Part shown: positions 1-64,000 of the stretch, one piece after another | How the letters are laid out: each line of letters opens with the position of its first letter | Position numbering within the stretch: position 1 is the stretch's first letter | Assembly: GCF_001721685.1 (NCBI RefSeq) | Contig: NZ_CP012502.1 | Location: 1,240,001-1,304,000, forward strand | Reading direction: 5' to 3' | Source: Salisediminibacterium beveridgei | GTDB taxonomy: Bacteria; Bacillota; Bacilli; Bacillales; Salisediminibacteriaceae | Length of the DNA: 64,000 nucleotides | The notes under the pieces: model-generated | What the model saw: only the letters and a program-made list of their open reading frames with translations | The model's database searches: none | What the model was told of the DNA's origin: nothing | Program-made: the position numbers and the translations under genes

Positions 1-2
1 AT

Positions 3-74
3 ATCGAACTTCGTCTCGTTGTAGGGGTTCATGGCCCTGTTCAGGCGACCTATATCGTGATTGATGACAAATAA
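3..74 (+). CDS. C-terminal end of an unidentified protein (partial)
   Basis: An open frame entering from the left edge encodes the last 23 residues of a protein and stops at 72-74. The residues (IELRLVVGV... to ...YIVIDDK) look like ordinary coding sequence, but I do not recognise the family. It converges on rarA, and the hairpin at 110-156 lies between the two stops. In B. subtilis the gene beside rarA is tcdA (yrvM), but this tail does not resemble the TcdA end that I recall. Confidence 0.45.
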   Translation: MELRLVVGVHGPVQATYIVIDDK

Positions 75-109
75 ACAGTTCGTTCATTTTTGAACGCACC
101 AAGATAAAA

Positions 110-156
110 AACAGACCCTCATTTCTGTGATGTAATCACCTTGATGAGGGTCTGTT
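110..156 (-). terminator. rho-independent terminator of rarA
   Basis: AACAGACCCTCAT (110-122) pairs perfectly with ATGAGGGTCTGTT (144-156). The loop holds a smaller GTGAT/ATCAC hairpin. Read on the minus strand the stem is followed by six T, as expected for termination of rarA. The plus-strand tail is less T-rich. Confidence 0.8.
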
Positions 157-159
157 CTG

Positions 160-1503
160 TCACGGCTTCCTGTTTCGGGCATCATTTTGACGGTCTTTGA
201 AGTAGTCCAGCCGTTTTTGAACGGTTTTTTCATAGCCGTTTGCTGAAGGGGTGAAGAATTGCCTTCCCTTCAGTTGATCCGGTAAATACTGTTGAACGAC
301 ATAGTGGTGTTCATAATGGTGAGGATAAAGATAACCATCCCCATGCCCAAGTTTTGATGCACCCTTATAATGTGCATCGCGAAGGTGAACGGGCACTTCC
401 CCAGGTCTTTCATTCTTGACCGTGTTCAGAGCACTGTCGATGCCGGTGATGACAGCGTTACTTTTCGGAGCCGTAGCCAAATACAGAGCCGCCTCAGCCA
501 ATGGAATCCGTGCTTCGGGCATACCGAGGAATTCCACGGCATCAAATGCTGCCTGAGCGATCAACAGCGCATTCGGATCAGCCAGGCCTACGTCTTCGGC
601 GGCATGTACATAAATGCGCCTTGCAATAAAACGGGGGTCTTCTCCGGCATAGATCATCTTAGCCAGCCAATAGAGAACTGCGTCAGGGTCAGAACCGCGA
701 ATGCTTTTTATAAATGCAGAGATTGTATCGTAATGATTATCGCCGCTTTTATCATAACGGATCATACGCTGCTGGATCGATGCCTCTGCTGTCTCTAAAT
801 CAATGCGGATGACATCGTCTTCATCTGCATCGGTTGTCAGTACAGCCAGTTCAAGGGCATTGAGAGCTGTTCTGGCGTCACCTGATGCGATGTGAATCAA
901 ATGTGCCATGGCGTTTTCAGCGATCTCTACGCTGTATTCACCGAAGCCGCGTTCCTCGTCTTGAAGTGCGTGATCCATCACCGCTCTCATTTCCTGATCA
1001 TCGAGCAGTTCGAGTCTGAACAGCCGTGAACGTGAAATCAAGGCGGGATTGACTTCGAACATCGGGTTTTCGGTTGTGGCTCCGATCAGAATCACCGTTC
1101 CGTCTTCCACGTGCGGTAATAGTGCATCCTGCTGGCCTTTATTAAACCGATGGATCTCGTCGATGAACAGAACGGTTCGTTTATGGTCGTAGTCCAGCCT
1201 GCTTTTTGCCTGACTGACCATGTCACGGATGTCTTTAATACCGGCTGTTACGGCATTTAACTGCTCAAAAACAGCCGCAGTTGTATTGGCAATGACTTTG
1301 GCCAGTGTCGTTTTTCCGGTGCCTGGTGGTCCATGAAAAATCATCGGTGACAGACGGTCTGCTTCGATGGCTCTTCGAAGCAGTGTCCCTTCGCCTATGA
1401 TGTGAGCCTGGCCGAAGATTTCATCCAACGTACGCGGGCGCATTCTTGCAGCCAAGGGGCCTTTCGGTCTATCCTGATCCGGAGTGGAAGAGAAGAGATC
1501 CAT
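160..1503 (-). CDS. rarA: replication-associated recombination protein RarA (MgsA/WRNIP1 family AAA+ ATPase)
   Basis: RarA is a cytosolic AAA+ ATPase related to clamp-loader subunits that acts at stalled replication forks together with SSB. The 447-residue product has Walker A GPPGTGKT at about 58-65, Walker [11 protein letters not shown] at about 111-120, the sensor-1 stretch IGATTENP and the SRSRLF arginine-finger region, followed by the family's C-terminal domain, so it is full length. I chose the ATG at 1503 because AAAGGAG lies just upstream of it; an in-frame ATG at 1536 has no such site. It is divergent from the yczE-cymR operon, as in B. subtilis, and has its own terminator at 110-156. 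Confidence 0.95.
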
Positions 1504-1618
1504 ATGATCTGCTCCTTTCATAAATAAATGCGTCATTTTCAGTCTGTATCCATTGCATTTTCCCCCAGCGCAGGCTAAAATGCAAGAAGTTTGGCGAATT
1601 TAAGCTTTGGTTGATTTG

Positions 1619-1627
1619 TGCTATAAT
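1619..1627 (+). promoter_or_regulatory. extended -10 promoter of the yczE-cymR operon
   Basis: TGCTATAAT is a perfect extended -10 element (TGnTATAAT) 37 bases before the first start codon. The hexamer 17 bases upstream (TTTAAG) is only a weak -35 match, which fits an extended -10 promoter. Confidence 0.55.
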
Positions 1628-1663
1628 GTGATAAGCAATTGTAAATAGAGAGCTGGTGACACG

Positions 1664-2287
1664 ATGTGGTTTCGATGGACCGTTTTTACGGTTGGATTAA
1701 TGGTCATGAGTCTGGGTATAGCCCTCATGATCCGGGCTGAGTTAGGGAGTGCACCATGGGATGTGCTGCATGTAGGGCTGTTTTTGAACTTCGGATTAAC
1801 TGTCGGTACATGGACGATCCTGATGGGATTTCTTTTGTTGCTTTTGTCTGCACTGATTACAAAACAACTCCCTAAATTGGGGGCTTATGCGAATATGCTG
1901 GTCGTCGGGTTGTTTGTGGATATGTTTCTCTTTTTAATCCCGGCCCCGGAACTTTTGGTGTTTCAACTGCTGTTTTTATTTTTTGGTATCGGAATCATGG
2001 GATTTGGCATTGGTATATATATATCACCCCAAATGGGAGCAGGACCAAGAGACAGTGTGATGCTGGCCATTGCCGAGCGGACGCCTTTATCGGTTGCCAG
2101 AGTACGTCTTTATATGGAAGGAAGCGTACTGATCATCGGCTGGCTCATTGGCGGTCCTGTATTTATCGGGACGATCATTTTCAGTTTGGCGATCGGACAC
2201 ATCACTGCATGGTCATTGACGATCTGCAGAAACTGGATGAACCATCGAATGGAAGAAAGAGGGATGCACATTGAAAATATCAACTAA
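1664..2287 (+). CDS. YczE/YitT-type integral membrane protein
   Basis: A 207-residue hydrophobic protein with about five membrane-spanning stretches. It carries the family hallmarks 'AELGSAPWDVLHVGL' near residue 25 and 'PQMGAGPRDSVMLAI' near residue 125, two related half-motifs suggesting an internal duplication. These are typical of the YczE group, whose transport or assembly role is not firmly known. The start ATG follows GGTGA. The last 17 bases overlap the beginning of cymR, so the two are probably translationally coupled. Substrate is unknown; a sulfur-related role is only suggested by the company of cymR and yrvO. Confidence 0.8.
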   Translation: MWFRWTVFTVGLMVMSLGIALMIRAELGSAPWDVLHVGLFLNFGLTVGTWTILMGFLLLLLSALITKQLPKLGAYANMLVVGLFVDMFLFLIPAPELLVFQLLFLFFGIGIMGFGIGIYISPQMGAGPRDSVMLAIAERTPLSVARVRLYMEGSVLIIGWLIGGPVFIGTIIFSLAIGHITAWSLTICRNWMNHRMEERGMHIENIN

Positions 2288-2690
2288 GGGACGCTACGGT
2301 TTGACGATTATGATGGCACTTGCAAGGAAACACGGGGAAGGACCGACATCGTTGAAGTCCATTGCCCAGGAACATAATTTGTCGGAGCATTACCTGGAGC
2401 AACTGATTGCGCCTCTTCGAAACGCGTCACTGGTAAAGAGTGTTCGGGGCGCTTACGGAGGTTATATGCTGGCTAAAGAACCCGGGGAGATCACAGCCGG
2501 GGATGTCATTCGTGTATTGGAAGGACCGATCACACCTGTTGAAATCATAGACGATGAAGAACCTGCAAAACGTGATCTCTGGATCAAGATTCGCGATGCC
2601 GTCAAAGAAGTGCTTGATTCTACGACCATAGATGATTTGGCGAATTATGAAGGGGAAGAAAACCAGGAATATTATATGTTCTATATCTAG
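2271..2690 (+). CDS. cymR: cysteine metabolism repressor CymR (Rrf2 family)
   Basis: CymR is the Rrf2-type winged-helix repressor of cysteine uptake and synthesis genes in Bacillus; in B. subtilis it works with cysteine synthase CysK. The 139-residue product begins MKISTKGRYGLTIMMALA and has the recognition region 'LSEHYLEQLIAPLRNASLV' and wing 'SVRGAYGGYMLAKEP' at about 38-70. It lacks the three Cys of IscR-type [2Fe-2S] members, as CymR does. The start is a TTG, placed by AAAGAGGG upstream and by the conserved N-terminus, inside the end of the preceding gene. It lies directly before the cysteine desulfurase and mnmA. Confidence 0.93.
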   Translation: MKISTKGRYGLTIMMALARKHGEGPTSLKSIAQEHNLSEHYLEQLIAPLRNASLVKSVRGAYGGYMLAKEPGEITAGDVIRVLEGPITPVEIIDDEEPAKRDLWIKIRDAVKEVLDSTTIDDLANYEGEENQEYYMFYI

Positions 2691-2734
2691 ACAGAGACGT
2701 CATAGCAGTGGCGGACGAACAGGAGTCGATTCAT

Positions 2735-3883
2735 ATGAAATCACCGATCTATTTGGATCATGCGGCAACATCTCCAACTCATCCGGATGTGGTGGACGCG
2801 ATGATGCCGTATTTTTATGAGCAGTTTGGGAACCCATCGAGTATTCACCAGGCCGGCAGGAAAGCAAGAAAAGCTTTGGATGATGCCCGTGAACAACTGG
2901 CCGGTCTTTTTGGTGCGAGGTACGACGAAGTGGTTTTTACAAGTGGAGGTACAGAAGCAGATAACCTGGCGATATTCGGGACTGCAAGGCAGCTTCAAGG
3001 TGAAGGAAATCACGTGATCACAACTGTGACGGAGCACCATGCTGTGCTGCATGCGTTTGAGGCGTTGGAACCTGTCGGATTCGATGTCACGTATCTGGAC
3101 GTGGATGATAAAGGCCTGATTGATCTGGGTGAGCTGAAATCTGCCATTCAGGAGGACACGATTCTCGTGTCTATTATGTACGGGAATAATGAAACGGGTG
3201 CGATTCAACCGATTCATGAGATTGGCACTCTTCTTGGGGAACGTGGGATCCGTTTTCATACAGATGCCGTGCAGGCAGCTGGTCTTCAACCCATTGCCTT
3301 TTCCGAATTGCCGGTCGATTTGATGACAATTTCTGCCCATAAAATGAACGGACCGAAAGGAATTGGCGCGTTGTTCGTGAAAAAAGGGGTTGTGCTTGAC
3401 GCGCAGTTGACTGGCGGAGAACAGGAGAAGAAGCGGCGTGCAGGAACAGAAAATGTACCAGGTGCCGTCGGCTTTTCGTACGCTGCCGATCTGGCAGTTA
3501 CAACGAGGGCTGAGCGCAGTCAAACTTACGATGCCTGCCGATTTGTGATGCTTGATATTTTTTATAAGCAAGGAATGGATATCCATGTGAATTCAAGGGC
3601 TCAGGATACGCTGCCGCATATTTTGAATGTGAGTTTCAAAGACGTGAATGTTGAAACGCTGTTGATGAATCTTGATATGGAAGGAGTCCAGGTCTCCAGC
3701 GGTTCCGCCTGTACCGCGGGTTCTGTGGATCCGTCCCATGTACTCAGTGCGATGTTTGACGATGAAGCGATCGCGAATTCTGCCATCCGCATCAGTTTTG
3801 GTCTCGGGAATACGAAAGAAGAAGCAGCGACAGCTGCAGAACGAATCTGTCAGGTCGTCAATCGTCTGAAGGCGAATACCTGA
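2735..3883 (+). CDS. yrvO: cysteine desulfurase (YrvO-type, NifS/IscS class)
   Basis: A PLP enzyme that takes sulfur from L-cysteine as an enzyme-bound persulfide; in B. subtilis YrvO hands it to MnmA for tRNA 2-thiouridine. The 382-residue protein has the N-terminal 'YLDHAATSP', the PLP lysine in SAHKMNGPKG (about K203) and the mobile-loop catalytic cysteine in SSGSACTAGS (about C326). I prefer ATG 2735 with AGGAG upstream; a GTG at 2708 would add nine non-conserved residues. The next gene, mnmA, follows after 18 bases, which supports the tRNA-thiolation partnership. Confidence 0.94.
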   Translation: MKSPIYLDHAATSPTHPDVVDAMMPYFYEQFGNPSSIHQAGRKARKALDDAREQLAGLFGARYDEVVFTSGGTEADNLAIFGTARQLQGEGNHVITTVTEHHAVLHAFEALEPVGFDVTYLDVDDKGLIDLGELKSAIQEDTILVSIMYGNNETGAIQPIHEIGTLLGERGIRFHTDAVQAAGLQPIAFSELPVDLMTISAHKMNGPKGIGALFVKKGVVLDAQLTGGEQEKKRRAGTENVPGAVGFSYAADLAVTTRAERSQTYDACRFVMLDIFYKQGMDIHVNSRAQDTLPHILNVSFKDVNVETLLMNLDMEGVQVSSGSACTAGSVDPSHVLSAMFDDEAIANSAIRISFGLGNTKEEAATAAERICQVVNRLKANT

Positions 3884-5011
<1,128 letters not shown>

Positions 5012-5017
5012 GGATAT

Positions 5018-5710
5018 ATGACAGCGGAAGATAAGAATCAACAAGCGGTGAAAGCCATGCAGGACGGGGAACTCGAGAATGCAGCAAAACTGCTGAATGA
5101 AAGCATTGAAGAAAACCCTGAGGATCCAGTGGGGTATATTAACTTTGGGAACCTGCTGTCTGCAGTGGGCGAAAATGAAAAGGCAATCGTCTTTTTTGAA
5201 CGGGCCCTGGGCCTTGATCAGTCTCAGGCGACGGCCGCCTACGGGAAAGGGAATGCCCTGTATAATCTTGAACGATTCAAGGAAGCGCAGGACACCTATC
5301 AGGAAGCCGTGAAGCTCGGACTTCATCAGAGTGACGTCTACTATATGCTTGGCATGAGCTGTTTTCAACAGGAAGCGTTCCTTCAGGCAGTTCCTCAATT
5401 TAAAACTGCCGTGGAATTAAATGACCAGGATACGGAAGCATGGTTTCATTACGGTCTTTGTCTTGCTCAGACCGAACATGTGAGTGAAGCCATCGATGCG
5501 TTTCATCAGCTGAACAAGCTCGATGACGCCCATGCGGACAGCTGGTTTAATCTTGGGGTGGGCTATGCTTATCAGGGAGAACCCGACAAAGCACTGGAAG
5601 CCTTCAATCGCTCGTTGGAGATTCAGCCTGACCATGCGCTGAGTGCAAACGGGAAAAAACAGATGGAACAAGCGATGGAGGATGCACTCAATCAAGAGAA
5701 TCCTGAATAG
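5018..5710 (+). CDS. yrrB: tetratricopeptide repeat protein (YrrB-like)
   Basis: A 230-residue soluble protein made almost entirely of about six TPR units, each with the usual 34-residue spacing (for example 'YINFGNLLSAVGENEKAIVFF', then 'AWFHYGLCLAQ' and 'WFNLGVGYAYQGEPDKALEAF' near the end). TPR arrays bind other proteins; the B. subtilis YrrB structure is known, but its partner is not settled. ATG 5018 follows GAGGATAT just after the mnmA stop, so it belongs to the cymR-yrvO-mnmA operon. The C-terminus is acidic and probably disordered. Confidence 0.85.
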   Translation: MTAEDKNQQAVKAMQDGELENAAKLLNESIEENPEDPVGYINFGNLLSAVGENEKAIVFFERALGLDQSQATAAYGKGNALYNLERFKEAQDTYQEAVKLGLHQSDVYYMLGMSCFQQEAFLQAVPQFKTAVELNDQDTEAWFHYGLCLAQTEHVSEAIDAFHQLNKLDDAHADSWFNLGVGYAYQGEPDKALEAFNRSLEIQPDHALSANGKKQMEQAMEDALNQENPE

Positions 5711-5757
5711 CTGAAGACTCAAATACAGACGAATGTCTATGAATCGGGGAATCACGG

Positions 5758-8046
5758 ATGGTCGATGAAACCAATCTCGAACAGGAATTCATTCAAGGAG
5801 AACTGATCCAGCAGATTTTTCATGCGCCGGACTCTCTTTATACAGTGGCCAAATTCAAAGTCAAGAAATCCAGTGAGACGATTGAAGAGAGAGACTTGAC
5901 GGTTGTCGGGATGATGAAACCGCCTGAGAACGATATGACATACCGTTTTGAAGGCCGGATGACCGAACATCCGGTCTATGGACCGCAGTTCAAATTCGAC
6001 AGATACGAAACGGTTCTTCCGGAAACAAAAGAAGGGATCATTTTGTATCTGTCGAGCGAACGTTTTGAAGGAATCGGGCGTAAAACAGCGGAATCCATTG
6101 TGAAAGTCCTTGGTGAAACTGCGATTTCCAAAATCCTTGAGAATAAAAAAGTGCTCGATGATGTGCCTGGGATGAATCAGAAAAAAGCTGCGATTCTCGT
6201 GGATCAACTTCGCGAAGATCAGGGGATTGAGGTCATACTCACCAAACTCTATGAGTACGGATTCGGTGTGAAAATGGCATTGAAAGTGTACCAGACCTAC
6301 CAGGAGGCTGCCGTTGAAAAGATGGAGAAAAATCCGTATGAACTCGTGGAAGATGTAGAGGGAATCGGATTTCAAAAGGCAGATCAGATCGGGCGCAAAC
6401 AAGGCTTAACTGCCAATCATCCGGACCGTTTAAAAGCAGGGATTCTCTTCACACTTCAGGAAGAGACTTTTTCAAACGGCCATACCTATATCGAAGATCA
6501 GGAATTAATACGTTTGGCTGATCAATTGCTTTCTCAGGGTGTGAGTGAGGCGATTGACGTTGATCTGCTTGCCCGCCAGCTTTTGGAGCTCGAAGAAGAA
6601 GATAAGTTACGTCAAGAAGACGGACGTTTTTTTATGCCGTCCTTGTATCATGCTGAGCGCGGGATCGTCACCCACCTCGATCGACTGATTAACCGGATGG
6701 ATGAAGTCGATACATTTCCGGAAGCGGAAATCTATAAAGCGTTAGGCGAAGTGGAAGAAGAACTCGGCATCACGTATGCAGATTCTCAGCGTGAAGCTGT
6801 GATTCAAGGGCTGCATTCACCGGTGATGATTTTAACAGGCGGACCCGGAACGGGGAAGACCACCGTGATCAAGGGGATTGTCAACGTCTATGGAAAGCTG
6901 AAAGGACAATCCGTAATACCGGAGGAGTACGGCAAAAATGATGCACCGTTCCCGATTGTGATGGCGGCACCAACTGGCCGTGCTGCGAAACGAATGACTG
7001 AATCGACACAGCTTCCGGCTTCAACCATTCATCGACTCCTTGGTTACAAAGGCGAGAAGGAAGGGTACTTTGAAAAAGATGATGAGGATCCGATCGACGG
7101 GGAAGTACTGATCATTGATGAAGTGTCGATGGTGGATACCTGGCTCATGAATCAGCTGCTAAAAGCAACACCAACCTGGATGCAGGTGATTTTCGTCGGG
7201 GATGAAGATCAACTGCCGAGTGTCGGGCCAGGGCAGGTCCTCGAGGATATGCTTGCCTCTGGTGCTGTATCAAGTGTGAAACTGGTGGAAATTTTTCGAC
7301 AGGCGGAAGGATCCAAGATCATTGAATTTTCTCATCAGATTAAACAGGAACAGCTTCCCCAAGGTGGAATAGACAAAGAAAACAAAGACCTCCGCTTCTT
7401 CCCTTGCCAGGTATCCGGTGTTCAAGATACTGTGAAGCAGGTGTGCCTGGGTGCGATCAAGAAAGGATTTCGGGCGAGTGATATTCAGGTTCTTGCCCCG
7501 ATGTATAAAGGGGATGCAGGTGTCAATCTGTTGAATGACATGCTTCAGGAACTTTTTAATCCTCCGTCTGAAAAGGTGAAGGAAGTCCGTTTCGGGGATG
7601 CCGTGTACCGTGTTGGGGATATGGTCCTGCAACTGATCAATGATCCTGAGAACAATGTGTTCAACGGGGACAGAGGTGAAATTGTCGCGATCATGACGGA
7701 GAAAGAAACAGCCGATAAAATGATGCGCATCACCATTTCGTTTAACGGTGAAGAAGTGGACTACCTCAGAAATGAGTTGAACGCCATTACGCTGGCTTAT
7801 TGCTGTTCCATACATAAATCACAGGGGAGTGAGTTTCCCATCGTCGTGATGCCGGTTGTCAGAAGCTACTGGCGGATGCTGCGGAAAAAATTAATTTATA
7901 CCGGGGTCACCCGCGCATCCGCGTATCTGATTTTGTGCGGTGAATGGTCGGCGCTTGAGAAAGCAGTCGTGACCGGTGAAGAATCACCGAGGCGCACGAC
8001 CTTGAAAGAGCGACTTCAAAAATCGGTTTCTAAAAACCGCTCCTGA
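5758..8046 (+). CDS. recD2: ATP-dependent 5'-3' DNA helicase RecD2
   Basis: RecD2 is a superfamily 1B helicase found in bacteria without RecBCD, implicated in fork restart and mismatch or damage repair. The 762-residue protein has the N-terminal OB-like and helix-hairpin-helix region that separates RecD2 from RecD ('FEGIGRKTAESIVKVLGE', 'VPGMNQKKAAIL'). The helicase core follows: Walker A GGPGTGKTT (K367), Walker B IIDEVSMVD (about 452-460), motif III 'FVGDEDQLPSVGPGQVL', motif V/VI 'SIHKSQGSEFP' and 'YTGVTRASAYL'. GGGGA precedes ATG 5758. The neighbours are those of the B. subtilis locus, without the glnQHMP insertion found there before alaS. Confidence 0.95.
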   Translation: MVDETNLEQEFIQGELIQQIFHAPDSLYTVAKFKVKKSSETIEERDLTVVGMMKPPENDMTYRFEGRMTEHPVYGPQFKFDRYETVLPETKEGIILYLSSERFEGIGRKTAESIVKVLGETAISKILENKKVLDDVPGMNQKKAAILVDQLREDQGIEVILTKLYEYGFGVKMALKVYQTYQEAAVEKMEKNPYELVEDVEGIGFQKADQIGRKQGLTANHPDRLKAGILFTLQEETFSNGHTYIEDQELIRLADQLLSQGVSEAIDVDLLARQLLELEEEDKLRQEDGRFFMPSLYHAERGIVTHLDRLINRMDEVDTFPEAEIYKALGEVEEELGITYADSQREAVIQGLHSPVMILTGGPGTGKTTVIKGIVNVYGKLKGQSVIPEEYGKNDAPFPIVMAAPTGRAAKRMTESTQLPASTIHRLLGYKGEKEGYFEKDDEDPIDGEVLIIDEVSMVDTWLMNQLLKATPTWMQVIFVGDEDQLPSVGPGQVLEDMLASGAVSSVKLVEIFRQAEGSKIIEFSHQIKQEQLPQGGIDKENKDLRFFPCQVSGVQDTVKQVCLGAIKKGFRASDIQVLAPMYKGDAGVNLLNDMLQELFNPPSEKVKEVRFGDAVYRVGDMVLQLINDPENNVFNGDRGEIVAIMTEKETADKMMRITISFNGEEVDYLRNELNAITLAYCCSIHKSQGSEFPIVVMPVVRSYWRMLRKKLIYTGVTRASAYLILCGEWSALEKAVVTGEESPRRTTLKERLQKSVSKNRS

Positions 8047-8053
8047 TCAAACG

Positions 8054-8083
8054 TTGACAAACAAGAAGCTGTTTCACTATAAT
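8054..8083 (+). promoter_or_regulatory. sigma-A-type promoter of the alaS leader
   Basis: TTGACA (8054-8059) and TATAAT (8078-8083) are perfect consensus hexamers separated by 18 bases, right after recD2 ends and before the T-box leader. Confidence 0.85.
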
Positions 8084-8097
8084 AAGCTCAGATAAGA

Positions 8098-8334
8098 AAT
8101 TGAAAAAATCGATGACGGAGACGGTTTATGACCGCGTCCTGCAGAGAGGTTCTTCCACGGCTGAAAGGAGAACCGGATTCAGGGTCAAAAACATGCTACT
8201 CCAGAGAGCAAGCGAAAACTTGCCGGCAAGCAACCGTTACCTGCTTGGAAGAGATCTGTGCAGTTTTTGTATGGATAACCTGGGTGGTACCGCGAGTGAA
8301 TTCGTCCCTGTCAGTTAATGACAGGGGCTTTTTT
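8098..8334 (+). ncRNA. T-box riboswitch leader of alaS
   Basis: The leader carries the stem I landmark 'AGAGAGG...CGGCTGAAAGGAGAACC' (about 8143-8175), the invariant T-box TGGGTGGTACCGCG (8281-8294) and a terminator (stem 8306-8313/8319-8326 with a T run to 8334). In the known mechanism uncharged tRNA pairs its anticodon with a specifier and its NCCA end with the T-box, giving antitermination. The downstream gene calls for an alanine specifier; GCT at 8195-8197 is a candidate, but I cannot prove its loop position by eye. It covers most of the gene-free stretch between recD2 and alaS. Confidence 0.93.
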
Positions 8335-8335
8335 A

Positions 8336-8406
8336 TACTTATCAGGAAGTATAAGTATAATAAGGATTTTCCTGCCTGCCCGTAGGCGAGCCGGTATTTT
8401 CTTTAT
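8336..8406 (+). repeat. dispersed intergenic repeat, copy 1 (in alaS leader)
   Basis: GGAAGTATAAGTATAATAAG is followed by a short hairpin (GCCTGCCCGTAGGC core) and a TTTTCTTTA tail, matching the layout of the copies at 20.8, 27.4, 45.6, 48.7 and 60.5 kb. It sits between the T-box terminator and the alaS ribosome site, so it would be transcribed only on read-through. Confidence 0.55.
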
Positions 8407-8452
8407 TTTTTTGGAATTGTAAAATATATTATAACCAGGAGGCATCAGCAGT

Positions 8453-11086
8453 ATGAAACGATTAACATCTGCACAAGTAAGGCAAATGTATCTGGACTTT
8501 TTTAAGGAAAAAGGACATGCAGTCGAACCAAGCGCCCCTCTCGTTCCGCATGAAGATCCATCTCTTTTATGGATCAACAGTGGTGTGGCGACACTGAAGA
8601 AATATTTTGACGGTCGGGTCATCCCTGAGAATCCACGAATCGTCAATGCGCAAAAATCCATTCGCACAAATGACATTGAGAATGTTGGTAAAACAGCACG
8701 GCATCATACATTTTTTGAAATGCTCGGGAATTTTTCGATCGGTGACTACTTTAAGCAAGAAGCGATTCTCTGGGCGTGGGAATTCCTCACAGATGAGCGG
8801 TGGATCGGATTTGACCCTGAAAAACTAGCGGTCACCATTTATCCAGAGGACGATGAAGCGTTCAACATCTGGCACAAAGAAGTCGGCCTGCCGCAAGAAC
8901 GCATCATCCGCCTTGAAGAGAACTTCTGGGATATCGGAGAAGGGCCGTGTGGGCCCAACACGGAAATCTTCTATGATCGTGGGCCATCTTATGGCGATGA
9001 TCCTGATGATCCGGAAATGTTTCCAGGCGGCGAGAATGAGCGGCATTTAGAAATCTGGAATCTTGTATTCAGTCAGTTTAACCATAACCCTGACGGCAGC
9101 TACACGCCGCTTCCAAAGAAGAACATTGATACGGGGATGGGTCTTGAGCGGATCGTATCAGTCATTCAGGATGCGCCGACGAACTTTGATACAGACCTGT
9201 TTGTTCCAATAATAGAGAAGACCGAAGCTATTTCAGGCATTGCCTATGGGAAGGATTCAAAGCTTGATACAGCGTTCAAAGTTGTGGCTGACCATATCCG
9301 AACGGTGACCTTTGCCGTATCAGATGGTGCTCTTCCTTCCAATGAGGGACGGGGTTACGTGCTCCGGCGCCTCTTAAGACGAGCGGTTCGTTACGCTAAA
9401 CAGCTGGGTATCAGCGAAGCGTTTATGTATCAGCTGGTACCGGTTGTAGGAGATGTCATGCATGCCTTCTATCCGGAGGTCAAGGAGAAGCGTGAGTTCA
9501 TTCAGAAAGTTATTAAAACCGAGGAGGAGCGTTTTCATGAGACGCTCCAGGATGGCATGAACATGATTACGAACCTCATTGAAAAAGCAAAGGAAAAAGG
9601 TGAACAGGTGATTCCGGGAGAAGCGGTATTTAAGTTGTATGATACGTTCGGTTTTCCTGTTGACCTGACGGAAGAATATGTGGAAGAAGCCGGACTTACG
9701 GTTGATAAAGATGGATTTGATACGGAAATGGCTGCACAACGGCAAAGAGCAAGATCCGCAAGACAAGAGTCCGGTTCCATGCAATTGCAGGATGATGTAC
9801 TTGGGCGCATAGAAGATCCGAGCACCTTTACGGGTTATGATACGTTGACAGACGAAGGCGTGGTCACAGCAATTGTCAAAGACGGTGAAAAAATTGACTT
9901 TGCAGCTGCCGGCAGCGAGATCCAGTTTTTGCTGACACAGACCCCCTTCTACGCAGAAAGCGGTGGTCAGCTGGCAGACGAGGGAATGGTTCATGCAGAG
10001 GGTGTAACGGTCCATATTAAAGATGTGAAAAAAGCACCAAACGGACAGCATCTTCATATCGGTGAAGTGACAGAAGGCACGTTGAAGGTGGGCGCCGAAG
10101 TGACTGCTGCTGTCCACGAGCGCACGCGAAAAGGGATCATTAAGAATCATACTGCAACACATCTGTTGCACCGGGCGCTTAAAGATGTTTTAGGTGAACA
10201 TGTGAATCAGGCTGGTTCCTATGTCGGTGAAGAACGTCTTCGTTTTGACTTCTCCCACTTCGGTCAAATGACGGAAGAAGAGATCGAACAAGTGGAGGAG
10301 ATCGTGAACAATAAAGTCTGGGCATCGATCCCGGTTGAAACGATGAATACATCGATTGACCGTGCAAAAGAGATGGGTGCGATGGCGTTATTTGGTGAAA
10401 AATACGGCAAAGAAGTCAGAGTCGTGCAGGTGGGTGACTACAGTCTGGAATTATGCGGGGGCTGTCACGTAGACAATACCGCAGAGATTGGTCTCTTCAA
10501 ACTCGTTTCCGAGGCGGGAATCGGGGCAGGAATACGCCGCGTTGAAGCCGTAACTGGTAAAGGTGCCTATGAATATATGAATAGTCAGCTTGAGATCCTC
10601 AAGAAAACGGCGTCGAGTTTGAAATCAAATATCGCTGAAGTGCCCAATCGGGTGACACAGCTGCAAAAACAATTGAAAGACAAGGACAAGGAAATGGCTT
10701 CTTTATCCGCAAAACTGAGTAATCTGGAAGCCGGATCGGTACTGGATGATGTAAAAGAGGTCAACGGCGTTGCGGTCCTGTTTAAACAGGTGGAAGCAAA
10801 GGATATGTCTGCCTTGAGACAAACTGTTGATTCGTTGAAAGAGAAAATTCCTTCTGGTATTGTGGTCATTGGTGCTGTAACCGGTGAGAAAGTCAGTATC
10901 GTGGCCAGCGTTTCCAAAGACCTTGTCAAAGAAGGCTATCATGCCGGCAATATCGTAAAAGAAGTGGCCATGGCATGTGGCGGCAGTGGCGGTGGACGTC
11001 CGGACATGGCTCAGGCAGGCGGTAAGGATCCATCGGCGTTACCACAAGCATTGGAAAAGGTGCCCGAATTAATAAAAAACATGTGA
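8453..11086 (+). CDS. alaS: alanine--tRNA ligase
   Basis: Class II synthetase that charges tRNA-Ala, 877 residues, the usual bacterial length. In order: the aminoacylation core (N-terminal '[20 protein letters not shown]', '[19 protein letters not shown]' as motif 2, '[20 protein letters not shown]' as motif 3); the editing domain with zinc ligands in HTATH (H566, H570) and CGGCH (C668, H672); and a DHHA1 C-terminal domain ending '[15 protein letters not shown]'. AGGAGG precedes ATG 8453. Expression is set by the T-box leader upstream. An added dispersed repeat lies in the leader (8336-8406). Confidence 0.97.
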
Positions 11087-11207
11087 TTTGAATCAATTTG
11101 ATGTACAATGAAAACAGAATCCCGTACACTGATTGCAGTGTATTCATTGCAGTTTACAGGGTTCAGGAAGCGGGACATGGAAAGAACGATAGAGAGGTGG
11201 TTGTGTT

Positions 11208-11480
11208 ATGGGTTCGCAAGATCATACAATGAAGTTTAACTTTAACGACGATTCGAGTAACGACGATGTGAAAACTGTTCTCATGAAGGTTTACAGTGCG
11301 CTGGATGACAAAGGATATCATCCGATCAATCAGATCGTAGGCTATCTGTTGTCCGGTGATCCGGCTTATATTCCCCGCCATAATGATGCCCGTTCCCTGA
11401 TCCGGAAGGTAGAGCGTGATGAGCTGATTGAAGAGCTTGTGAGGTCTTATCTTGCGAAGCAGATAAAAGAAGAGGAATGA
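11208..11480 (+). CDS. reoM: IreB/ReoM family regulator (YrzL, UPF0297)
   Basis: Small 90-residue protein of the IreB/ReoM family. In Listeria, ReoM is phosphorylated by the PASTA kinase PrkA and controls ClpCP-dependent turnover of MurA; Enterococcus IreB is a similar kinase substrate. The product keeps the N-terminal 'DHTMKFNF' with a threonine at position 7 matching the known phosphosite, and the signature '[19 protein letters not shown]'. GAGAGGTGG precedes ATG 11208. Its last four bases overlap the start of ruvX (ATGA), as in other Bacilli. Confidence 0.93.
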
Positions 11481-11893
11481 AGGTTCTTGGTCTTGATGTC
11501 GGAACAAAGACCATTGGCATCGCCGTCAGTGATCCATTTGGCTGGACGGCCCAGGGTATAAAAACACACCGGCGTAAAAAGGGACATGAGGAAGAAGATT
11601 TCACTTATCTAATCAACTTGATTGAAGAACAGGGTATAAAAGAAATCATCGTGGGTCTTCCAAAAAACATGAACGGGACCATTGGTCCAAGCGGCGAGTT
11701 ATGTCAAGAATTTGCCGAACAACTCAAAGCGCGCACAGGCTTGCCGGTCATTCTATGGGATGAACGACTGACGACTGCAGCAGCAGAAAAGACGCTGATC
11801 AGTGCGGATGTCAGCCGGAAAAAGCGAAAAGGCGTCATTGATAAAATCGCAGCAGTACTGATATTACAAGGCTATCTGGATTCCAAATCCTGA
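11477..11893 (+). CDS. ruvX: RuvX/YqgF family pre-16S rRNA nuclease
   Basis: RNase H-fold protein; the family is linked to 5'-end maturation of 16S rRNA and was once proposed as a Holliday junction resolvase. The 138 residues include '[18 protein letters not shown]' at the N-terminus (first acidic residue D7), '[15 protein letters not shown]' in the middle, '[12 protein letters not shown]', and the final conserved acidic residue in '[18 protein letters not shown]'. The start overlaps the reoM stop by four bases, indicating translational coupling. yrzB follows after 37 bases. Confidence 0.94.
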
Positions 11894-11930
11894 TCAGCTG
11901 CAATAGAACATAAGAAAGGATGATGCAACA

Positions 11931-12236
11931 ATGGCTGACTATCAAATTAATGAAGGTGGAGAACAAGAACGGATTGTGATCCCGGACGAAAACGGCGATG
12001 AACAATTATTCGAGGTGCTCTTCACTTTTGATGTGGATTCGACAGAAAAATCCTATATGCTCGTCGTACCAGAAGGTTCGACAGGTGACGAGGACGATGA
12101 AGTGGAAGTCCATGCATTCCGGTATGAAGAGGATGAGCAGGGTGAAATTACACTGTTCCCGATCGAAACTGACAGTGAGTGGGAAATGGTTGAGGAATTA
12201 CTGAATACATTCACTGAGGAAGAAGACGAAGAGTAA
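11931..12236 (+). CDS. yrzB: DUF1292 protein YrzB
   Basis: 101-residue, very acidic protein (long runs of Glu and Asp, for example 'GDEDDEVEV' and the C-terminal 'EEEDEE') with the DUF1292 pattern 'IVIPDENGDEQLFEVLFTF'. Function is unknown; the gene is almost always next to ruvX and reoM in Firmicutes. AAAGGATG lies before ATG 11931. It ends the reoM operon, since a clear terminator follows at 12270-12311. Confidence 0.9.
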   Translation: MADYQINEGGEQERIVIPDENGDEQLFEVLFTFDVDSTEKSYMLVVPEGSTGDEDDEVEVHAFRYEEDEQGEITLFPIETDSEWEMVEELLNTFTEEEDEE

Positions 12237-12269
12237 CGCTTTTCCCTCCAGTTATACTCATATAGAATC

Positions 12270-12311
12270 AAAAGGATCCGGCCAATCGATTTTGTATTGA
12301 CGGATCCTTTT
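12270..12311 (+). terminator. terminator after yrzB
   Basis: AAAAGGATCCG (12270-12280) pairs with CGGATCCTTTT (12301-12311) across a 20-base loop. The A-rich and T-rich arms allow action on either strand, but only yrzB ends here. Confidence 0.75.
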
Positions 12312-12390
12312 CGTATGTTTGTTGATAAAATAGTGGGATTTCTGAAGAGATCTGTTGTATAATTGGTTTTGGTGAAAGGAGCGACTGTTC

Positions 12391-13515
12391 ATGACAGATG
12401 ATAAACAGAAAAGAAAAGAAGAAAAGCGCCAAAAACATAAAGAAAAAGTACAGCAGCGTAAAAAGGAGGCGACCATCGTCAGACGAATCGTGCTCATTGT
12501 CTTTTTAGTCTTACTGATTGTCATTGCTGTTGCGGGATTCAGTGCGTACCGCTACGTTATGGCAGCGATTGAACCGGAAGAAAATGAGGAATCTGAAGAA
12601 GTGCAAATATCTGTCCCGATTGGTTCGACCACGGATTCGATCGCAGAATTACTCGAACAGGAAGGTGTTATCGAGAGTGACATGATTTTCCGATACTATG
12701 TCCGTTTTCAAAACGAAGCGGGTTTTCAGGCAGGAGAATATCTGCTTCGCCCAGATATGCATTTTGATGAAATCATTGAAGAATTGAAAACCGGTACCGT
12801 GCAAGAGGAATATGAAACGATCTTTACGATTCCCGAAGGACTCTGGATAGAAGAGATTGCAGTCAGGGTTGCTGATGAAACCAATCTTGAAGAAGAATCA
12901 TTCCTTGAAACGGTCCGGGATGAAGACTATCTTGAGGATTTGATTGAGCAGTACGATATGCTCACAGAAGAAATTCTCGAGGAGGATATTCGTGAACCGC
13001 TGGAAGGATATCTGTTCCCTGCCCGGTATGATTTTATAGAAACAGAATTAACGAATGAACAGGTTATCGAAGCGATGCTTGACCGGATGAATTCGGTGCT
13101 CCAGAGTGCGAACACTTTTGAATCGGAAGATACGATTCACGAGGCACTTACTAAAGCATCCATTATTGAAGGGGAAGCACAGGGAGATGATGAGCGAGAG
13201 AAGATTTCCGGAGTGATTGACAACCGGTTAAGTATCAATATGATACTTCAAATGGATCCAACGGTCGGTTATGCGCACGGGGAACGCTTTTCGAGGACGT
13301 TAAATGAACATCTGGAATTGGATTCACCGTATAACACGTATCAGATCTCCGGACTGCCTGCCGGTCCGATCAACAACCCGGGCGAAGCATCCATTCGCGC
13401 GGCATCGAACCCGGAAGATCACAGCTATCTGTTCTTTTACCATTCACCTGAAGGTGATGTCTATTTCTCCGAGACGAACGCAGAACACCAGAATATCGTC
13501 GATCAGTACCAATAA
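12391..13515 (+). CDS. mltG: endolytic murein transglycosylase MltG (YceG family)
   Basis: Membrane-anchored lytic transglycosylase that cuts nascent glycan strands. 374 residues: a basic cytoplasmic tail, one membrane span at about 29-53, a LysM-like module ('IGSTTDSIAELLEQEGVI...GEYLL', about 75-125) and the YceG catalytic domain. The likely catalytic glutamate is E260 in ASIIEGEAQ; 'YQISGLPAGPINNPGEASI' is the family's C-terminal signature. AAAGGAG precedes ATG 12391. The ectodomain is strongly acidic, suiting salt or high pH. A shorter protein at 38360 shares the LysM-like module. Confidence 0.94.
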   Translation: MTDDKQKRKEEKRQKHKEKVQQRKKEATIVRRIVLIVFLVLLIVIAVAGFSAYRYVMAAIEPEENEESEEVQISVPIGSTTDSIAELLEQEGVIESDMIFRYYVRFQNEAGFQAGEYLLRPDMHFDEIIEELKTGTVQEEYETIFTIPEGLWIEEIAVRVADETNLEEESFLETVRDEDYLEDLIEQYDMLTEEILEEDIREPLEGYLFPARYDFIETELTNEQVIEAMLDRMNSVLQSANTFESEDTIHEALTKASIIEGEAQGDDEREKISGVIDNRLSINMILQMDPTVGYAHGERFSRTLNEHLELDSPYNTYQISGLPAGPINNPGEASIRAASNPEDHSYLFFYHSPEGDVYFSETNAEHQNIVDQYQ

Positions 13516-13539
13516 ACGTAAGTGTTTACGAAACAAAGG

Positions 13540-13576
13540 AAGAGGGATGCGCCAGTCGCATTCTCTTTCTTTTTAT
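13540..13576 (+). terminator. terminator after mltG
   Basis: GAAGAGGGATGCG and CGCATTCTCTTTC form a stem with a short CCAGT loop, followed by TTTTT. Confidence 0.65.
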
Positions 13577-13626
13577 GTTAAAATGTATCGGATTGTAATG
13601 GGTAAACACCATAAGGAGATGGGGAA

Positions 13627-14289
13627 ATGAACAATCAATCTGCTTATATTCACTCATTGATAGGCGAGCAAGAAGGGTACTTCAAAGAGCTCGAACAGTA
13701 TGCAGCGCGTAATGAGGTTCCCATAATGGAGCGCGATAGTCTTGACATCCTGCTTCAGTATATCAGGATGCTTCAACCTTCCAGGATATTGGAAATCGGC
13801 ACGGCCATTGGCTACTCGGGGGCGAGCATGCTCAAAGCAGCAGAAAAAGCGACGCTTGTCACGATCGAAAGAGATCCGGAGCGGGCGGTCATTGCAGCAG
13901 ATACCTTCACAAGGATGAACATGAGCGGCAGAATCACGCTGCTCGAAGGAGATGCACTGAAGTTGGAAGACCAGGCAGCTGAACGCGGTCCGTTTGATGT
14001 CCTTTTTATTGATGCGGCCAAAGGACAGTACGAGCGATTTTTTAACCTTTATGCCCCTTATGTGAATGCAGGAGGGACGGTCTTTACAGATAATGTTTTG
14101 TTTAAGGGATTGGTTGCAGAGAAAGGTGATCATCCGAACCGGAACACTAGAGCGATGGTGAAAAAAATACGCGCATTTAATGAGTTGATGATGTCATCTC
14201 CGCAATGGGAATCTGTGATTGTCCCTGCCGGAGATGGCCTGATGATATCGAGAAAACGTAGTGGAGGGAACGATAATGAAAAAACCTGA
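13627..14289 (+). CDS. trmR: tRNA 5-hydroxyuridine methyltransferase TrmR (YrrM)
   Basis: SAM-dependent O-methyltransferase of the COMT-like family. In B. subtilis, TrmR methylates 5-hydroxyuridine at tRNA position 34 to 5-methoxyuridine. The 220 residues contain the SAM-binding 'ILEIGTAIGYSGASM' (about 57-72), acidic 'VTIERDPERA' and the metal-site region 'DVLFIDAAKGQYERF' with 'VFTDNVLFKG'. AAGGAGAT precedes ATG 13627. Its end overlaps trhP1 by 14 bases. The two next genes make the hydroxyuridine substrate, so the three form one pathway. Confidence 0.92.
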   Translation: MNNQSAYIHSLIGEQEGYFKELEQYAARNEVPIMERDSLDILLQYIRMLQPSRILEIGTAIGYSGASMLKAAEKATLVTIERDPERAVIAADTFTRMNMSGRITLLEGDALKLEDQAAERGPFDVLFIDAAKGQYERFFNLYAPYVNAGGTVFTDNVLFKGLVAEKGDHPNRNTRAMVKKIRAFNELMMSSPQWESVIVPAGDGLMISRKRSGGNDNEKT

Positions 14290-15205
14290 GCTTCTGGTCA
14301 CGCCAGTTGATATACAAAATGTGAAAGATGTGATCGAAGCCGGTGCGGATGCGATTATGATTGGTGAAGAAAAATTCGGACTCCGGCTTGCTGGAGAATT
14401 TAATCAGAATGAAGTTGCCGAAGCGGTGAGATTGGCGCAGGCATCGGACGTGTCTGTCTATGTTGCGATGAACGCATTGTTTCATAATGCAGCCCTGCCG
14501 GATCTTCCCGATTATTTGGCTTTTTTAAATCAAATTGGCACAGACGGGATTGTGTTCGGTGATCCTGCAGTCCTTCTGAACGCGAAAACACACGCACCGG
14601 ATGTGAATCTCCACTGGAATACTGAAACAACGGTCACCAACTGGTTCACAGCCAATTACTGGGGCAGAAAAGGGTCATCAAGAGCCGTATTGGCCAGAGA
14701 ATTGAACATGGATGCCATTTTGGAAATCAAAGAACATGCTGATGTAGAAATCGAAGTGCAGGTGCAGGGCATGACATGCATGTTCCAATCCAAGCGTACG
14801 CTGGTTGGGAATTACATGGAATTCCAGGGGCAGGATCTCTCGGTCGAGGGCCGTTCGAAAGACCGCAGTCTCGTATTGCATGATCCGGAGCGGGATGTGA
14901 AGTACCCGATCTGGGAAGATTGGAACGGAACGCACATTATGAGTCCAAAAGATATTTGTATTATTGACGAGCTGGATGAGATGATGGACGCGGGTGTGGA
15001 TTCTTTCAAGATAGACGGCATCCTTAAATCCTCAGCCTATCTGAAGGCCATTACGGCACTTTATCGGCAGGCAATTGATCAGTATCGTGCAGATCCGGAC
15101 AGTTATCTGGATCAAAAAGAGAAGTGGCTCAAAGCCGTTCAGGACATTCAACCAGAAAACAGACAGCTCGACAGTGGATTCTTCTTCAAAGAATCCGTGT
15201 ATTGA
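14276..15205 (+). CDS. trhP1: U32-family tRNA hydroxylation protein TrhP1 (YrrN)
   Basis: Peptidase U32-like protein of 309 residues; in B. subtilis YrrN works with YrrO in prephenate-dependent hydroxylation of tRNA U34. It has the family opening 'ELLVTPVDIQNVKDVIEAGADAIMIG' (shown in part) and the mid region 'LHWNTETTVTNWFTANYWG' with 'VLARELNMD'. The cluster of cysteines present in YrrO is largely absent here, as in YrrN. ATG 14276 has GGAGGG upstream and starts 14 bases inside trmR. The GTG at 14261 would place the ribosome site inside the gene. Confidence 0.9.
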   Translation: MKKPELLVTPVDIQNVKDVIEAGADAIMIGEEKFGLRLAGEFNQNEVAEAVRLAQASDVSVYVAMNALFHNAALPDLPDYLAFLNQIGTDGIVFGDPAVLLNAKTHAPDVNLHWNTETTVTNWFTANYWGRKGSSRAVLARELNMDAILEIKEHADVEIEVQVQGMTCMFQSKRTLVGNYMEFQGQDLSVEGRSKDRSLVLHDPERDVKYPIWEDWNGTHIMSPKDICIIDELDEMMDAGVDSFKIDGILKSSAYLKAITALYRQAIDQYRADPDSYLDQKEKWLKAVQDIQPENRQLDSGFFFKESVY

Positions 15206-15225
15206 CAGATAGGAGGAATGTCCAA

Positions 15226-16500
15226 GTGGAAACGATAAGTCAACAAAGTAAAAAAACGAAGCGCGTTATCACCAAAAAACCGGAACTCCTTGCACCGGCT
15301 GGAAATCTTGAAAAATTAAAAGTTGCGGTGCGTTATGGTGCCGATGCTGTTTTTATCGGAGGTCAGGATTTTGGCCTGCGTTCCAATGCAGACAATTTTT
15401 CGAGTGATGAAATGAGCGAAGCTGTGGAATTCGCCAATCAATACGGCGCGTGTATTTATGTCACGACGAATATCTTTGCCCATAATGAGAACATGGAGGG
15501 ACTTGAATCTTATCTCGAAGGCCTCCAGCGTGTAGGCATTAAAGGTATTATTGTTGCTGATCCGTTGATCATTGAAACGTGTAAGCAGTATGCTCCTGAA
15601 CTCGAGATTCATCTTTCCACACAGCAGTCACTGACCAATTGGCAGGCTGTACAGTTTTGGAAGGATGAAGGACTGGATCGTGTCGTTTTGGCAAGAGAAG
15701 TTGGTCTTCAGGAAATGCTCGAGATGAAGAAGCATGTTGATATTGAAATTGAATCATTTATCCATGGCGCCATGTGTATTTCGTATTCAGGTCGCTGTAC
15801 GCTTAGTAATCATATGACTGCAAGAGATTCAAACCGTGGCGGATGCTGTCAATCCTGCAGATGGGATTATTTCCTCTATCAAGACGGGAACACGCCGGTT
15901 GTGGATGACGCAGAGGCATTGTTTGATGAGGACGATGCCCCGTTCGCAATGTCGCCGAAAGATTTGAATCTTGTTGAATCCATCCCGAAAATGATCGAGG
16001 CAGGCATTGACAGTTTGAAAGTGGAAGGGCGCATGAAATCCATTCACTATATTGCGACGGTAATCGGTGTCTACAGAAAGGTCATTGATTCCTACTGTGA
16101 GGATCCTGACGGTTTTACAATGAAAAAAGAATGGATTAAAGAACTGGAGAAATGCGCTAACCGGCCGGCAGCGCCTGCTTTTTTTGAACATGTACCAGGA
16201 TTTGAAGAGCAAATGTTTCGTGAACATAAGCAAAAAACACCTTTTGATTTTGCAGGACTTGTGTTAGATTATGATGAGGAAACAGGTACAGTCACCTTGC
16301 AGCAGCGGAATCACTTTCGCCCTGGTGATCAGGTGGAATTTTTCGGACCGGATATTGAATCCTTTTCGATGACCGTAGGTGAAATTATCAATGACGAAGG
16401 CGAATCTGTTGATGCAGCCCGTCATCCACTGCAGGTTGTGTCGTTTAAAACAGACAGGCCGGTTTCCCCCTATAACATGATGAGAAAGGAACTTTCATAA
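15226..16500 (+). CDS. trhP2: U32-family tRNA hydroxylation protein TrhP2 (YrrO)
   Basis: 424-residue peptidase U32-type protein, partner of TrhP1 in making 5-hydroxyuridine at tRNA position 34. It begins '[20 protein letters not shown]', keeps '[20 protein letters not shown]', and has the U32 signature around '[20 protein letters not shown]' followed by '[16 protein letters not shown]'. These four cysteines probably hold a metal or Fe-S cluster. A C-terminal beta domain ('[19 protein letters not shown]') completes the family architecture. The start is GTG 15226, set by AGGAGG nine bases before it and by family length; an upstream ATG at 15124 lies inside trhP1. udk starts right after. Confidence 0.92.
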
Positions 16501-16501
16501 C

Positions 16502-17134
16502 ATGGAGAACAAACCTGTGATCATAGGTGTTGCGGGAGGTTCCGGTTCCGGTAAAACGACGGTGGCCCACAAGATCTGTAAAGAGTTCCCTGAGCAGTCG
16601 ATCTTAATGATTGAACACGATGCCTACTATAAAAATCAGGATCATCTGCCGATGGAGGAACGATTAAAAACCAATTATGATCATCCGCTGGCGTTTGATA
16701 CGGACCTGTTGATTGATCAGTTACATGAACTGCTCGAACGAAAAGCTGTCGAAAAGCCGGTATATGATTACCCAAACCATACACGGGCGAAAGAGACCAT
16801 CACACAGGAACCAAGAGATGTGATCATACTGGAAGGTATTTTGATACTTGAAGATGATCGGCTGAGAGACATGATGGACATTAAAGTATTTGTAGATACC
16901 GATTCGGATTTACGTATTATTCGCCGTCTGTTACGAGATATTCAGGAACGGGGTCGCACAATTGATTCTGTGATTGATCAGTATACTTCTGTGGTTCGGC
17001 CGATGCATCTGCAGTTTATCGAGCCAACCAAGCGATATGCTGATGTGATTATTCCTGAGGGGGGTCATAACCATGTTGCCATCGATCTCCTGGTATCGAA
17101 AATCAGAACAATAACAAACGAAATCGAAAAATAA
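16502..17134 (+). CDS. udk: uridine kinase
   Basis: Phosphorylates uridine and cytidine to UMP and CMP in pyrimidine salvage. The 210-residue product has the P-loop [12 protein letters not shown] at about 9-20, '[20 protein letters not shown]' with the substrate-binding acid, 'YDYPNHTR' and the LID region '[14 protein letters not shown]'. The start lies one base after the trhP2 stop and uses a ribosome site (AAAGGA) inside trhP2. A terminator follows at 17168-17198. The same gene order occurs in B. subtilis. Confidence 0.96.
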
Positions 17135-17167
17135 AGTGTGGACATTTCATGAACATTTCTTGATCAT

Positions 17168-17198
17168 CCATTATTAGAAAGTTTCTAATGGCTTTTTT
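17168..17198 (+). terminator. terminator after udk
   Basis: CCATTATTAGAAA and TTCTAATGG form a stem with a three-base bulge, followed by TTTTTT. Confidence 0.7.
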
Positions 17199-17211
17199 AT
17201 CTTTTTTTGTA

Positions 17212-17419
17212 TATAATAACCTCAGAGCATTTCGGTTTGTAAATTATCGGTTAATGCTCTGTATAAGATCGATGCATTACGCTCCGGCTTCAAAGAGACT
17301 TTGTGGCCGGGCGTTTACCGTTTCAAGACGTTACAACCGGCTTCTGTCTGGTAAATTGATATGGAAGCGTTACCGGCAAATCGAAACGGTTGAAACAATA
17401 TGAAGGAGTGAAAGAAACA
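17212..17419 (+). promoter_or_regulatory. promoter and structured leader upstream of greA
   Basis: TATAAT at 17212-17217 can serve as a -10; no good -35 is visible. The roughly 200-base leader has complementary segments: AGAGCATT (17224-17231) with AATGCTCT (17253-17260), and ACCGTTTC (17317-17324) with GAAACGGT (17383-17390) just before the ribosome site. No riboswitch class that I know is recognised. Role in greA control is inference. Confidence 0.4.
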
Positions 17420-17890
17420 ATGGCAGAAGAGAAACACTATATGACAGAACAAGGTAAAGAAAAGCTCGAAAAGGAACTTGAACAATTGATAACTGAAAAA
17501 CGAAAAGAAGTTGTTGAACGAATCAAAATTGCACGAAGCTTTGGGGATCTTTCCGAAAACTCGGAGTACGATTCTGCCAAAGAAGAGCAGGCATTTGTGG
17601 AAGGGCGTATTCAGCAGCTTGAAACCATGATCCGAAATTCAGAGATCATCGAAGAAGACAAAAACACATCCAAAGTATCCCTTGGCAAAACAGTCGCTTT
17701 TGTTGAAATTCCGGATGGTGAAGAAGAAAAGTATGTCATCGTGGGCCGCGCTGAAGCTGATCCATTGGAAGGGAAAATTTCCAATGAATCGCCTATGGCA
17801 CAAAGCCTTCTCGGTTGTGAAATCGGTGACCAGGTCGTCGTATCTACACCAGGCGGCGATATGACGGTGAAAATAACAGCGGTATCGTGA
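17420..17890 (+). CDS. greA: transcription elongation factor GreA
   Basis: GreA rescues backtracked RNA polymerase by stimulating transcript cleavage. The 156-residue product has the N-terminal coiled coil ('[17 protein letters not shown]' to '[18 protein letters not shown]'), with the acidic tip residues D and E in '[10 protein letters not shown]', and the C-terminal FKBP-like domain ending '[18 protein letters not shown]...'. AAGGAG lies ahead of ATG 17420. It is preceded by a long structured leader (17212-17419) and followed by a strong terminator at 17906-17943. Confidence 0.96.
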
Positions 17891-17905
17891 TCGCAGTATA
17901 GGATG

Positions 17906-17943
17906 AACCCCCCGACTTGAAGTGTAAAACTGGTCGGGGGTTT
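17906..17943 (+). terminator. terminator after greA
   Basis: AACCCCCCGAC (17906-17916) and GTCGGGGGTTT (17933-17943) form a strong GC stem with a 16-base loop. Confidence 0.8.
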
Positions 17944-18130
17944 GTCAATCATTCAAGGGAGTCTGTTTCGCCGAAGGTATACACTATAATCATTCGAAGA
18001 CTGCTTTTCCTGTTACAAAAGGTTAACAAATCGATGTCAATTGATGAATTACATGGAAACTGTATCGTAATCCTTTCTTGTATCGTCTATAATAGGAAAT
18101 AGATTTGGAATAGAAGGAGGAACTCAGGAT

Positions 18131-18847
18131 ATGAGTGAGTTTGATAATCAGGATTTTAATCGCAGTGAGGTTCGCCGAAAAAAAAGAATGAATACGATTT
18201 TAAATGTAGCGATCGGTTTGGTAGCACTGTTAATTGTTGTGATATCTGCATCCATGTTCATGGGAGGCAACGATGACTCTGTGGCAGTGAATGATGATCA
18301 GGATATAGAGGAAATTGAAAATAATGAGAATGAGCAAAACGAAGAAAATACGATTGATGCAGATATTGATGAATCTTCAGACGAAAATAACCAGGAGAAT
18401 GTTGACAATGAATCTTCTTCTGACGAAAACGTCGAAGCCAATGAAAATGGGTCCAATGATCAAACAGAGAATGAAAATGACACATCATCGAATAACGATG
18501 AAGGATCAAACAATGAGAGCGCAGCTGGAAACAGTAATGGCGAAGTGACAGAAGGTGAATGGGGTCCAATTGGTACAGTGCAGGATGAACCTTTCACGGC
18601 AGTTTATGACAGGGATCACGTTAACTGGGAAGAAATGACCCGTGCATTGGAATATGCCATGAACACTGATGAAGAAGACATGATTATCGAATGGCTCGGT
18701 AATGGCGGGGATCACGAGACAGCAGTCGGTACAGTCAGTTTGAGAGAGGATCGTTCTGAGGTTTATGAGATTACATTGTCTTGGGTAGAGAATGAGGGCT
18801 GGATGCCGACTGAGAAAGAACAACTTTCGTCTAATCCATATAACTGA
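18131..18847 (+). CDS. yrrS: YrrS-like membrane-anchored DUF1510 protein
   Basis: 238 residues: a basic cytoplasmic N-terminus, one membrane span at about 21-45, a low-complexity external linker of about 80 residues made almost wholly of Asn, Glu, Asp and Ser, and a C-terminal DUF1510 globular domain ('WGPIGTVQDEPF' to the end). B. subtilis YrrS lies beside the penicillin-binding protein gene pbpI (yrrR), missing here, so a cell-wall role is possible but unproven. GGAGGA precedes ATG 18131. The linker is far more acidic than neighbouring proteins. A terminator follows. Confidence 0.85.
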   Translation: MSEFDNQDFNRSEVRRKKRMNTILNVAIGLVALLIVVISASMFMGGNDDSVAVNDDQDIEEIENNENEQNEENTIDADIDESSDENNQENVDNESSSDENVEANENGSNDQTENENDTSSNNDEGSNNESAAGNSNGEVTEGEWGPIGTVQDEPFTAVYDRDHVNWEEMTRALEYAMNTDEEDMIIEWLGNGGDHETAVGTVSLREDRSEVYEITLSWVENEGWMPTEKEQLSSNPYN

Positions 18848-18849
18848 TG

Positions 18850-18878
18850 AAAACCGGGGGATATTTTCCCCGGTTTTT
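18850..18878 (+). terminator. terminator after yrrS
   Basis: AAAACCGGGG (18850-18859) and CCCCGGTTTTT (18868-18878) form a perfect stem with an 8-base loop. Confidence 0.8.
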
Positions 18879-18913
18879 CGATATTGACTGGACGTTGATC
18901 TGGAAAATTTGTG

Positions 18914-18942
18914 TTGCGTAAGAACGTCAGGTTCGCTATGAT
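18914..18942 (+). promoter_or_regulatory. promoter of mtnN
   Basis: TTGCGT (18914-18919) and TATGAT (18937-18942) are separated by 17 bases, between the yrrS terminator and the mtnN start. Confidence 0.5.
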
Positions 18943-18976
18943 GTAACAGAATTATGAATAATAGGGAGTGGTGGCT

Positions 18977-19678
18977 GTGAAAATCGGTGTGATAGGAGCA
19001 ATGGACGAAGAAGTGGATATGCTTCGTTCGAAAATGGATATCATTGAAGAGACCGTGATTGCAAACTGTGAGTTTACATTGGGGGAACTTTACGGTGTGG
19101 AAGTCGTTCTTTCCAAATCCGGGATTGGTAAAGTCAATGCTGCGGTTAGCACAACGTTGATGAACCAGTTATATCATCCGGACTATATTATCAACACGGG
19201 CTCTGCAGGAGGACTCGATCCCCGGCTATCAGTTGGTGATATTGTCATTTCCACAGAAGTGCGCTACAACGATGTCGATGCTACAGTTTTCGGCTATGAA
19301 TTCGGGCAGGTGCCACAAATGCCCGCGCTGTTTAGTCCTGATGAAAGATTGGTGCAAATTGCAGGAAAAAGTGCAGGTGGGGCAGGAGTCAATGCAGCGA
19401 AGGGTCTGATCATATCAGGGGATTCCTTCATGAGTGATCATGAACGCGTGGAGCGTTTGAAGAAGATGTTTGTTGAACCCCAATGCGCTGAGATGGAAGC
19501 TGCAGCGATAGCACAGGTATGTTATCAGTTTGCTGTTCCGTTTGTGATTATCCGGTCCTTATCCGACATTGCCGGAAAAGATGCACTGATGTCTTATGAG
19601 GAATTCCTTGAAACAGCAGGCATCAATTCAGCGAACATTGTCATGGCTATGCTCGAGGAGATGAAAGAGCTGACTTGA
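18977..19678 (+). CDS. mtnN: 5'-methylthioadenosine/S-adenosylhomocysteine nucleosidase
   Basis: Cleaves adenine from methylthioadenosine and S-adenosylhomocysteine, feeding methionine salvage and the activated methyl cycle. The 233-residue protein starts 'KIGVIGAMDEEVDMLR' (catalytic-site glutamate in AMDEEV), and has 'INTGSAGGLDPRLSVGDIV', 'MEAAAIAQVCYQF' (ribose-binding glutamate) and 'IRSLSDIAG' (catalytic aspartate). GGGAG lies eight bases before GTG 18977; GTG 18968 is too close to it. It converges on the Nudix gene with five bases between the stops. Confidence 0.95.
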   Translation: MKIGVIGAMDEEVDMLRSKMDIIEETVIANCEFTLGELYGVEVVLSKSGIGKVNAAVSTTLMNQLYHPDYIINTGSAGGLDPRLSVGDIVISTEVRYNDVDATVFGYEFGQVPQMPALFSPDERLVQIAGKSAGGAGVNAAKGLIISGDSFMSDHERVERLKKMFVEPQCAEMEAAAIAQVCYQFAVPFVIIRSLSDIAGKDALMSYEEFLETAGINSANIVMAMLEEMKELT

Positions 19679-19683
19679 TGAAA

Positions 19684-20310
19684 TTATTCCAGGTTTTTGA
19701 TTTCATCGATGGCATGCGCGAGGATTCTTGCAGTTAACCCCCAAATGATCCGGCCGTTATAGTCATAAAACAATTCTTTGATATGGCCTGTGCGCCAGCT
19801 GTAATCCTGGCCGTTTGGAATCAGGTGATAAGGGAAACCGGATTCAGGTCTAACATCAAGCCGGATGTTATGCTGTTTAGGATCCATGGAAATCAAGTCT
19901 TTCACAGGGACAGTGAATACCTCTGCGACTTCGGTTTCCTGAGGTGTAATGGCGTTCTCATCATGTATGATCCCGATAAAAGGGTGAACGATAAACTGAA
20001 ATGGTGTGACCATAATGTCCAATTCGCCAAGAAGTGTCGCTTGCTTTTCCTGTAAACCGAGCTCTTCCTGAAGTTCCCTGAGCGAAGCGGCAGCGTAACT
20101 CTGGTCGGATTCTTCCACTCTGCCTCCCGGGAAACAAACTTCGCCGGGCTGTTTTACAAGGGTAGATCGTACCTGAAACAGAAGATGCCATTGATCATCC
20201 CGGTAAAGCAGCGGAAGAAATAATGAAAAATGAACAGATTTATGTTGACCGAGTATGCCTGCTTTGCGGTCTTCGAAATAACTGATCAAATCAGTTGCAC
20301 GTGTATTCAT
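19684..20310 (-). CDS. Nudix hydrolase, CoA pyrophosphatase-like
   Basis: 208-residue Nudix protein with the box 'GGRVEESDQSYAAASLRELQ' running into 'EELGL' at about 72-95, preceded by 'GEVCFPGG', the pattern of the NudL/YeaB group that hydrolyses CoA and acyl-CoA to 4'-phosphopantetheine products. Substrate is inferred from this group only. ATG 20310 follows GGGAGAGGG. It is convergent with mtnN and divergent from the HPr-like gene; no terminator was seen in the five bases between the convergent stops. Confidence 0.85.
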   Translation of the reverse strand: MNTRATDLISYFEDRKAGILGQHKSVHFSLFLPLLYRDDQWHLLFQVRSTLVKQPGEVCFPGGRVEESDQSYAAASLRELQEELGLQEKQATLLGELDIMVTPFQFIVHPFIGIIHDENAITPQETEVAEVFTVPVKDLISMDPKQHNIRLDVRPESGFPYHLIPNGQDYSWRTGHIKELFYDYNGRIIWGLTARILAHAIDEIKNLE

Positions 20311-20479
20311 ATAATCCCTCTCCCTTGAACATTGCTGCTTTCATATACGTACAGTATAACAAATCTCAATGGATTGGAACGAATATCAGGCTTTTTGATG
20401 TGCCATTTCAAGGTGAGACTTGGAAGATCAGTAAATTTTCTATATAATGAAATCAATCCCTGTTGGAGGTGAACGATTG

Positions 20480-20722
20480 ATGAAATTAACAGTCGCAAGA
20501 CCAGTCTTTGGTGAAACAGCCAGTATTCTTGTAAATGAAGCAGCAAAACATGAAGAAAAAATTCTGATCAAGAAAGACCATTGGGTCATTGATGGGAAAA
20601 GTCTTCTCGGCCTTCTGGCATTGGCTTTGCAGCCAGGTGACGAAGTGGAGTTGGAGTTTGAAGGAGCAGAAGTGAATCCTTCATTCGTGGAAGCCTTGAA
20701 AAAAGAAGGTTTGTTCAAATAA
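20480..20722 (+). CDS. HPr-like protein lacking the active-site histidine
   Basis: 80-residue protein whose whole length fits the HPr fold: 'ASILVNEAAKHEEKILIKKD' as helix 1 and strands, 'DGKSLLGLLALALQPGDEVE' matching the Ser46 loop and helix 2 ('LKSIMGVMSLGIAKG' in HPr), and a C-terminal helix. The phosphorylatable histidine of HPr (HARP) is replaced ('RPVFGETA'), so it cannot act as a normal PTS phosphocarrier. The serine in DGKSLLG is at the position of HPr Ser46, so Crh-like regulation by HPr kinase is conceivable but untested. GGAGGTGA precedes ATG 20480; a terminator follows at once. Confidence 0.75.
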   Translation: MKLTVARPVFGETASILVNEAAKHEEKILIKKDHWVIDGKSLLGLLALALQPGDEVELEFEGAEVNPSFVEALKKEGLFK

Positions 20723-20754
20723 AAAAAGCCGCCCCGTCAGGGGCAGCTTTTTTT
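20721..20754 (+). terminator. terminator after the HPr-like gene
   Basis: Symmetric A7-GCCGCCCC/GGGGCAGC-T7 hairpin with a GTCA loop. The symmetry allows use on both strands. Confidence 0.85.
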
Positions 20755-20768
20755 ATACTTCTTAGGAA

Positions 20769-20853
20769 TGTTTACGTTCGCTAAAGGATTGAAGTAAAAA
20801 GGGAACTAAGGCTTTTGCGATGTAAGCTTGGCGAGAAGCCAAGTTTTCTTTAT
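20769..20853 (+). repeat. dispersed intergenic repeat, copy 2
   Basis: 5' box TGTTTACGTTCGCTAAAGGA, then GAAGTAAAAAGGGAACTAAG, then GGCTTTTGC...GCGAGAAGCC with inner CTTGGC/GCCAAG pairing and TTTTCTTTA at the end. It is the first of two tandem copies between the HPr-like gene and the S9 peptidase. Confidence 0.65.
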
Positions 20854-20865
20854 TCATCACAAGAA

Positions 20866-20950
20866 GGTTTAAGTTGGCTGAAGAAATGACGTATCAGTGT
20901 AACAAAGACTTGTCGCCAGCCCTATGGCGACAAGTCAGATTTTCTTCATT
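20866..20950 (+). repeat. dispersed intergenic repeat, copy 3
   Basis: 5' box GGTTTAAGTTGGCTGAAGAA, then ATGACGTATCAGTGTAACAA, then a perfect hairpin GACTTGTCGCCA/TGGCGACAAGTC with a short GCCCTA loop and TTTTCTTC. Stem sequence differs from copy 2 while the pairing is kept. Confidence 0.7.
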
Positions 20951-20969
20951 GATTTTCCATTCAACCAAA

Positions 20970-22976
20970 TTAAAGTTTGCTGTTAAACCACTCTCTCAAT
21001 TCTACCAGACGTGATTCTCTCAGTTCCGGAGGACCACTTCTCGAAAGCTCGTGGTTGGCATCGGGCATTCTTACAAAACGAACGTCTTTGTCCTGAAACC
21101 GGAGTGCTGAAAACAGCTGTTCCGCCTGTTCAATTGGGCACCGCAGGTCCTTTTCGCCATGAAGGATTAACAGCGGTGTATTCATATGTGCAGCGAGGCG
21201 GAGAGGGGAATGATGCCACAGTTTGTCCGGGTTGCTGAAGAGATCGTCACCGATCTCCCACTCAGTAAAGAAATAGCCGATATCGGACACCCCGAAAAAA
21301 CTGGTCCAGTTACAGATTGATCTGAGCGTTGCGGCTGCTTTGAAACGGTCGGTATGCGCAATGATCCAGTTAGTCATAAACCCGCCGTAGCTGCCGCCGG
21401 TAACTCCGAGCCTTTCGGAATCGATTTGTGGATAACGCTCGAGACAACCGTCCACAAAGCACATGAGATCCTCATAATCCATACCGCCATAATCGCCTCG
21501 AACCGCATTGACATGCTCCTGACCATACCCATGGCTGCCTCTTGGGTTTGCCAGCATGATGGCATAGCCCTCTTGTGCAAGAAGCTGCAGTTCATGAAAG
21601 AAACTATACCCATACATCGCATGCGGACCGCCGTGGATTTCGAGGATAGCAGGGAGTGAGCCATTCTGCATGGACGCTGCTGCCCCGATAACCCAACCTT
21701 GAATTTCCTTGCCGTCTGTAGAGCGAATCCGGACTTCTTCCATATCCAAGCAACTTGTATTGTCCAACCAGGATTGATTTTGATACGTAACCGGTTTGAG
21801 TTGACCGGAGCCTGTTAACGGAACCATGTACAGTTCTCCAGGAGAAACCGGGTTACTCACAGCGACGAGTGCTTCGGCGTCTGACAGATAAAAATTATAA
21901 ACGTGATGCTGGCCGTGTGTCAGGGGCAAAGGCTCCTTGGTTCCACTCAGATCGAACTGATAAAGCTGAGTCTCTCCCTGATTACTGACGAGTGTAAAAA
22001 CGATTTCGCGTTCTGAATCAACGGTAAACCTTCTTGAGGAATCACCGAATCGTATATCTGCAATCATCTGATCACCAATTGGACAATCAAAAGTTTTTGT
22101 GACATTGGATGCTTTCTGATTGTTGGAGTCATAGCGGTATAAGTCAGAATGGGTGGCACCCAGGTATGCTTTATCATGAGCGAGAAGCACCATTTCACCG
22201 CTATTATTCAAATATCTTGCCTGCTGGACGGTCAAACCCTCTGCCAGATAATCCATTGTATAGCTGCCGTTATCCATACGGATCTCATAAAGATCAGATC
22301 GGACCTCGGTATCTGTTCCCAGGTTTGCTGTCACAAGAAGTGATTCCTGTTCTTCGCAGTAATCCTGGAATTGATAATCTGCATCATGTGGTGTCAGGAT
22401 CCTGATCGAATGGGTGGCCAAATCGATCAGTGCCGTTTGCAAATGCATCCCGTCATCGAAGCCTCTTGCATCTGTTTTATAGTCAATTCGCGTCGCGATG
22501 TAAGGTTTTTTCAGTTCATCGGATGGCTCCTCTTTCTTTTCAGTAAAGGCGTTGAGCTGGTCTCCCTGTTCACCGACTTCACCTCTCAAGGTCAAGAGAA
22601 TCTGTTTCCCGCTTCGGCTCCACTCTGCACCGTGTATTCCTCCAGGGACCTCGGTGATCTGTTTCCCTTCGCCTCCTTGAAGGGGTTGAAAGAAGAGCTG
22701 CGGCTCTTTCTTTGACTCCGGTTTTCGCAGGTAAAGGATTGTTTTTTGATTCGGAGACAGACGCGGCTGTTTAATACTTCTTGGACCGCTTGTCATAGCG
22801 ACTGCATCTTCTGAATGACGGGCCTTTTTGTATAAGTGTGTAGCATACTGATTGTCGCTGGTGATGATGGTCTCAAGAAAATATGTATTTCCTGTATCAT
22901 CATCCAGGATTGGATCTGCGAGAATTCGCAGCTTTTTTAAATCGGTCTCGTTTACTGGTTTTTTATGATTATCCAT
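20970..22976 (-). CDS. S9 family (prolyl oligopeptidase-type) serine peptidase
   Basis: 668-residue cytosolic peptidase of the acylaminoacyl-peptidase/S9C type. The first 400 residues form the beta-propeller; the alpha/beta-hydrolase domain has 'ILEIHGGPHAMYGYSF' (oxyanion region), nucleophile S529 in GGSYGG, aspartate D610 in HGEKDLRCP and histidine H642 in DANHELSRSG. No signal peptide is present. GGAGG precedes ATG 22976. It is divergent from the LacI-type regulator and may share its operator region. Exact peptide substrate cannot be read from sequence. Confidence 0.92.
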   Translation of the reverse strand: MDNHKKPVNETDLKKLRILADPILDDDTGNTYFLETIITSDNQYATHLYKKARHSEDAVAMTSGPRSIKQPRLSPNQKTILYLRKPESKKEPQLFFQPLQGGEGKQITEVPGGIHGAEWSRSGKQILLTLRGEVGEQGDQLNAFTEKKEEPSDELKKPYIATRIDYKTDARGFDDGMHLQTALIDLATHSIRILTPHDADYQFQDYCEEQESLLVTANLGTDTEVRSDLYEIRMDNGSYTMDYLAEGLTVQQARYLNNSGEMVLLAHDKAYLGATHSDLYRYDSNNQKASNVTKTFDCPIGDQMIADIRFGDSSRRFTVDSEREIVFTLVSNQGETQLYQFDLSGTKEPLPLTHGQHHVYNFYLSDAEALVAVSNPVSPGELYMVPLTGSGQLKPVTYQNQSWLDNTSCLDMEEVRIRSTDGKEIQGWVIGAAASMQNGSLPAILEIHGGPHAMYGYSFFHELQLLAQEGYAIMLANPRGSHGYGQEHVNAVRGDYGGMDYEDLMCFVDGCLERYPQIDSERLGVTGGSYGGFMTNWIIAHTDRFKAAATLRSICNWTSFFGVSDIGYFFTEWEIGDDLFSNPDKLWHHSPLRLAAHMNTPLLILHGEKDLRCPIEQAEQLFSALRFQDKDVRFVRMPDANHELSRSGPPELRESRLVELREWFNSKL

Positions 22977-23053
22977 GGTGGACGCCTCCTTGTATTGAAA
23001 CGGCTTGTGTTTCGATTACAGTGTAACAAAACGGGAATCGAAATAAAAATAAT

Positions 23054-23103
23054 TTGTAAACGTTTTCGGGTCATGATAAGATCGGTGAGAGTAAACGTTT
23101 ACG
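23054..23103 (+). promoter_or_regulatory. promoter with two LacI/CcpA-type operators before the lacI-malL pair
   Basis: TTGTAA (23054-23059), 17 bases, TAAGAT (23077-23082) is a plausible promoter. TGTAAACGTTTTCG (23055-23068) overlaps its -35 and matches the cre consensus at all but the last base. GTAAACGTTTAC (23091-23102) is a perfect 12-base palindrome just after the -10. Autoregulation by the adjacent LacI protein, CcpA control, or both are possible. Confidence 0.65.
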
Positions 23104-23118
23104 TAACGGAGGTGTGTG

Positions 23119-24159
23119 ATGACGGTTACGATCAAGGATGTTGCAAAAGAGGCAGGCGTCTCCATTGCAACCGTATCCCGCATTATCAATAAACAAGCGG
23201 GATACGGCAAAATGACAGAGCAGAACGTTCTGGCTGCCATCAAGCAGCTTGGGTATACGCCAAACGCGCTTGCAAGAGGTCTTGTGGGTCGGGAAACCAA
23301 AACAATTGGTGTGATTATGCCGAAAGTGTCTGGACTTTTTTCAGCAAAACTTCTTGAGGGGATTGATAAAGAAGCAAGAAGGAGGGGTTTCAGCGTATTT
23401 GTCAGTCACACTCAAGTAAATGAAGGACACGCCCTGAAGGATCTGCAGGTTTTTCGGGAAAAACAGGTGGATGGCGTGATTTATATCAGTGATGAATTAA
23501 CCCCTCCCCAGGAAGATCTTCTGATGGATATGAAGGTTCCCGTCATACTTGTCGCCACCCGCTCCTTGAGGATGAATTTTCCTTATGTGAAAGTGGATGA
23601 TGAACAGGCAATGTACGATGGGACGACGTATCTGATTGATCAGGGGCATCGGGAGATTGCCTTTATCGGTGGAGAAAACAACGATGCGATTGCAGGTGGA
23701 CCTCGTGATCGTGGATTTCGCAGAGCGATGGCAGATGCAACTATTCCTGTCAATGAACTGCTCATCTATTATGGAAACTATCAGTTTGAAAGTGGCGTTG
23801 ATGGCTTGCATGCATTTCTTGCTTCAGGTGACCCGTTTACAGCCGTCGCTACTGTCAGCGATGAAACGGCCATCGGTGTTTTGTCTGCCTGCTGGACTGC
23901 TGGACTGTCAGTTCCGGAAGATGTTTCTGTATTGGGGTATGACAATACAAAAGCCGCCGTCATGGCGATTCCACCGCTGACGACCATCAGTCAGCCCCTT
24001 GATGCCATGGGGGGGAGAGCGGTGGAACAATTATTAAAGCTGAGAGAACATGAAGAATACGATTTTAAACAGACAGAGACACCCCACTCATTAAGTACAA
24101 CCATGCTTCATCAACTGAAGCTGCGTGAGACAATCAAAAGAATCAATCGAGAGGTGTGA
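23119..24159 (+). CDS. LacI family transcriptional regulator
   Basis: 346 residues: an N-terminal LacI helix-turn-helix and hinge ('TIKDVAKEAGVSIATVSRII', then 'YTPNALARGLVGRETKTIGV') followed by a periplasmic-binding-protein-like sensor domain. ATG 23119 follows GGAGG; an overlapping GTG at 23116 is less well placed. The oligo-1,6-glucosidase gene begins five bases after the stop, so the pair likely forms a locally controlled operon for isomalto-oligosaccharide use. The effector sugar is not readable from sequence. Two operator-like palindromes lie in its own promoter. Confidence 0.92.
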   Translation: MTVTIKDVAKEAGVSIATVSRIINKQAGYGKMTEQNVLAAIKQLGYTPNALARGLVGRETKTIGVIMPKVSGLFSAKLLEGIDKEARRRGFSVFVSHTQVNEGHALKDLQVFREKQVDGVIYISDELTPPQEDLLMDMKVPVILVATRSLRMNFPYVKVDDEQAMYDGTTYLIDQGHREIAFIGGENNDAIAGGPRDRGFRRAMADATIPVNELLIYYGNYQFESGVDGLHAFLASGDPFTAVATVSDETAIGVLSACWTAGLSVPEDVSVLGYDNTKAAVMAIPPLTTISQPLDAMGGRAVEQLLKLREHEEYDFKQTETPHSLSTTMLHQLKLRETIKRINREV

Positions 24160-24164
24160 AAAGA

Positions 24165-25853
24165 ATGGAACAATCAAAACGATGGTGGAAAGAAAGTGTT
24201 GTCTATCAGATTTATCCGAGAAGTTTTAACGACTCAAACAATGACGGAATCGGTGACATCCCGGGCATTATCGAGAAGCTTGATTACTTGAAAAAACTCG
24301 GGGTCGATGTCATCTGGCTGTCTCCGGTGTATCAGTCTCCGAATGATGATAACGGCTATGATATCAGTGATTACAGGGATATCATGGATGAATTCGGTAC
24401 GATGACAGACTGGGAAACTATGCTGAAAGAGGCCCATGACCGAGGCATTAAAATCATTATGGATCTCGTGGTAAACCATACTTCTGATGAACACGCATGG
24501 TTTCTCGAATCCCGAAAGTCAAAGAACAATGACTACCGTGATTATTATATCTGGCGTAAAGGAAAACAGGACGGAAGTGAACCGAATAACTGGGAATCTG
24601 CGTTCAGTGGCTCTGTTTGGGATTATGATGAGACGACCGGGGAATATTACCTTCATCTGTTCTCGAAGAAACAGCCGGACTTGAATTGGGAAAATCCAAT
24701 AGTTCGCTCAGAGGTTTATGATATGATGCGCTGGTGGCTTGACAAAGGCATCGATGGATTCCGCATGGATGTCATTAATTTTATTTCCAAGGTGCCGGGC
24801 TTACCGGACGCACCGAACCCGCAAGGTAAGAAATATGTTCCTGGAGGCGACTATTTCATGAACGGGCCGCGGATTCATGAATTCCTGCACGAAATGCATC
24901 AGCGGGCACTGGCGGATTATGATGTGATGACGGTTGGTGAAATGCCGGGAGTTGATGTGGCTGAAGCGGTGGACTATACGAAAGAAGACAACCAGGAATT
25001 GAATATGGTATTCCAATTTGAACATATGGATCTCGATTCAGGTCCGGAAGGGAAATGGGATCTGAAACCTCTGAAGCTGAAAGACTTGAGAGACAATCTT
25101 GTGAAATGGCAAAAGGGACTGGAGAACGAGGGCTGGAACAGCCTGTACATGAACAATCACGACCAGCCCAGGATGGTTTCCCGTTTTGGTGATGACGGGA
25201 AATACCGGGTAGAATCTGCAAAAATGCTGGCTACAATGCTGCACATGATGAAAGGAACGCCTTTCATCTATCAAGGCGAAGAATTCGGTATGACAAACGT
25301 TCAGTTTGATTCCATTGAGGACTATCAGGACATTGAAACGTTGAATATGTATCGGGAGAAACGTGCTGAAGGGGTGCCGCAAGAGGAGCTGATGCATAAG
25401 ATTCACGTAAAAGGGCGGGACAACGCCAGAACGCCGGTTCAGTGGAACGATTCTTCACATGCCGGCTTTACCGGGGGGACACCCTGGATTCAGGTGAATC
25501 CGAACTATCAGGAAGTCAATGCTGAAGCGGCAGTTGCTGAACCGCAATCAATTTTTCATTACTACCGCAAACTGATTGACCTGCGTCATAAACATGAAAG
25601 CATCGTTTATGGCAGCTTTGATAGTCTGTACAATGATCACGAAGAAATCGTTGCTTATCAGCGTGAATACCAAGGGGAGGTGCTCCTGGTGTTTCTGAAC
25701 TTCTACGACGGACAACCGAAGGCAGCGCTGCCTGAAGAATTTGTGCAAAAAAATCGGGACATGTTGATCAGTAATTATCAAGTTGAAGAGATATCGGCGA
25801 ATGAGTTTACCCTTCGACCTTATGAGGCAAGAGTATACCGGATAACAGATTGA
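24165..25853 (+). CDS. malL: oligo-1,6-glucosidase (GH13, MalL-like)
   Basis: 562-residue intracellular GH13 enzyme that releases glucose from isomaltose-type alpha-1,6 ends. Catalytic residues: nucleophile D202 in GFRMDVINF, acid/base E259 in TVGEMPG, and D333 in NNHDQPR; 'DLVVNHTSDEH' is region I. The valine after the nucleophile is the residue associated with alpha-1,6 rather than alpha-1,4 specificity in this subfamily. GAGAGGTG precedes ATG 24165. No sugar transporter gene is adjacent, so uptake must be encoded elsewhere. Confidence 0.93.
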   Translation: MEQSKRWWKESVVYQIYPRSFNDSNNDGIGDIPGIIEKLDYLKKLGVDVIWLSPVYQSPNDDNGYDISDYRDIMDEFGTMTDWETMLKEAHDRGIKIIMDLVVNHTSDEHAWFLESRKSKNNDYRDYYIWRKGKQDGSEPNNWESAFSGSVWDYDETTGEYYLHLFSKKQPDLNWENPIVRSEVYDMMRWWLDKGIDGFRMDVINFISKVPGLPDAPNPQGKKYVPGGDYFMNGPRIHEFLHEMHQRALADYDVMTVGEMPGVDVAEAVDYTKEDNQELNMVFQFEHMDLDSGPEGKWDLKPLKLKDLRDNLVKWQKGLENEGWNSLYMNNHDQPRMVSRFGDDGKYRVESAKMLATMLHMMKGTPFIYQGEEFGMTNVQFDSIEDYQDIETLNMYREKRAEGVPQEELMHKIHVKGRDNARTPVQWNDSSHAGFTGGTPWIQVNPNYQEVNAEAAVAEPQSIFHYYRKLIDLRHKHESIVYGSFDSLYNDHEEIVAYQREYQGEVLLVFLNFYDGQPKAALPEEFVQKNRDMLISNYQVEEISANEFTLRPYEARVYRITD

Positions 25854-25903
25854 TTCAATTATGAAAGATAGAAAAAACCGGGTGTGAACTATATGAACCG
25901 CCC

Positions 25904-25948
25904 CCCCCAAAAGTTAGACCACCAAATCTAACTTCTGGGGGTGTTTTT
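25904..25948 (+). terminator. terminator after malL
   Basis: CCCCC plus AAGTTAGA (25904-25918) pairs with TCTAACTT plus GGGGG (25927-25941), followed by GTGTTTTTT. The left arm lies in a homopolymer of eight C. Confidence 0.8.
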
Positions 25949-25952
25949 TATG

Positions 25953-25981
25953 TTGACACCCAGTAACCTTTAAGGTACGAT
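25953..25981 (+). promoter_or_regulatory. promoter of the mntA-like gene with palindromic operator
   Basis: TTGACA (25953-25958) and TACGAT (25976-25981) have 17-base spacing. ACCTTTAAGGT (25966-25976), a perfect inverted repeat about a central T, fills the spacer and touches the -10. This placement fits a repressor; a metal-responsive (MntR/DtxR-type) one is inferred only from the gene that follows. Confidence 0.6.
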
Positions 25982-26031
25982 ACATTTATAAAGTTGCACA
26001 AGGTAAACATTTATAGATGGAGGTAATTAAT

Positions 26032-26946
26032 ATGGGCAAGGTTAAATTAATGCTGGCATTTTTATCGGTAGCGTTGCTGGCTGCGTGTGGTAATGATCAA
26101 AATAATGAAGAAAATGCTGCTTCAGAAAACGATGCTGGCATTTTTGTAACGACCAGTTTTTCGATCCTGGCAGATGTGATTGACGGCGTTCTTGGTGATA
26201 GTGGAGAAGTGGACTATCTGGTGCCGATCGGGGAAGAACCTCATGAATATGAACCTGTTCCATCTGACTTTCGGAAGGTCAGTGATTCATCTGTTTTTTA
26301 TACCAATGGGTTAGGCCTTGAAGAGTGGCTCGAACGATTAATCGAAAATACAGGTGAAACGCCGGTTAAATCCTTATCAGAGGGGGTAACCGAAATTCCG
26401 CTGGAAGGTGAGAGCGGAGCCGATCCACATGCATGGCTGGATCCTGCAAATATAGAGATTTATGCAGAGAATGTCCTGGCGGATTTAAGCGAACGCTTCC
26501 CGGATCATAAGGAGATTTTCGCAGAAAATGCCGAGACCTATATCCAGGAGATCAACGAATTGGATGAATGGATTAAAGAACAAGTTGAGGGGATCCCTGA
26601 AGAAAACCGGATCATCGTTGTCAGTGAAAATGCCTTCAAATATTACGGGGAAGCCTACGACTTTGAAACTGCAGGTATCTGGGAAATCAATTCCGGTGAA
26701 GAGGGCACGTCTGGACAGATTAATGCGATAATCGATCTGGTGAGAGACCGGGACATCCCTTCTCTCTTTGTGGAAACAACCGTTGACAGCCGCTATATAG
26801 AGACTGTTTCAGAGGATACAGGAGTGAACATCGCGGGCGAAGTGTATACTGACGCGGTTGGAATGGATGGTTCAGGAGCGGAAACTTATGTGGATATGAT
26901 GCGTCACAATACAGAAGTATTTGTTGACGGATTGATGAATCAGTAA
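26032..26946 (+). CDS. manganese-type metal ABC transporter substrate-binding lipoprotein
   Basis: 304-residue cluster-9 binding protein with a lipoprotein signal (LLAAC, lipid cysteine about C19). The four metal ligands are visible: H71 in EPHEYEP, H133 in DPHAWLDP, E199 in VSENAFKYY and D274 in VYTDAVG. Glu rather than His at the third position is typical of the Mn-binding PsaA/MntC group, not ZnuA. I chose ATG 26032 because GGAGG lies between it and the earlier ATG 26017. No ATPase or permease gene is adjacent, so it is an orphan component. Confidence 0.88.
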   Translation: MGKVKLMLAFLSVALLAACGNDQNNEENAASENDAGIFVTTSFSILADVIDGVLGDSGEVDYLVPIGEEPHEYEPVPSDFRKVSDSSVFYTNGLGLEEWLERLIENTGETPVKSLSEGVTEIPLEGESGADPHAWLDPANIEIYAENVLADLSERFPDHKEIFAENAETYIQEINELDEWIKEQVEGIPEENRIIVVSENAFKYYGEAYDFETAGIWEINSGEEGTSGQINAIIDLVRDRDIPSLFVETTVDSRYIETVSEDTGVNIAGEVYTDAVGMDGSGAETYVDMMRHNTEVFVDGLMNQ

Positions 26947-26955
26947 GTAATATGG

Positions 26956-26999
26956 TTGCAAGAGGGTAATGGCCATGTTACTATACCCTTATAGGTATA
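26956..26999 (+). promoter_or_regulatory. promoter and palindromic operator of the HesB-like selenoprotein gene
   Basis: TTGCAA (26956-26961), 17 bases, TACTAT (26979-26984). The perfect inverted repeat TATACC-CTTATA-GGTATA (26982-26999) overlaps the -10 and expected start site. Its shape resembles CsoR/CstR-type operators (ATACC...GGTAT), sensors of copper or persulfide, but assignment to that family is inference. Confidence 0.6.
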
Positions 27000-27018
27000 A
27001 AAATGGAGAGGTGAGACT

Positions 27019-27303
27019 ATGAATATTACAGACAAAGCTAAAGGTTACATCCAGAACATTCTGGACGAGAATGGTGCAGCGAACATTAAAGTGTACGTTG
27101 CAGGCATGGGCTGAGGCGGCCCACAATTAGGACTGGCTCTGGATGAGCCGTCAAAGACTGATATTGTTGAAGAGATCAATGGGATTAAAGTTGCATTCGA
27201 ACAGCATGTACACGGACAGACCGGCAACATGGCCCTGGACTTCCAGGAAACCCCGCAGGGAAGCGGACTCGTCATGACCGGTAATGAAAGTGACTGTTGC
27301 TGA
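27019..27303 (+). CDS. HesB/IscA-like selenoprotein with in-frame TGA (Sec32)
   Basis: A 94-residue HesB/IscA-like protein read through a TGA at 27112-27114. Upstream: 'MNITDKAKGYIQNIL' to 'KVYVAGMG'; downstream: 'GGPQLGLALDEPSKTDIVEE' to 'GNESDCC', then a normal TGA. In relatives the codon is Cys (GMGCGGP...LALDEP); a family of HesB-like proteins with Sec at this cysteine is already known. A SECIS-like hairpin lies 17-38 bases after the TGA. GAGAGGTGAG precedes ATG 27019. The frame has its own promoter and terminator. The C-terminal Cys-Cys and Sec probably bind a metal or Fe-S cluster, or act in redox; the cellular role is unproven. Conventional gene calling would miss or split it. Confidence 0.88.
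27131..27152 (+). promoter_or_regulatory. bacterial SECIS-like hairpin within the HesB-like gene
   Basis: GAC (27131-27133) and GGCTC (27135-27139) pair with GAGCC (27145-27149) and GTC (27150-27152): eight base pairs, a single bulged T at 27134, and a five-base loop TGGAT. The loop begins 25 bases after the TGA and has G at its second position, which agrees with the known bacterial SECIS rules (G in the first two loop positions, 16-37 base distance, bulged U in the E. coli fdhF element). Confidence 0.8.
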
Positions 27304-27340
27304 TCGCAGGTAAAACAGCCTATGAAATCGACGAAAAAAG

Positions 27341-27377
27341 AGGTCAGAATCCAATAGGGTTCTGACCACTTTTTTTT
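27341..27377 (+). terminator. terminator after the HesB-like gene
   Basis: GGTCAGAATCC and GGGTTCTGACC pair around an AATA loop, followed by ACTTTTTTTT. Confidence 0.85.
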
Positions 27378-27409
27378 ATGCCAATAACCGGATGGGCGAT
27401 CCAAAATGG

Positions 27410-27491
27410 ATACGAAAACTTGACATGTCGCCAAGTTTATGACGAAAGCCTTCGTTGCACTTAGACTTCATTTATTTGGCATACTTAAACA
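27410..27491 (-). repeat. dispersed intergenic repeat, copy 4
   Basis: Read on the minus strand: TGTTTAAGTATGCCAAATAA, then ATGAAGTCTAAGTGCAACGA, then AGGCTTTCGTCAT, and a CTTGGCGACATGTCAAG hairpin followed by TTTTCGTA. It lies beyond the csp terminator and before the HesB-like gene's terminator, between convergent genes. Confidence 0.65.
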
Positions 27492-27509
27492 TTTCTATAA
27501 AGGACAAAG

Positions 27510-27540
27510 AAAAAAGACCCCAACGAATGGGGTCTTTTTT
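27510..27540 (-). terminator. terminator of the cold shock gene
   Basis: Symmetric AAAAAAGACCCC/GGGGTCTTTTTT hairpin with a 7-base loop, directly after the csp stop on the minus strand. Confidence 0.85.
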
Positions 27541-27545
27541 ATTCA

Positions 27546-27743
27546 TTACTTTTGCACGTTGGCAGCTTGTGGTCCACGCTGACCTTGCTCGATGTCAAAA
27601 GTAACGGCTTGGCCTTCTTCAAGTGTTTTGAAGCCTTCGCCTTGGATCGCGGAGAAGTGTACGAATACGTCGTCCTGTCCTTCTACCTCGATGAAACCGA
27701 AACCTTTTTCTGCGTTAAACCATTTTACTGTACCTTGTGTCAT
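27546..27743 (-). CDS. CspA-family cold shock protein
   Basis: 65-residue single cold-shock domain: RNP1 'KGFGFIEV' and RNP2 'VFVHFSAI', opening '[11 protein letters not shown]'. Such proteins bind single-stranded RNA and DNA as RNA chaperones. ATG 27743 follows AGGAGG. Just upstream of that site a GTGGC/GCCAC hairpin could form in the mRNA, and the region 27744-27960 is A/T-rich with no other gene, so it probably holds the promoter and a long leader as in other csp genes. I see no certain promoter hexamers there. Confidence 0.95.
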
Positions 27744-27998
27744 GAATAAATCCTCCTGTGTGGCTTTTTGCCACGTTTTATTACCATTGAGCTCTTCATT
27801 TAAACGTTCAAGAGGAATCCTTGTTAAAAAGTCTTTCTGATCTTGAAATTTATCCGAACATCAAACAGCTAAGTACAACTATAATGGAAAATCGAATAAA
27901 AAGAAACCCCTAATTTAAAAAAAGTCCAAAAAAATTTGACCAAAATTAAAAAGCGTGCGAGGATTTAGAAAGGAATGTATTTGATTGGAGGGATCAAG

Positions 27999-28799
27999 AT
28001 GAAATGGCGTGTGGCTATCGTCCAGATGGATGTTACGTATGGAGATCCGGTCAAAAACAGGGAAAAGATTCACTCTCTTTTGGCTGATCAGAACTTTGGT
28101 GATGTGGATGTGATTGTATTGCCGGAACTCTGGTCCACCGGCTATGATCTCGCTAGTCTTCCGGAATTATGTCAGAAGCATCAAAATGGAGATATTGCGT
28201 TTTTGCAAGAGCTGGCCCTGTCGTATCACTCGATGGTCGTTGGCGGATCGATTGCCTTTGAAGAAAACGGACACTATTACAATCAGATGCTGGTAATTGA
28301 CCGGGATGGATCCATTCAAAAAGAATACAGAAAGATTCATTTGTTCCGACTGATGAACGAAGAGAAATACTTGTCAGAAGGAGAGACGAATGGCCAATTC
28401 ACATTGGAAGGGGTCCCTTGCAGCGGCTTCATCTGTTACGACATCCGCTTTCCGGAATGGATTCGGACGCATGTATTGAATGGATCTAAAGTTCTTTTTA
28501 CAGTAGCAGAATGGCCGTTGGCAAGAGTCGACCACTGGCGCACGCTTTTAATCAGCAGGGCGATAGAGAATCAATGTTACGTGATCGCCAGTAATCGGGT
28601 CGGGTCTGATCCGAAAAATGAATTCGGCGGGCACTCGCTGGTGATTGATCCATGGGGCCAGGTGCTGCGTGAAGGTGACACCTACTTGGAAGAGGTGCTG
28701 ATTAAGGAGATTGACTTAGACGAAGTCGAGGCGATCAGACAGCGAATCGCCGTGTTTGATGACCGTCGTCCGGAAATGTACACTTCCTGGCTGGATTAA
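27999..28799 (+). CDS. carbon-nitrogen hydrolase (nitrilase superfamily, omega-amidase-like)
   Basis: 266 residues with the nitrilase-superfamily triad: E43 in LPELWSTG, K112 in YRKIHLF and C146 in FICYDIRFPEW. The active-site surroundings ('LWSTGYDL', 'CYDIRFPEW') resemble the NIT2/YafV/MtnU group that hydrolyses 2-oxoglutaramate or 2-oxosuccinamate formed by transamination of glutamine or asparagine. GGAGGG precedes ATG 27999; an ATG at 27975 would put the ribosome site inside the gene. It stands alone, with a strong terminator behind, so pathway assignment rests on family only. Confidence 0.85.
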   Translation: MKWRVAIVQMDVTYGDPVKNREKIHSLLADQNFGDVDVIVLPELWSTGYDLASLPELCQKHQNGDIAFLQELALSYHSMVVGGSIAFEENGHYYNQMLVIDRDGSIQKEYRKIHLFRLMNEEKYLSEGETNGQFTLEGVPCSGFICYDIRFPEWIRTHVLNGSKVLFTVAEWPLARVDHWRTLLISRAIENQCYVIASNRVGSDPKNEFGGHSLVIDPWGQVLREGDTYLEEVLIKEIDLDEVEAIRQRIAVFDDRRPEMYTSWLD

Positions 28800-28822
28800 T
28801 CAAAATAAATAGTAAACATCAA

Positions 28823-28862
28823 GAACCCCGTGATCAGTTAAAATGAACTGGTCATGGGGTTC
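28823..28862 (+). terminator. bidirectional terminator between convergent genes
   Basis: GAACCCCGTGATCAGTT (28823-28839) pairs with AACTGGTCATGGGGTTC (28846-28862); the long stem has few mismatches. T runs are short on both sides. Confidence 0.65.
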
Positions 28863-28870
28863 AATTGGTC

Positions 28871-29482
28871 TTATGAAATGTTTCCTTCTAAGAATTCTCC
28901 TCTTTGTTCTTTCTCCCAGGCATCGAGTTTATCATGAACCAGGGTATAAGTTCGTTCGGATACTTCAGGAAGGTCCCCAAAAATATCTTTTACGGCACTG
29001 AACCCATCATTTATGGCATCGCGAAGAATAGCCAGTTTATCAGGGTTTCCACCAGATAAGGCGACAGCAAAGTTAACAATCCGGTTACTAGTCGCTTCTG
29101 CACCATAGGGGCCGTTATCTGCAATAGCGGCCGCGGCTTCTGCTCTCGTTTCGTCGTCCACCTCGAAAGTCTCCCAGTCGATTTTTCCATCATGGATATC
29201 CTGAAATGTGTTCCCTTGTTTTTCGAGCATTTTCCGGACGAGATTCTTTAATGATTCAAAATGGTATTCGGATTTCTGTCTCAGTTCGTCAATGTATTCG
29301 TTCCGCTCTTCTTCAGTCATTTCTTTGACAGGTGGACGTTCGGATGGCGTATAGACTTCAGATGATTGTTTCTGTTTGATCACTGCGGAAGTATCGCTTC
29401 GATTCTGAGCGGCTTTTGCATTGGCTGACTGGGGTAACTGGACAACGGTTGTGGACACCTTTGTCATTTCCACGGTTGTCAT
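28871..29482 (-). CDS. hypothetical protein, possibly DUF5610-like
   Basis: 203 residues, no signal peptide or membrane span. The first 60 residues are polar and probably disordered; then comes a helical region ('ERNEYIDELRQKSEYHFESL') and a conserved-looking core 'NGPYGAEATSNRIVNFAVALSGG' (middle part) with 'ILRDAINDGFSAVKDIFGDLP'. I recall this core pattern from uncharacterised DUF5610-type proteins, but cannot confirm it. AAGGAG precedes ATG 29482. A palindrome ATTTGCAT/ATGCAAAT (29522-29543) lies 40 bases upstream. Confidence 0.75.
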   Translation of the reverse strand: MTTVEMTKVSTTVVQLPQSANAKAAQNRSDTSAVIKQKQSSEVYTPSERPPVKEMTEEERNEYIDELRQKSEYHFESLKNLVRKMLEKQGNTFQDIHDGKIDWETFEVDDETRAEAAAAIADNGPYGAEATSNRIVNFAVALSGGNPDKLAILRDAINDGFSAVKDIFGDLPEVSERTYTLVHDKLDAWEKEQRGEFLEGNIS

Positions 29483-29521
29483 CTCCTTATTGTTTTCTTA
29501 TATATCGGCTTTTTAAAAAAC

Positions 29522-29543
29522 ATTTGCATATAAAAATGCAAAT
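29522..29543. promoter_or_regulatory. palindrome in a divergent intergenic region
   Basis: ATTTGCAT (29522-29529) and ATGCAAAT (29536-29543) form a perfect inverted repeat with a 6-base A/T centre, between the minus-strand gene start at 29482 and the plus-strand promoter at 29567. It could be an operator for either gene. Confidence 0.4.
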
Positions 29544-29566
29544 CAGAGGATTTTTCTTTTTTTGTG

Positions 29567-29595
29567 TTGACATCTCTCCTCCTCTGTTATAGTAT
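29567..29595 (+). promoter_or_regulatory. promoter of the small gene at 29644
   Basis: TTGACA (29567-29572) and TAGTAT (29590-29595) with 17-base spacing, about 50 bases before the start codon. Confidence 0.6.
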
Positions 29596-29643
29596 ACATC
29601 TATAGAATAAATTCTGTTATAAAACAAAAGGGAGGGCTTGATT

Positions 29644-29790
29644 ATGAACAACCGACAAGAGGCAAATCTTAACGATTTTCTTTCGGACATGCAACGGATG
29701 CAAACAGAGGAAATGATGGTGAAAGACGAGGACAAGGAACAGATCCGCATCAAGGACCAGGAGTATCAAGCCACTTATTTGTTTTTTTAA
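29644..29790 (+). CDS. small hypothetical protein, 48 residues
   Basis: A short highly charged frame beginning 'MNNRQEANLNDFLSDMQRMQ' and ending '...ATYLFF', rich in Met, Gln, Asp, Glu and Lys and probably helical. Support comes from its surroundings rather than homology: a consensus promoter at 29567, GGGAGGG before ATG 29644, and a strong terminator just after the stop. That makes a complete transcription unit. I do not recognise the family. It could equally be a small regulatory RNA carrying a chance frame, but the fit of ribosome site and frame favours a protein. Confidence 0.65.
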   Translation: MNNRQEANLNDFLSDMQRMQTEEMMVKDEDKEQIRIKDQEYQATYLFF

Positions 29791-29805
29791 GAACGTGGAA
29801 CACAT

Positions 29806-29847
29806 AAAAAAGTGTCGCTGTCCATTCAGGACGACGACACTTTTTTT
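29806..29847. terminator. bidirectional terminator between the small gene and the DMT gene
   Basis: AAAAAAGTGTCG (29806-29817) pairs with CGACACTTTTTTT (29835-29847). The DMT stop codon (29826-29828) lies inside the loop. Confidence 0.85.
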
Positions 29848-30743
29848 ATGGCTGCTCTTTCAACAGGTGTACTTCTGCGGTAAACAGTAACTGCAACAGA
29901 AAGGATCACAAGAATAAAGCCAAGAAACTGCCAGCTGTTCAGGTTGTCCTGAAAAACGGCAACACCGATGACAATTGCTACAGCAGGTTCAATGATGGAA
30001 AGAATAGAGGCACGACTCGATTCGACATAAGTAAGTCCAAATGTATAAAACACATAGGCAAGGACTGTGGAGAACAGCGCCATCGATCCGCCATTGATTA
30101 AAACACCCGTTTGCAGGAGGCGGCCAGGTTCCACCAGCAGACTGCTTGTGGTTAGCAAAAAGATGGAACCTGTGATCATGGAATAAGCAGTAATCGTCAA
30201 ACTGTGATAGTGGCGACTGATGGATTTGCCAAAGATGCTGTAGAGCGCATAGAAAAACCCTGAGAGGAAACCGAACAGAACAATGCCCCAACCATCAGGA
30301 ACATTGCCAGAGGGGAGAAACTCCACCGTCAATGCACAACCGGCAAGCATCAGAATAAGCGCCAGACCCTTGGCACCGGTAAATGGTTCTTTGAAGAAAA
30401 TCCGGGATAAAATGGTCACAAAAACCGGCCCTGTATAAAGCAAGACGACAGCCAGTGATAAGTTTGCTTCACTGATGACCGTAAAAAAGAAATAATTAAA
30501 AAAAGCGATGCTGATGACACCTGTCCCAACAAAATAGGGGAGATGCCGGATATTGATTATAAGTAGTCCGGGCTTATACAAAAGAAGAAACAACACGATC
30601 AATATCGCAGAAAAGCTGAGCCGGATACCTACCGTTTCCCAGGGGGTAAACCCGAGTGCATAAAGCTGCTGGACAAAAAGGCCGATCGTCCCCCACAATG
30701 CTGCGCCAGTCATAACCATTATGTATGCAGTTTTTTTACTCAC
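29826..30743 (-). CDS. DMT-superfamily EamA transporter
   Basis: 305-residue inner-membrane protein with about ten membrane spans in two EamA repeats (first from 'YIMVMTGAALWGTIGLFVQQ', second from 'WGIVLFGFLSGFFYALYSIF'). Family members export amino acids, metabolites or drugs; the substrate cannot be told. The start is GTG 30743, set by GAGGTGA upstream. The C-terminal end is embedded in the terminator hairpin shared with the convergent small gene. Confidence 0.88.
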   Translation of the reverse strand: MSKKTAYIMVMTGAALWGTIGLFVQQLYALGFTPWETVGIRLSFSAILIVLFLLLYKPGLLIINIRHLPYFVGTGVISIAFFNYFFFTVISEANLSLAVVLLYTGPVFVTILSRIFFKEPFTGAKGLALILMLAGCALTVEFLPSGNVPDGWGIVLFGFLSGFFYALYSIFGKSISRHYHSLTITAYSMITGSIFLLTTSSLLVEPGRLLQTGVLINGGSMALFSTVLAYVFYTFGLTYVESSRASILSIIEPAVAIVIGVAVFQDNLNSWQFLGFILVILSVAVTVYRRSTPVERAAIKKVSSS

Positions 30744-30868
30744 GTCATGTCACCTCACATCTTCTTTCATCTTAAGGCAGGATCTTCCATAGGTAAAGCC
30801 TTTTCATTTCATTCTGAGTTTTGAAGGTTTATAATGAGTTAAACAACATGGAAAAGGTGGTTATCCGC

Positions 30869-32011
30869 ATGAAAAAAAGATGGATTCAGGTGGCAATTGC
30901 AGCGGTCGTAATCGTTTTGTTGATTCCGGTGGGACAAATTGCATATGATGCCACTTTTAATAAATCATCCGGGAGTGTGGCTTCTGTATCTCCTGTCACC
31001 GATGAGGAAGCATTGGCAACTTTTGCCGGGGGCTGCTTCTGGTGCATGGAGCCGCCTTTTGACGGTGTAGAAGGTGTCATGGAAGTATACTCCGGCTACA
31101 CTGGCGGCCAGGAAGAATACCCCGCATATGAAGACGTGGCATCCGGTAATACCGATCATGTGGAAGCGGTACAGGTACGTTTTGATCCGGATCGCATCGC
31201 TTATGAGGATTTATTGCAAATTTTCTGGCGCCAAATCGATCCGACAGATGCAGATGGACAATTCGTCGACCGGGGTCATCAATACAGTACAGCAATCTTT
31301 TATCATAACGGTGAACAAAGGGATTTGGCTGAAGCCTCGAAGCGGGATCTTGAAGAATCCGGGCGGTTCAATGAACCTGTCATCACGCCTGTTTTAGAAG
31401 CAGAAGCGTTTTACAAAGCAGAAGAGTATCATCAGAAATTCTATCAGGAGAATCCCGTTCGCTATCAAGCCTATCGCGCAGCTTCCGGAAGGGACAGTTT
31501 TCTGGATGAATACTGGGGCGATGAACGCAATTATGAACCAACGTCATACGACCCTGCCGACTCAAAGTACGCCGTTGACTATACGGACGAGGAGTTGGAA
31601 GAGATGCTGATGCCAATCCAGTATGAAGTCACTCAGCTCGATGGAACAGAGCCCGCATACCGGAATGCGTATTGGGACCACTATGAAGACGGGATCTACG
31701 TCGATGTGGTCTCTGGAGAACCGTTGTTCAGCTCACGGGACCAATACGATTCAGAAACAGGCTGGCCGAGTTTTACACAGCCGATTGATGAGCATTACAT
31801 TTTAGAAGAAGAAGACCGCAAACTCTTGGTGGTTCGAACAGAGATCCGGAGCCGTTATGGTGATTCACACTTGGGTCACGTGTTTGAAGATGGGCCGGAA
31901 CCAACCGGACTGCGTTATTGCATGAATTCCGCAGCACTTCGCTTCATTCCTCTGGAAGATATGGAGGAAGAAGGATACGAAGATTATATCGATGAAGTTA
32001 CTTCTTCTTAA
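30869..32011 (+). CDS. msrAB: membrane-anchored methionine sulfoxide reductase MsrAB fusion
   Basis: Repairs oxidised methionine, both S- and R-sulfoxides. 380 residues: an N-terminal membrane anchor (about 4-26), an MsrA domain with catalytic C56 in GGCFWCM, a linker, and an MsrB domain with catalytic C351 in [13 protein letters not shown]. The CxxC zinc pairs of many MsrB domains are absent ('[12 protein letters not shown]' where one pair would be). ATG 30869 follows AAGGTGG; ATG 30821 has no ribosome site. The anchor suggests repair of extracytoplasmic proteins. The terminator (32010-32046) lies inside the convergent DUF3006 gene. Confidence 0.92.
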
Positions 32012-32270
32012 AACGGCTGCCGGGTGAACGCCCGGCAAGCCGTTTTCTTTTATCAGCGACGCGTTTGAAACGGCTGGATGTCTCTTTGTGAAGAGGGTGC
32101 ATGTGTTCAATTCGTTTGTCATTATTCAAAGTTACTTCTACAATGTTCCCTGCAGTCAGACTGTCATTGAGCCAGTCATCGGCCTGTAAATGTTCTTCCC
32201 GTCCGTCTTCCTCAAACAGTAAGACGATGATTCCATCTTCCACGCGGTCAATCACAGCTTTTTTTTTCAT
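31998..32270 (-). CDS. DUF3006 protein
   Basis: 90-residue basic protein with the DUF3006 pattern: '[20 protein letters not shown]' near the N-terminus, then '[20 protein letters not shown]' and a Lys/Arg-rich tail. Function unknown. It directly follows (three bases) the secreted metallo-beta-lactamase gene; this pairing is common in Bacilli, so they may act together. Its last 14 bases overlap the end of msrAB, and the msrAB terminator hairpin lies within its coding sequence. Confidence 0.85.
32010..32046 (+). terminator. terminator of msrAB
   Basis: AAAACGGCTGCCGGG (32010-32024) pairs with CCCGGCAAGCCGTTTT (32031-32046), one bulge, six-base loop, CTTTT after. It sits inside the convergent DUF3006 frame. 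Confidence 0.8.
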
Positions 32271-32273
32271 CGG

Positions 32274-33536
32274 TCATTCCTCCTCAACACAGGCGATCCC
32301 CTCGTCTTGAATATCACGTATCCGGCCCTCACCAATGCCATGAATCCGTGTCAGCTGGTTGACCTGATCGTATGGTCTTTGTTCGATCAGATCCCCGGCA
32401 CGGCCTTCACCGATATGCATAATCGCCTGCAGTTCTTCGTGGGATGCCGAATTAATATCGACACAGTCGCCATCTGGTACCGTAACGGAGGAACCACTGT
32501 CATCGCCTTCCGGGTCACTTGAATCTTCCCGGGTACCAGGCGTGATTTCACCGGTTTGTTCTGTCTCAATTTCAAGCATTTCACCATCGGAGTATACGAG
32601 AATGGTTCCATGTACATAAGTACCATAGGTCTTCATATTGTGTTTCTGGATGCGATCCACTACTTCACTGTGCGGATGGCCGAAACTGTTATCCGCTCCT
32701 GCCGAAATGATTGCGAACTCGGGTGCAACAGCGTTCAGAAAATCTTCAGAAGTAGACGTGTGTGAACCGTGGTGTCCTAAATGGAGAACTGTGGATGACA
32801 GCTCGGGATAACGGTCGATGATTTCCTGTTCCGATTCAATCTCTGCATCACCTGTCAATACGAAACTGTGTTCACCGAAGCTGAGACGCATGCTTAACGA
32901 GCCTTCATGCAGATCACCGGTGAGCGTTTCGGGGTGAATGATATCAATAACCAGATCTCCAACTTCAAAAGCATCTCCTGCACGCGGTTCATCGTAAACG
33001 GCATCGGTGTTTTCTATTGCATCGAGAACACGCTCGTAAGTAGCACTTGTATGGTCATCTCCTGACATCCAGACTTCGGATACATCAAATTCGTTTAAGA
33101 TGATATCCATTTGCCCGATGTGGTCAGCATGAGGATGACTGCCGATGAGGATGTCGATTCCCTCGAGATCTTCATCATGCAAATAGGACACGACATCCGT
33201 CTGTCTCCAGTCCCCTGTATCATACAGAATGCTGAATTGGTCGTCGCCTTCCTCATGCAAAAACAAGGTGGCATCTGCCTGCCCGGCATCAATAAAGTGA
33301 ACCTCAAGTGTTCCGGAAGCAGAATCACCCGCAGCGCTGCTGTCTTCGTTCTGATCATTGGTATGATTTTCATCTGACGGGACGCCGTTATCCGGCTCGT
33401 CGTTTTGCGTGTTTGTATTTTGCTCAGCTTTGTTTTCGGCAGGGTCAGAAGCAGTTTCGTTGCTTTGGGGTGGATCTTCAGTTCCACAAGCGCTCAACGT
33501 AAAAATGACAGTTAACGCAGTAATTACCTGCTTCAT
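32274..33536 (-). CDS. secreted ComEC/Rec2-like metallo-hydrolase lipoprotein with ComEA-like HhH domain
   Basis: 420 residues: lipoprotein signal (lipobox LSAC, so lipidated near residue 17), an acidic Asn/Glu/Asp-rich linker of about 65 residues, a metallo-beta-lactamase domain with 'GSHPHADHIGQMD' and 'LHLGHHGSHTSTSEDF' as metal-binding motifs, a second acidic linker, and two helix-hairpin-helix motifs ('NSASHEELQAIMHIGEGRA', 'LTRIHGIGEGRIRDI') like ComEA. The pattern suggests a surface DNA-binding nuclease, possibly for DNA use or uptake; that is inference. AAGGA lies upstream of ATG 33536; ATG 33548 overlaps that site. Confidence 0.88.
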   Translation of the reverse strand: MKQVITALTVIFTLSACGTEDPPQSNETASDPAENKAEQNTNTQNDEPDNGVPSDENHTNDQNEDSSAAGDSASGTLEVHFIDAGQADATLFLHEEGDDQFSILYDTGDWRQTDVVSYLHDEDLEGIDILIGSHPHADHIGQMDIILNEFDVSEVWMSGDDHTSATYERVLDAIENTDAVYDEPRAGDAFEVGDLVIDIIHPETLTGDLHEGSLSMRLSFGEHSFVLTGDAEIESEQEIIDRYPELSSTVLHLGHHGSHTSTSEDFLNAVAPEFAIISAGADNSFGHPHSEVVDRIQKHNMKTYGTYVHGTILVYSDGEMLEIETEQTGEITPGTREDSSDPEGDDSGSSVTVPDGDCVDINSASHEELQAIMHIGEGRAGDLIEQRPYDQVNQLTRIHGIGEGRIRDIQDEGIACVEEE

Positions 33537-33634
33537 TGGGCAACACATCCTTCGGTCATGGTATAATCACAGTATGCAGGGGAATTGAAAAGGATGCAAC
33601 GACCAACGAATGAGAAGAAAGGGGTTCGTCCAGC

Positions 33635-34351
33635 GTGGGTTTCGTGACAGGATCTTCGTCAGATTATCCTTTTGAGATGTTTGGAATAGATCACCTGGCT
33701 GCCATTGTGATCACATTTTTCGGTATTTTTTATTTGTATCTGTATCGTCACTGGTTTCAGTCACTTCCTGAGAAAAAGGTGAGAATGATTGAAATCAGTT
33801 CAGCGATTTTCTTACTCTTATTTGAAGTGGCATATTACACATGGCTTGTCAGAATGGATGTGTGGTCGGTTTCGAGCGGATTGCCGATTGAACTGTCAAG
33901 CATCAGTGTTCTGTTAATGATCTTCCTGTTGATCAAACGTAATCGACACCTCGTTGAAATTATGTTTATGGTGGGCATTGCCGGCGCTTTGCAGGCGGTA
34001 TTCACCCCTGTGCTGTTTTATGGTTTCCCGCATTTCCGTTATATTCACTTTTTTCTTTCACACATTGCAGTGATCTGGGTGGCGTTTTACTTCATCTGGA
34101 TCAGAGGCTATAGCATTACAATCCACAGCATTTGGAAAGCATTATTGTTTTTAAATATCCTGTTGCCTTTCATCTACTGGATCAACCTCCGTCTCGATGG
34201 AAACTACTGGTTTTTGATGGAGAAGCCTTCAGGTGGAAGTTTACTTGATTTTCTGGGCCCACATCCATGGTATATACTCGGTATGCAGGGTGTGGCGTTA
34301 CTATTTTGCAGTGTATTATGGTTCATTTTTGGCAAGAAATCATCAACATGA
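33635..34351 (+). CDS. YwaF family integral membrane protein (TIGR02206)
   Basis: 238 residues with about six or seven membrane spans. It has the family features 'MFGIDHLAAIVITFFGIFYL' at the N-terminus, 'GLPIELSSISVLLMIFLLIK' in the middle and 'PHFRYIHFFLSHIAVIW' around residue 130; conserved His residues lie in membrane segments. Role unknown. The start is GTG 33635, with AAAGGGG about 12 bases upstream, a little far. The Nudix gene follows after 17 bases and may be co-transcribed. Confidence 0.82.
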   Translation: MGFVTGSSSDYPFEMFGIDHLAAIVITFFGIFYLYLYRHWFQSLPEKKVRMIEISSAIFLLLFEVAYYTWLVRMDVWSVSSGLPIELSSISVLLMIFLLIKRNRHLVEIMFMVGIAGALQAVFTPVLFYGFPHFRYIHFFLSHIAVIWVAFYFIWIRGYSITIHSIWKALLFLNILLPFIYWINLRLDGNYWFLMEKPSGGSLLDFLGPHPWYILGMQGVALLFCSVLWFIFGKKSST

Positions 34352-34368
34352 TTGGCAGGTGAACGCTG

Positions 34369-34779
34369 GTGAGTGTCCTTCAAGCAAAAATCGTTGTGAA
34401 AGCTTATGCAGTGTATCAAGGCAAAGGGCTGGTCGTACATCGAACCGGCAAGTATGCAAAATGGGAATGTCCCGGTGGGAAGGTCGATGTTGGAGAAGAT
34501 CTGGAAGCTGCTTTAGTCAGAGAAGTCTTTGAAGAGACGGGGCTGAGCATTGTTCCGGGTAGACTGCTTTACGCAACGCTTGTGTCAGTGGAAAATGACT
34601 TGCCCTACCTTGTGTTGACATACTCAGGTACCGCAGCATCGGCTCAGGTCGAACTATCAGATGAGCACGATGCGTTTGAATGGGTTGATGAGCGGACATT
34701 TATTCAGATTATGCCAAAAGATATTCGCAAGGCATTTTTAGAACACGGCGTGTTTGAACAAATCAAAGAGAGAGCCTGA
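34369..34779 (+). CDS. Nudix hydrolase
   Basis: 136-residue single-domain Nudix protein: 'WECPGGKVDVGEDLEAALVR' followed by 'EVFEETGL' is the complete Nudix box (GX5EX7REUXEEXGU) at about 37-59. Nothing in the sequence fixes the nucleotide substrate. The start is GTG 34369 after GGTGAACGCTG. It lies directly behind the ywaF-like gene. Its last codons form one arm of a hairpin with the end of the convergent CDF gene. Confidence 0.88.
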   Translation: MSVLQAKIVVKAYAVYQGKGLVVHRTGKYAKWECPGGKVDVGEDLEAALVREVFEETGLSIVPGRLLYATLVSVENDLPYLVLTYSGTAASAQVELSDEHDAFEWVDERTFIQIMPKDIRKAFLEHGVFEQIKERA

Positions 34780-34799
34780 AATACTCAAGCTCTCTCTTG
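34764..34799. terminator. hairpin overlapping two convergent gene ends
   Basis: AAGAGAGAGC near 34775 pairs with GCTCTCTCTT near 34798 across the short gap between the Nudix and CDF stops. GGATGGTTTTTTG follows on the plus strand, so termination there is plausible. Confidence 0.55.
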
Positions 34800-35732
34800 G
34801 ATGGTTTTTTGATCGTTGATGTCGACGACTTTCCGATCGTCGTCAGTCCTGTAAGGGTTAATGTGCACGAAGACATTTTGAATGGATTGAAATTCCTTAG
34901 TGAGGCATTTCTTGACCTGTTTTGAAATGGTATGTCCGTCTTCGACAGTGATAGACGGTTCCACACTGACTTTAATATCCACGATCATATAATGACCGTG
35001 TGTTCTCGCCAGGAGTTCATCTACGCGGATGACACCGTCCACTTTTTGAACGGCTTCTGCCATAGGCTTCGTCTCCTCATCGGACAGGACTTGTTCAAGC
35101 ATAATTTGACTGGATTCTTTTGCCAGCTTGATGCCTACACGAATAACAAGCAGTGAGACTACGATACCCGCGAGTGGATCGAGATAGAAGAGAATGGGAA
35201 GACCTGATGCCTGTCCGGCCATGGCACCGCCGATACCGACGAGAGCGGCCATCGATGAAATGGAGTCTGAACGGTGATGCCAGGCTTCTGCCATTAATGC
35301 GGAACTGTTTATTTTTTTGGCCAGGCGGTATTTGTAATGGTATAAACATTCTTTAACGATCAGGGAAAAGATAATTACAACAAGAGCCATCATCCCCGGT
35401 GCCCGGGTGACACCACCGAAAAAAGCACCTGCAGATGAGATGGCGATTTCAATTCCGACAACAACTAATAAGATAGCAACAATGATGGTCGCGATGTTTT
35501 CTGCTTTGCCGTGACCATAAGGATGATCTTTGTCAGGCGGCTTCTGAGCTGTTTTGAGACCGGCGAGGACGGCGATGGATCCAACCACATCCGAAGCGGA
35601 GTGGGCAGCATCGGCGATTAATGCCCGACTGCCGGAAAGCCAGCCGGTAATGCCTTTCATGACTGCCAGGACCGCATTTGCAATAATGCCGAGCCATGTA
35701 GCAAATGACGCTTTTTTAAACCGGTCTTCCAT
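34785..35732 (-). CDS. cation diffusion facilitator (CDF) metal exporter
   Basis: 315-residue six-span exporter. Metal-site motifs: 'LIADAAHSASDVVGS' in TM2 (HxxxD) and 'AEAWHHRSDSISS' in TM5 (HxxxD), with 'PYGHGKAENI' before TM3 and a cytosolic C-terminal domain ('ARTHGHYMIVDIKVSVEP'). The TM2 and TM5 sets resemble the Mn-exporting MneS/MneP group of Bacillus, so Mn(II) export is the best guess; Zn or Fe cannot be excluded. AAGGAG lies nine bases before ATG 35732. It converges on the Nudix gene. Confidence 0.9.
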   Translation of the reverse strand: MEDRFKKASFATWLGIIANAVLAVMKGITGWLSGSRALIADAAHSASDVVGSIAVLAGLKTAQKPPDKDHPYGHGKAENIATIIVAILLVVVGIEIAISSAGAFFGGVTRAPGMMALVVIIFSLIVKECLYHYKYRLAKKINSSALMAEAWHHRSDSISSMAALVGIGGAMAGQASGLPILFYLDPLAGIVVSLLVIRVGIKLAKESSQIMLEQVLSDEETKPMAEAVQKVDGVIRVDELLARTHGHYMIVDIKVSVEPSITVEDGHTISKQVKKCLTKEFQSIQNVFVHINPYRTDDDRKVVDINDQKTIQERA

Positions 35733-35911
35733 CCTGTCCATCTCCTTTCCTGTTCATGACGAATCAGGTTATACTAATCATAGCAAAGGCCTTCTGTGTG
35801 GGTCTACAGAAACGTTGTTGCGACATACTAAGTGATTTACAGACTTACAATGATGTTGAACGAGGCTAATAAATCTGTCAGATCACTGGCAATTGAAAGG
35901 TGGAACGATCC

Positions 35912-36922
35912 GTGCTGAAAACATTAAGTCTTCTTGATTCATCCCCGATTTTAAAAGGACAGTCCGACGCTGCGGCACTTCGTTCATCAGTTTCTCTGGC
36001 GAAAGCTTGTGAACAGTTGGGCTATTATCGTTACTGGGCAACAGAACATCACGATTTAGCCGGCCTTTCAGGTTCTGTACCGGAAGTGCTTCTCGCAGCT
36101 GTCGGCCAGGCAACTGGATCGATCCGTCTAGGGAGCGGGGCGATATTGTTACCTCATTACAGTCCCTACAAGGTGGCCGAAGTCCATCATGCCTTGGCAA
36201 GCTTGAATCCAGGGAGGATTGATATCGGTGTTGGACGTGCACCAGGCGGGAACGCCCAGACGTCTGAAGCATTGAGCGGGGAGTTTTTGAAAAGAGTGTA
36301 CAGTATGCCGGAACTCGTTGATGAGTTGAGAGGCTATTTGGATGGAACGGCAGAAAATGGATTAAGGGCAGCTCCGGTACCTGATGAAAAACCCGAACTA
36401 TGGATTTTGGGAACGAGCTTGAAGAGTGCCCGCATGGCAGGGGAGAGAGGTTTGTCCTATGCCTTTGCCCATTTCATGAGTGATCTTGATCCGGCAGAGG
36501 CGATGACCGAATACAGGTCAGCCTTGCAGGCGAACGGTTTTTACCCCGGAGAGCATCATTCAATTATTACGGTATCTGCCATTTGCGCGAAGACCGAGCA
36601 GCTCACCGAGGAATTGGCTGAACCGGTCCTGAAAGCTTCTTTACAAAGGGAAAAGAACCAGGCAGCCGGGATCGCCGAAGCGGTTGGACATAGCGCACCT
36701 GAGGAAGATACGGTGGCGGATGAGGAAATCATGACCAGATTAAGGAATCAGCGCTTTATTGGGTCGGCTGAAAGGATCCACGAAGAACTCAACGCCATGT
36801 GCTGCCGCGCTGGCGTGGATGAAGTCATGGTCATTACGCACCTCAGCTCCCATCAGGAGCGGTATCAATCCTACGAGTCGCTCATGTCGAGTCATCGCGA
36901 GTACCATCGAAACCATGATTAG
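35912..36922 (+). CDS. luciferase-like flavin-dependent monooxygenase family protein (MsnO8-type)
   Basis: 336 residues of the bacterial-luciferase-like TIM barrel family: 'LSLLDSSPILKGQSDAAALR' opening, 'YRYWATEHHDLAGLSGSVPE', 'LGSGAILLPHYSPYKVAE' and 'PGRIDIGVGRAPGG' are the flavin-site blocks of the LLM 'alkanal monooxygenase alpha-like' group. Substrate unknown. The start is GTG 35912 with AAAGGTGG upstream; GTG 35900 lies inside that site. It stands alone with a bidirectional terminator behind. Confidence 0.88.
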   Translation: MLKTLSLLDSSPILKGQSDAAALRSSVSLAKACEQLGYYRYWATEHHDLAGLSGSVPEVLLAAVGQATGSIRLGSGAILLPHYSPYKVAEVHHALASLNPGRIDIGVGRAPGGNAQTSEALSGEFLKRVYSMPELVDELRGYLDGTAENGLRAAPVPDEKPELWILGTSLKSARMAGERGLSYAFAHFMSDLDPAEAMTEYRSALQANGFYPGEHHSIITVSAICAKTEQLTEELAEPVLKASLQREKNQAAGIAEAVGHSAPEEDTVADEEIMTRLRNQRFIGSAERIHEELNAMCCRAGVDEVMVITHLSSHQERYQSYESLMSSHREYHRNHD

Positions 36923-36927
36923 CATAC

Positions 36928-36973
36928 AAAACAGCTCCTCAGGATCATTTAAATCCTGGGAGCTGTGTTTTCG
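36928..36973. terminator. bidirectional terminator between the LLM and degV genes
   Basis: AAAACAGCTCCTCAGGAT and ATCCTGGGAGCTGTGTTTT pair around a CATTTAA loop; A and T flanks support both strands. Confidence 0.8.
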
Positions 36974-36987
36974 TTTATATCAGTGTT

Positions 36988-37854
36988 TTAAGAAACCGGT
37001 TTGTTTTCGTTATGCCATATGACAGCGATTGTACCTTCACCGGCATGTGCGGCAATGGTGGAACTGATTTCACCTGTAATGACGTTCATCTCAGGGTACA
37101 CCTCATGAATGAGTCCTTTGACCTCTTCGGCACGTTGAGCGACATTGCCGTGCATCACATGAACGGAGTCGATTTTGTATTTGCTCATCGCTTCTTGGAA
37201 CAGTTCGATTAATCGTTTGGTCGCTTTTTTTTCAGACCGTACTTTTTGGAAGAGATGGAACTTCCCTTCATTATTGATTTGAATGATCGGTTTTACCTTC
37301 AGAAGATTCCCGAGAAGATACTGCGTGCCGGACATGCGGCCACCTTTATAGAATTGTTCGAGACTTCCGAGAAGGACATAGTTTTCTGATTTTTTTGCCT
37401 CAGTCGTCAATATTTCACCGATTTCTTCGGCATTTTTTCCGGTTTTTTGAAGGGTCAATCCTTTATTGATCAGTGTTGTGATCGCATAAGACATTGAAAG
37501 TGAGTCCACGACCGTAACCGGGAATTCAGCCATTTCTTTTCCTTGGTTTGCACTGCCGATGGTTCCGCTGATTTCACTGGATACGTGAACGGCAACTGCC
37601 TCATCATAGTCTTGTTTCAATTGTTCATAAAGTTTGGCAAATTCGCCTGCCGGGGGTTGGGAAGTTTTTGGGAGTTCTTTATTCTCACGAATGCGTTTGT
37701 ATAACTCGTCCGTACTGAGTTCGACACCGTCCTGAAACTGCTCTTCTCCAAACGTGATATACAATGGGATGACATAAACGTCGGGATGATCTTTCATTTC
37801 CTGTGTTACGTATGCTGTGCTGTCTGTTATCCAAGCGATTTTCTTCTCTGACAT
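36988..37854 (-). CDS. degV: DegV family fatty acid-binding protein
   Basis: 288-residue DegV protein. Relatives (FakB) bind a fatty acid and present it to the kinase FakA. The first lobe has 'IAWITDSTAYVTQEM' and 'VIPLYITFGEEQFQDGVELS', the fatty-acid site has 'TSQPPAGEF' and 'HVSSEISGTIGSANQG', then 'VVDSLSMSYAI', and the C-terminal lobe ends 'IAAHAGEGTIAVIWHNE'. ATG 37854 is preceded by GTGGTGAAACG, a modest site; ATG 37887 is possible. No fakA is adjacent. Confidence 0.92.
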   Translation of the reverse strand: MSEKKIAWITDSTAYVTQEMKDHPDVYVIPLYITFGEEQFQDGVELSTDELYKRIRENKELPKTSQPPAGEFAKLYEQLKQDYDEAVAVHVSSEISGTIGSANQGKEMAEFPVTVVDSLSMSYAITTLINKGLTLQKTGKNAEEIGEILTTEAKKSENYVLLGSLEQFYKGGRMSGTQYLLGNLLKVKPIIQINNEGKFHLFQKVRSEKKATKRLIELFQEAMSKYKIDSVHVMHGNVAQRAEEVKGLIHEVYPEMNVITGEISSTIAAHAGEGTIAVIWHNENKPVS

Positions 37855-38022
37855 CGTTTCACCACTCTCTTCACAATTAGTCTTCATTTCAGTATAGAGA
37901 TTATTGTCATCTACATATAGTGACAGGTGTCACTTCTTTTGACATGACGTGATACTTTGTACGGATCTCTCATATCGGAGGATCTTATATCGTCCTTACG
38001 GCTTATTTTGTCTGAAGAGATG

Positions 38023-38053
38023 TTGAACCATGCTGAAATATGTTATATATAAT
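38023..38053 (+). promoter_or_regulatory. promoter of the small membrane protein gene
   Basis: TTGAAC (38023-38028) is followed by TATATA at 17 bases (38046) and TATAAT at 19 bases (38048-38053). Confidence 0.5.
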
Positions 38054-38085
38054 GTTGGAACATGAAACTGAAGGAGGAATAAGAT

Positions 38086-38337
38086 ATGATTGTGGTATAC
38101 ATCATGCTGACCATTGGGATTGGATTGATTGGGTATGGCATAATGAAAAAGGATTCCGGAGAAGATACAGATCACAAAATGGAAAACTTCTCAATATCAC
38201 TGATGCAGGAACTTGAACGCACAAACAAGCGGGTTGATGACATGCAACACGAGATTGAACAGCTCAAAACAAAAGAAATGATGTTACAGGAGCAATTAAA
38301 ATACGCAGAAAATAAGCAGGAAACCGTCGCACAATAA
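38086..38337 (+). CDS. small membrane-anchored coiled-coil protein
   Basis: 83 residues: an N-terminal membrane span (about 2-20, 'VVYIMLTIGIGLIGYGI') followed by a charged helix with heptad character ('QELERTNKRVDDMQHEIEQL' and on) predicted to form a coiled coil. No family is recognised. AAGGAGGA precedes ATG 38086. The next gene begins 22 bases later and also encodes an exported coiled-coil protein, so the two are probably one operon acting at the membrane. Confidence 0.75.
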   Translation: MIVVYIMLTIGIGLIGYGIMKKDSGEDTDHKMENFSISLMQELERTNKRVDDMQHEIEQLKTKEMMLQEQLKYAENKQETVAQ

Positions 38338-38359
38338 CATACTAAATGGAGGCAGCGTT

Positions 38360-38899
38360 GTGACAAAAGATCAACTTAAAGGATTGGGGACAGGCATTAT
38401 TCTGGCCACTGCTCTCTTCATTCCTTCTGTATTAGCAGGAGACGAAGAACCAACAGATGCAAAGGATCAAGCTGTATCAGACGATGCTGAATCAGTTGCC
38501 TCGGATCATGGAGATCAATTTACGGATGAAAAGTGGGAAGAGTATCAGGAACTGATTGCGGAACATTCGGTCGTCGAGGAAATGCTGCTGGCCGCAGACG
38601 AAAAAAATCAATCATTGAATGAGGAGATTGCGGATCTTGAGACTGAACTCGAGGAACGAAAGGATCAGGAAGCGGAGAAGGTTGATGCCTCTGCACAAGT
38701 TCTGTATCTTGTTGTCACTCAAGGAATGACAGCCGGGGAAATCGGTGAAATTCTTGAACGTGCCGAGGTGGTGAACTCCTCATCAGAATTCAGGCAGTAC
38801 ATCGAAGACGAAGAACTGGTTATGTCCATTCGTACCGGAGAATATCTGCTGACTGAAGACATGGCCATCAGTGAGATCGCTGACCAAATTACAAAATGA
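38360..38899 (+). CDS. exported protein with coiled coil and MltG-type LysM-like module
   Basis: 179 residues: a probable signal sequence or anchor (about 8-26, 'GTGIILATALFIPSVLAG'), an acidic helical coiled coil (about 50-100) and a C-terminal module ('MTAGEIGEILERAEVVNSSS', '...IRTGEYLLTEDMAISEIADQ') that matches the LysM-like module of MltG in this same window ('STTDSIAELLEQEGVI', 'QAGEYLLRPDMHFDEIIEEL'). The transglycosylase domain is missing, so it may bind or regulate cell wall synthesis. The start is GTG 38360 after GGAGG. Confidence 0.8.
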   Translation: MTKDQLKGLGTGIILATALFIPSVLAGDEEPTDAKDQAVSDDAESVASDHGDQFTDEKWEEYQELIAEHSVVEEMLLAADEKNQSLNEEIADLETELEERKDQEAEKVDASAQVLYLVVTQGMTAGEIGEILERAEVVNSSSEFRQYIEDEELVMSIRTGEYLLTEDMAISEIADQITK

Positions 38900-38922
38900 A
38901 TCGAAACCATCGGCTCTTTCTG

Positions 38923-38962
38923 CTCCTGTTCTGAATTCTTTTTTCAGAGCAGGATTTTTCTT
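38923..38962 (+). terminator. terminator after the LysM-like gene
   Basis: TCCTGTTCTGAA and TTCAGAGCAGGA form the stem, followed by TTTTTCTTTTT. Confidence 0.75.
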
Positions 38963-39009
38963 TTTGCAATAAAAAGGTTATAATAGGTACATCGAATGGA
39001 GGGATCCGT

Positions 39010-40083
39010 ATGGAGCAATTCAAAGATTACTATCAAATTCTCGGTGTCGACGCGGATGCATCGGCACATGCCATACGTGAAGCCTACAATGAAAAGATTC
39101 AGGAAGTGGATCCTGAAAGAGGCGGTTATCAGGAGGTCTATGATGATATTCAAGAAGCCTTTGATGTACTTTCAGATCCTGAAGAACGGCAGAGCTATGA
39201 TGAGGCTTATGTTCATGTAAATGAAGATTGGGGCTTCAGTGATGATGAGCATCAAAGCCAGGAAGATGAAACACCGGATGATGACCCGGTGATGCATGAT
39301 GAAACGGATTGGCGTAATCAGCGGCAACAAAAACCGAAACCTTTGTTTCCCGAATGGAGCGGCTGGAAAAAAGTCGGTATAGCATCCCTGGTATTGAATC
39401 TCCTGATTGTTATTTTATTTGCGATGGGCATTACGGAGGTATCAGATGCCCAGCAGGAAGTTCAGAATGTCAGAACGCAAGAAGAGGAACGGGTCAACCG
39501 GATTGATGATTTGGAAGAAGAGAACCGGGAGCTTGAAGAAGAACTTGAACAATTCACTTCTGAAGTCGTGCGGCTTGAGGAAGAGTTAACCATTATGGCA
39601 GAAGAAATATCCAGTCTTGAGACTGAGAATGACGTTTTACTTGACGAAATAAATAATCTGGAAGAAGATCTTGCAGCAGCTGAAGAGGAAGCTGAATCAG
39701 TGGCTGATAATGACACTGATAATGGGACTGGGGAAACCTTTGGCAGAGGTGCGAGTATTGATGATATACAGGATATCCTTGGATCCCCTGATGAGATTAA
39801 CGACCCTTATCACCGTTATGGTCGTTCAACCATTACCATTGAAGATGGGAATGTAACAGGCTGGTCAGATGTAGATGGAAGTCTTCCAGTTCAGATTACG
39901 GGAGCGGCCAATGTGGATACGTTCAGTGAAGGCAGTTCGGAAGAAGAAGTTGCCGGAGCAATGGGCGCACCAAATGCGTTAAGAGGCGAAACGTGGACGT
40001 ATGGACAATCCACAGTCACCTTCTCGGATGGTGTCGTATCTTCCTTTGATAATTCAGGCGGTAATCTGGCGCTTGAAGAATAA
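39010..40083 (+). CDS. J-domain-like membrane protein with coiled coil and two C-terminal repeats
   Basis: 357 residues: an N-terminal J-like domain (about 6-65, 'DYYQILGVDADASAHAIREA' to 'DVLSDPEERQSYDEAY') in which the HPD motif needed to stimulate DnaK is replaced (EVDPERGG); an acidic linker; one membrane span (about 117-140); a long Glu-rich coiled coil (about 150-232); and two similar repeats of about 45 residues ('SIDDIQDILGSPDEI', '...YGRSTITIEDGNV'; 'SEEEVAGAMGAPNAL', '...YGQSTVTFSDGVV') resembling the BamE/SmpA fold. It could sense something at the envelope; not a canonical co-chaperone. GGAGGG precedes ATG 39010. Confidence 0.82.
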   Translation: MEQFKDYYQILGVDADASAHAIREAYNEKIQEVDPERGGYQEVYDDIQEAFDVLSDPEERQSYDEAYVHVNEDWGFSDDEHQSQEDETPDDDPVMHDETDWRNQRQQKPKPLFPEWSGWKKVGIASLVLNLLIVILFAMGITEVSDAQQEVQNVRTQEEERVNRIDDLEEENRELEEELEQFTSEVVRLEEELTIMAEEISSLETENDVLLDEINNLEEDLAAAEEEAESVADNDTDNGTGETFGRGASIDDIQDILGSPDEINDPYHRYGRSTITIEDGNVTGWSDVDGSLPVQITGAANVDTFSEGSSEEEVAGAMGAPNALRGETWTYGQSTVTFSDGVVSSFDNSGGNLALEE

Positions 40084-40110
40084 TCACCCTTAGTGGGTGG
40101 TTATTTTTTT
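40082..40110 (+). terminator. terminator after the J-like gene
   Basis: ATCACCC and GGGTGGT form a short stem with a TTAGT-type loop, followed by TATTTTTTT. Confidence 0.65.
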
Positions 40111-40137
40111 ATGACAATTTTGTGAATGCTTTCTCAT

Positions 40138-40153
40138 TGTGATATGCATCACC
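40138..40153 (+). promoter_or_regulatory. FNR/CRP-family binding site upstream of hcp
   Basis: TGTGATATGCATCACC matches the B. subtilis Fnr-type consensus TGTGA-N6-TCACA at nine of ten defined bases. It lies about 85 bases before the hcp start, a usual activator distance. Confidence 0.7.
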
Positions 40154-40222
40154 TCTGAAAAATAGTGGATGCACTATCATTTGAATTAGTTCAATACTGA
40201 TCATTCAAGGAGGAAATTTATT

Positions 40223-41884
40223 ATGAGTATGTTTTGTAATCAATGTCAAGAAGCGCTGAGAAATGTCGGTTGTGACGCAATGGCAGGTGTCTGTGGTAAA
40301 ACGAGCGAGACCGCCAATTTGCAGGATTTATTAATTTACACGATGAAAGGCGTGGCTTACTTCAACCAGATTGCTCGTCAACACGGGATCAATGACCCGA
40401 AAACCGATCGAGTGGTTCTTGATGGCCTGTTTACCACTATTACAAATGCAAATTTCGATGACGAATCAATCATGACGAAGATCGAAAAAGGTTTAACGAA
40501 ACGCGAAGAAATCAAGCGACAATTAATGGTTGAGGGACTGATTCAGAAACATCAGTTATTACCTGATTATGCTTCCTGGAGCGGACACCGACATACATTT
40601 GAAGAGAAATCCGAAGAAAAGCGAGTTGGTCTTCTTGCAGGACCGAATGAAGATATCCGCAGCCTGCGTTCTTTAGTGTTATTCGGATTGAAGGGAATGG
40701 CAGCATACGCTGAACATGCTTTGAACCTCGGTTTCGAAAAATCAGACATCAATGCATTTATCGAAAGAGGATTACTCGTAACCGAGGATGATGAAATGAC
40801 AGGAGAAGAATTGACAGCGTTCGTTCTTGAGACCGGAAAGTATGGAGTCGACGTGATGGCGCTCCTCGATGAAGCGAACACAACACGCTATGGTCATCCG
40901 GAAATGACAGAAGTGCAGATCGGCGTAAACAGTGATCGTCCCGGGATCCTTGTCAGCGGACACGATTTGAAAGATTTTGAAGAATTGCTTGAACAATCGA
41001 AGGATTCCGGAGTCGATATTTATACACACTCGGAAATGCTGCCGGCGAACTATTATCCGGCCTTTAAGAGATATGATCATTTCAAAGGAAATTACGGGAA
41101 TGCCTGGTGGAAGCAAAAAGAAGAATTTGAAAGTTTTAATGGTGCTGTTCTTTTTACAACCAACTGTATTGTCCCGCCAAAAGCAAATTACATGGACCGG
41201 ATTTATACAACGGGATCGACCGGCTATCCAGGATTTAAGCACATTCCTGATCGGGGAGATGGCAATCAGAAGGATTTCTCCGAGCTGATTGAACATGCTA
41301 AGACTTTCCCCGCGCCAACGCAGATCGAAGAGGGCAGCATTGTAGGTGGATTTGCCCACAATCAAGTCACTCAACTGGCGGATCAAGTCGTTGATGCAGT
41401 GAAAAGCGGTGCCATCAGAAAGTTCTTTGTCATGGCAGGTTGTGATGGCCGTATGAAGTCCCGGGATTACTATACTGAATTCGCTCAGGAGTTACCGAAT
41501 GATACAGTCATACTTACAGCGGGCTGTGCGAAGTACCGCTATAATAAATTACAGCTTGGAGAGATTGGTGGTATTCCAAGAGTGTTAGACGCAGGTCAGT
41601 GTAACGATTCCTACTCATTGGCAGTCGTTGCGATGAAGCTCAAAGAAATCTTCGAGCTAAATGATATTAATGAACTGCCGATTGAATACAACATCGCCTG
41701 GTATGAACAAAAGGCCGTTATTGTCTTGCTTGCCTTGCTTCATTTGGGTGTGAAGGATATCAAACTTGGACCAACGTTACCCGCATTTTTGTCTCCGAAT
41801 GTTGCCAAAGTACTGGTGGAAAACTTTGGTATCAGTGGCATGACAGATGTAGAATCGGACTTGAATGTAATGATGAACGCATAA
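40223..41884 (+). CDS. hcp: hybrid cluster protein (hydroxylamine/nitric oxide reductase)
   Basis: 553-residue Hcp, a cytosolic Fe-S/Fe-S-O protein of nitrosative stress that reduces NO or hydroxylamine. The N-terminal cubane cysteines are C5, C8, C17 and C24 (CNQCQE...[11 protein letters not shown]), a close spacing typical of the [4Fe-4S] class rather than the E. coli [2Fe-2S] type. Hybrid-cluster ligands appear in '[10 protein letters not shown]', 'MAGCDGR', '[11 protein letters not shown]' and '[10 protein letters not shown]'. AAGGAGG precedes ATG 40223. The FNR-like box at 40138 suggests induction without oxygen. No hcr reductase gene is adjacent. Confidence 0.95.
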
Positions 41885-41900
41885 TCAATCATTTTTTCTG

Positions 41901-41934
41901 CACAGTGGATCCCAATAGGGTTCACTGTGTTTTC
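41901..41934 (+). terminator. terminator after hcp
   Basis: CACAGTGG-TCCC and GGG-TTCACTGTG pair around AATA, followed by TTTTC. Confidence 0.75.
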
Positions 41935-42024
41935 ATTTCAGGAAACCGTTTTAAACAAGTCGACAGTATGATAAACTCTTCTCAGGTAAATCGGTTGCAC
42001 GACACTGGAATAGGAGCAGACTGC

Positions 42025-44100
42025 ATGAATATGAACTTAATGAATTATAAGACTTTTGCCAATACAATCAATGATGCGGTATTTGTCATGTCGGTTATGG
42101 AGAACGGGAAGTTCCGCTATGAATTTATAAATCAGGAAAGTAAGAGACGGTTTTCGTTCTCAGATGACATGCTGGGGAAAACCATCGATGACGTGGTTGA
42201 TGAAACTGCTGCATTGTACTTGAACAGTGCCTATCACGATGTTTGTTCGACAAGTGAAACCGTGGTATTCACTGATACTTCGAAGGACTTTGTGGATGAA
42301 ACGAAGCTCAGCCCTGTTTTTGATGAACAGGGGAAGGTAAGGATGATTATTGCAATCACCCGGGACATCACAGAACTGGAAGAACAGCGCCAGGCACTGA
42401 GTCAAAGCAATCAACGGTACCATTCTTTATTTGAATACAATAAAGCCGGCATTTTTGAATTGGATCGTTTTGGCTATTTCACCACGTTAAATCCGGCAGG
42501 CGAGCGGCTTCTGGGAAGATCAATTGCTGAATTGAAAGATGAAACATTTCAATCCATGGTCAGTACGGAGGATGTGCCGATGGTCCGGCAAATGCTGCAG
42601 GTGGCACTCGACGGAAGTACCGTTGATTATAAAGTAACCGTTTTAGATGCAAAGGGTGTTAGAAAGATATTGGATATCACTCATCTGCCAATGATTGTGG
42701 ACCATGAGATTGTCGGTGTTTACGGGATTTCCAAAGACATTACCACGGAACAAAAGCAGATGGAAACGATTGAATATCTTTCAAATCGGGATCCTCTGAC
42801 GGCGCTTCCAAACCGAAGCGACATGAAGAACCGGCTGATGCAATGTTGTACAAAAGCTAAGTCAATGAACCATTCCCTTGCGGTGATTGTGATCGATGTT
42901 GATGATTTTAAATTGATCAATGACGCCATCGGTCATGACAAAGGTGACACGCTGATCAGGGAAATAGCAAGACGGTTAGTCAGGATTTTACCGCAGGAGT
43001 TTGAAACCGGACGGGTTGGCGGTGATGAATTCATGATCATAGCGCCTTGGGAACAGGAAGAGGAATTGGCCATTCTTTTGGAAAAATGCAAGTCTGTGTT
43101 TTCCAGTCCTTATGTCATTGACGGACAGAGTTTTTATTTGAATGCAAGTATCGGTGTGACCGAATATGCCAAAGGAGTCGTTGCTGTCTGTGTGGAAGAC
43201 ATCACGAAACAAGCGGAGATGGCGATGTATGCCAGTAAACGAAGCGGGAAAGGTCAGCTGTCTTTCTATGATGAATCCATGAATGATCTTTCACGGCGAA
43301 AACTGTTTTTGGAGCAGGAGCTTCGGCGGGCGCTGCAAAATCACGAGCTTCAGGTACATTACCAGCCCATTTTGGAAGCAGGAACCAACAGGGTGAAAAG
43401 TTTTGAAGCACTGGTGCGCTGGTATCATAAAAGCGAAGGGTGGATTGGACCAGATGAATTTATTCCTGTTGCAGAAACAACGGGATTGATTCACCAGGTC
43501 GGCTCTTTTGTATTGAACGAATGTTTTGCAACGCTTGCGTCCTGGAAAGATGGAGGAGCAGAAGCGATCCGCATGTCCATCAACATTTCGGTTAAACAGC
43601 TTCAGGGAAACGCTCTGCCACACTTGATTAAAGACCGCCTGGCGTATTATCGTCTTTTGCCTCAGGAGATCGAACTTGAGGTCACAGAATCGGTTATTAT
43701 GGAAAATTTCGAAAAAGTTTGCTTTACATTGGATCTCTTAAGGGATTTAGGTGTGTATTTATCGATTGATGATTTTGGCACGGGTTATTCTTCAATGAGT
43801 ACTCTGAACCGGCTCCCCTTTCACACCATAAAAATTGACCGCTCGTTTATAGCGGATGTTTTCTATGATAAGAAAAGCAGAGCAATTCTCCGGTCCATGA
43901 TCCAACTGTCCAATGAAATGAATCTGACGACGATTGCTGAAGGGGTAGAATCGGAGGAGCAGTACAGGATTCTTAAAGAAGAGGGCGTTCATGAAGTTCA
44001 AGGCTATTATTTCACAAAACCGGTTCCTGCAAATGAAATTGAAGCGGTCTGGCTGACCGGCAACCTGAGTGAACCGCTCCGTCTTCATCATAGATTTTAG
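42025..44100 (+). CDS. PAS-PAS-GGDEF-EAL cyclic-di-GMP turnover protein
   Basis: 691 residues, no membrane span. Two PAS domains (about 10-120 and 130-250), a GGDEF domain with intact active site (RVGGDEF, with 'SNRDPLTALPNRSDM' at its start) and an EAL domain with 'SFEALVRW', 'ELEVTESVI', 'SIDDFGTGYSSMS' and 'TIAEGVESEEQ'. Both cyclase and phosphodiesterase sites look intact, so net activity cannot be told. ATG 42025 follows AGGAG; earlier in-frame starts (41905, 41968) fall in or near the hcp terminator and lack ribosome sites. The PAS domains probably sense redox, gas or a small ligand. Confidence 0.93.
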   Translation: MNMNLMNYKTFANTINDAVFVMSVMENGKFRYEFINQESKRRFSFSDDMLGKTIDDVVDETAALYLNSAYHDVCSTSETVVFTDTSKDFVDETKLSPVFDEQGKVRMIIAITRDITELEEQRQALSQSNQRYHSLFEYNKAGIFELDRFGYFTTLNPAGERLLGRSIAELKDETFQSMVSTEDVPMVRQMLQVALDGSTVDYKVTVLDAKGVRKILDITHLPMIVDHEIVGVYGISKDITTEQKQMETIEYLSNRDPLTALPNRSDMKNRLMQCCTKAKSMNHSLAVIVIDVDDFKLINDAIGHDKGDTLIREIARRLVRILPQEFETGRVGGDEFMIIAPWEQEEELAILLEKCKSVFSSPYVIDGQSFYLNASIGVTEYAKGVVAVCVEDITKQAEMAMYASKRSGKGQLSFYDESMNDLSRRKLFLEQELRRALQNHELQVHYQPILEAGTNRVKSFEALVRWYHKSEGWIGPDEFIPVAETTGLIHQVGSFVLNECFATLASWKDGGAEAIRMSINISVKQLQGNALPHLIKDRLAYYRLLPQEIELEVTESVIMENFEKVCFTLDLLRDLGVYLSIDDFGTGYSSMSTLNRLPFHTIKIDRSFIADVFYDKKSRAILRSMIQLSNEMNLTTIAEGVESEEQYRILKEEGVHEVQGYYFTKPVPANEIEAVWLTGNLSEPLRLHHRF

Positions 44101-44186
44101 ATGGCTTTTGACTGCACTTGTGTTTAATGACGTTAAATGGAAGTGATTTTCGGGTAAAGTGAAGTATCAGTCAGTACGGAAAGGGC

Positions 44187-44528
44187 GTGTCTACACTGTC
44201 ATCACGAAAATTGGAAAATACGGCACATCATTTGCTCGTTTGTCAGGGGAAAAATTGCAGAAAAGAAGGTGCAAAAGCAGTCTATAAAGCGATCCAAAAA
44301 GAAGTGGACCAAAGAGAGCTGAAAAAGGCGGTTCAAGTAACAAAAACAAAATGTCTTGAGCAGTGTAAAGGAAAATGTGTAGCGGTTGATTACCCCGAAG
44401 GAACATGGTATCGTAATCTTACACCAAGCGATTCCAAGGATCTGCTTGACTCGATGATGGCCCGTGACGTGAACAGAGACCTTGCCGGACATATACTGAA
44501 AAATGGCACATTCAAGAAAGTGAAATAA
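44187..44528 (+). CDS. thioredoxin-like [2Fe-2S] ferredoxin domain protein
   Basis: 113 residues. The cysteine pattern 'LLVCQGKNCRKEGA' with 'TKCLEQCKGKCVAVDYPEG' is that of the stand-alone thioredoxin-like [2Fe-2S] ferredoxins related to the NuoE C-terminal domain. It would carry one [2Fe-2S] cluster; partner unknown. The start is uncertain: GTG 44187 is very close to GGAAAGG, and TTG 44211 is an alternative. It may be co-transcribed from a promoter beyond the PAS-GGDEF-EAL gene, and has its own terminator at 44537-44562. Confidence 0.78.
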   Translation: MSTLSSRKLENTAHHLLVCQGKNCRKEGAKAVYKAIQKEVDQRELKKAVQVTKTKCLEQCKGKCVAVDYPEGTWYRNLTPSDSKDLLDSMMARDVNRDLAGHILKNGTFKKVK

Positions 44529-44536
44529 GCCGAACA

Positions 44537-44562
44537 AAACCCCTTGGAACAGGGGGTTTTTC
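44537..44562 (+). terminator. terminator after the ferredoxin-like gene
   Basis: AAACCCC and GGGGGTTTTT pair around TTGGAACA just before dapF. Confidence 0.75.
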
Positions 44563-44581
44563 TGTGAAAGGGGTTGAAAAA

Positions 44582-45556
44582 ATGGAGTTGGAAATGATCA
44601 AATGCCATGGTTCTGGCAATGATTTTATCATCATTGATGAAATAAATGGTCATGTTGTGGATTCGGAAGAGGAACGAGTGAGCTTATCACAAATCCTCTG
44701 CGATAGAAATGGTCCCGTTGGTTCTGATGGCATTCTTTTTGTTCAGGAAAGTGAGGCATGTGATGCCCGCATGCGCATGTTTAATACAGATGGCAGTGAA
44801 GCGGAAATGTGTGGAAACGGACTTCGCTGTGTGGCGAGATATGCGGTTGAGAAAACAGGGCGAACGCAGCTTGTGATCGAAACGATGAAAGCCAATTTAT
44901 CCGTCCGGCAAACAGAAGAGTTGTATCCGGGTCTCGCAACTTTCGAAGTTGCCATTGAACCTGTTTCATTGAATCCGGCAACACTTCCTTTAAAGACGAT
45001 GGACAATCCGCATATTGAAGCGCCGATTACGGATCTTGACCCGACATTGGCATTCACGGCACTGAGTGTACCGAACCCTCATGTGGTGGCTACAGTGAAT
45101 CAAGTGCCATATCCAGATGCTGAAAAAATCGGGCGACGTGCAAATGAAATGAAGAATTTGTTTCCAAACGGTGTCAATGTGAGCTTCATGAAGACACTCG
45201 GGAAAAACCGGATATTTGTTCAAACTTACGAACGGGGCGTTGGATTAACGAATGCCTGTGGTACTGCGATGTCGGCATCGAGCCTGGTATCAGTTCTCAC
45301 ATCAGGAAATGAGACTGGAGAAGTGATCTCGGTTTTTAATCCGGGAGGGATGGTCCAGACGCTGATTGATTTCGAAGACGATACCTATCGGATCAAACTT
45401 CGCGGAAATGCCACCTATGACTACCGTGCATCGATCCATGTCAGTTTGAATGATAGAAGTGTTAAAGTCGATTCACAAAATGTTAACGAAGATGAGCAAA
45501 GACTTTATGAAAAAGTGGCTGAAGATGCTGCAAGACTTGCTGAATCGGCAATATAA
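44582..45556 (+). CDS. dapF: diaminopimelate epimerase
   Basis: Converts LL- to meso-diaminopimelate for lysine and peptidoglycan synthesis. 324 residues: 'MIKCHGSGNDFIIID' opening, the first catalytic cysteine in EMCGNGLRCVARY and the second in TNACGTAMSAS, with 'FVQTYERGVG' before it. The C-terminus is about 40 residues longer than many DapF, ending in a charged helix. ATG 44582 follows AAAGGGG; GTG 44564 lies in front of that site. It is a single gene between two terminators. Confidence 0.94.
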   Translation: MELEMIKCHGSGNDFIIIDEINGHVVDSEEERVSLSQILCDRNGPVGSDGILFVQESEACDARMRMFNTDGSEAEMCGNGLRCVARYAVEKTGRTQLVIETMKANLSVRQTEELYPGLATFEVAIEPVSLNPATLPLKTMDNPHIEAPITDLDPTLAFTALSVPNPHVVATVNQVPYPDAEKIGRRANEMKNLFPNGVNVSFMKTLGKNRIFVQTYERGVGLTNACGTAMSASSLVSVLTSGNETGEVISVFNPGGMVQTLIDFEDDTYRIKLRGNATYDYRASIHVSLNDRSVKVDSQNVNEDEQRLYEKVAEDAARLAESAI

Positions 45557-45593
45557 AAGAGGAGACCCGGTGCGAACCGGCGTCTCCTCTTTT
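45555..45593 (+). terminator. terminator after dapF
   Basis: AAAAGAGGAGAC (45555-45566) pairs with GTCTCCTCTTTT (45582-45593), with an inner CCGG/CCGG pair in the loop. Confidence 0.85.
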
Positions 45594-45610
45594 ATTACAC
45601 GCCACTAGCG

Positions 45611-45692
45611 CGTTTAAATGTGCTGAAGGAATGAAGTATCAGTGCAATGAAGGCATCCGCGACTGACCTGGGGAGTGGCCGAGGTTTCTTTA
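45611..45692 (+). repeat. dispersed intergenic repeat, copy 5
   Basis: CGTTTAAATGTGCTGAAGGA, then ATGAAGTATCAGTGCAATGA, then AGGCATCCGC and a GGGGAGTGGCC arm, ending TTTCTTTA. It abuts the stop codon of the minus-strand aldo/keto reductase gene. Confidence 0.7.
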
Positions 45693-46514
45693 CCTGACAT
45701 TCATATCCTTAGGCTCGGGTCCTTTTCGTTCTCCGCGGTCGAGTGCTTCGATGGCGAGCATATCTTCATCCGTGAGTTCGAAACCAAAGACGTCAAAATT
45801 TTCTTCAATTCTCGATGGCGTCACCGATTTAGGTATCACGATGTGCCCGCGCTGGATATGCCAACGAATGATCACCTGTGCCGGAGTTTTCGCGTGTTTC
45901 TCTGACAAGCTGGTCACCGTGCTGTGATTGAGTACGTCCCCACCTTGCATTAAAGGACTCCAGGCTTCGAGATAGATGTCTTCTTGATCAAGATAATTTT
46001 TCAATTCACGCTGCTGCAGGAACGGATGACACTCCACTTGATTGACGACAGGGCGGATGGTGCATTCTTTTTTTAATTTTTCTAAATGGTCGATGTCGAA
46101 ATTACAGACGCCGATGGCTTTGACTTTGCGATCGTGGTAGAGTTTTTCCATTGCCTTGTAGGTATCCACATAGTCATCAAATTCAGGGGTCGGCCAATGA
46201 ATCAGATACAAGTCCACATAATCAAGGCCCAACCGCTCCAAACTTTCATCAAAGGCTTTCAGAGTCTGTTCATACCCTTGGTCAGCGTTCCAGACCTTTG
46301 TGGTGATAAACAGGTCTTCACGGGGAACACCGCATTCCTTAATGGCACGCCCGACACCTTCTTCATTTTTGTAGATCATGGCAGTGTCGATGGCTGTATA
46401 GCCGGTTTTAACTGCATGAATGACTGCAGGAACTGCCTCTTCGTTCTCTACCTGCCACACACCAAAACCGAGTTGAGGCATTTTGAGGCCATTATTCAAT
46501 CGTACATCAGTCAT
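45690..46514 (-). CDS. aldo/keto reductase
   Basis: 274-residue NADPH-dependent oxidoreductase of the AKR5 type. The catalytic tetrad is visible: D and Y in 'AIDTAMIYKNEEG', K in 'FITTKVWNADQG', H in 'YLIHWPTPE'. The cofactor-binding 'VIPKSVTPSRIEENFDVFGF' lies near the end. Relatives reduce methylglyoxal, 2,5-diketogluconate and other carbonyls; substrate is undecided. AGGAGG precedes ATG 46514. It is divergent from the lipoate ligase gene. The repeat copy 5 ends exactly at its stop. Confidence 0.92.
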   Translation of the reverse strand: MTDVRLNNGLKMPQLGFGVWQVENEEAVPAVIHAVKTGYTAIDTAMIYKNEEGVGRAIKECGVPREDLFITTKVWNADQGYEQTLKAFDESLERLGLDYVDLYLIHWPTPEFDDYVDTYKAMEKLYHDRKVKAIGVCNFDIDHLEKLKKECTIRPVVNQVECHPFLQQRELKNYLDQEDIYLEAWSPLMQGGDVLNHSTVTSLSEKHAKTPAQVIIRWHIQRGHIVIPKSVTPSRIEENFDVFGFELTDEDMLAIEALDRGERKGPEPKDMNVR

Positions 46515-46626
46515 ATGTATTCCTCCTTGGTAAGTATATGTAAAGCATACTCATTATAACACAGCCCGGTATTTTTTCTGAAGGATTGCCCTTGCAGTTA
46601 ACCTTTTCTAAACATTGTGATAAGAT

Positions 46627-46646
46627 ATTGACAGTTGCATGTCAAT
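46627..46646 (+). promoter_or_regulatory. palindrome upstream of the lipoate ligase gene
   Basis: ATTGACA (46627-46633) and TGTCAAT (46640-46646) form a perfect inverted repeat with a 6-base centre. The left arm contains TTGACA and could also serve as a -35; no clear -10 is seen at the right distance. Operator role is inference. Confidence 0.4.
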
Positions 46647-46707
46647 CAAGCTTTTGATCAAAACGTAGCTTGTTTCATGCAGACCCAGTTTAGAAGGAGG
46701 CACCATC

Positions 46708-47694
46708 ATGAAATATATTGATAACGAAAATGTCCACGATCCACGGGTGAATCTGGCGATTGAAGAATACGCCCTTCGTCATCTTCCGATTGATGACACG
46801 TACTTATTGTTTTATGTGAATGAGCCTTGCATCATTGTCGGAAAAAATCAAAATACTGCAGAAGAAATCAATCGTGACTACGTGGAAGAGAATAATGTTC
46901 ATGTAGTGCGGCGCTTGTCCGGAGGCGGGGCCGTTTACCAGGATAAAGGCAACTTGAATTTCAGTTTCATTACGAAAGATGACGGAGACAGTTTCTCGAA
47001 CTTCAAAAAATTCACACAGCCTGTGATTGATACCCTGAAGAAGCTCGGTGTGGACGCGCAACTGAGTGGCCGAAATGATATCCATGCAGGCGATAGAAAA
47101 ATCTCAGGAAATGCACAATATACCACAAAGGGTCGGATGTTCAGTCATGGCACGCTGCTTCTTGATTCAGACATTGAACAAGTCGTCATGGCATTGAATG
47201 TAAGTGATGAGAAAATTCGTTCCAAGGGTATTAAATCGATTCGCAGCCGGGTGGCTAACATCAACGAATTTCTTGATCATAAGATGAATGTTGACGAATT
47301 GAAGAAAGCGATTCTCGAATTTGTATTTGCTGAAGGCGATGTGGAAACACAACAATTAACAGAAGAAGATTGGGAGGGAATCCATAAAATTTCCAAAGAA
47401 CGCTATCAAAATTGGGACTGGAACTACGGAAAGAATCCGAAATTTGATTTGCACCGGTCGAAGAAATTTGATGCAGGACTGATTGATATTCGCATGAATG
47501 TCAAAGGTAATGTAATCACAGATGTGAAGATCTTTGGCGATTTCTTTGGCGTGGGTGAAGTCGCTGACGTGGAGGATTTGCTGAAAGATGTACGTTATGA
47601 GGAAAAAGCAATACATGAAGCACTTCAGGATCTGGATATGACACATTATTTCGGTCGAGTATCGAAAGAAGAGCTTATTGAATTGATTTACTGA
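46708..47694 (+). CDS. lplJ: lipoate--protein ligase (LplJ-like)
   Basis: Attaches scavenged lipoate to E2 and GcvH lipoyl domains. 328 residues: 'NLAIEEYAL' and 'PCIIVGKNQNTAEEINRDYV', the lipoyl-AMP site 'VVRRLSGGGAVYQDKGNLNF', and 'GRNDIHAGDRKISGNAQY' with the catalytic lysine, then the C-terminal accessory domain ('KKFDAGLIDIRMNVKGNV'). AAGGAGG precedes ATG 46708. A terminator immediately follows, inside the end of the convergent PAP2 gene. Confidence 0.94.
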   Translation: MKYIDNENVHDPRVNLAIEEYALRHLPIDDTYLLFYVNEPCIIVGKNQNTAEEINRDYVEENNVHVVRRLSGGGAVYQDKGNLNFSFITKDDGDSFSNFKKFTQPVIDTLKKLGVDAQLSGRNDIHAGDRKISGNAQYTTKGRMFSHGTLLLDSDIEQVVMALNVSDEKIRSKGIKSIRSRVANINEFLDHKMNVDELKKAILEFVFAEGDVETQQLTEEDWEGIHKISKERYQNWDWNYGKNPKFDLHRSKKFDAGLIDIRMNVKGNVITDVKIFGDFFGVGEVADVEDLLKDVRYEEKAIHEALQDLDMTHYFGRVSKEELIELIY

Positions 47695-47697
47695 ATG

Positions 47698-47739
47698 AAA
47701 AGCAGTCCATTCATCACGGAAAATGAATGGACTGCTTTT
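47698..47739. terminator. bidirectional terminator between lplJ and the PAP2 gene
   Basis: AAAAGCAGTCCATTCA and TGAATGGACTGCTTTT pair perfectly around a 10-base loop; the right arm is coding sequence of the PAP2 gene end. Confidence 0.85.
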
Positions 47740-48601
47740 GTCTGTTTAATCGGAGAAATAAAAACAATGCAGGAGCAAAATATGTGATCCATATGCCGAG
47801 GATCGCGTATCTGAGCGCTTCAAATATAAGTGGATCAGGAAAGACGATCTTAAGACCTGACTGCAGGGAGAACGTGATCACGATCCCGAGGATGAATGCG
47901 ATGATCTTTCTGAGCCAGGAGGTTTCCGTGAGTTCAGGTAACCACATGAGTTGAAAAACAAAACCCAGTGTTGCCCCAATTAGGATGCCACCATATTGAA
48001 ACCCTTCTGTTTCAGGAAGTAACCAGAGCATTCCCGCAGGAATCAATATTGCGGCAATGAGAAATACGATCGCAGGTATTTTATGGATTCGTAAGAAGAT
48101 GAAATAACCGCTGATGGCTATAGCGACACCGATGACGAGACCCGCTATTACATCACTCGGCCAGTGCAGGCCTGTATAAAGGCGGGAGAACGAAATGGCA
48201 AGGACGAGTAAGACGGCGAATCCTGTAAACAAGGGGTGTCGAACAACCAAAGCAAGATACGTCCAGAGAGCGGAAGATCCCTGGGCGTGTCCACTTGGAA
48301 AGGCGTCATTCGGATAATGACTCCCAACTTCGGCGGATTCCACAAATATACTCTCAATCCCCTCTGTACCGACAGGTCTGGGGATCGCCATCGTGATCTT
48401 GATAAACGAATTGACGAAAGCAGATAATAAGAACACATAAAATAAGGAAAAACCGATCCGTCTCGACAGAGTCCAATAGACAAACGGAATCATCAAGAAA
48501 TAAAACTCTTCATTCCCAATAAAAGTAAAAATCCTGGCGAACGTATTGAAAAAATCGTTTTGGTACTGTGTGATTTCCTGCAGGATCCGTAGTTCAGTCA
48601 T
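47714..48601 (-). CDS. PAP2-family membrane phosphatase
   Basis: 295-residue membrane protein with the three PAP2 phosphatase motifs: 'KITMAIPRP', 'PSGHAQGSSA' and 'SRLYTGLHWPSDVIAG', and about eight membrane spans, more than the six of simple PAP2 proteins. It would dephosphorylate a lipid phosphate such as undecaprenyl-PP or phosphatidic acid; which one is not readable. AAGGAGGA precedes ATG 48601. Its 3' end supplies one arm of the shared terminator. Confidence 0.9.
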   Translation of the reverse strand: MTELRILQEITQYQNDFFNTFARIFTFIGNEEFYFLMIPFVYWTLSRRIGFSLFYVFLLSAFVNSFIKITMAIPRPVGTEGIESIFVESAEVGSHYPNDAFPSGHAQGSSALWTYLALVVRHPLFTGFAVLLVLAISFSRLYTGLHWPSDVIAGLVIGVAIAISGYFIFLRIHKIPAIVFLIAAILIPAGMLWLLPETEGFQYGGILIGATLGFVFQLMWLPELTETSWLRKIIAFILGIVITFSLQSGLKIVFPDPLIFEALRYAILGIWITYFAPALFLFLRLNRQKQSIHFP

Positions 48602-48683
48602 ACTTTTCCTCCTTATGTAAATGAACAGCTTTCATGTATGGGCTATTATTCCATTCCACATGACTGCTTTATATCCCTGCAAA

Positions 48684-48755
48684 AATAAAGATAACTTGGC
48701 TTCTCGCTATATTAATGGCGAAAACCCTAGTTGCACTTATATTTTCCAATGAAGT
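48684..48755 (-). repeat. dispersed intergenic repeat, copy 6
   Basis: On the minus strand: TTCATTGGAAAATATAAGTG, then CAACTAGGGTTTTCGCCATT, then GCGAGAAGCCAAG and TTATCTTTA. It lies between the deoD terminator and the PAP2 gene start, just beyond the deoD hairpin. Confidence 0.65.
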
Positions 48756-48783
48756 AAAAAAACCGGCAATCAGCCGGTTTTTT
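48756..48783 (-). terminator. terminator of deoD
   Basis: AAAAAAACCGGC and GCCGGTTTTTT pair around AATCA, directly after deoD on the minus strand. Confidence 0.85.
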
Positions 48784-48806
48784 GCATGTGTTCATATTGA
48801 AATCCA

Positions 48807-49514
48807 TCAGTCGGCAATGGCTGCATCGAGGGCAACATAGATCATATCATTAAACGTTTCCTGACGTTCTTGGGACGTTGTTTCTTCACCCGTCAGAATA
48901 TGGTCACTGACCGTCAGGACCGATAAGGCTTTTACGCCGAATTTGGCTGCAATCGTATACAGTGCAGATGATTCCATCTCCACGGCAAGCACCTGGTGTT
49001 TTGCGAGATTTGGAATCAAGGTCTCATCTTCATTATAGAAAATATCGCTCGTGAAGACATTACCCACTTTGACGTTCATATCCCGATTCATCGCACCATC
49101 GTAGGCCTTTTTCAAAAGGTCGAAGTCTGCAGTCGGCGCGAAGTCAATACCGTTAAAGAGGTGCTGATTTACCCCGCTGTTAGAAGAGGCACTCATTCCG
49201 ATGATGACGTCACGGACTTTTACATCTTTTTGAATAGCACCGCATGTCCCGACACGAATGAGATTCTTTACACCATAATCGTTTATCAATTCATGCGCAT
49301 AAATTGAAATGGATGGTACACCCATTCCCGTTCCCTGTACAGATACGCGCTTTCCTTTGTAAGTGCCCGTATACCCGTACATTCCTCGTACTTCATTATA
49401 AAGTGTAATGTCTTCAAGAAAATTTTCGGCAATGTATTTCGCTCGCAGCGGATCCCCAGGCAGCAGGATTGATTCTGCAATATCACCTTTTTTTGCACCA
49501 ATGTGAACACTCAT
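48807..49514 (-). CDS. deoD: purine nucleoside phosphorylase DeoD
   Basis: Hexameric-type phosphorylase that splits purine (deoxy)nucleosides to base and sugar-1-phosphate. 235 residues: phosphate-site '[18 protein letters not shown]', '[16 protein letters not shown]', 'RVGTCGAI', ribose-site '[14 protein letters not shown]' and catalytic aspartate in 'VSDHILTGE'. AAAGGATG precedes ATG 49514; the ATG at 49523 overlaps this site. It is a single gene with its own terminator. Confidence 0.96.
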
Positions 49515-49597
49515 GTTTATCATCCTTTCAATTTAAAAATAGAAGTCTGACCTCTTGTTCATTGTATCATGAACCACGCATAATGTTAACGTATTCT

Positions 49598-50041
49598 TTA
49601 TGTTTGTGACGCGATGCGACTGATACGCCGTTTGAGCATAGCGATTCCGCGTCCGCCGGCCTGGAAGTGACGGAGTTTCCCGGATCGATCAAACAGATAA
49701 TAAGCAGGCACGAAGCGATTTTCAAAAAAACCGGTGATCGTCTGATCCTGATCAAGAATGCATGGCTGACTGATGTTGAAGTCATTCAGATCACTGAGGA
49801 TCCGTGTCCGGTCGTAATCGATTTCTTTCCTTGGCATATGAACTGCAATGGTTACTACATCATCAGCAAAATCCTCTTTTAACTGATTCAATTCCGGGAA
49901 ATCTTTTTTGCAAAGAATGCAGCTGACAGACCAGAAGTGGACCAGAATCATTTTTTCAGGATGCTGTTTTACGATTGTTTCATTGCCGTTGAACCACTCC
50001 TGTGCTTTTGACAAATCAGGCAAGGGGCTGTTTCGATTCAT
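49598..50041 (-). CDS. thioredoxin-like (TlpA/ResA-type) protein
   Basis: 147-residue thioredoxin fold with the active-site motif C-I-L-C in 'FWSVSCILCKKDFPEL' and the cis-proline region 'ENRFVPAYYLFDRSGKL'. No signal peptide is present, so it is probably cytosolic, unlike ResA. AAGGAG precedes ATG 50041. It follows the peroxiredoxin gene by 25 bases on the same strand, so it may act as the reductant for that peroxiredoxin; this is inference from position. Confidence 0.88.
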   Translation of the reverse strand: MNRNSPLPDLSKAQEWFNGNETIVKQHPEKMILVHFWSVSCILCKKDFPELNQLKEDFADDVVTIAVHMPRKEIDYDRTRILSDLNDFNISQPCILDQDQTITGFFENRFVPAYYLFDRSGKLRHFQAGGRGIAMLKRRISRIASQT

Positions 50042-50066
50042 TTTTCACACTCCTTTTTCGGAAGAA

Positions 50067-50612
50067 TCACAGCGTTTCGTCACCGGGCTGCCAGTTGGCA
50101 GGGCATAAACCGTCAGTCTGAAGCGCCTGGAGAGTCATCAATGTATGCGGAATACTTCGTCCAATATCATGGTGGTTGACCTGAGCATACAGCAGCTCAC
50201 CTACCGGACTGATAATGTATAACCCCCTCAGATTGATGCCTTCTTCTTCAACCAGCACACCATATTCTTTAGATACATGGTGACTGGGATCAGCTGCGAG
50301 AGGGTACGCCAAGGATCCAATTCCTTTGTTGTCCCGGTCCATCGAGGTCCAGGCTTTGTGACTGTGTATTGTATCCGTTGAGATGCCAACGATTTCTGTG
50401 TTGAGCTCTTTGAAAGAATCATAAGCATCACTGAAAGCAATGATTTCTGTCGGGCAAACAGTGGAGAAATTCATTGGGTAAAAAAACAAAAGGGTCCACT
50501 TATCCTCCTTCATAATCATTTCAAGACTCACTTTCCCAAATGACTGATCCGGTAATATCGCATCCAGTTCGAACCTCGGGGCTTGTTTACCAACCATACG
50601 TTTATCTGTCAT
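50067..50612 (-). CDS. 2-Cys peroxiredoxin (AhpC/Prx1 type)
   Basis: 181-residue thiol peroxidase. The peroxidatic cysteine is in 'NFSTVCPTEIIAF' and the resolving cysteine in 'GLCPANWQPGDE' near the C-terminus, so it is a typical 2-Cys enzyme. AAGGAG precedes ATG 50612. It lies between the tRNA nucleotidyltransferase-like gene (six bases) and the thioredoxin-like gene, forming an unusual operon that joins RNA processing and peroxide defence. No ahpF is adjacent. Confidence 0.93.
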   Translation of the reverse strand: MTDKRMVGKQAPRFELDAILPDQSFGKVSLEMIMKEDKWTLLFFYPMNFSTVCPTEIIAFSDAYDSFKELNTEIVGISTDTIHSHKAWTSMDRDNKGIGSLAYPLAADPSHHVSKEYGVLVEEEGINLRGLYIISPVGELLYAQVNHHDIGRSIPHTLMTLQALQTDGLCPANWQPGDETL

Positions 50613-50618
50613 GATGGC

Positions 50619-53207
50619 TCACTCCTTATTTTCTTGAGATTGAATATGCTGAATCAATTCGTCTTTTGTGCTCTCAGGATACTCTAACTGCTGACATGCT
50701 GCATCAAACAGCATTTTTTTAAAGTCTGGGGAAGGGGTATATCCTTCACGGATCAGATCTTGTCCAGTGAGTTCAAATGAAATGGATGCACGCCGATTCA
50801 AATAGTTCTTGACCATTTCCGTGTGTTCAGAAAGTAAATGGGAACAGGATACAGAGATAGCTTCATCTGTAGAACCGGCAAATTGTACATGCAGGTCAGA
50901 TATCGAATAGTCAGAGCGGATGTTTGTCACTAAAGGGATTAAACGGAGGACATCATAAAATAGTTTCCGCTCATATTTTCGCGACGCATAGCCTTCGATG
51001 TGATGGCTTTCCTCAAGCACATCTTTGTAAAACATCATCACATAGCCAAGCCAAATGTGACTCTCAAATGGTTTTTGTACTTCATCAAACAGGTTCTTGA
51101 AGCCGTTCATTGCTTTGATTCTTTTTATAATCAGTTGGTTACTGACTTTACTTTTCAGAATAAATGAAGTGATGCCCAGATCTCTCATCCGTTCAAAGGA
51201 TGCAAGCGGATTTTCTTCATAGAACATTCGTGACAGCTCCGCAGCCTGGCGGGATTTTGATACTGACATCAGATTGTTAGCGGACTGAATGGCCAAATCT
51301 GCAGTTTGTTCATCCATTTCAAACTGGAAACGGCTCTCAAAACGAATAGCACGAAGGATCCGCGTAGGGTCTTCAACGAAACTCAAATTGTACAGTGTAC
51401 GTATCCGTCCCTGATTAAGGTCTTCATAGCCATGAAAGTAGTCAAGAAGATCACCGAACTCATCGGGACTGATACAGATACCCATGGCATTAATGGTGAA
51501 ATCTCTTCGGTACAAATCTTCTTTAATCGTTGATAACTCAACTTTGGGCAGTGCAGCTGGAAAATCGTAATATTCTGTCCGGGCACTGGTCAGGTCAATC
51601 TTGAAACCGGCAGGGTGTTTCCACGTAGCTGTGCGAAATTCATGGTGCGTCCGGATTTGTCCACCGTAGATTTCTTGTAGTTTAGCAGCAAGTGTGATGC
51701 CATCTCCTTCTACGACGATGTCCATGTCTTCGTTTGAGTGTTCGAGCAGAAGGTCTCTGACCATACCTCCGATTAAATAAGCAGACATGTTGATCTGTGC
51801 TGCCGTTTTGCCGATCATTGTGAGTAATTGAAACAGATCTTCAGGCATTTTTTTACGCATGGTTTGGGTTAATTGCCGCTTCATAGGAACGGAAGATCCG
51901 GTCAAGGATGAAAAATTCATCACCTTTTTTCCGTGCATGGCCCGGATCACATCAGAACGTGAAACAATACCGGCTAATTGATTTCCATCCATAACAGGAA
52001 GCCTGCCCACCTGATCTTCAATCATCAGTTCACGGATTTCTTCAATGGTGGTATCTTTCGATATCGTAATCGGATTTCGGCTCATATATCCTTTTACTGG
52101 TGCATGTCCAAGCTGATGGTGGAGTGCTTTATCCACATCACGCCTGGAAATGATCCCGGTAATCCTGTCGTTTTCTACGACAGGAAAACCTGTGTGTCCA
52201 TAGCGGTATAACATTTTTGAAGCTGTTTCTATGGTGGTGTCCGGTGCAATGACTCTTACGGGCGTCGACATCATGTCCTTTGCTGTCAATGCAGGCAAGA
52301 TGATGTGATGGAGTTGATTCTTGATTTGAGCCAAAAGCAAAACCGCGCTCGTTTGGTCGACGTTTGCAGCAGCAGCCTGATGATGCCCCCCGCCATCAAA
52401 CTGTTTGACCAACGGGAGCAAGTCAATGCGCTCTGACTGTGCTCTTGTGGTAATAAAGGTTTTGTTACCCATCGTAACAATAGCAATCATGGCGTCTGCA
52501 CCAGTGACTTGCAGGAGTTTGGATGTGACAGTGGCCAGGTGACCGGTGTAAAATGTTTGTTCATGATGGGCGATACAAACGATCAGACCGTCGACAGATT
52601 CCGTTTGCATTTCATCAAGAAGAATTTGAAATAAATTCTGCTGATCTTCTTTGAGCGGCGGTTCGCGGAACTGATCCACGACCCTTAAATTGGCACCTTG
52701 TTCCAGGAAGTAGCTTGCTGCTGCCAAATCTCTTGCGGTAGTATGAGGATACGTGAATGATCCTGTATCTGAATAAGCTCCGAGAGCAAATACAGTCGCT
52801 TCAAAAGGAGAAAGTTCCATGTTGGCGGATCGGATCCTTTCAGTTAACAATGTAATGGTTGCACCGACCTGTTCGATTTGAGATTCGATCGCCTTTACGG
52901 AGCCAACTGATTCCGGGTGATGATCAAAGACACGGAATTCTGCTTCTTCAGGTATGTACTCATGAAAGTTCCCAGTTCGTTCAACGGCATTGGTATCGAC
53001 AAGGATCACTTCAGTAACTACGGACCAATTCAAATGATTATTCCTTGTATATGGAAAAGTGTCTTTATAAATTGCGAAAAAGTGATCGACTTCAGCAGAC
53101 AGTTTGGAAGGCAGAACCAGTGCTGCATCCGGGAACAGTTTTTTTGCGGCCAGCATCGAAGCAAAGCCGTCAAAATCAAGGTTAGTGTGGGATAATATCA
53201 CGCGCAT
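50619..53207 (-). CDS. DHH-CBS-CBS-tRNA nucleotidyltransferase fusion (A-adding/CCA type)
   Basis: 862 residues with four domain types. DHH phosphoesterase (about 1-180, DHH at 95-97) with its DHHA1 half ('FDGGGHHQAAA', about 270-280); two CBS domains (about 310-430); a class II poly(A) polymerase/CCA-type nucleotidyltransferase with 'YLIGGMVRDLLL' and catalytic D494 and D496 in 'EDMDIVVEG', 'RRDFTINAMG' and 'EDPTRILRAIRFESRF'; and a C-terminal helical part. Fusions of this kind are known in some bacteria, where the head is an A-adding enzyme working with a separate CC-adding enzyme. Whether this one adds A only or full CCA is not decided by sequence reading. GGAGG precedes ATG 53207. Confidence 0.92.
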   Translation of the reverse strand: MRVILSHTNLDFDGFASMLAAKKLFPDAALVLPSKLSAEVDHFFAIYKDTFPYTRNNHLNWSVVTEVILVDTNAVERTGNFHEYIPEEAEFRVFDHHPESVGSVKAIESQIEQVGATITLLTERIRSANMELSPFEATVFALGAYSDTGSFTYPHTTARDLAAASYFLEQGANLRVVDQFREPPLKEDQQNLFQILLDEMQTESVDGLIVCIAHHEQTFYTGHLATVTSKLLQVTGADAMIAIVTMGNKTFITTRAQSERIDLLPLVKQFDGGGHHQAAAANVDQTSAVLLLAQIKNQLHHIILPALTAKDMMSTPVRVIAPDTTIETASKMLYRYGHTGFPVVENDRITGIISRRDVDKALHHQLGHAPVKGYMSRNPITISKDTTIEEIRELMIEDQVGRLPVMDGNQLAGIVSRSDVIRAMHGKKVMNFSSLTGSSVPMKRQLTQTMRKKMPEDLFQLLTMIGKTAAQINMSAYLIGGMVRDLLLEHSNEDMDIVVEGDGITLAAKLQEIYGGQIRTHHEFRTATWKHPAGFKIDLTSARTEYYDFPAALPKVELSTIKEDLYRRDFTINAMGICISPDEFGDLLDYFHGYEDLNQGRIRTLYNLSFVEDPTRILRAIRFESRFQFEMDEQTADLAIQSANNLMSVSKSRQAAELSRMFYEENPLASFERMRDLGITSFILKSKVSNQLIIKRIKAMNGFKNLFDEVQKPFESHIWLGYVMMFYKDVLEESHHIEGYASRKYERKLFYDVLRLIPLVTNIRSDYSISDLHVQFAGSTDEAISVSCSHLLSEHTEMVKNYLNRRASISFELTGQDLIREGYTPSPDFKKMLFDAACQQLEYPESTKDELIQHIQSQENKE

Positions 53208-53261
53208 GATCTATGCCTCCATTCAAACAGTTTACATTTTCAGTATACGTGAGGAAGCGAC

Positions 53262-53296
53262 AAAAAACACCTCAAACAGTATGATGAGGTGTTTTT
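53262..53296 (-). terminator. terminator of pssA
   Basis: AAAAAACACCTCA and TGAGGTGTTTTT pair around a 10-base loop, just after the pssA stop on the minus strand. Confidence 0.85.
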
Positions 53297-53304
53297 AAAT
53301 CAAA

Positions 53305-53847
53305 TTATGCTTTTTTCACGCTGAAAGAACTGATCATCAGGACAGATAATGTTAGAATAATAAACATGAAGACATGTGGTTCAATTACTCCTTCAAGCAG
53401 ATAAGTGATTGTCAAAATACAACCACCGGCAGTAATCGGAAGACCGACAAAGTAACCTTTGTGATCAGAAATATTAAATCTGGCCAGTCTGATGGCACCG
53501 CATGCAATAAATATCACTGTTGCCAACGACCCAGCGACGCCGAAACTGTGCAATGTTGACTGATAAATTAAAAGTGCGGGAGCCAGTCCAAACGATATCA
53601 GGTCGCAAAGCGAATCAAGCTGCTTGCCCATTTCGGATTCAATATTGAGTTTTCGTGCTACCTTGCCATCAAACCGGTCAAAAACAGCAGCGACGACGAT
53701 CAAAGCAACGGTAATACCAAGCTGGCCCTGCATGACAAAGAGAATCGCCATCGTTCCAAGACCCAGGTTTAAGATGGTCAAAAGATTCGCTGTTTGACTT
53801 CGTACACGCCTGAATGTATTGTCAACAAGATGTTGTAGTAAGATCAA
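53305..53847 (-). CDS. pssA: CDP-diacylglycerol--serine O-phosphatidyltransferase
   Basis: Membrane enzyme that makes phosphatidylserine. 180 residues with about six spans and the complete CDP-alcohol phosphatidyltransferase motif: 'DRFDGKVARKLN' then 'SEMGKQLDSLCD' (D..DG..AR...G...D...D). The start is a TTG at 53847, the first codon in frame after AAGGAG; no ATG is near. It is divergent from psd, whose product decarboxylates the lipid made here, so the two give phosphatidylethanolamine. Confidence 0.93.
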   Translation of the reverse strand: MILLQHLVDNTFRRVRSQTANLLTILNLGLGTMAILFVMQGQLGITVALIVVAAVFDRFDGKVARKLNIESEMGKQLDSLCDLISFGLAPALLIYQSTLHSFGVAGSLATVIFIACGAIRLARFNISDHKGYFVGLPITAGGCILTITYLLEGVIEPHVFMFIILTLSVLMISSFSVKKA

Positions 53848-53963
53848 ATGGACTCACGCTCCTTCAGGATATAAAATCCCTTTAATAAATGTTAATTATA
53901 CCATATTTATCTCTTTGCATCACTCGTAAATTATGAATGTTCTATGAATTCAGGAGGAAGACG

Positions 53964-54755
53964 ATGAAAAAGACAGTATACAGAACAATAATGACTTTGT
54001 TGACATCAAGAAATGTTTCGAATGCCTTGCGTGCCTATACCTTGTCCAAATACAGCAGACCATTGATAAAACCATTTGCTAAATGGATTAAATTCAATCA
54101 GGAAGAATCTCAGAAGAAACTGGCTGATTTTGAATCATTGAGTGCCATATTTACCAGGCAGCTGAAAGAAGGTGCCAGGCCTGTAGCATCAGGAAGAAAT
54201 ATAATCGTGAGTCCAGCGGATGGTGTTTTGACGGCTTCAGGAAAAATGATGGGTGATGATGCTGTATTTCAAGTAAAGGGTTCGTCTTATTCACTCAAGG
54301 AGCTGATCGGGAAAGAGGAACTTTTGAGAGCCTTTACTCATGGAAGTTTTGCAGTGATCTATCTCGCTCCACATAACTATCACAGAGTCCATGCGCCTGT
54401 AAGTGGCGATCGACTTCGTAGTTATGCTCTTGGATGTCGTTCTGAGCCAGTAAACCGCTGGGGATTAACTTATGGAAGAAACCCATTGTCGGGGAACTAT
54501 CGATTAATCACGGAAGTTGCAACCGACTTCGGACAAAGTGCTGTGATCAAAGTTGGCGCAGTCAATGTAAACAGCATTCAATTAACAGCTTTTGACCGAT
54601 TGATCGAGAAAGGTGACGAAATGGGCTTTTTTTCATTCGGTTCCACCGTGATTCTGCTTTTCGAATCGCAATATATTGACTGGATTGAACAAGGAGAAGA
54701 TCTGAATATTCCAGTACTGACAGGTGAACGAATAGGTCAAGTGATGGGAGAGTGA
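53964..54755 (+). CDS. psd: phosphatidylserine decarboxylase proenzyme
   Basis: Makes phosphatidylethanolamine; a pyruvoyl enzyme formed by self-cleavage. 263 residues: 'VSPADGVLTASGKM', 'PHNYHRVHAPVSGD' with the catalytic histidine, 'VGAVNVNSI', and the cleavage site in FSFGSTVILLF (GST, serine becomes pyruvoyl). AGGAGGA precedes ATG 53964; an upstream in-frame ATG at 53943 precedes that site. It is divergent from pssA, and cdaR starts three bases after its stop. Confidence 0.94.
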   Translation: MKKTVYRTIMTLLTSRNVSNALRAYTLSKYSRPLIKPFAKWIKFNQEESQKKLADFESLSAIFTRQLKEGARPVASGRNIIVSPADGVLTASGKMMGDDAVFQVKGSSYSLKELIGKEELLRAFTHGSFAVIYLAPHNYHRVHAPVSGDRLRSYALGCRSEPVNRWGLTYGRNPLSGNYRLITEVATDFGQSAVIKVGAVNVNSIQLTAFDRLIEKGDEMGFFSFGSTVILLFESQYIDWIEQGEDLNIPVLTGERIGQVMGE

Positions 54756-54758
54756 ATC

Positions 54759-55919
54759 ATGGAATTATTGACAGGACTGGCACACCGGATTGTAGAAGAG
54801 GTAACAGAAATTGTCCGTGAAGAGGTCATAGTCGTCGATCATACTGGTATTATCGTTGCAGCCAGTGATAAAAAAAGAATCGGTTCATTTCATGAAGGGG
54901 CTAAGATTGCCATTGATACGAAACAACAGTACATTATTCGCCGCAAGGATGTCCCGCACTTGAAAGGTGTTAAAGCCGGATTAAATCTGCCGATTATGAT
55001 TGCCGGGTCTGCAGTAGGTGTGATTGGAATTACCGGGGAACCGTCTAAAGTCATTCAATTCGGCCAATTGATTCAGCGAATGACCGAGCTCATTATAAAA
55101 GAAGCGTACTCCTCAGAATTGCTTGATTCCAAACACAGAGGATATGAAACATTTGTCTATGAATGGGTGAATATTCAGGATCTTGATTATGAATTTAAAG
55201 AGCGAGGGGAGATATTAGGGATTCGGATTAAACAGCCCAGATGCTGTGTTCTGATTGATATCTATGCCCATTCAGTGGATAGTGAAAAAGAAGATGAGGC
55301 AAAGGTAGGTACGTTGGATCAAGCAGTGACAGATTACTTACGAAGTTGTTTTTCAGATGCGTCTCAGGATTTTGTCGTGCCCTGGGGAGCCGGCCGATTT
55401 ATGATCTTGAAAGATATGACGCAGTTTGAAAAAGATGATTCCGCTTTGAACAGAGAGCTCATGGAAGTGAACGCGCAAATTGAACGTCAATTTTATCTTC
55501 GTCCGCAGGCAGGTGTAGGTACAACGGTAACAATACCTGAGGAACTTCGAAGATCTTACCAGGAGGCGAAAAGGGCAATCAGTGCAAAAGCACATCCGGA
55601 ATCGGTGGTATTCTATTCCTCATTGTCTTTGGAACTTGCGCTGGCTGAGATCAGCACGATGACAAGGGAACGGGTTGTCGAAAAAGTGATCGGCCCGATC
55701 CTGAATGAAAAAGATCTTCTGGAAACCCTGGTAGTCTTTTTGAAGCAAAACCTGAAACTGAAACCAACGGCAGAAGTGCTTCACATTCATATCAATACGT
55801 TACATTACAGGTTAAAGCGTGTAGGGGAGCTCACCGGCAAATCCGTCAAGGATACGGAAGACATCGTTTCACTGTATATGGCTGTTCATTTTTACAAAGG
55901 ATGGCATAATGAAGAGTGA
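54759..55919 (+). CDS. cdaR: CdaR-type sugar diacid regulator
   Basis: 386-residue regulator: an N-terminal putative sugar-diacid recognition domain ('GLAHRIVEEVTEIVREEVIV', 'GVIGITGEPSKVIQFGQLIQ'), a GGDEF-like middle region and a C-terminal PucR-type helix-turn-helix ('LKPTAEVLHIHINTLHYRLK' to 'LTGKSVKDTEDIVSLYMAV'). It lies before glcD-glcF in the order of B. subtilis ysfB-ysfC-ysfD, so it probably activates that pair in response to glycerate, glycolate or a related acid. The start overlaps the psd context (three-base gap, GGGAG upstream), which may link their expression. Confidence 0.9.
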   Translation: MELLTGLAHRIVEEVTEIVREEVIVVDHTGIIVAASDKKRIGSFHEGAKIAIDTKQQYIIRRKDVPHLKGVKAGLNLPIMIAGSAVGVIGITGEPSKVIQFGQLIQRMTELIIKEAYSSELLDSKHRGYETFVYEWVNIQDLDYEFKERGEILGIRIKQPRCCVLIDIYAHSVDSEKEDEAKVGTLDQAVTDYLRSCFSDASQDFVVPWGAGRFMILKDMTQFEKDDSALNRELMEVNAQIERQFYLRPQAGVGTTVTIPEELRRSYQEAKRAISAKAHPESVVFYSSLSLELALAEISTMTRERVVEKVIGPILNEKDLLETLVVFLKQNLKLKPTAEVLHIHINTLHYRLKRVGELTGKSVKDTEDIVSLYMAVHFYKGWHNEE

Positions 55920-55937
55920 ATTTATGAAAACATACAA

Positions 55938-55975
55938 ATATTCCTGCTTAAATGCAGGAATATTTATTTTTTTAC
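55938..55975 (+). terminator. terminator after cdaR
   Basis: AAATATTCCTGC and GCAGGAATATTT pair around TTAAAT, followed by ATTTTTTT. Confidence 0.85.
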
Positions 55976-55982
55976 ACATAGA

Positions 55983-55996
55983 TGCAAGCGCTTTCT
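55983..55996 (+). promoter_or_regulatory. catabolite-responsive element (cre) upstream of glcD
   Basis: TGCAAGCGCTTTCT agrees with the cre consensus (TGWAANCGNTNWCA) at 12 of 14 positions. A weaker match, CGAAAACGCTTGGG, lies at about 56018-56031 next to the ribosome site. TATAAT at about 56002 may be the -10. Catabolite repression by CcpA is inferred. Confidence 0.6.
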
Positions 55997-56039
55997 TGCT
56001 TTATAATTAGATTATACGAAAACGCTTGGGGGTAAAAAA

Positions 56040-57452
56040 ATGTTAAAGAAGAAAGTACGTAAATTGTTCGTCGACATCGTCGGAGAAGAGAATTACCTTG
56101 ATTCACCACAAGATCTGTTAGTTTATTCTTACGATTCGACACCGGATTTTCAAAGTATGCCGGACGGGGTTATTAAACCAAGGTCAACAGAAGAAATAGC
56201 AGAGATCTGTAAAATCTGTAATGAACATCAGGTGCCAATTGTACCAAGGGGTAATGGTACGAACCTGTCTGCGGGAACAACACCTTTACAAGGTGGTATT
56301 GTCATGTTGTTCAATCACATGGATAAGATTCTCGAGATTGATGAGGAGAATTTAACTGCAACCGTTCAACCGGGACTGATCACGCTTGATCTGATCAATG
56401 CGGTTGAAGAAAAAGGGTTGTTTTATGCACCGGATCCCTCTTCCATGAAAATCTCAACAATCGGTGGCAATATCAGCGAAGGATCAGGCGGCCTGAGAGG
56501 ACTCAAATACGGTGTCACAAGAGATTATGTGATGGGACTTGAATTTGTTCTGGCTAACGGAGACATTGTACGCAGTGGCGGCAAACTCGCCAAAGATGTT
56601 GCAGGATATGATTTGACAAGATTGATGGTCGGATCAGAAGGTACGCTTGGCGTTATGACCGAAGCCACGCTGAAATTAATACCGATTCCTGAAACAAAGC
56701 AGACGATGCTGGCATTATACCCTAACCTGGAAACAGCAGGAGATACTGTCTCAGCAATCATCGCTAATAAAATCATTCCGGCAACCCTGGAATTCCTTGA
56801 TCAGCCCACAATCCGGGTTGTTGAGGATTTTGCTAAAATCGGACTGCCAACGGACGCTGGTGCCATTTTACTGATTGAACAGGACGGCCCGAAAGAGGTA
56901 GTGGAACGGGACATGGCGAAAATGAAACAAATATGCGAAGAAACAGGAGCATTATCGGCAGAGATAGCTTCCACACCGGAAGAAGGAGAAGCTTTGACTG
57001 CAGCAAGACGTTCTGCATTATCAGCACTTGCTCGAATGAAGCCGACAACCATTCTGGAAGATGCGACTGTTCCTCGTTCGAAAGTAGCTGAAATGGTTCG
57101 TGCCATCGAAGAAATTGCCAAGAAACACAACGTACAGATTTGTACATTCGGACATGCCGGAGACGGCAATTTGCATCCGACGTGTATGACTGATGCCCGG
57201 GACCGGGAAGAGATGAAACGGGTTGAAGAGGCATTTGAAGATATTTTTAAACGGGCAATCGAATTGGGAGGAACAATCACAGGAGAGCACGGTGTAGGTG
57301 CCATGAAGTCACCTTACTTATCCTGGAGAGTTGGCCAGACAGGGATGGACATCATGAAAAACATCAAAATGGCATTTGATCCGAATAACATTATGAATCC
57401 GGAGAAAATATTTGCCAAAGACGAAAAATTCCGGGTGGTGGTCAACAAATGA
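56040..57452 (+). CDS. glcD: glycolate oxidase subunit GlcD-type FAD-linked oxidase
   Basis: 470-residue flavoprotein oxidising an alpha-hydroxy acid (glycolate or D-lactate). The FAD-binding PCMH domain has 'VPRGNGTNLSAGTTPLQGG' and 'DPSSMKISTIGGNISEGSGG'; the C-terminal cap has 'TFGHAGDGNLHPT' and 'GGTITGEHGVGAMKSPYL'. GGGGGT precedes ATG 56040. The glcF start overlaps its stop by four bases. With cdaR in front this equals B. subtilis ysfBCD; no glcE-like third subunit is present. Confidence 0.93.
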   Translation: MLKKKVRKLFVDIVGEENYLDSPQDLLVYSYDSTPDFQSMPDGVIKPRSTEEIAEICKICNEHQVPIVPRGNGTNLSAGTTPLQGGIVMLFNHMDKILEIDEENLTATVQPGLITLDLINAVEEKGLFYAPDPSSMKISTIGGNISEGSGGLRGLKYGVTRDYVMGLEFVLANGDIVRSGGKLAKDVAGYDLTRLMVGSEGTLGVMTEATLKLIPIPETKQTMLALYPNLETAGDTVSAIIANKIIPATLEFLDQPTIRVVEDFAKIGLPTDAGAILLIEQDGPKEVVERDMAKMKQICEETGALSAEIASTPEEGEALTAARRSALSALARMKPTTILEDATVPRSKVAEMVRAIEEIAKKHNVQICTFGHAGDGNLHPTCMTDARDREEMKRVEEAFEDIFKRAIELGGTITGEHGVGAMKSPYLSWRVGQTGMDIMKNIKMAFDPNNIMNPEKIFAKDEKFRVVVNK

Positions 57453-58792
57453 CAATGACAAAGAAGATGAAAAAAGATATTGCTGCTGACTTTAATGAGA
57501 AGATGGATCATGATGAACTGTTGAACTGTATGCGGTGTGGATTTTGCCTGCCGGCCTGTCCGACCTACCGGGAAACCGGGGGAAATGAAGCAGCATCTCC
57601 ACGTGGGCGTATCGCCTTAATGAAGGCTGTTTCTGACGGTATTATGGAGCCGGACCAGGCCTTCGAAGATCAACTGAGTTTGTGTCTTGGTTGCCGTGCT
57701 TGTGAACCAGCCTGTCCATCAGGAGTGAAATATGGTCATCTTCTTGAAGATGCCGTGGATATCCTCCAGACCCATAAGAAAACAGGACTCAAAGAGAAAG
57801 GGATCCGCAAAGTCATCTTTGATAATGTGTTCCCGAACTCCAACCGTATGAAGCAATTGAATGGTCTCTTGTGGTTCTATCAGAGTAGTGGGATTCAGAA
57901 AATCGCCCGTGGAACAAAGCTTACAGGTCTTGTCGGACAGCATCTGGCAACTTTCGAGCGGGTGCTGCCAGAAATTCCGGCACCATCCAGAATGAAAAAC
58001 CGGCCGACACATGTGCATGCAGAAGGAGAAGTGAAAAAGAAAGTCGCATTCTTCTCTGGGTGTCTCATGGATACCATGTTCATGGACACCAATGACAAAA
58101 CTCTATTCCTTCTTCAGAAGGCAGGCTGTGAAGTTGTCATTCCTAAAGAGCAAAGCTGTTGCGGAGCGCTTCATGCCCACAGTGGTGAAATGGAAGCTGC
58201 CAGGGCTTTGGCAAAAGAGAACATCGTGGCCTTCGAGGAAGGCGACTTTGACTATATTATCAGTAATGCCGGTGGTTGCGGAGCGGTATTGCATGATTAC
58301 GATCAAATGCTAAAGAACGATCCAGAGTGGAAAGATCGTGCGAAGCGTTTCAGTGATCGGGTTATGGATGTATCTGAAATTCTTCTGGATGCGGGATTAC
58401 CTAAGATGTCACTTCCTGAAAGAATCGTGACGTATCAGGATTCCTGTCATCTTCGAAATGTGATGAAGACGTTCTCGGCACCACGTGAACTGATGAAACA
58501 AATCGAAGGTGTACACTACGTTGAAATGATCGATGCAGATCGTTGCTGTGGATCTGCGGGCACCTATAATCTTGTGGAACAGGAAATGTCCATGCAGATT
58601 CTTGATCAGAAAATGCAGGAAGTCTATAAGACAAAGGCGAAAACGATTGTCACTGCGAATCCAGGCTGTCTGTTGCAGATGCGTCTTGGTATCGAACGTG
58701 AAGGAAAAGCCGGAGATATGGATGGCGTTCACATTGTAGACCTGCTTGCGGATGCTGTGAAACATGCTGAATTGAAGGCTGAAACAGTATAA
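57449..58792 (+). CDS. glcF: glycolate oxidase iron-sulfur subunit GlcF-type
   Basis: 447 residues: two [4Fe-4S] ferredoxin motifs ('CMRCGFCLPACPTY' at about 27-40, 'CLGCRACEPACPSG' at about 77-90) and two CCG domains ('FFSGCLMD', 'EQSCCGALHAHSG'; 'YQDSCHLRNV', 'DADRCCGSAGTY'). It passes electrons from GlcD to the respiratory chain. It starts within the glcD stop (ATGA), so the two are translationally coupled. The operon ends in a strong terminator whose T run lies directly against the left end of the IS element. Confidence 0.93.
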   Translation: MTMTKKMKKDIAADFNEKMDHDELLNCMRCGFCLPACPTYRETGGNEAASPRGRIALMKAVSDGIMEPDQAFEDQLSLCLGCRACEPACPSGVKYGHLLEDAVDILQTHKKTGLKEKGIRKVIFDNVFPNSNRMKQLNGLLWFYQSSGIQKIARGTKLTGLVGQHLATFERVLPEIPAPSRMKNRPTHVHAEGEVKKKVAFFSGCLMDTMFMDTNDKTLFLLQKAGCEVVIPKEQSCCGALHAHSGEMEAARALAKENIVAFEEGDFDYIISNAGGCGAVLHDYDQMLKNDPEWKDRAKRFSDRVMDVSEILLDAGLPKMSLPERIVTYQDSCHLRNVMKTFSAPRELMKQIEGVHYVEMIDADRCCGSAGTYNLVEQEMSMQILDQKMQEVYKTKAKTIVTANPGCLLQMRLGIEREGKAGDMDGVHIVDLLADAVKHAELKAETV

Positions 58793-58837
58793 CCACCTGA
58801 ATATCAAAAGCTTAAAGACTTCATAAAAGAAAACAAA

Positions 58838-58876
58838 GAAGATCAGGCCCTCGGAATAGGGCCTGATCTTCTTTTT
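58838..58876 (+). terminator. terminator of the glcDF operon
   Basis: GAAGATCAGGCCCT (58838-58851) and AGGGCCTGATCTTC (58858-58871) pair perfectly, followed by TTTTT. The IS left repeat begins two bases later. Confidence 0.9.
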
Positions 58877-58877
58877 A

Positions 58878-58900
58878 GGCTCTAAAATATATGTTGGGGT
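58878..58900 (+). repeat. left inverted repeat of the ISL3 element
   Basis: 17 of 23 bases match the reverse complement of 60435-60457; both share outer GG and inner TGTTGGGGT. Confidence 0.8.
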
Positions 58901-58947
58901 TTAGAAACAATTGCGGTTCTCTCTTCGAGGTGTTTTTCATTCCCTAT

Positions 58948-59050
58948 CGGCGGACGCTTGCCAAGGGGCTTGTCTTCAGCTAATTCTGTCTCAGCTTTGC
59001 ATCGTCAGAGTGGATCTTCAGACTGCGCTGATCCCTCTGGCGTCACCGCC
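58948..59050 (+). repeat. structured palindrome inside the IS, upstream of the transposase
   Basis: CGGCGGACGC (58948-58957) faces GGCGTCACCGCC (59039-59050), and within it CAGAGTGGATC (59006-59016) pairs with GATCCCTCTG (59030-59039). I recall similar segments ('GCGGAC...CTCAGCTTTGC...GTCACCGC') dispersed in other Bacillaceae genomes. Role unknown; transposase control or an RNA element are possible. Confidence 0.5.
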
Positions 59051-59187
59051 TGTCACTCATGAAAAACAAGCTGATTGGTTCAAAGCCAGCATGTCAAATG
59101 GCCACAAATTTGGGCATAAAAAACACGCAGGCTCCTCTATCCTTTACACTTGAATTGACGAGAAACAAAGTGAAGGAGAGGATCTGC

Positions 59188-60411
59188 GTGCATACTACTG
59201 ATTTTAACATGAACTTTCCGGGGTTAGAAGAAGCGATCGTCACGAAAACAGCCATTGTTGATGGGGAAGTACACATTCATATCGAGATGGAACGCGAGCC
59301 GCACAGGTGTCCATGTTGTTTTGAATGGACGAGTAAAGTCCATGATTACCGGATCCAGAAGATGCAACACCTGAAAATGTGGGAACGACCTACGGTCTTG
59401 TTCTATCGTCGAAGACGTTACGTATGCCCATGTGGCAAGCGATTTTCTGAACAGATCAAACTGGTGGAACGTTACCAACGACACACGGTGGAATGGAATC
59501 AGGCGTTGGGACTGCGTGTGATCCAGGGAAAGAATTTCACGGACACGGCCAGACAGTTTCATACGTCTCCAACCACCGTGATGAGAAGGTTCGATCAGAT
59601 CGCTGCCCCTATGTTGTCGGAAGTGAAGGAGCTTCCTTCGGTCATTGCCATCGATGAGTATAAGGGAGACACCGAAAAAGGGAAATATCAAGTCATGATT
59701 GCAGATGGTGTGACAGGAAAACCATTGGATATATTGCCGGACCGTGCGGTCCAAACCGTCAAACGTTATTTACAACAGAAAGGCAGTCAAGTCCGCATCG
59801 TGGTTATGGACATGAGCCATTCCTTTAAATCAGCGGTAGACCAGGCATTGGGCAAACCTGTTATTGTCGCCGACCGGTTTCATTTTTGTCGTTATATCTA
59901 TTGGGCGCTGGACCGGATTCGGCGCCGTGTACAGAAGGAATTCCACGAATATGATCGGAAAAAGTGTAAACGGATGAAGCATGTTTTTCATAAACACGCG
60001 CAAGACTTAACGGAGAAACAACACTGGTATCTCCAACGCTATCTGTCTTTGTCAGAGGAGCTTCGTGAAGCCTATGAAGTGAAAGAAGTTTATCGCGATT
60101 GGTTTGAAACGGCGAAACAGGTTGGGCAACATGATGTGCGAAGCGTAAAAGAAGAACTGCATGCGTTCTATCAATGCGTGGAGGCATCGGAGATGCAAGA
60201 GTTTCAAGACGTCCTGAAAACATTCCGAAATTGGGAAGTGGCCATCCTGAACAGCTTTGCCTATGGTTATACAAACGGTCCGATCGAAGGGTTAAACAAT
60301 CAGACGAAAGTGATCAAACGGAATGCATTCGGATTCAGACGATACGATCGTTTCCGGTTCCGGGTATTACTGCATCATCAATTCAAAAATGAACATTTTC
60401 AAGTAGGATAA
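59188..60411 (+). CDS. ISL3 family transposase
   Basis: 407 residues, full length. An N-terminal zinc-ribbon ('CPCCFEW' and 'YVCPCGKRF', about 32-85), a helix-turn-helix ('GKNFTDTARQFHTSPTTVMR') and the DDE domain of the ISL3 class: D in 'VIAIDEYKGD', D in 'IVVMDMSHSFKSAV', E in 'TNGPIEGLNNQTKVIK'. 'ADRFHFCRYI' is also typical. The start is GTG 59188 with AAGGAGAGG upstream; an earlier ATG at 59059 would cross the leader. No frameshift or stop is seen, so it may be active. Confidence 0.93.
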   Translation: MHTTDFNMNFPGLEEAIVTKTAIVDGEVHIHIEMEREPHRCPCCFEWTSKVHDYRIQKMQHLKMWERPTVLFYRRRRYVCPCGKRFSEQIKLVERYQRHTVEWNQALGLRVIQGKNFTDTARQFHTSPTTVMRRFDQIAAPMLSEVKELPSVIAIDEYKGDTEKGKYQVMIADGVTGKPLDILPDRAVQTVKRYLQQKGSQVRIVVMDMSHSFKSAVDQALGKPVIVADRFHFCRYIYWALDRIRRRVQKEFHEYDRKKCKRMKHVFHKHAQDLTEKQHWYLQRYLSLSEELREAYEVKEVYRDWFETAKQVGQHDVRSVKEELHAFYQCVEASEMQEFQDVLKTFRNWEVAILNSFAYGYTNGPIEGLNNQTKVIKRNAFGFRRYDRFRFRVLLHHQFKNEHFQVG

Positions 60412-60434
60412 AGGGGCAGCGGCAAAGTGCCACT

Positions 60435-60457
60435 ACCCCAACAATTGACTTAGAACC
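60435..60457 (-). repeat. right inverted repeat of the ISL3 element
   Basis: ACCCCAACA...TTAGAACC, the imperfect inverse of the left end, 24 bases after the transposase stop. Confidence 0.8.
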
Positions 60458-60464
60458 AAGTTTT

Positions 60465-60545
60465 CTAAAGGATTAAAGTGACAGAGCAGTTGAGAAGTTT
60501 TAGAAATCTGCTTGGCACATTGCCAAGCAGATTTCTATTTTAGTT
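60465..60545 (+). repeat. dispersed intergenic repeat, copy 7, also hairpin beyond mrpG
   Basis: CTAAAGGATTAAAGTGACAG, then AGCAGTTGAGAAG, then a long perfect hairpin AGAAATCTGCTTGGCA/TGCCAAGCAGATTTCT (60501-60536) and ATTTTAG. It lies between the IS and the stop of mrpG, and may serve as the Mrp operon terminator on the minus strand, although the T tract there is poor. ACCAAGTTTTCT at 60455-60466 resembles the 3' tail of another copy. Confidence 0.55.
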
Positions 60546-60548
60546 CGT

Positions 60549-60905
60549 TTACTGCTGATTTTCTTTTTTCTGTTTTCTCATTGCATCTGCAAGATCATCC
60601 TGCTGCGTATTGCCCCACATTTTGACCCCGGTATTGTATGCAGAGCGTCCAATCATGAAAGCAGCTACAGGTGCTGTCAGGAAAACGAAAATGATTGTCA
60701 GGAGCAATTTCCCCACGACGATACCATCGATCCACAGGAAGTAAAGGAAGACGCCTGAGATGATGCTGATGACACCCAGGGTTGCACTCTTGGTTGCTGC
60801 GTGGAGGCGTCCGTAAACATCCGGAAAGCGGACAATACCGATCGCACCGAGAAGGCTCAGTGAAGCGCCCACAAGCAGGAAGATACTAATGACGATCTCG
60901 GTCAA
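60549..60905 (-). CDS. mrpG: Na+/H+ antiporter subunit MrpG
   Basis: Last subunit of the multicomponent Mrp Na+(or K+)/H+ antiporter, which keeps the cytoplasm near neutral in alkaline media. 118 residues, three membrane spans, with the family core 'LLGAIGIVRFPDVYGRLHAA' and 'TLGVISIISGVFLYF'. The start is ambiguous: I prefer TTG 60905 (eight bases after GAAGGGGG), which overlaps mrpF by 20 bases; GTG 60914 is the alternative. The C-terminal tail is charged and cytoplasmic. Confidence 0.9.
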   Translation of the reverse strand: MTEIVISIFLLVGASLSLLGAIGIVRFPDVYGRLHAATKSATLGVISIISGVFLYFLWIDGIVVGKLLLTIIFVFLTAPVAAFMIGRSAYNTGVKMWGNTQQDDLADAMRKQKKENQQ

Positions 60906-61167
60906 GGACAACACCCCCTTCGACGAATTTGGCAATGGCGACAGAACCGATAAAGGCCAGTATGGCAATGACCAACACGACTTCAGCATACGCAATGGTA
61001 TCTTGAATAAGCATGATGACTGCAATGAACCCGATCAGGTTAATCCCGATTGTATCAAGTGCTACGATCCGATCCGATACCGTTGGACCGATTACAGCCC
61101 GGACGGCTGTGACAAGTATGGCAACTGACATAATAAATAATACGATTCCGGCAACAGTAGGGAGCAT
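60886..61167 (-). CDS. mrpF: Na+/H+ antiporter subunit MrpF
   Basis: 93-residue subunit with three membrane spans and the family motif 'VRAVIGPTVSDRIVALDTIG' followed by 'AYAEVVLVIAILAFIGSVAI'. Its ATG shares one base with the mrpE stop (TAATG), and its end overlaps mrpG, so translation of E, F and G is coupled. It is part of the MrpEFG group needed for assembly of the full antiporter. Confidence 0.93.
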   Translation of the reverse strand: MLPTVAGIVLFIMSVAILVTAVRAVIGPTVSDRIVALDTIGINLIGFIAVIMLIQDTIAYAEVVLVIAILAFIGSVAIAKFVEGGVVLDRDRH

Positions 61168-61643
61168 TAATGCGTCACCTCCATAATCGCACGTTCAAAA
61201 GACTGGCGGATTTCGTCAATTGCCGCATCCTTATCAGGCACGTGAATTGAATGTACATATAACGTACGGCCATTCTCTGAGAAATTCATGGTCAATGTTC
61301 CTGGAGTTAGCGAAATTAAATTAGCCAGGAGTGTCACTTCCCAATCGGTTCGCAGTTTTGTGGGAATGGCAATGATGCCAGGCTCAATATTCATTTTGGG
61401 GCTCAGCACAATCTTGATCATATCAATATTTGACAGGATTAACTTGTACAGAAAAAGTATCAGAAGTTTGAACAAGGCGATCACTCGTCGGAAATAAAAG
61501 TCAAAGTGCAGAAACCTGCGCAGAAGATAGAGCAGGGCAACACCGACTAGGTAACCGATGAAGAAATCCAGGAATGTATACTCGTTTTGCAGCAGCATCC
61601 AGATGAAGGCCAGACCGATGTTTAATAAAATTTGAAAAGCCAT
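61167..61643 (-). CDS. mrpE: Na+/H+ antiporter subunit MrpE
   Basis: 158 residues, the same length as B. subtilis MrpE, with N-terminal membrane spans and the cytoplasmic conserved part 'PGIIAIPTKLRTDWEVTLLA' then 'ISLTPGTLTMNFSENGRTLY'. ATG 61643 lies nine bases after AAGGAG at the end of mrpD; the GTG at 61649 is too close to it. Needed for stability of the complex in Bacillus. Confidence 0.93.
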   Translation of the reverse strand: MAFQILLNIGLAFIWMLLQNEYTFLDFFIGYLVGVALLYLLRRFLHFDFYFRRVIALFKLLILFLYKLILSNIDMIKIVLSPKMNIEPGIIAIPTKLRTDWEVTLLANLISLTPGTLTMNFSENGRTLYVHSIHVPDKDAAIDEIRQSFERAIMEVTH

Positions 61644-61649
61644 TGGCAC

Positions 61650-63143
61650 CTACTCCTTCAGTACAGATTCGATATAGATTGACGGATCAGTCAGCTGTTC
61701 ACCCATTTCCAGTGAGAAAGCGAAAAACGGCTCAGCTGCGACACCTAAGAGGATCGTCAGGAAGACAAGCGGCAAGATTGGAATCAGCAGTCTGCCAACA
61801 GGCTTCTTCTCTGATTCTGCGTGATCAGGGAATTTGACTTCTCCCCAGAAAGACGTAATAAAAATTTTCATCATTGAGAAGAGTGTCAGAACACCAGTGA
61901 GAAGACTGACAAAAATCACGAAATAATGTCCCGCTTCAAGACCCGCCACAACGAGGGCGAATTTTCCGAAGAAACCACTCAGCGGCGGTATCCCCGCCAG
62001 GGAGATGGCGGATATGAAAAAGAGCCAGCCGAGATAAGGATGTGTTTTCAAGAGACCGCTCATCTTCTTCAGGTGTGTTGTCCCGGAAACGTGCTCTGTA
62101 GCACCTGCAAAGAAGAAGAGTGCGGATTTCACGATAATATTGTGTGCAAGGAAATAAAATGTACCTGCAATCGCAAGACTGGTGCCAATCCCGATCCCCA
62201 TGATCATGTAACCAACCTGCGAAACGATATGAACGGCCAGGATCCGCTTGAAATCAAACTGAGCTACCGCACCGAGCACACCGATGAACATCGTGAGCCC
62301 TCCCACAATGAGAAGGACGTTGAAGATCAATTGATCGTGATGGAAAATAAGCGTATACATCCTCATCACGGTATAAACACCGACTTTGGTTAACAGCCCC
62401 CCGAATAATGCAGCCATTGCTGCCGGAGGTGCAAAGTAGGAGTGAGGCAGCCAGAAATAAAGCGGGAATATCGCACTCTTCGTACCAAAGACGAAGAGGA
62501 AGACAAGCCCAATCACCGTCAAAATACCAGAGTTTCCAGCTTCATATAGTTCGCCGACTTTAATGGAGAGATCGGCCATATTCAATGTTCCGGTTACACC
62601 ATAAATATAGGCAACCGCAATAATAAAGAACATTGAGGAAACAGTGTTGATGATCACATACTTCAATGATTCCCGCAGTTGGTACTTCTTACTCCCGAAC
62701 GAAATCAGAATGAAGGATGAAATCAGCATCACTTCGAAAAAGACAAAAAGGTTAAACAAGTCACCTGTCAGGAATGAACCATTGACGCCAACGATTAAAA
62801 ACAGAAAGAACGAATGGAAATAATGATATTCCCGTTCAGCTGTGAAGGTTTGATACGTATAGAACAAGGTGACCAGTCCAAGTATGCTGGCAAGCCAGAC
62901 CAATGATGCGGACAACAGATCGCCTACCAGAATAATGCCGAATGGTGCAGGCCAGTCACCAAGGGCAAGTGTTTGAATCCCATCTGCATATGCGAAGTAA
63001 ACCAGGGTTGTTGATGCCAACAGAACCAGCAGCATGGACGAAACAGTCAAAATCCGCTGCAGATTTTTGTACTCTTTGAAAAAGATAAGCACAACCCCGA
63101 TTAACAGAGGGATGAGTATGGGTAATACGACTAGATTAATCAT
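61650..63143 (-). CDS. mrpD: Na+/H+ antiporter subunit MrpD
   Basis: 497-residue proton-antiporter subunit related to NuoM/NuoN, with about 14 spans. The ion-path residues of the family are in 'FVFFEVMLISSFILISFG' (glutamate in TM5), 'FGTKSAIFPLYFWLPHSYFA' (lysine, then the conserved proline-histidine), and 'AVHIVSQVGYMIMGIGIG'. Its start overlaps the end of mrpC by eight bases. Confidence 0.95.
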   Translation of the reverse strand: MINLVVLPILIPLLIGVVLIFFKEYKNLQRILTVSSMLLVLLASTTLVYFAYADGIQTLALGDWPAPFGIILVGDLLSASLVWLASILGLVTLFYTYQTFTAEREYHYFHSFFLFLIVGVNGSFLTGDLFNLFVFFEVMLISSFILISFGSKKYQLRESLKYVIINTVSSMFFIIAVAYIYGVTGTLNMADLSIKVGELYEAGNSGILTVIGLVFLFVFGTKSAIFPLYFWLPHSYFAPPAAMAALFGGLLTKVGVYTVMRMYTLIFHHDQLIFNVLLIVGGLTMFIGVLGAVAQFDFKRILAVHIVSQVGYMIMGIGIGTSLAIAGTFYFLAHNIIVKSALFFFAGATEHVSGTTHLKKMSGLLKTHPYLGWLFFISAISLAGIPPLSGFFGKFALVVAGLEAGHYFVIFVSLLTGVLTLFSMMKIFITSFWGEVKFPDHAESEKKPVGRLLIPILPLVFLTILLGVAAEPFFAFSLEMGEQLTDPSIYIESVLKE

Positions 63144-63474
63144 CTTCAGATCCCCTTAATTCATCAAAGTTGTCTGTTCCGTGCGCTTTATATGTCCGGT
63201 AGGCCAATACGAGCATAAACGCAGTAATACCAAAACCAATAACAATTGCTGTCAGGATCAGCGCCTGAGGAAGCGGGTCTGCATAAGATGCAGCTTCCTC
63301 TCCCAAAAGAGGTGGCGATCCGAGCTTCAAGCCTGATAAAGTCAGCAGTAACAAATGCGCCGCATGTGAAAGAATAACGACGCCCAGGATAACGCGTAAA
63401 AGGCTTTTGGTCAAAATCAGATAGGTTGCCACGGAGACAAATATGCCGATCATAAAAATCATGAGTATTTCCAT
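63136..63474 (-). CDS. mrpC: Na+/H+ antiporter subunit MrpC
   Basis: 112-residue NuoK-like subunit with three spans: 'FVSVATYLILTKSLLRVILG', 'LSHAAHLLLLTLSGL' and 'DPLPQALILTAIVIGFGITA', all characteristic of MrpC. Its start shares one base with the mrpB stop, and its end overlaps mrpD. Confidence 0.95.
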   Translation of the reverse strand: MEILMIFMIGIFVSVATYLILTKSLLRVILGVVILSHAAHLLLLTLSGLKLGSPPLLGEEAASYADPLPQALILTAIVIGFGITAFMLVLAYRTYKAHGTDNFDELRGSEDD

Positions 63475-63899
63475 CAGCTATCATCCTCCGCAATTGTCAG
63501 TATAGTCAAGAGTGTAAACCCGACGACAACAAGGTAAATACCAAGGTCGAAAGGCAAGGCAGAAGTCAATTCGATTTCGCCGAGGATAGGTACATTATAG
63601 TATTCAAAAAACTGCGTTAAATACGGAAATCCAAAAAACATACCGACAATGCCCGTAACGATTGCGATTAACAATCCAGCGGCAATGATCCTTTCGTAGT
63701 TGAATGGAATAACCCGTTTAATGGTCTTCAGGTCAAAGCTTAAATAGAGCAAAACCAGTGCTGAAGCAGTCATTAATCCACCTATAAAACCCCCGCCGGG
63801 ATTGTTGTGTCCGGCAAAAAACAAAAACACGGAAAAGGCGAGAATAATGAAAGCAACGATTCGGGTGATTACATGGAGTTGAATCGGGTTATTCATCAT
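63474..63899 (-). CDS. mrpB: Na+/H+ antiporter subunit MrpB
   Basis: 141-residue subunit with four spans and the family block 'LFFAGHNNPGGGFIGGLMTA' near residue 27, and 'IPFNYERIIAAGLLIA' later. The start ATG overlaps the mrpA stop by four bases (ATGA). In some bacteria MrpB is partly fused to MrpA; here it is separate as in B. subtilis. Confidence 0.95.
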   Translation of the reverse strand: MMNNPIQLHVITRIVAFIILAFSVFLFFAGHNNPGGGFIGGLMTASALVLLYLSFDLKTIKRVIPFNYERIIAAGLLIAIVTGIVGMFFGFPYLTQFFEYYNVPILGEIELTSALPFDLGIYLVVVGFTLLTILTIAEDDS

Positions 63900-64000
63900 A
63901 CGCCATCCCCTCCCGATGCTTTATATTTAATCAACACGACAACGGCAAGACCAACGATCCCCAGAACAAGCACTTCAAGCAATGTATCAAGTCCACGGAA
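63896..64000 (-). CDS. mrpA: Na+/H+ antiporter subunit MrpA, C-terminal end (partial)
   Basis: The last 34 codons of mrpA, running off the right edge: 'FRGLDTLLEVLVLGIVGLAV' then 'VVLIKYKASGGDGV' and stop. The 'FRGxDTLxE' motif is the typical MrpA C-terminal span. It overlaps mrpB by four bases. The rest of the gene and the operon promoter lie outside the window. Confidence 0.92.
   Translation of the reverse strand, partial: FRGLDTLLEVLVLGIVGLAVVVLIKYKASGGDGV

Follow-up and report, generated by a model that had tools for sequence, protein, structure and literature searches.

The gene at positions 27019..27303 (forward strand) of the window, that is, of the whole 64,000-nucleotide stretch of DNA analysed here, almost certainly encodes a functional HesB-like (IscA-fold) selenoprotein, as judged from its sequence and those of its relatives. 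The frame opens with an ATG at 27019, meets a TGA as codon 32 (27112..27114, forward strand) and runs on through 62 open codons, ending with TGA at 27301-27303; with selenocysteine (Sec) inserted, the predicted product of 94 residues, including Sec32, reads MNITDKAKGYIQNILDENGAANIKVYVAGMGUGGPQLGLALDEP...GNESDCC. A preliminary description had claimed an in-frame TGA at a conserved-Cys position with 62 open codons after it, and coordinates and translation agree: the internal TGA lies in the motif GMG-U-GGP, where relatives have Cys, and orthologs with a TGA at the same codon occur in 27 of 35 family genomes. The gene and its TGA are likewise present in Salisediminibacterium halotolerans. The window gene thus unites the features by which a selenoprotein gene is recognised, namely an in-frame UGA, a SECIS hairpin at the usual distance, and selA, selB, selC and selD in the genome. 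The host belongs to the genus Salisediminibacterium in the family Bacillaceae, as had been proposed, and the selenoprotein branch in Bacilli that the gene represents scores below the cut-offs of the curated annotation models tested.

The hairpin behind the UGA and the expression signals

The hairpin behind the UGA (27131..27152, forward strand) is a predicted SECIS element, a call that rests on its fold, on covariation and on the comparison of Sec with Cys forms. Its 8 pairs, GAC-(bulged T27134)-GGCTC [TGGAT] GAGCC-GTC, enclose the loop TGGAT at 27140-27144, and the loop begins 25 bases past the TGA, exactly as first described; the usual bacterial spacing between UGA and SECIS is 16-37 nt. Fold stability gave a z of -2.78, with 3 of 200 shuffles at least equally stable, on a 60-nt piece that also includes a second hairpin over the TGA. 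This second, small hairpin is predicted over the UGA itself, at 27107-27123 (TGGGCTG AGG CGGCCCA). Covariation in the 8-pair helix goes beyond chance: across 44 sequences (42 distinct), 86.9% of helix cells pair, changes on both sides occur in 6/8 pairs, and cells with both partners changed number 38, where shuffles give 11.6 +/- 2.7 (0/500 as high); the covariation score of 0.308 compares with 0.098 when shuffled (0/500 as high) and with at most 0.098 when the helix is slid. The outer pairs 20-41, 21-40 and 22-39 are broken in 16, 19 and 7 of 42 sequences, respectively, and among the inner five pairs only 25-37 is broken, in 2. Since the RNAalifold consensus has 7 pairs and no bulge, the bulged U of the window fold appears dispensable in some members. 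A search of Rfam returned sub-threshold matches only and no SECIS match.

The association of hairpin and UGA extends to the wider set of relatives. When scored as present if at least four of the inner five pairs form and the loop holds GG, the hairpin is found in 49/49 distinct Sec forms and in 0/27 distinct Cys forms, and codon 41 is CTG in 49/49 of the former against 4/27 of the latter. These forms are distinct proteins, counted once duplicates and 12 named loci already represented by family genomes had been removed; the set includes one frameshifted Sec copy (from genome G018) and excludes three SufA-like loci (L110-L112). The wider search had given 56 matches in 47/299 genomes and 29 new loci, of which 26 were read first and two (L147 and L156) afterwards, with L152 giving no clear reading; L147 and L156 both have the TGA and stand outside the 49. 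Codons 40 and 43 are each GCG 8 times, jointly, replacing GCT...GAG, so that a Glu-to-Ala change is paired with a silent change across the stem; this is a clear case of an RNA hairpin inside a gene coupling protein changes (Ala, Glu from GCT...GAG versus Ala, Ala from GCG...GCG). From what is established about SelB and SECIS elements, SelB docked on the hairpin with its UGGAU loop would deliver Sec-tRNA-Sec to the UGA, and Sec insertion would therefore yield the 94-residue protein in place of a 31-residue stub.

Two other readings of the stop codons were rejected. Reassignment of UGA in the host is contradicted by the window gene itself, which ends with TGA, as do 8/27 family copies (the others ending in TAA, 18, or TAG, 1). 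The terminal TGA was likewise discarded as a second Sec codon, because TAA or TAG stands there in 19/27 copies and, by eye, no SECIS-like hairpin lies 16-37 nt past it in the window gene.

The signals around the frame, which had also been described, fared unequally. The ribosome binding site AGAGGTGA was found at 27007..27014 (forward strand), read from the sequence, and GGTG-like motifs precede the ortholog starts. A possible promoter of the gene's own, TTGCAA-17-TACTAT with a TG before it (26956..26984, forward strand), was read by hand, and similar sites recur in relatives. The window alone does not bear the promoter claim out, as a scan found 3 sites against 3.1 expected by chance, and only comparison helps: a promoter-like site scoring at least 9 is present in 22/27 family copies versus 10.5% of mononucleotide shuffles of the 130 bases upstream. 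Two hand-scored sites compete in the window, TTGACG-18-TAATAT at 26924 and TTGCAA-17-TACTAT at 26956, and the scripted pick is that at 26924, the first of equal score. In 23/27 copies the distance from the start of the first hexamer to the start codon is 61-72 bases, and in the three Salisediminibacterium genomes it is 94-97. An inverted repeat, ATACC-CTTATA-GGTAT at 26983-26998, is kept (by eye) between the upstream lipoprotein gene and hesB in three Salisediminibacterium genomes and could be an operator. Past the frame, the proposed intrinsic terminator was found as an 11-pair stem-loop followed by a T-run (27342..27367, forward strand), although its count alone proves nothing, because the scan expects 1.0 by chance; equivalents, a hairpin and T-run of unlike sequence past the stop, were seen by eye in two relatives (G033 and G032).

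Selenocysteine machinery and conservation of the frame

The working Sec system implied by the preliminary description has all of its expected genes, and the absence of selB or selC that would have spoken against the gene was looked for and both were present. The tRNA-Sec gene lies at C1:1846763-1846855 (63.4 bits, cut-off 47; ARAGORN concurs) and is adjoined by selB (347.6 bits, cut-off 242.25), next to which stands selA (533.5 bits, cut-off 267.9). Elsewhere in the genome is selD (395.4 bits, cut-off 125), with one internal TGA of its own. The formate dehydrogenase alpha gene (fdhA) also contains a single TGA, and behind it stands a hairpin whose loop is GGTCT. Among 14 well-known control genomes, matches over the cut-offs occurred in 5 genomes for tRNA-Sec, 2 for selB and 2 for selD, and weaker cross-matches occurred in 14/14. 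The genes cofG and cofH, for deazaflavin precursor synthesis (L009:13115-15368, contig C1 of the window genome at about 1.85 Mb), lie within a few kb of this cluster, and both score over their NCBIfam cut-offs.

The TGA gene and the machinery are distributed together. In the 35 family genomes, the TGA gene and selB co-occur in 26, neither is found in 5, selB alone in 3 (G011, G015, G016) and the TGA gene alone in 1 (Fisher p 0.0009), selB being counted when over its cut-off; this last genome, G018, is 76% complete and 6% contaminated. Similarly, selD is present in 25/27 TGA-gene genomes, the exceptions being G018 and G006 (80% complete), and one TGA is present in 27/28 selD genes overall. Among 25 further Bacilli genomes, selB occurs in 14/14 with the TGA gene, 3/9 with a Cys form and 0/2 with a SufA-like match only. 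A TGA-containing formate dehydrogenase is found in 12/35 family genomes, all within the 27, such that 15/27 have the HesB-like Sec gene without a TGA-containing formate dehydrogenase at the threshold of E <= 1e-100. Other Sec clients may exist, because selB and selD persist in G011, G015 and G016, where no HesB-like gene and no formate dehydrogenase with a TGA was found (the selD of G015 being without TGA). One formate dehydrogenase frame of another genome (G022:C9:159534-161555) contains one TGA and one TAA and is perhaps decaying; the other G022 copy has the TGA only.

It might be supposed that the window gene is a pseudogene or contains a sequencing error, a Cys codon having recently been lost to TGA with no Sec insertion, as an in-frame TGA in a short gene could indicate, and one family copy, that of G018, is in fact frameshifted, near codon 76. 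Against this, TGA occupies the codon throughout the 27 family orthologs and also in 49 distinct Bacilli proteins; downstream of it dN is much smaller than dS, and a covarying hairpin is tied to the TGA. Decay of the downstream half in relatives was looked for, and the other 26/27 frames are open to the C-terminus. On either side of the UGA, dN is lower than dS in the 8 pairs compared, with dS saturated in several; between the window genome and G033, dN after the UGA is 0.028 and dS 0.332, and purifying selection evidently acts there. A pseudogene is accordingly an extremely improbable reading. A division into two ORFs, or a gene beginning past the TGA, may be suggested by one annotated protein of this kind, the 56-aa hypothetical protein P0002 of Bacillus shivajii. 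It is in this one relative that the expectation of a gene truncated by standard annotation was borne out, and its annotated start is a TTG within the SECIS stem. Moreover, the 31 codons that lead up to the TGA show conservation with dN < dS and follow the ribosome site, and the predicted IscA fold spans both halves, making a split or late-starting gene every bit as improbable.

Fold, neighbourhood and possible function

The HesB homology of the window protein was upheld by PF01521 (Fe-S_biosyn), at 27.1 bits against a gathering score of 26.3. An AlphaFold2 model (35 sequences, Cys for Sec) has a mean pLDDT of 88.7, with the last three residues below 50; its best PDB match is IscA 1r94 (TM 0.80), and Foldseek at E <= 0.001 gives nine matches, all to chains of IscA, SufA, DsrR and the small proteins HI1723 and AQ_1857. 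The sequence profile likewise finds HI1723, AQ_1857 and IscA. The A-type Fe-S carriers IscA, SufA and ErpA hold three Cys as C...CGC. The window protein is predicted to have the IscA fold but has no such triad; instead it offers U32 and a Cys pair, C93-C94, at the very C-terminus, with no CGC. Sec32 would then stand where IscA-type proteins have their first ligand Cys and, together with Cys93-Cys94 on a flexible tail, may make up a selenol/thiol site for binding or shuttling a soft metal, a metalloid or an Fe-S cluster.

The same genome contains a Cys paralog (GMGCC), set in the order arsR-arsD-hesB-arsA-arsB, and also L017, an A-type gene whose product has a CGCG tail. The link to arsenic genes is common among Cys forms: arsA and/or arsD lie nearby in 21/27 distinct Cys forms versus 3/49 Sec forms (Fisher 1.5e-10, only a guide because the rows are related), counts that are lower bounds because the flanks searched spanned some 1.5 kb around most family copies and 4-5 kb elsewhere. 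In two loci (L055 and L054) the hesB of an acr3-arsC-arsD-arsA-hesB arrangement is itself a Sec form; acr3, arsD and arsA of L055 were named by Pfam, and its arsC and the L054 genes other than arsA and arsD by resemblance. The residue after Sec is Gly in 49/49, and that after Cys is Cys in 24/27 and Gly in 3/27. A tree of the 76 proteins, built on few columns, requires 5 changes of the Sec/Cys label, 2 of them forced by well-supported branches. Among Sec forms, the C-terminus carries a single Cys in L035 and L046 and none in L056. This last locus (L056:2037-2315, in G029) is a very divergent third HesB-like frame behind a PF01758 (ACR3-like) gene, with one TGA, a TGGAT hairpin (GGTTC...GAACC) and no Cys pair at its end.

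Directly upstream of the window gene, on the same strand, lies a gene (26017..26946, forward strand) for a metal-binding lipoprotein of the ZnuA family (PF01297, 267 bits), which from its Pfam match and conserved position may be a functional partner; among NCBIfam models it comes closest to those for Mn/Fe or metal binding lipoproteins, in every case under the cut-off. A PF01297-type gene lies 61-127 nt upstream in 18/27 family copies, the one before L034 being broken up, and is absent within 1.5 kb in the other 9/27. Outside the family, no locus with 4-kb flanks has an adjacent PF01297-type gene; in ten Fictibacillus loci a distant match (21-25% identical) lies on the other strand, 2.1-3.0 kb away. 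Further upstream, an S9-type peptidase (named by resemblance) occurs in 8/12 loci and an amylase gene in 6/12, and shared ancestry may therefore explain part of the upstream synteny. Downstream in the window, at 30821-32011, is a methionine sulfoxide reductase (MsrA-MsrB) fusion; by eye, its N-terminus is hydrophobic and it has a Cys in GCFWC.

These observations suggest that the window protein may be a selenol/thiol metal- or metalloid-handling protein built on the IscA fold, a tentative reading with something short of an even chance of being correct. It is favoured over general Fe-S assembly because paralogs sit in arsenic operons and a metal-binding lipoprotein gene is adjacent. Weighing against the functional reading are the missing C-terminal CGC, the 9/27 family copies that have no such neighbour within 1.5 kb, its lack of adjacency outside the family, the partly general upstream synteny and the Sec forms whose Cys end is incomplete. 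A role in Fe-S cluster scaffolding or transfer like that of IscA, SufA or ErpA, with Sec as a ligand, would agree with the fold, the best PDB matches and the PF01521 score; it is somewhat unlikely, as the C-terminal CGC is absent, the genome has the other A-type gene with its CGCG tail, and relatives occupy ars operons. Many Sec proteins are redox enzymes, and Sec32 with Cys93 or Cys94 as resolving residue would supply the groups for such chemistry, one Sec and two Cys. This is the least probable of these functions, given an IscA fold without a UxxC or TxxU motif and a nearest redox gene, the MsrA-MsrB fusion, that lies 3.5 kb downstream and has a relative in only 1/11 other loci (G033). Metal or metalloid handling would hence rank first, Fe-S scaffolding second and redox catalysis third. 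A more specific hypothesis extends the metal-handling reading: the Bacilli HesB-like selenoprotein would be a metal/metalloid chaperone and not an Fe-S scaffold, one Sec-Gly would replace the vicinal Cys-Cys of the arsenic-operon relatives, and in many Bacilli the protein would be the chief client for which the Sec machinery is retained; taken as a whole, this is rather doubtful. The Bacilli set provides a handle on function: it includes cultured species, a single genome can contain both a Sec and a Cys paralog, and the arsenic-operon branch suggests assays.

Relation to known proteins and systems

Both NCBIfam models of HesB-like selenoproteins recognise the branch at a distance. TIGR01911 (HesB_rel_seleno), with which a comparison had been proposed, does match the window protein, but at 45 bits, under its cut-off of 66.35 (Cys written for Sec); among 10 relatives the best scores 59.4, seven score 46.1-51.8 and two are absent at E<=1e-11. 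For NF038090 (IscA_HesB_Se) the window protein scores 55.5 bits against a cut-off of 85, with nine of the 10 relatives at 47.3-56 and one absent. The two models match 22/22 members of the family alignment, none of which appears to exceed either cut-off, judging from E-values for the set and from bit scores for five. Searching 5.8 billion proteins with Cys for Sec returned two short fragments only, a search that records carrying U would escape. That HesB-like proteins with Sec were already described is confirmed by two papers that count them: 11 were known by 2006, when Bacillales had 3 selenoproteins in 3 families (PMC1794560), and 90 in 86 organisms were counted in 2016 (PMC5029168). A 2026 review lists them with the motif UxGP (PMC13188914), which UGGP of the window protein fits. 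A literature search, with most subscription papers outside it, produced no report of the Bacilli branch or of HesB-like selenoprotein function.

Comparison with known systems places the window protein among several partial likenesses. With the A-type carriers IscA, SufA and ErpA it shares the fold and the position of the first ligand, and it differs in having Sec for Cys and no C-terminal CGC. The SAO system, as outlined in the 2026 review (PMC13188914), comprises the selenoprotein SaoC, ending Cys-Cys-COOH, and the binding subunits SaoX and SaoB, and resembles the present locus in the Cys-Cys end and a nearby ABC substrate-binding protein. By that description the window protein differs in its Sec within an IscA fold and its neighbour without internal TGA, and the SaoC model NF040734 is not among the 10 families matched by the window protein up to E=1. 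A HesB-like gene is also recorded in an ars operon of Bacillus sp. CDB3 (PMC4562236, PMC5481582). This gene, ORF7 of the ars1 operon, is alike, by its description in PMC4562236, in being a Bacillus HesB-like gene, and the Cys relatives found here adjoin arsD and arsA, whereas the gene in the window encodes a Sec form and lies outside any ars operon. Closest are the HesB-like selenoproteins of TIGR01911 and NF038090, themselves already known, with which the window protein shares the IscA-type protein, Sec in UxGP and a SECIS behind the UGA; what is newly added is a Bacilli branch that falls under both NCBIfam cut-offs and is set apart by its Cys-Cys end and by a lipoprotein gene upstream in 18/27 family copies.
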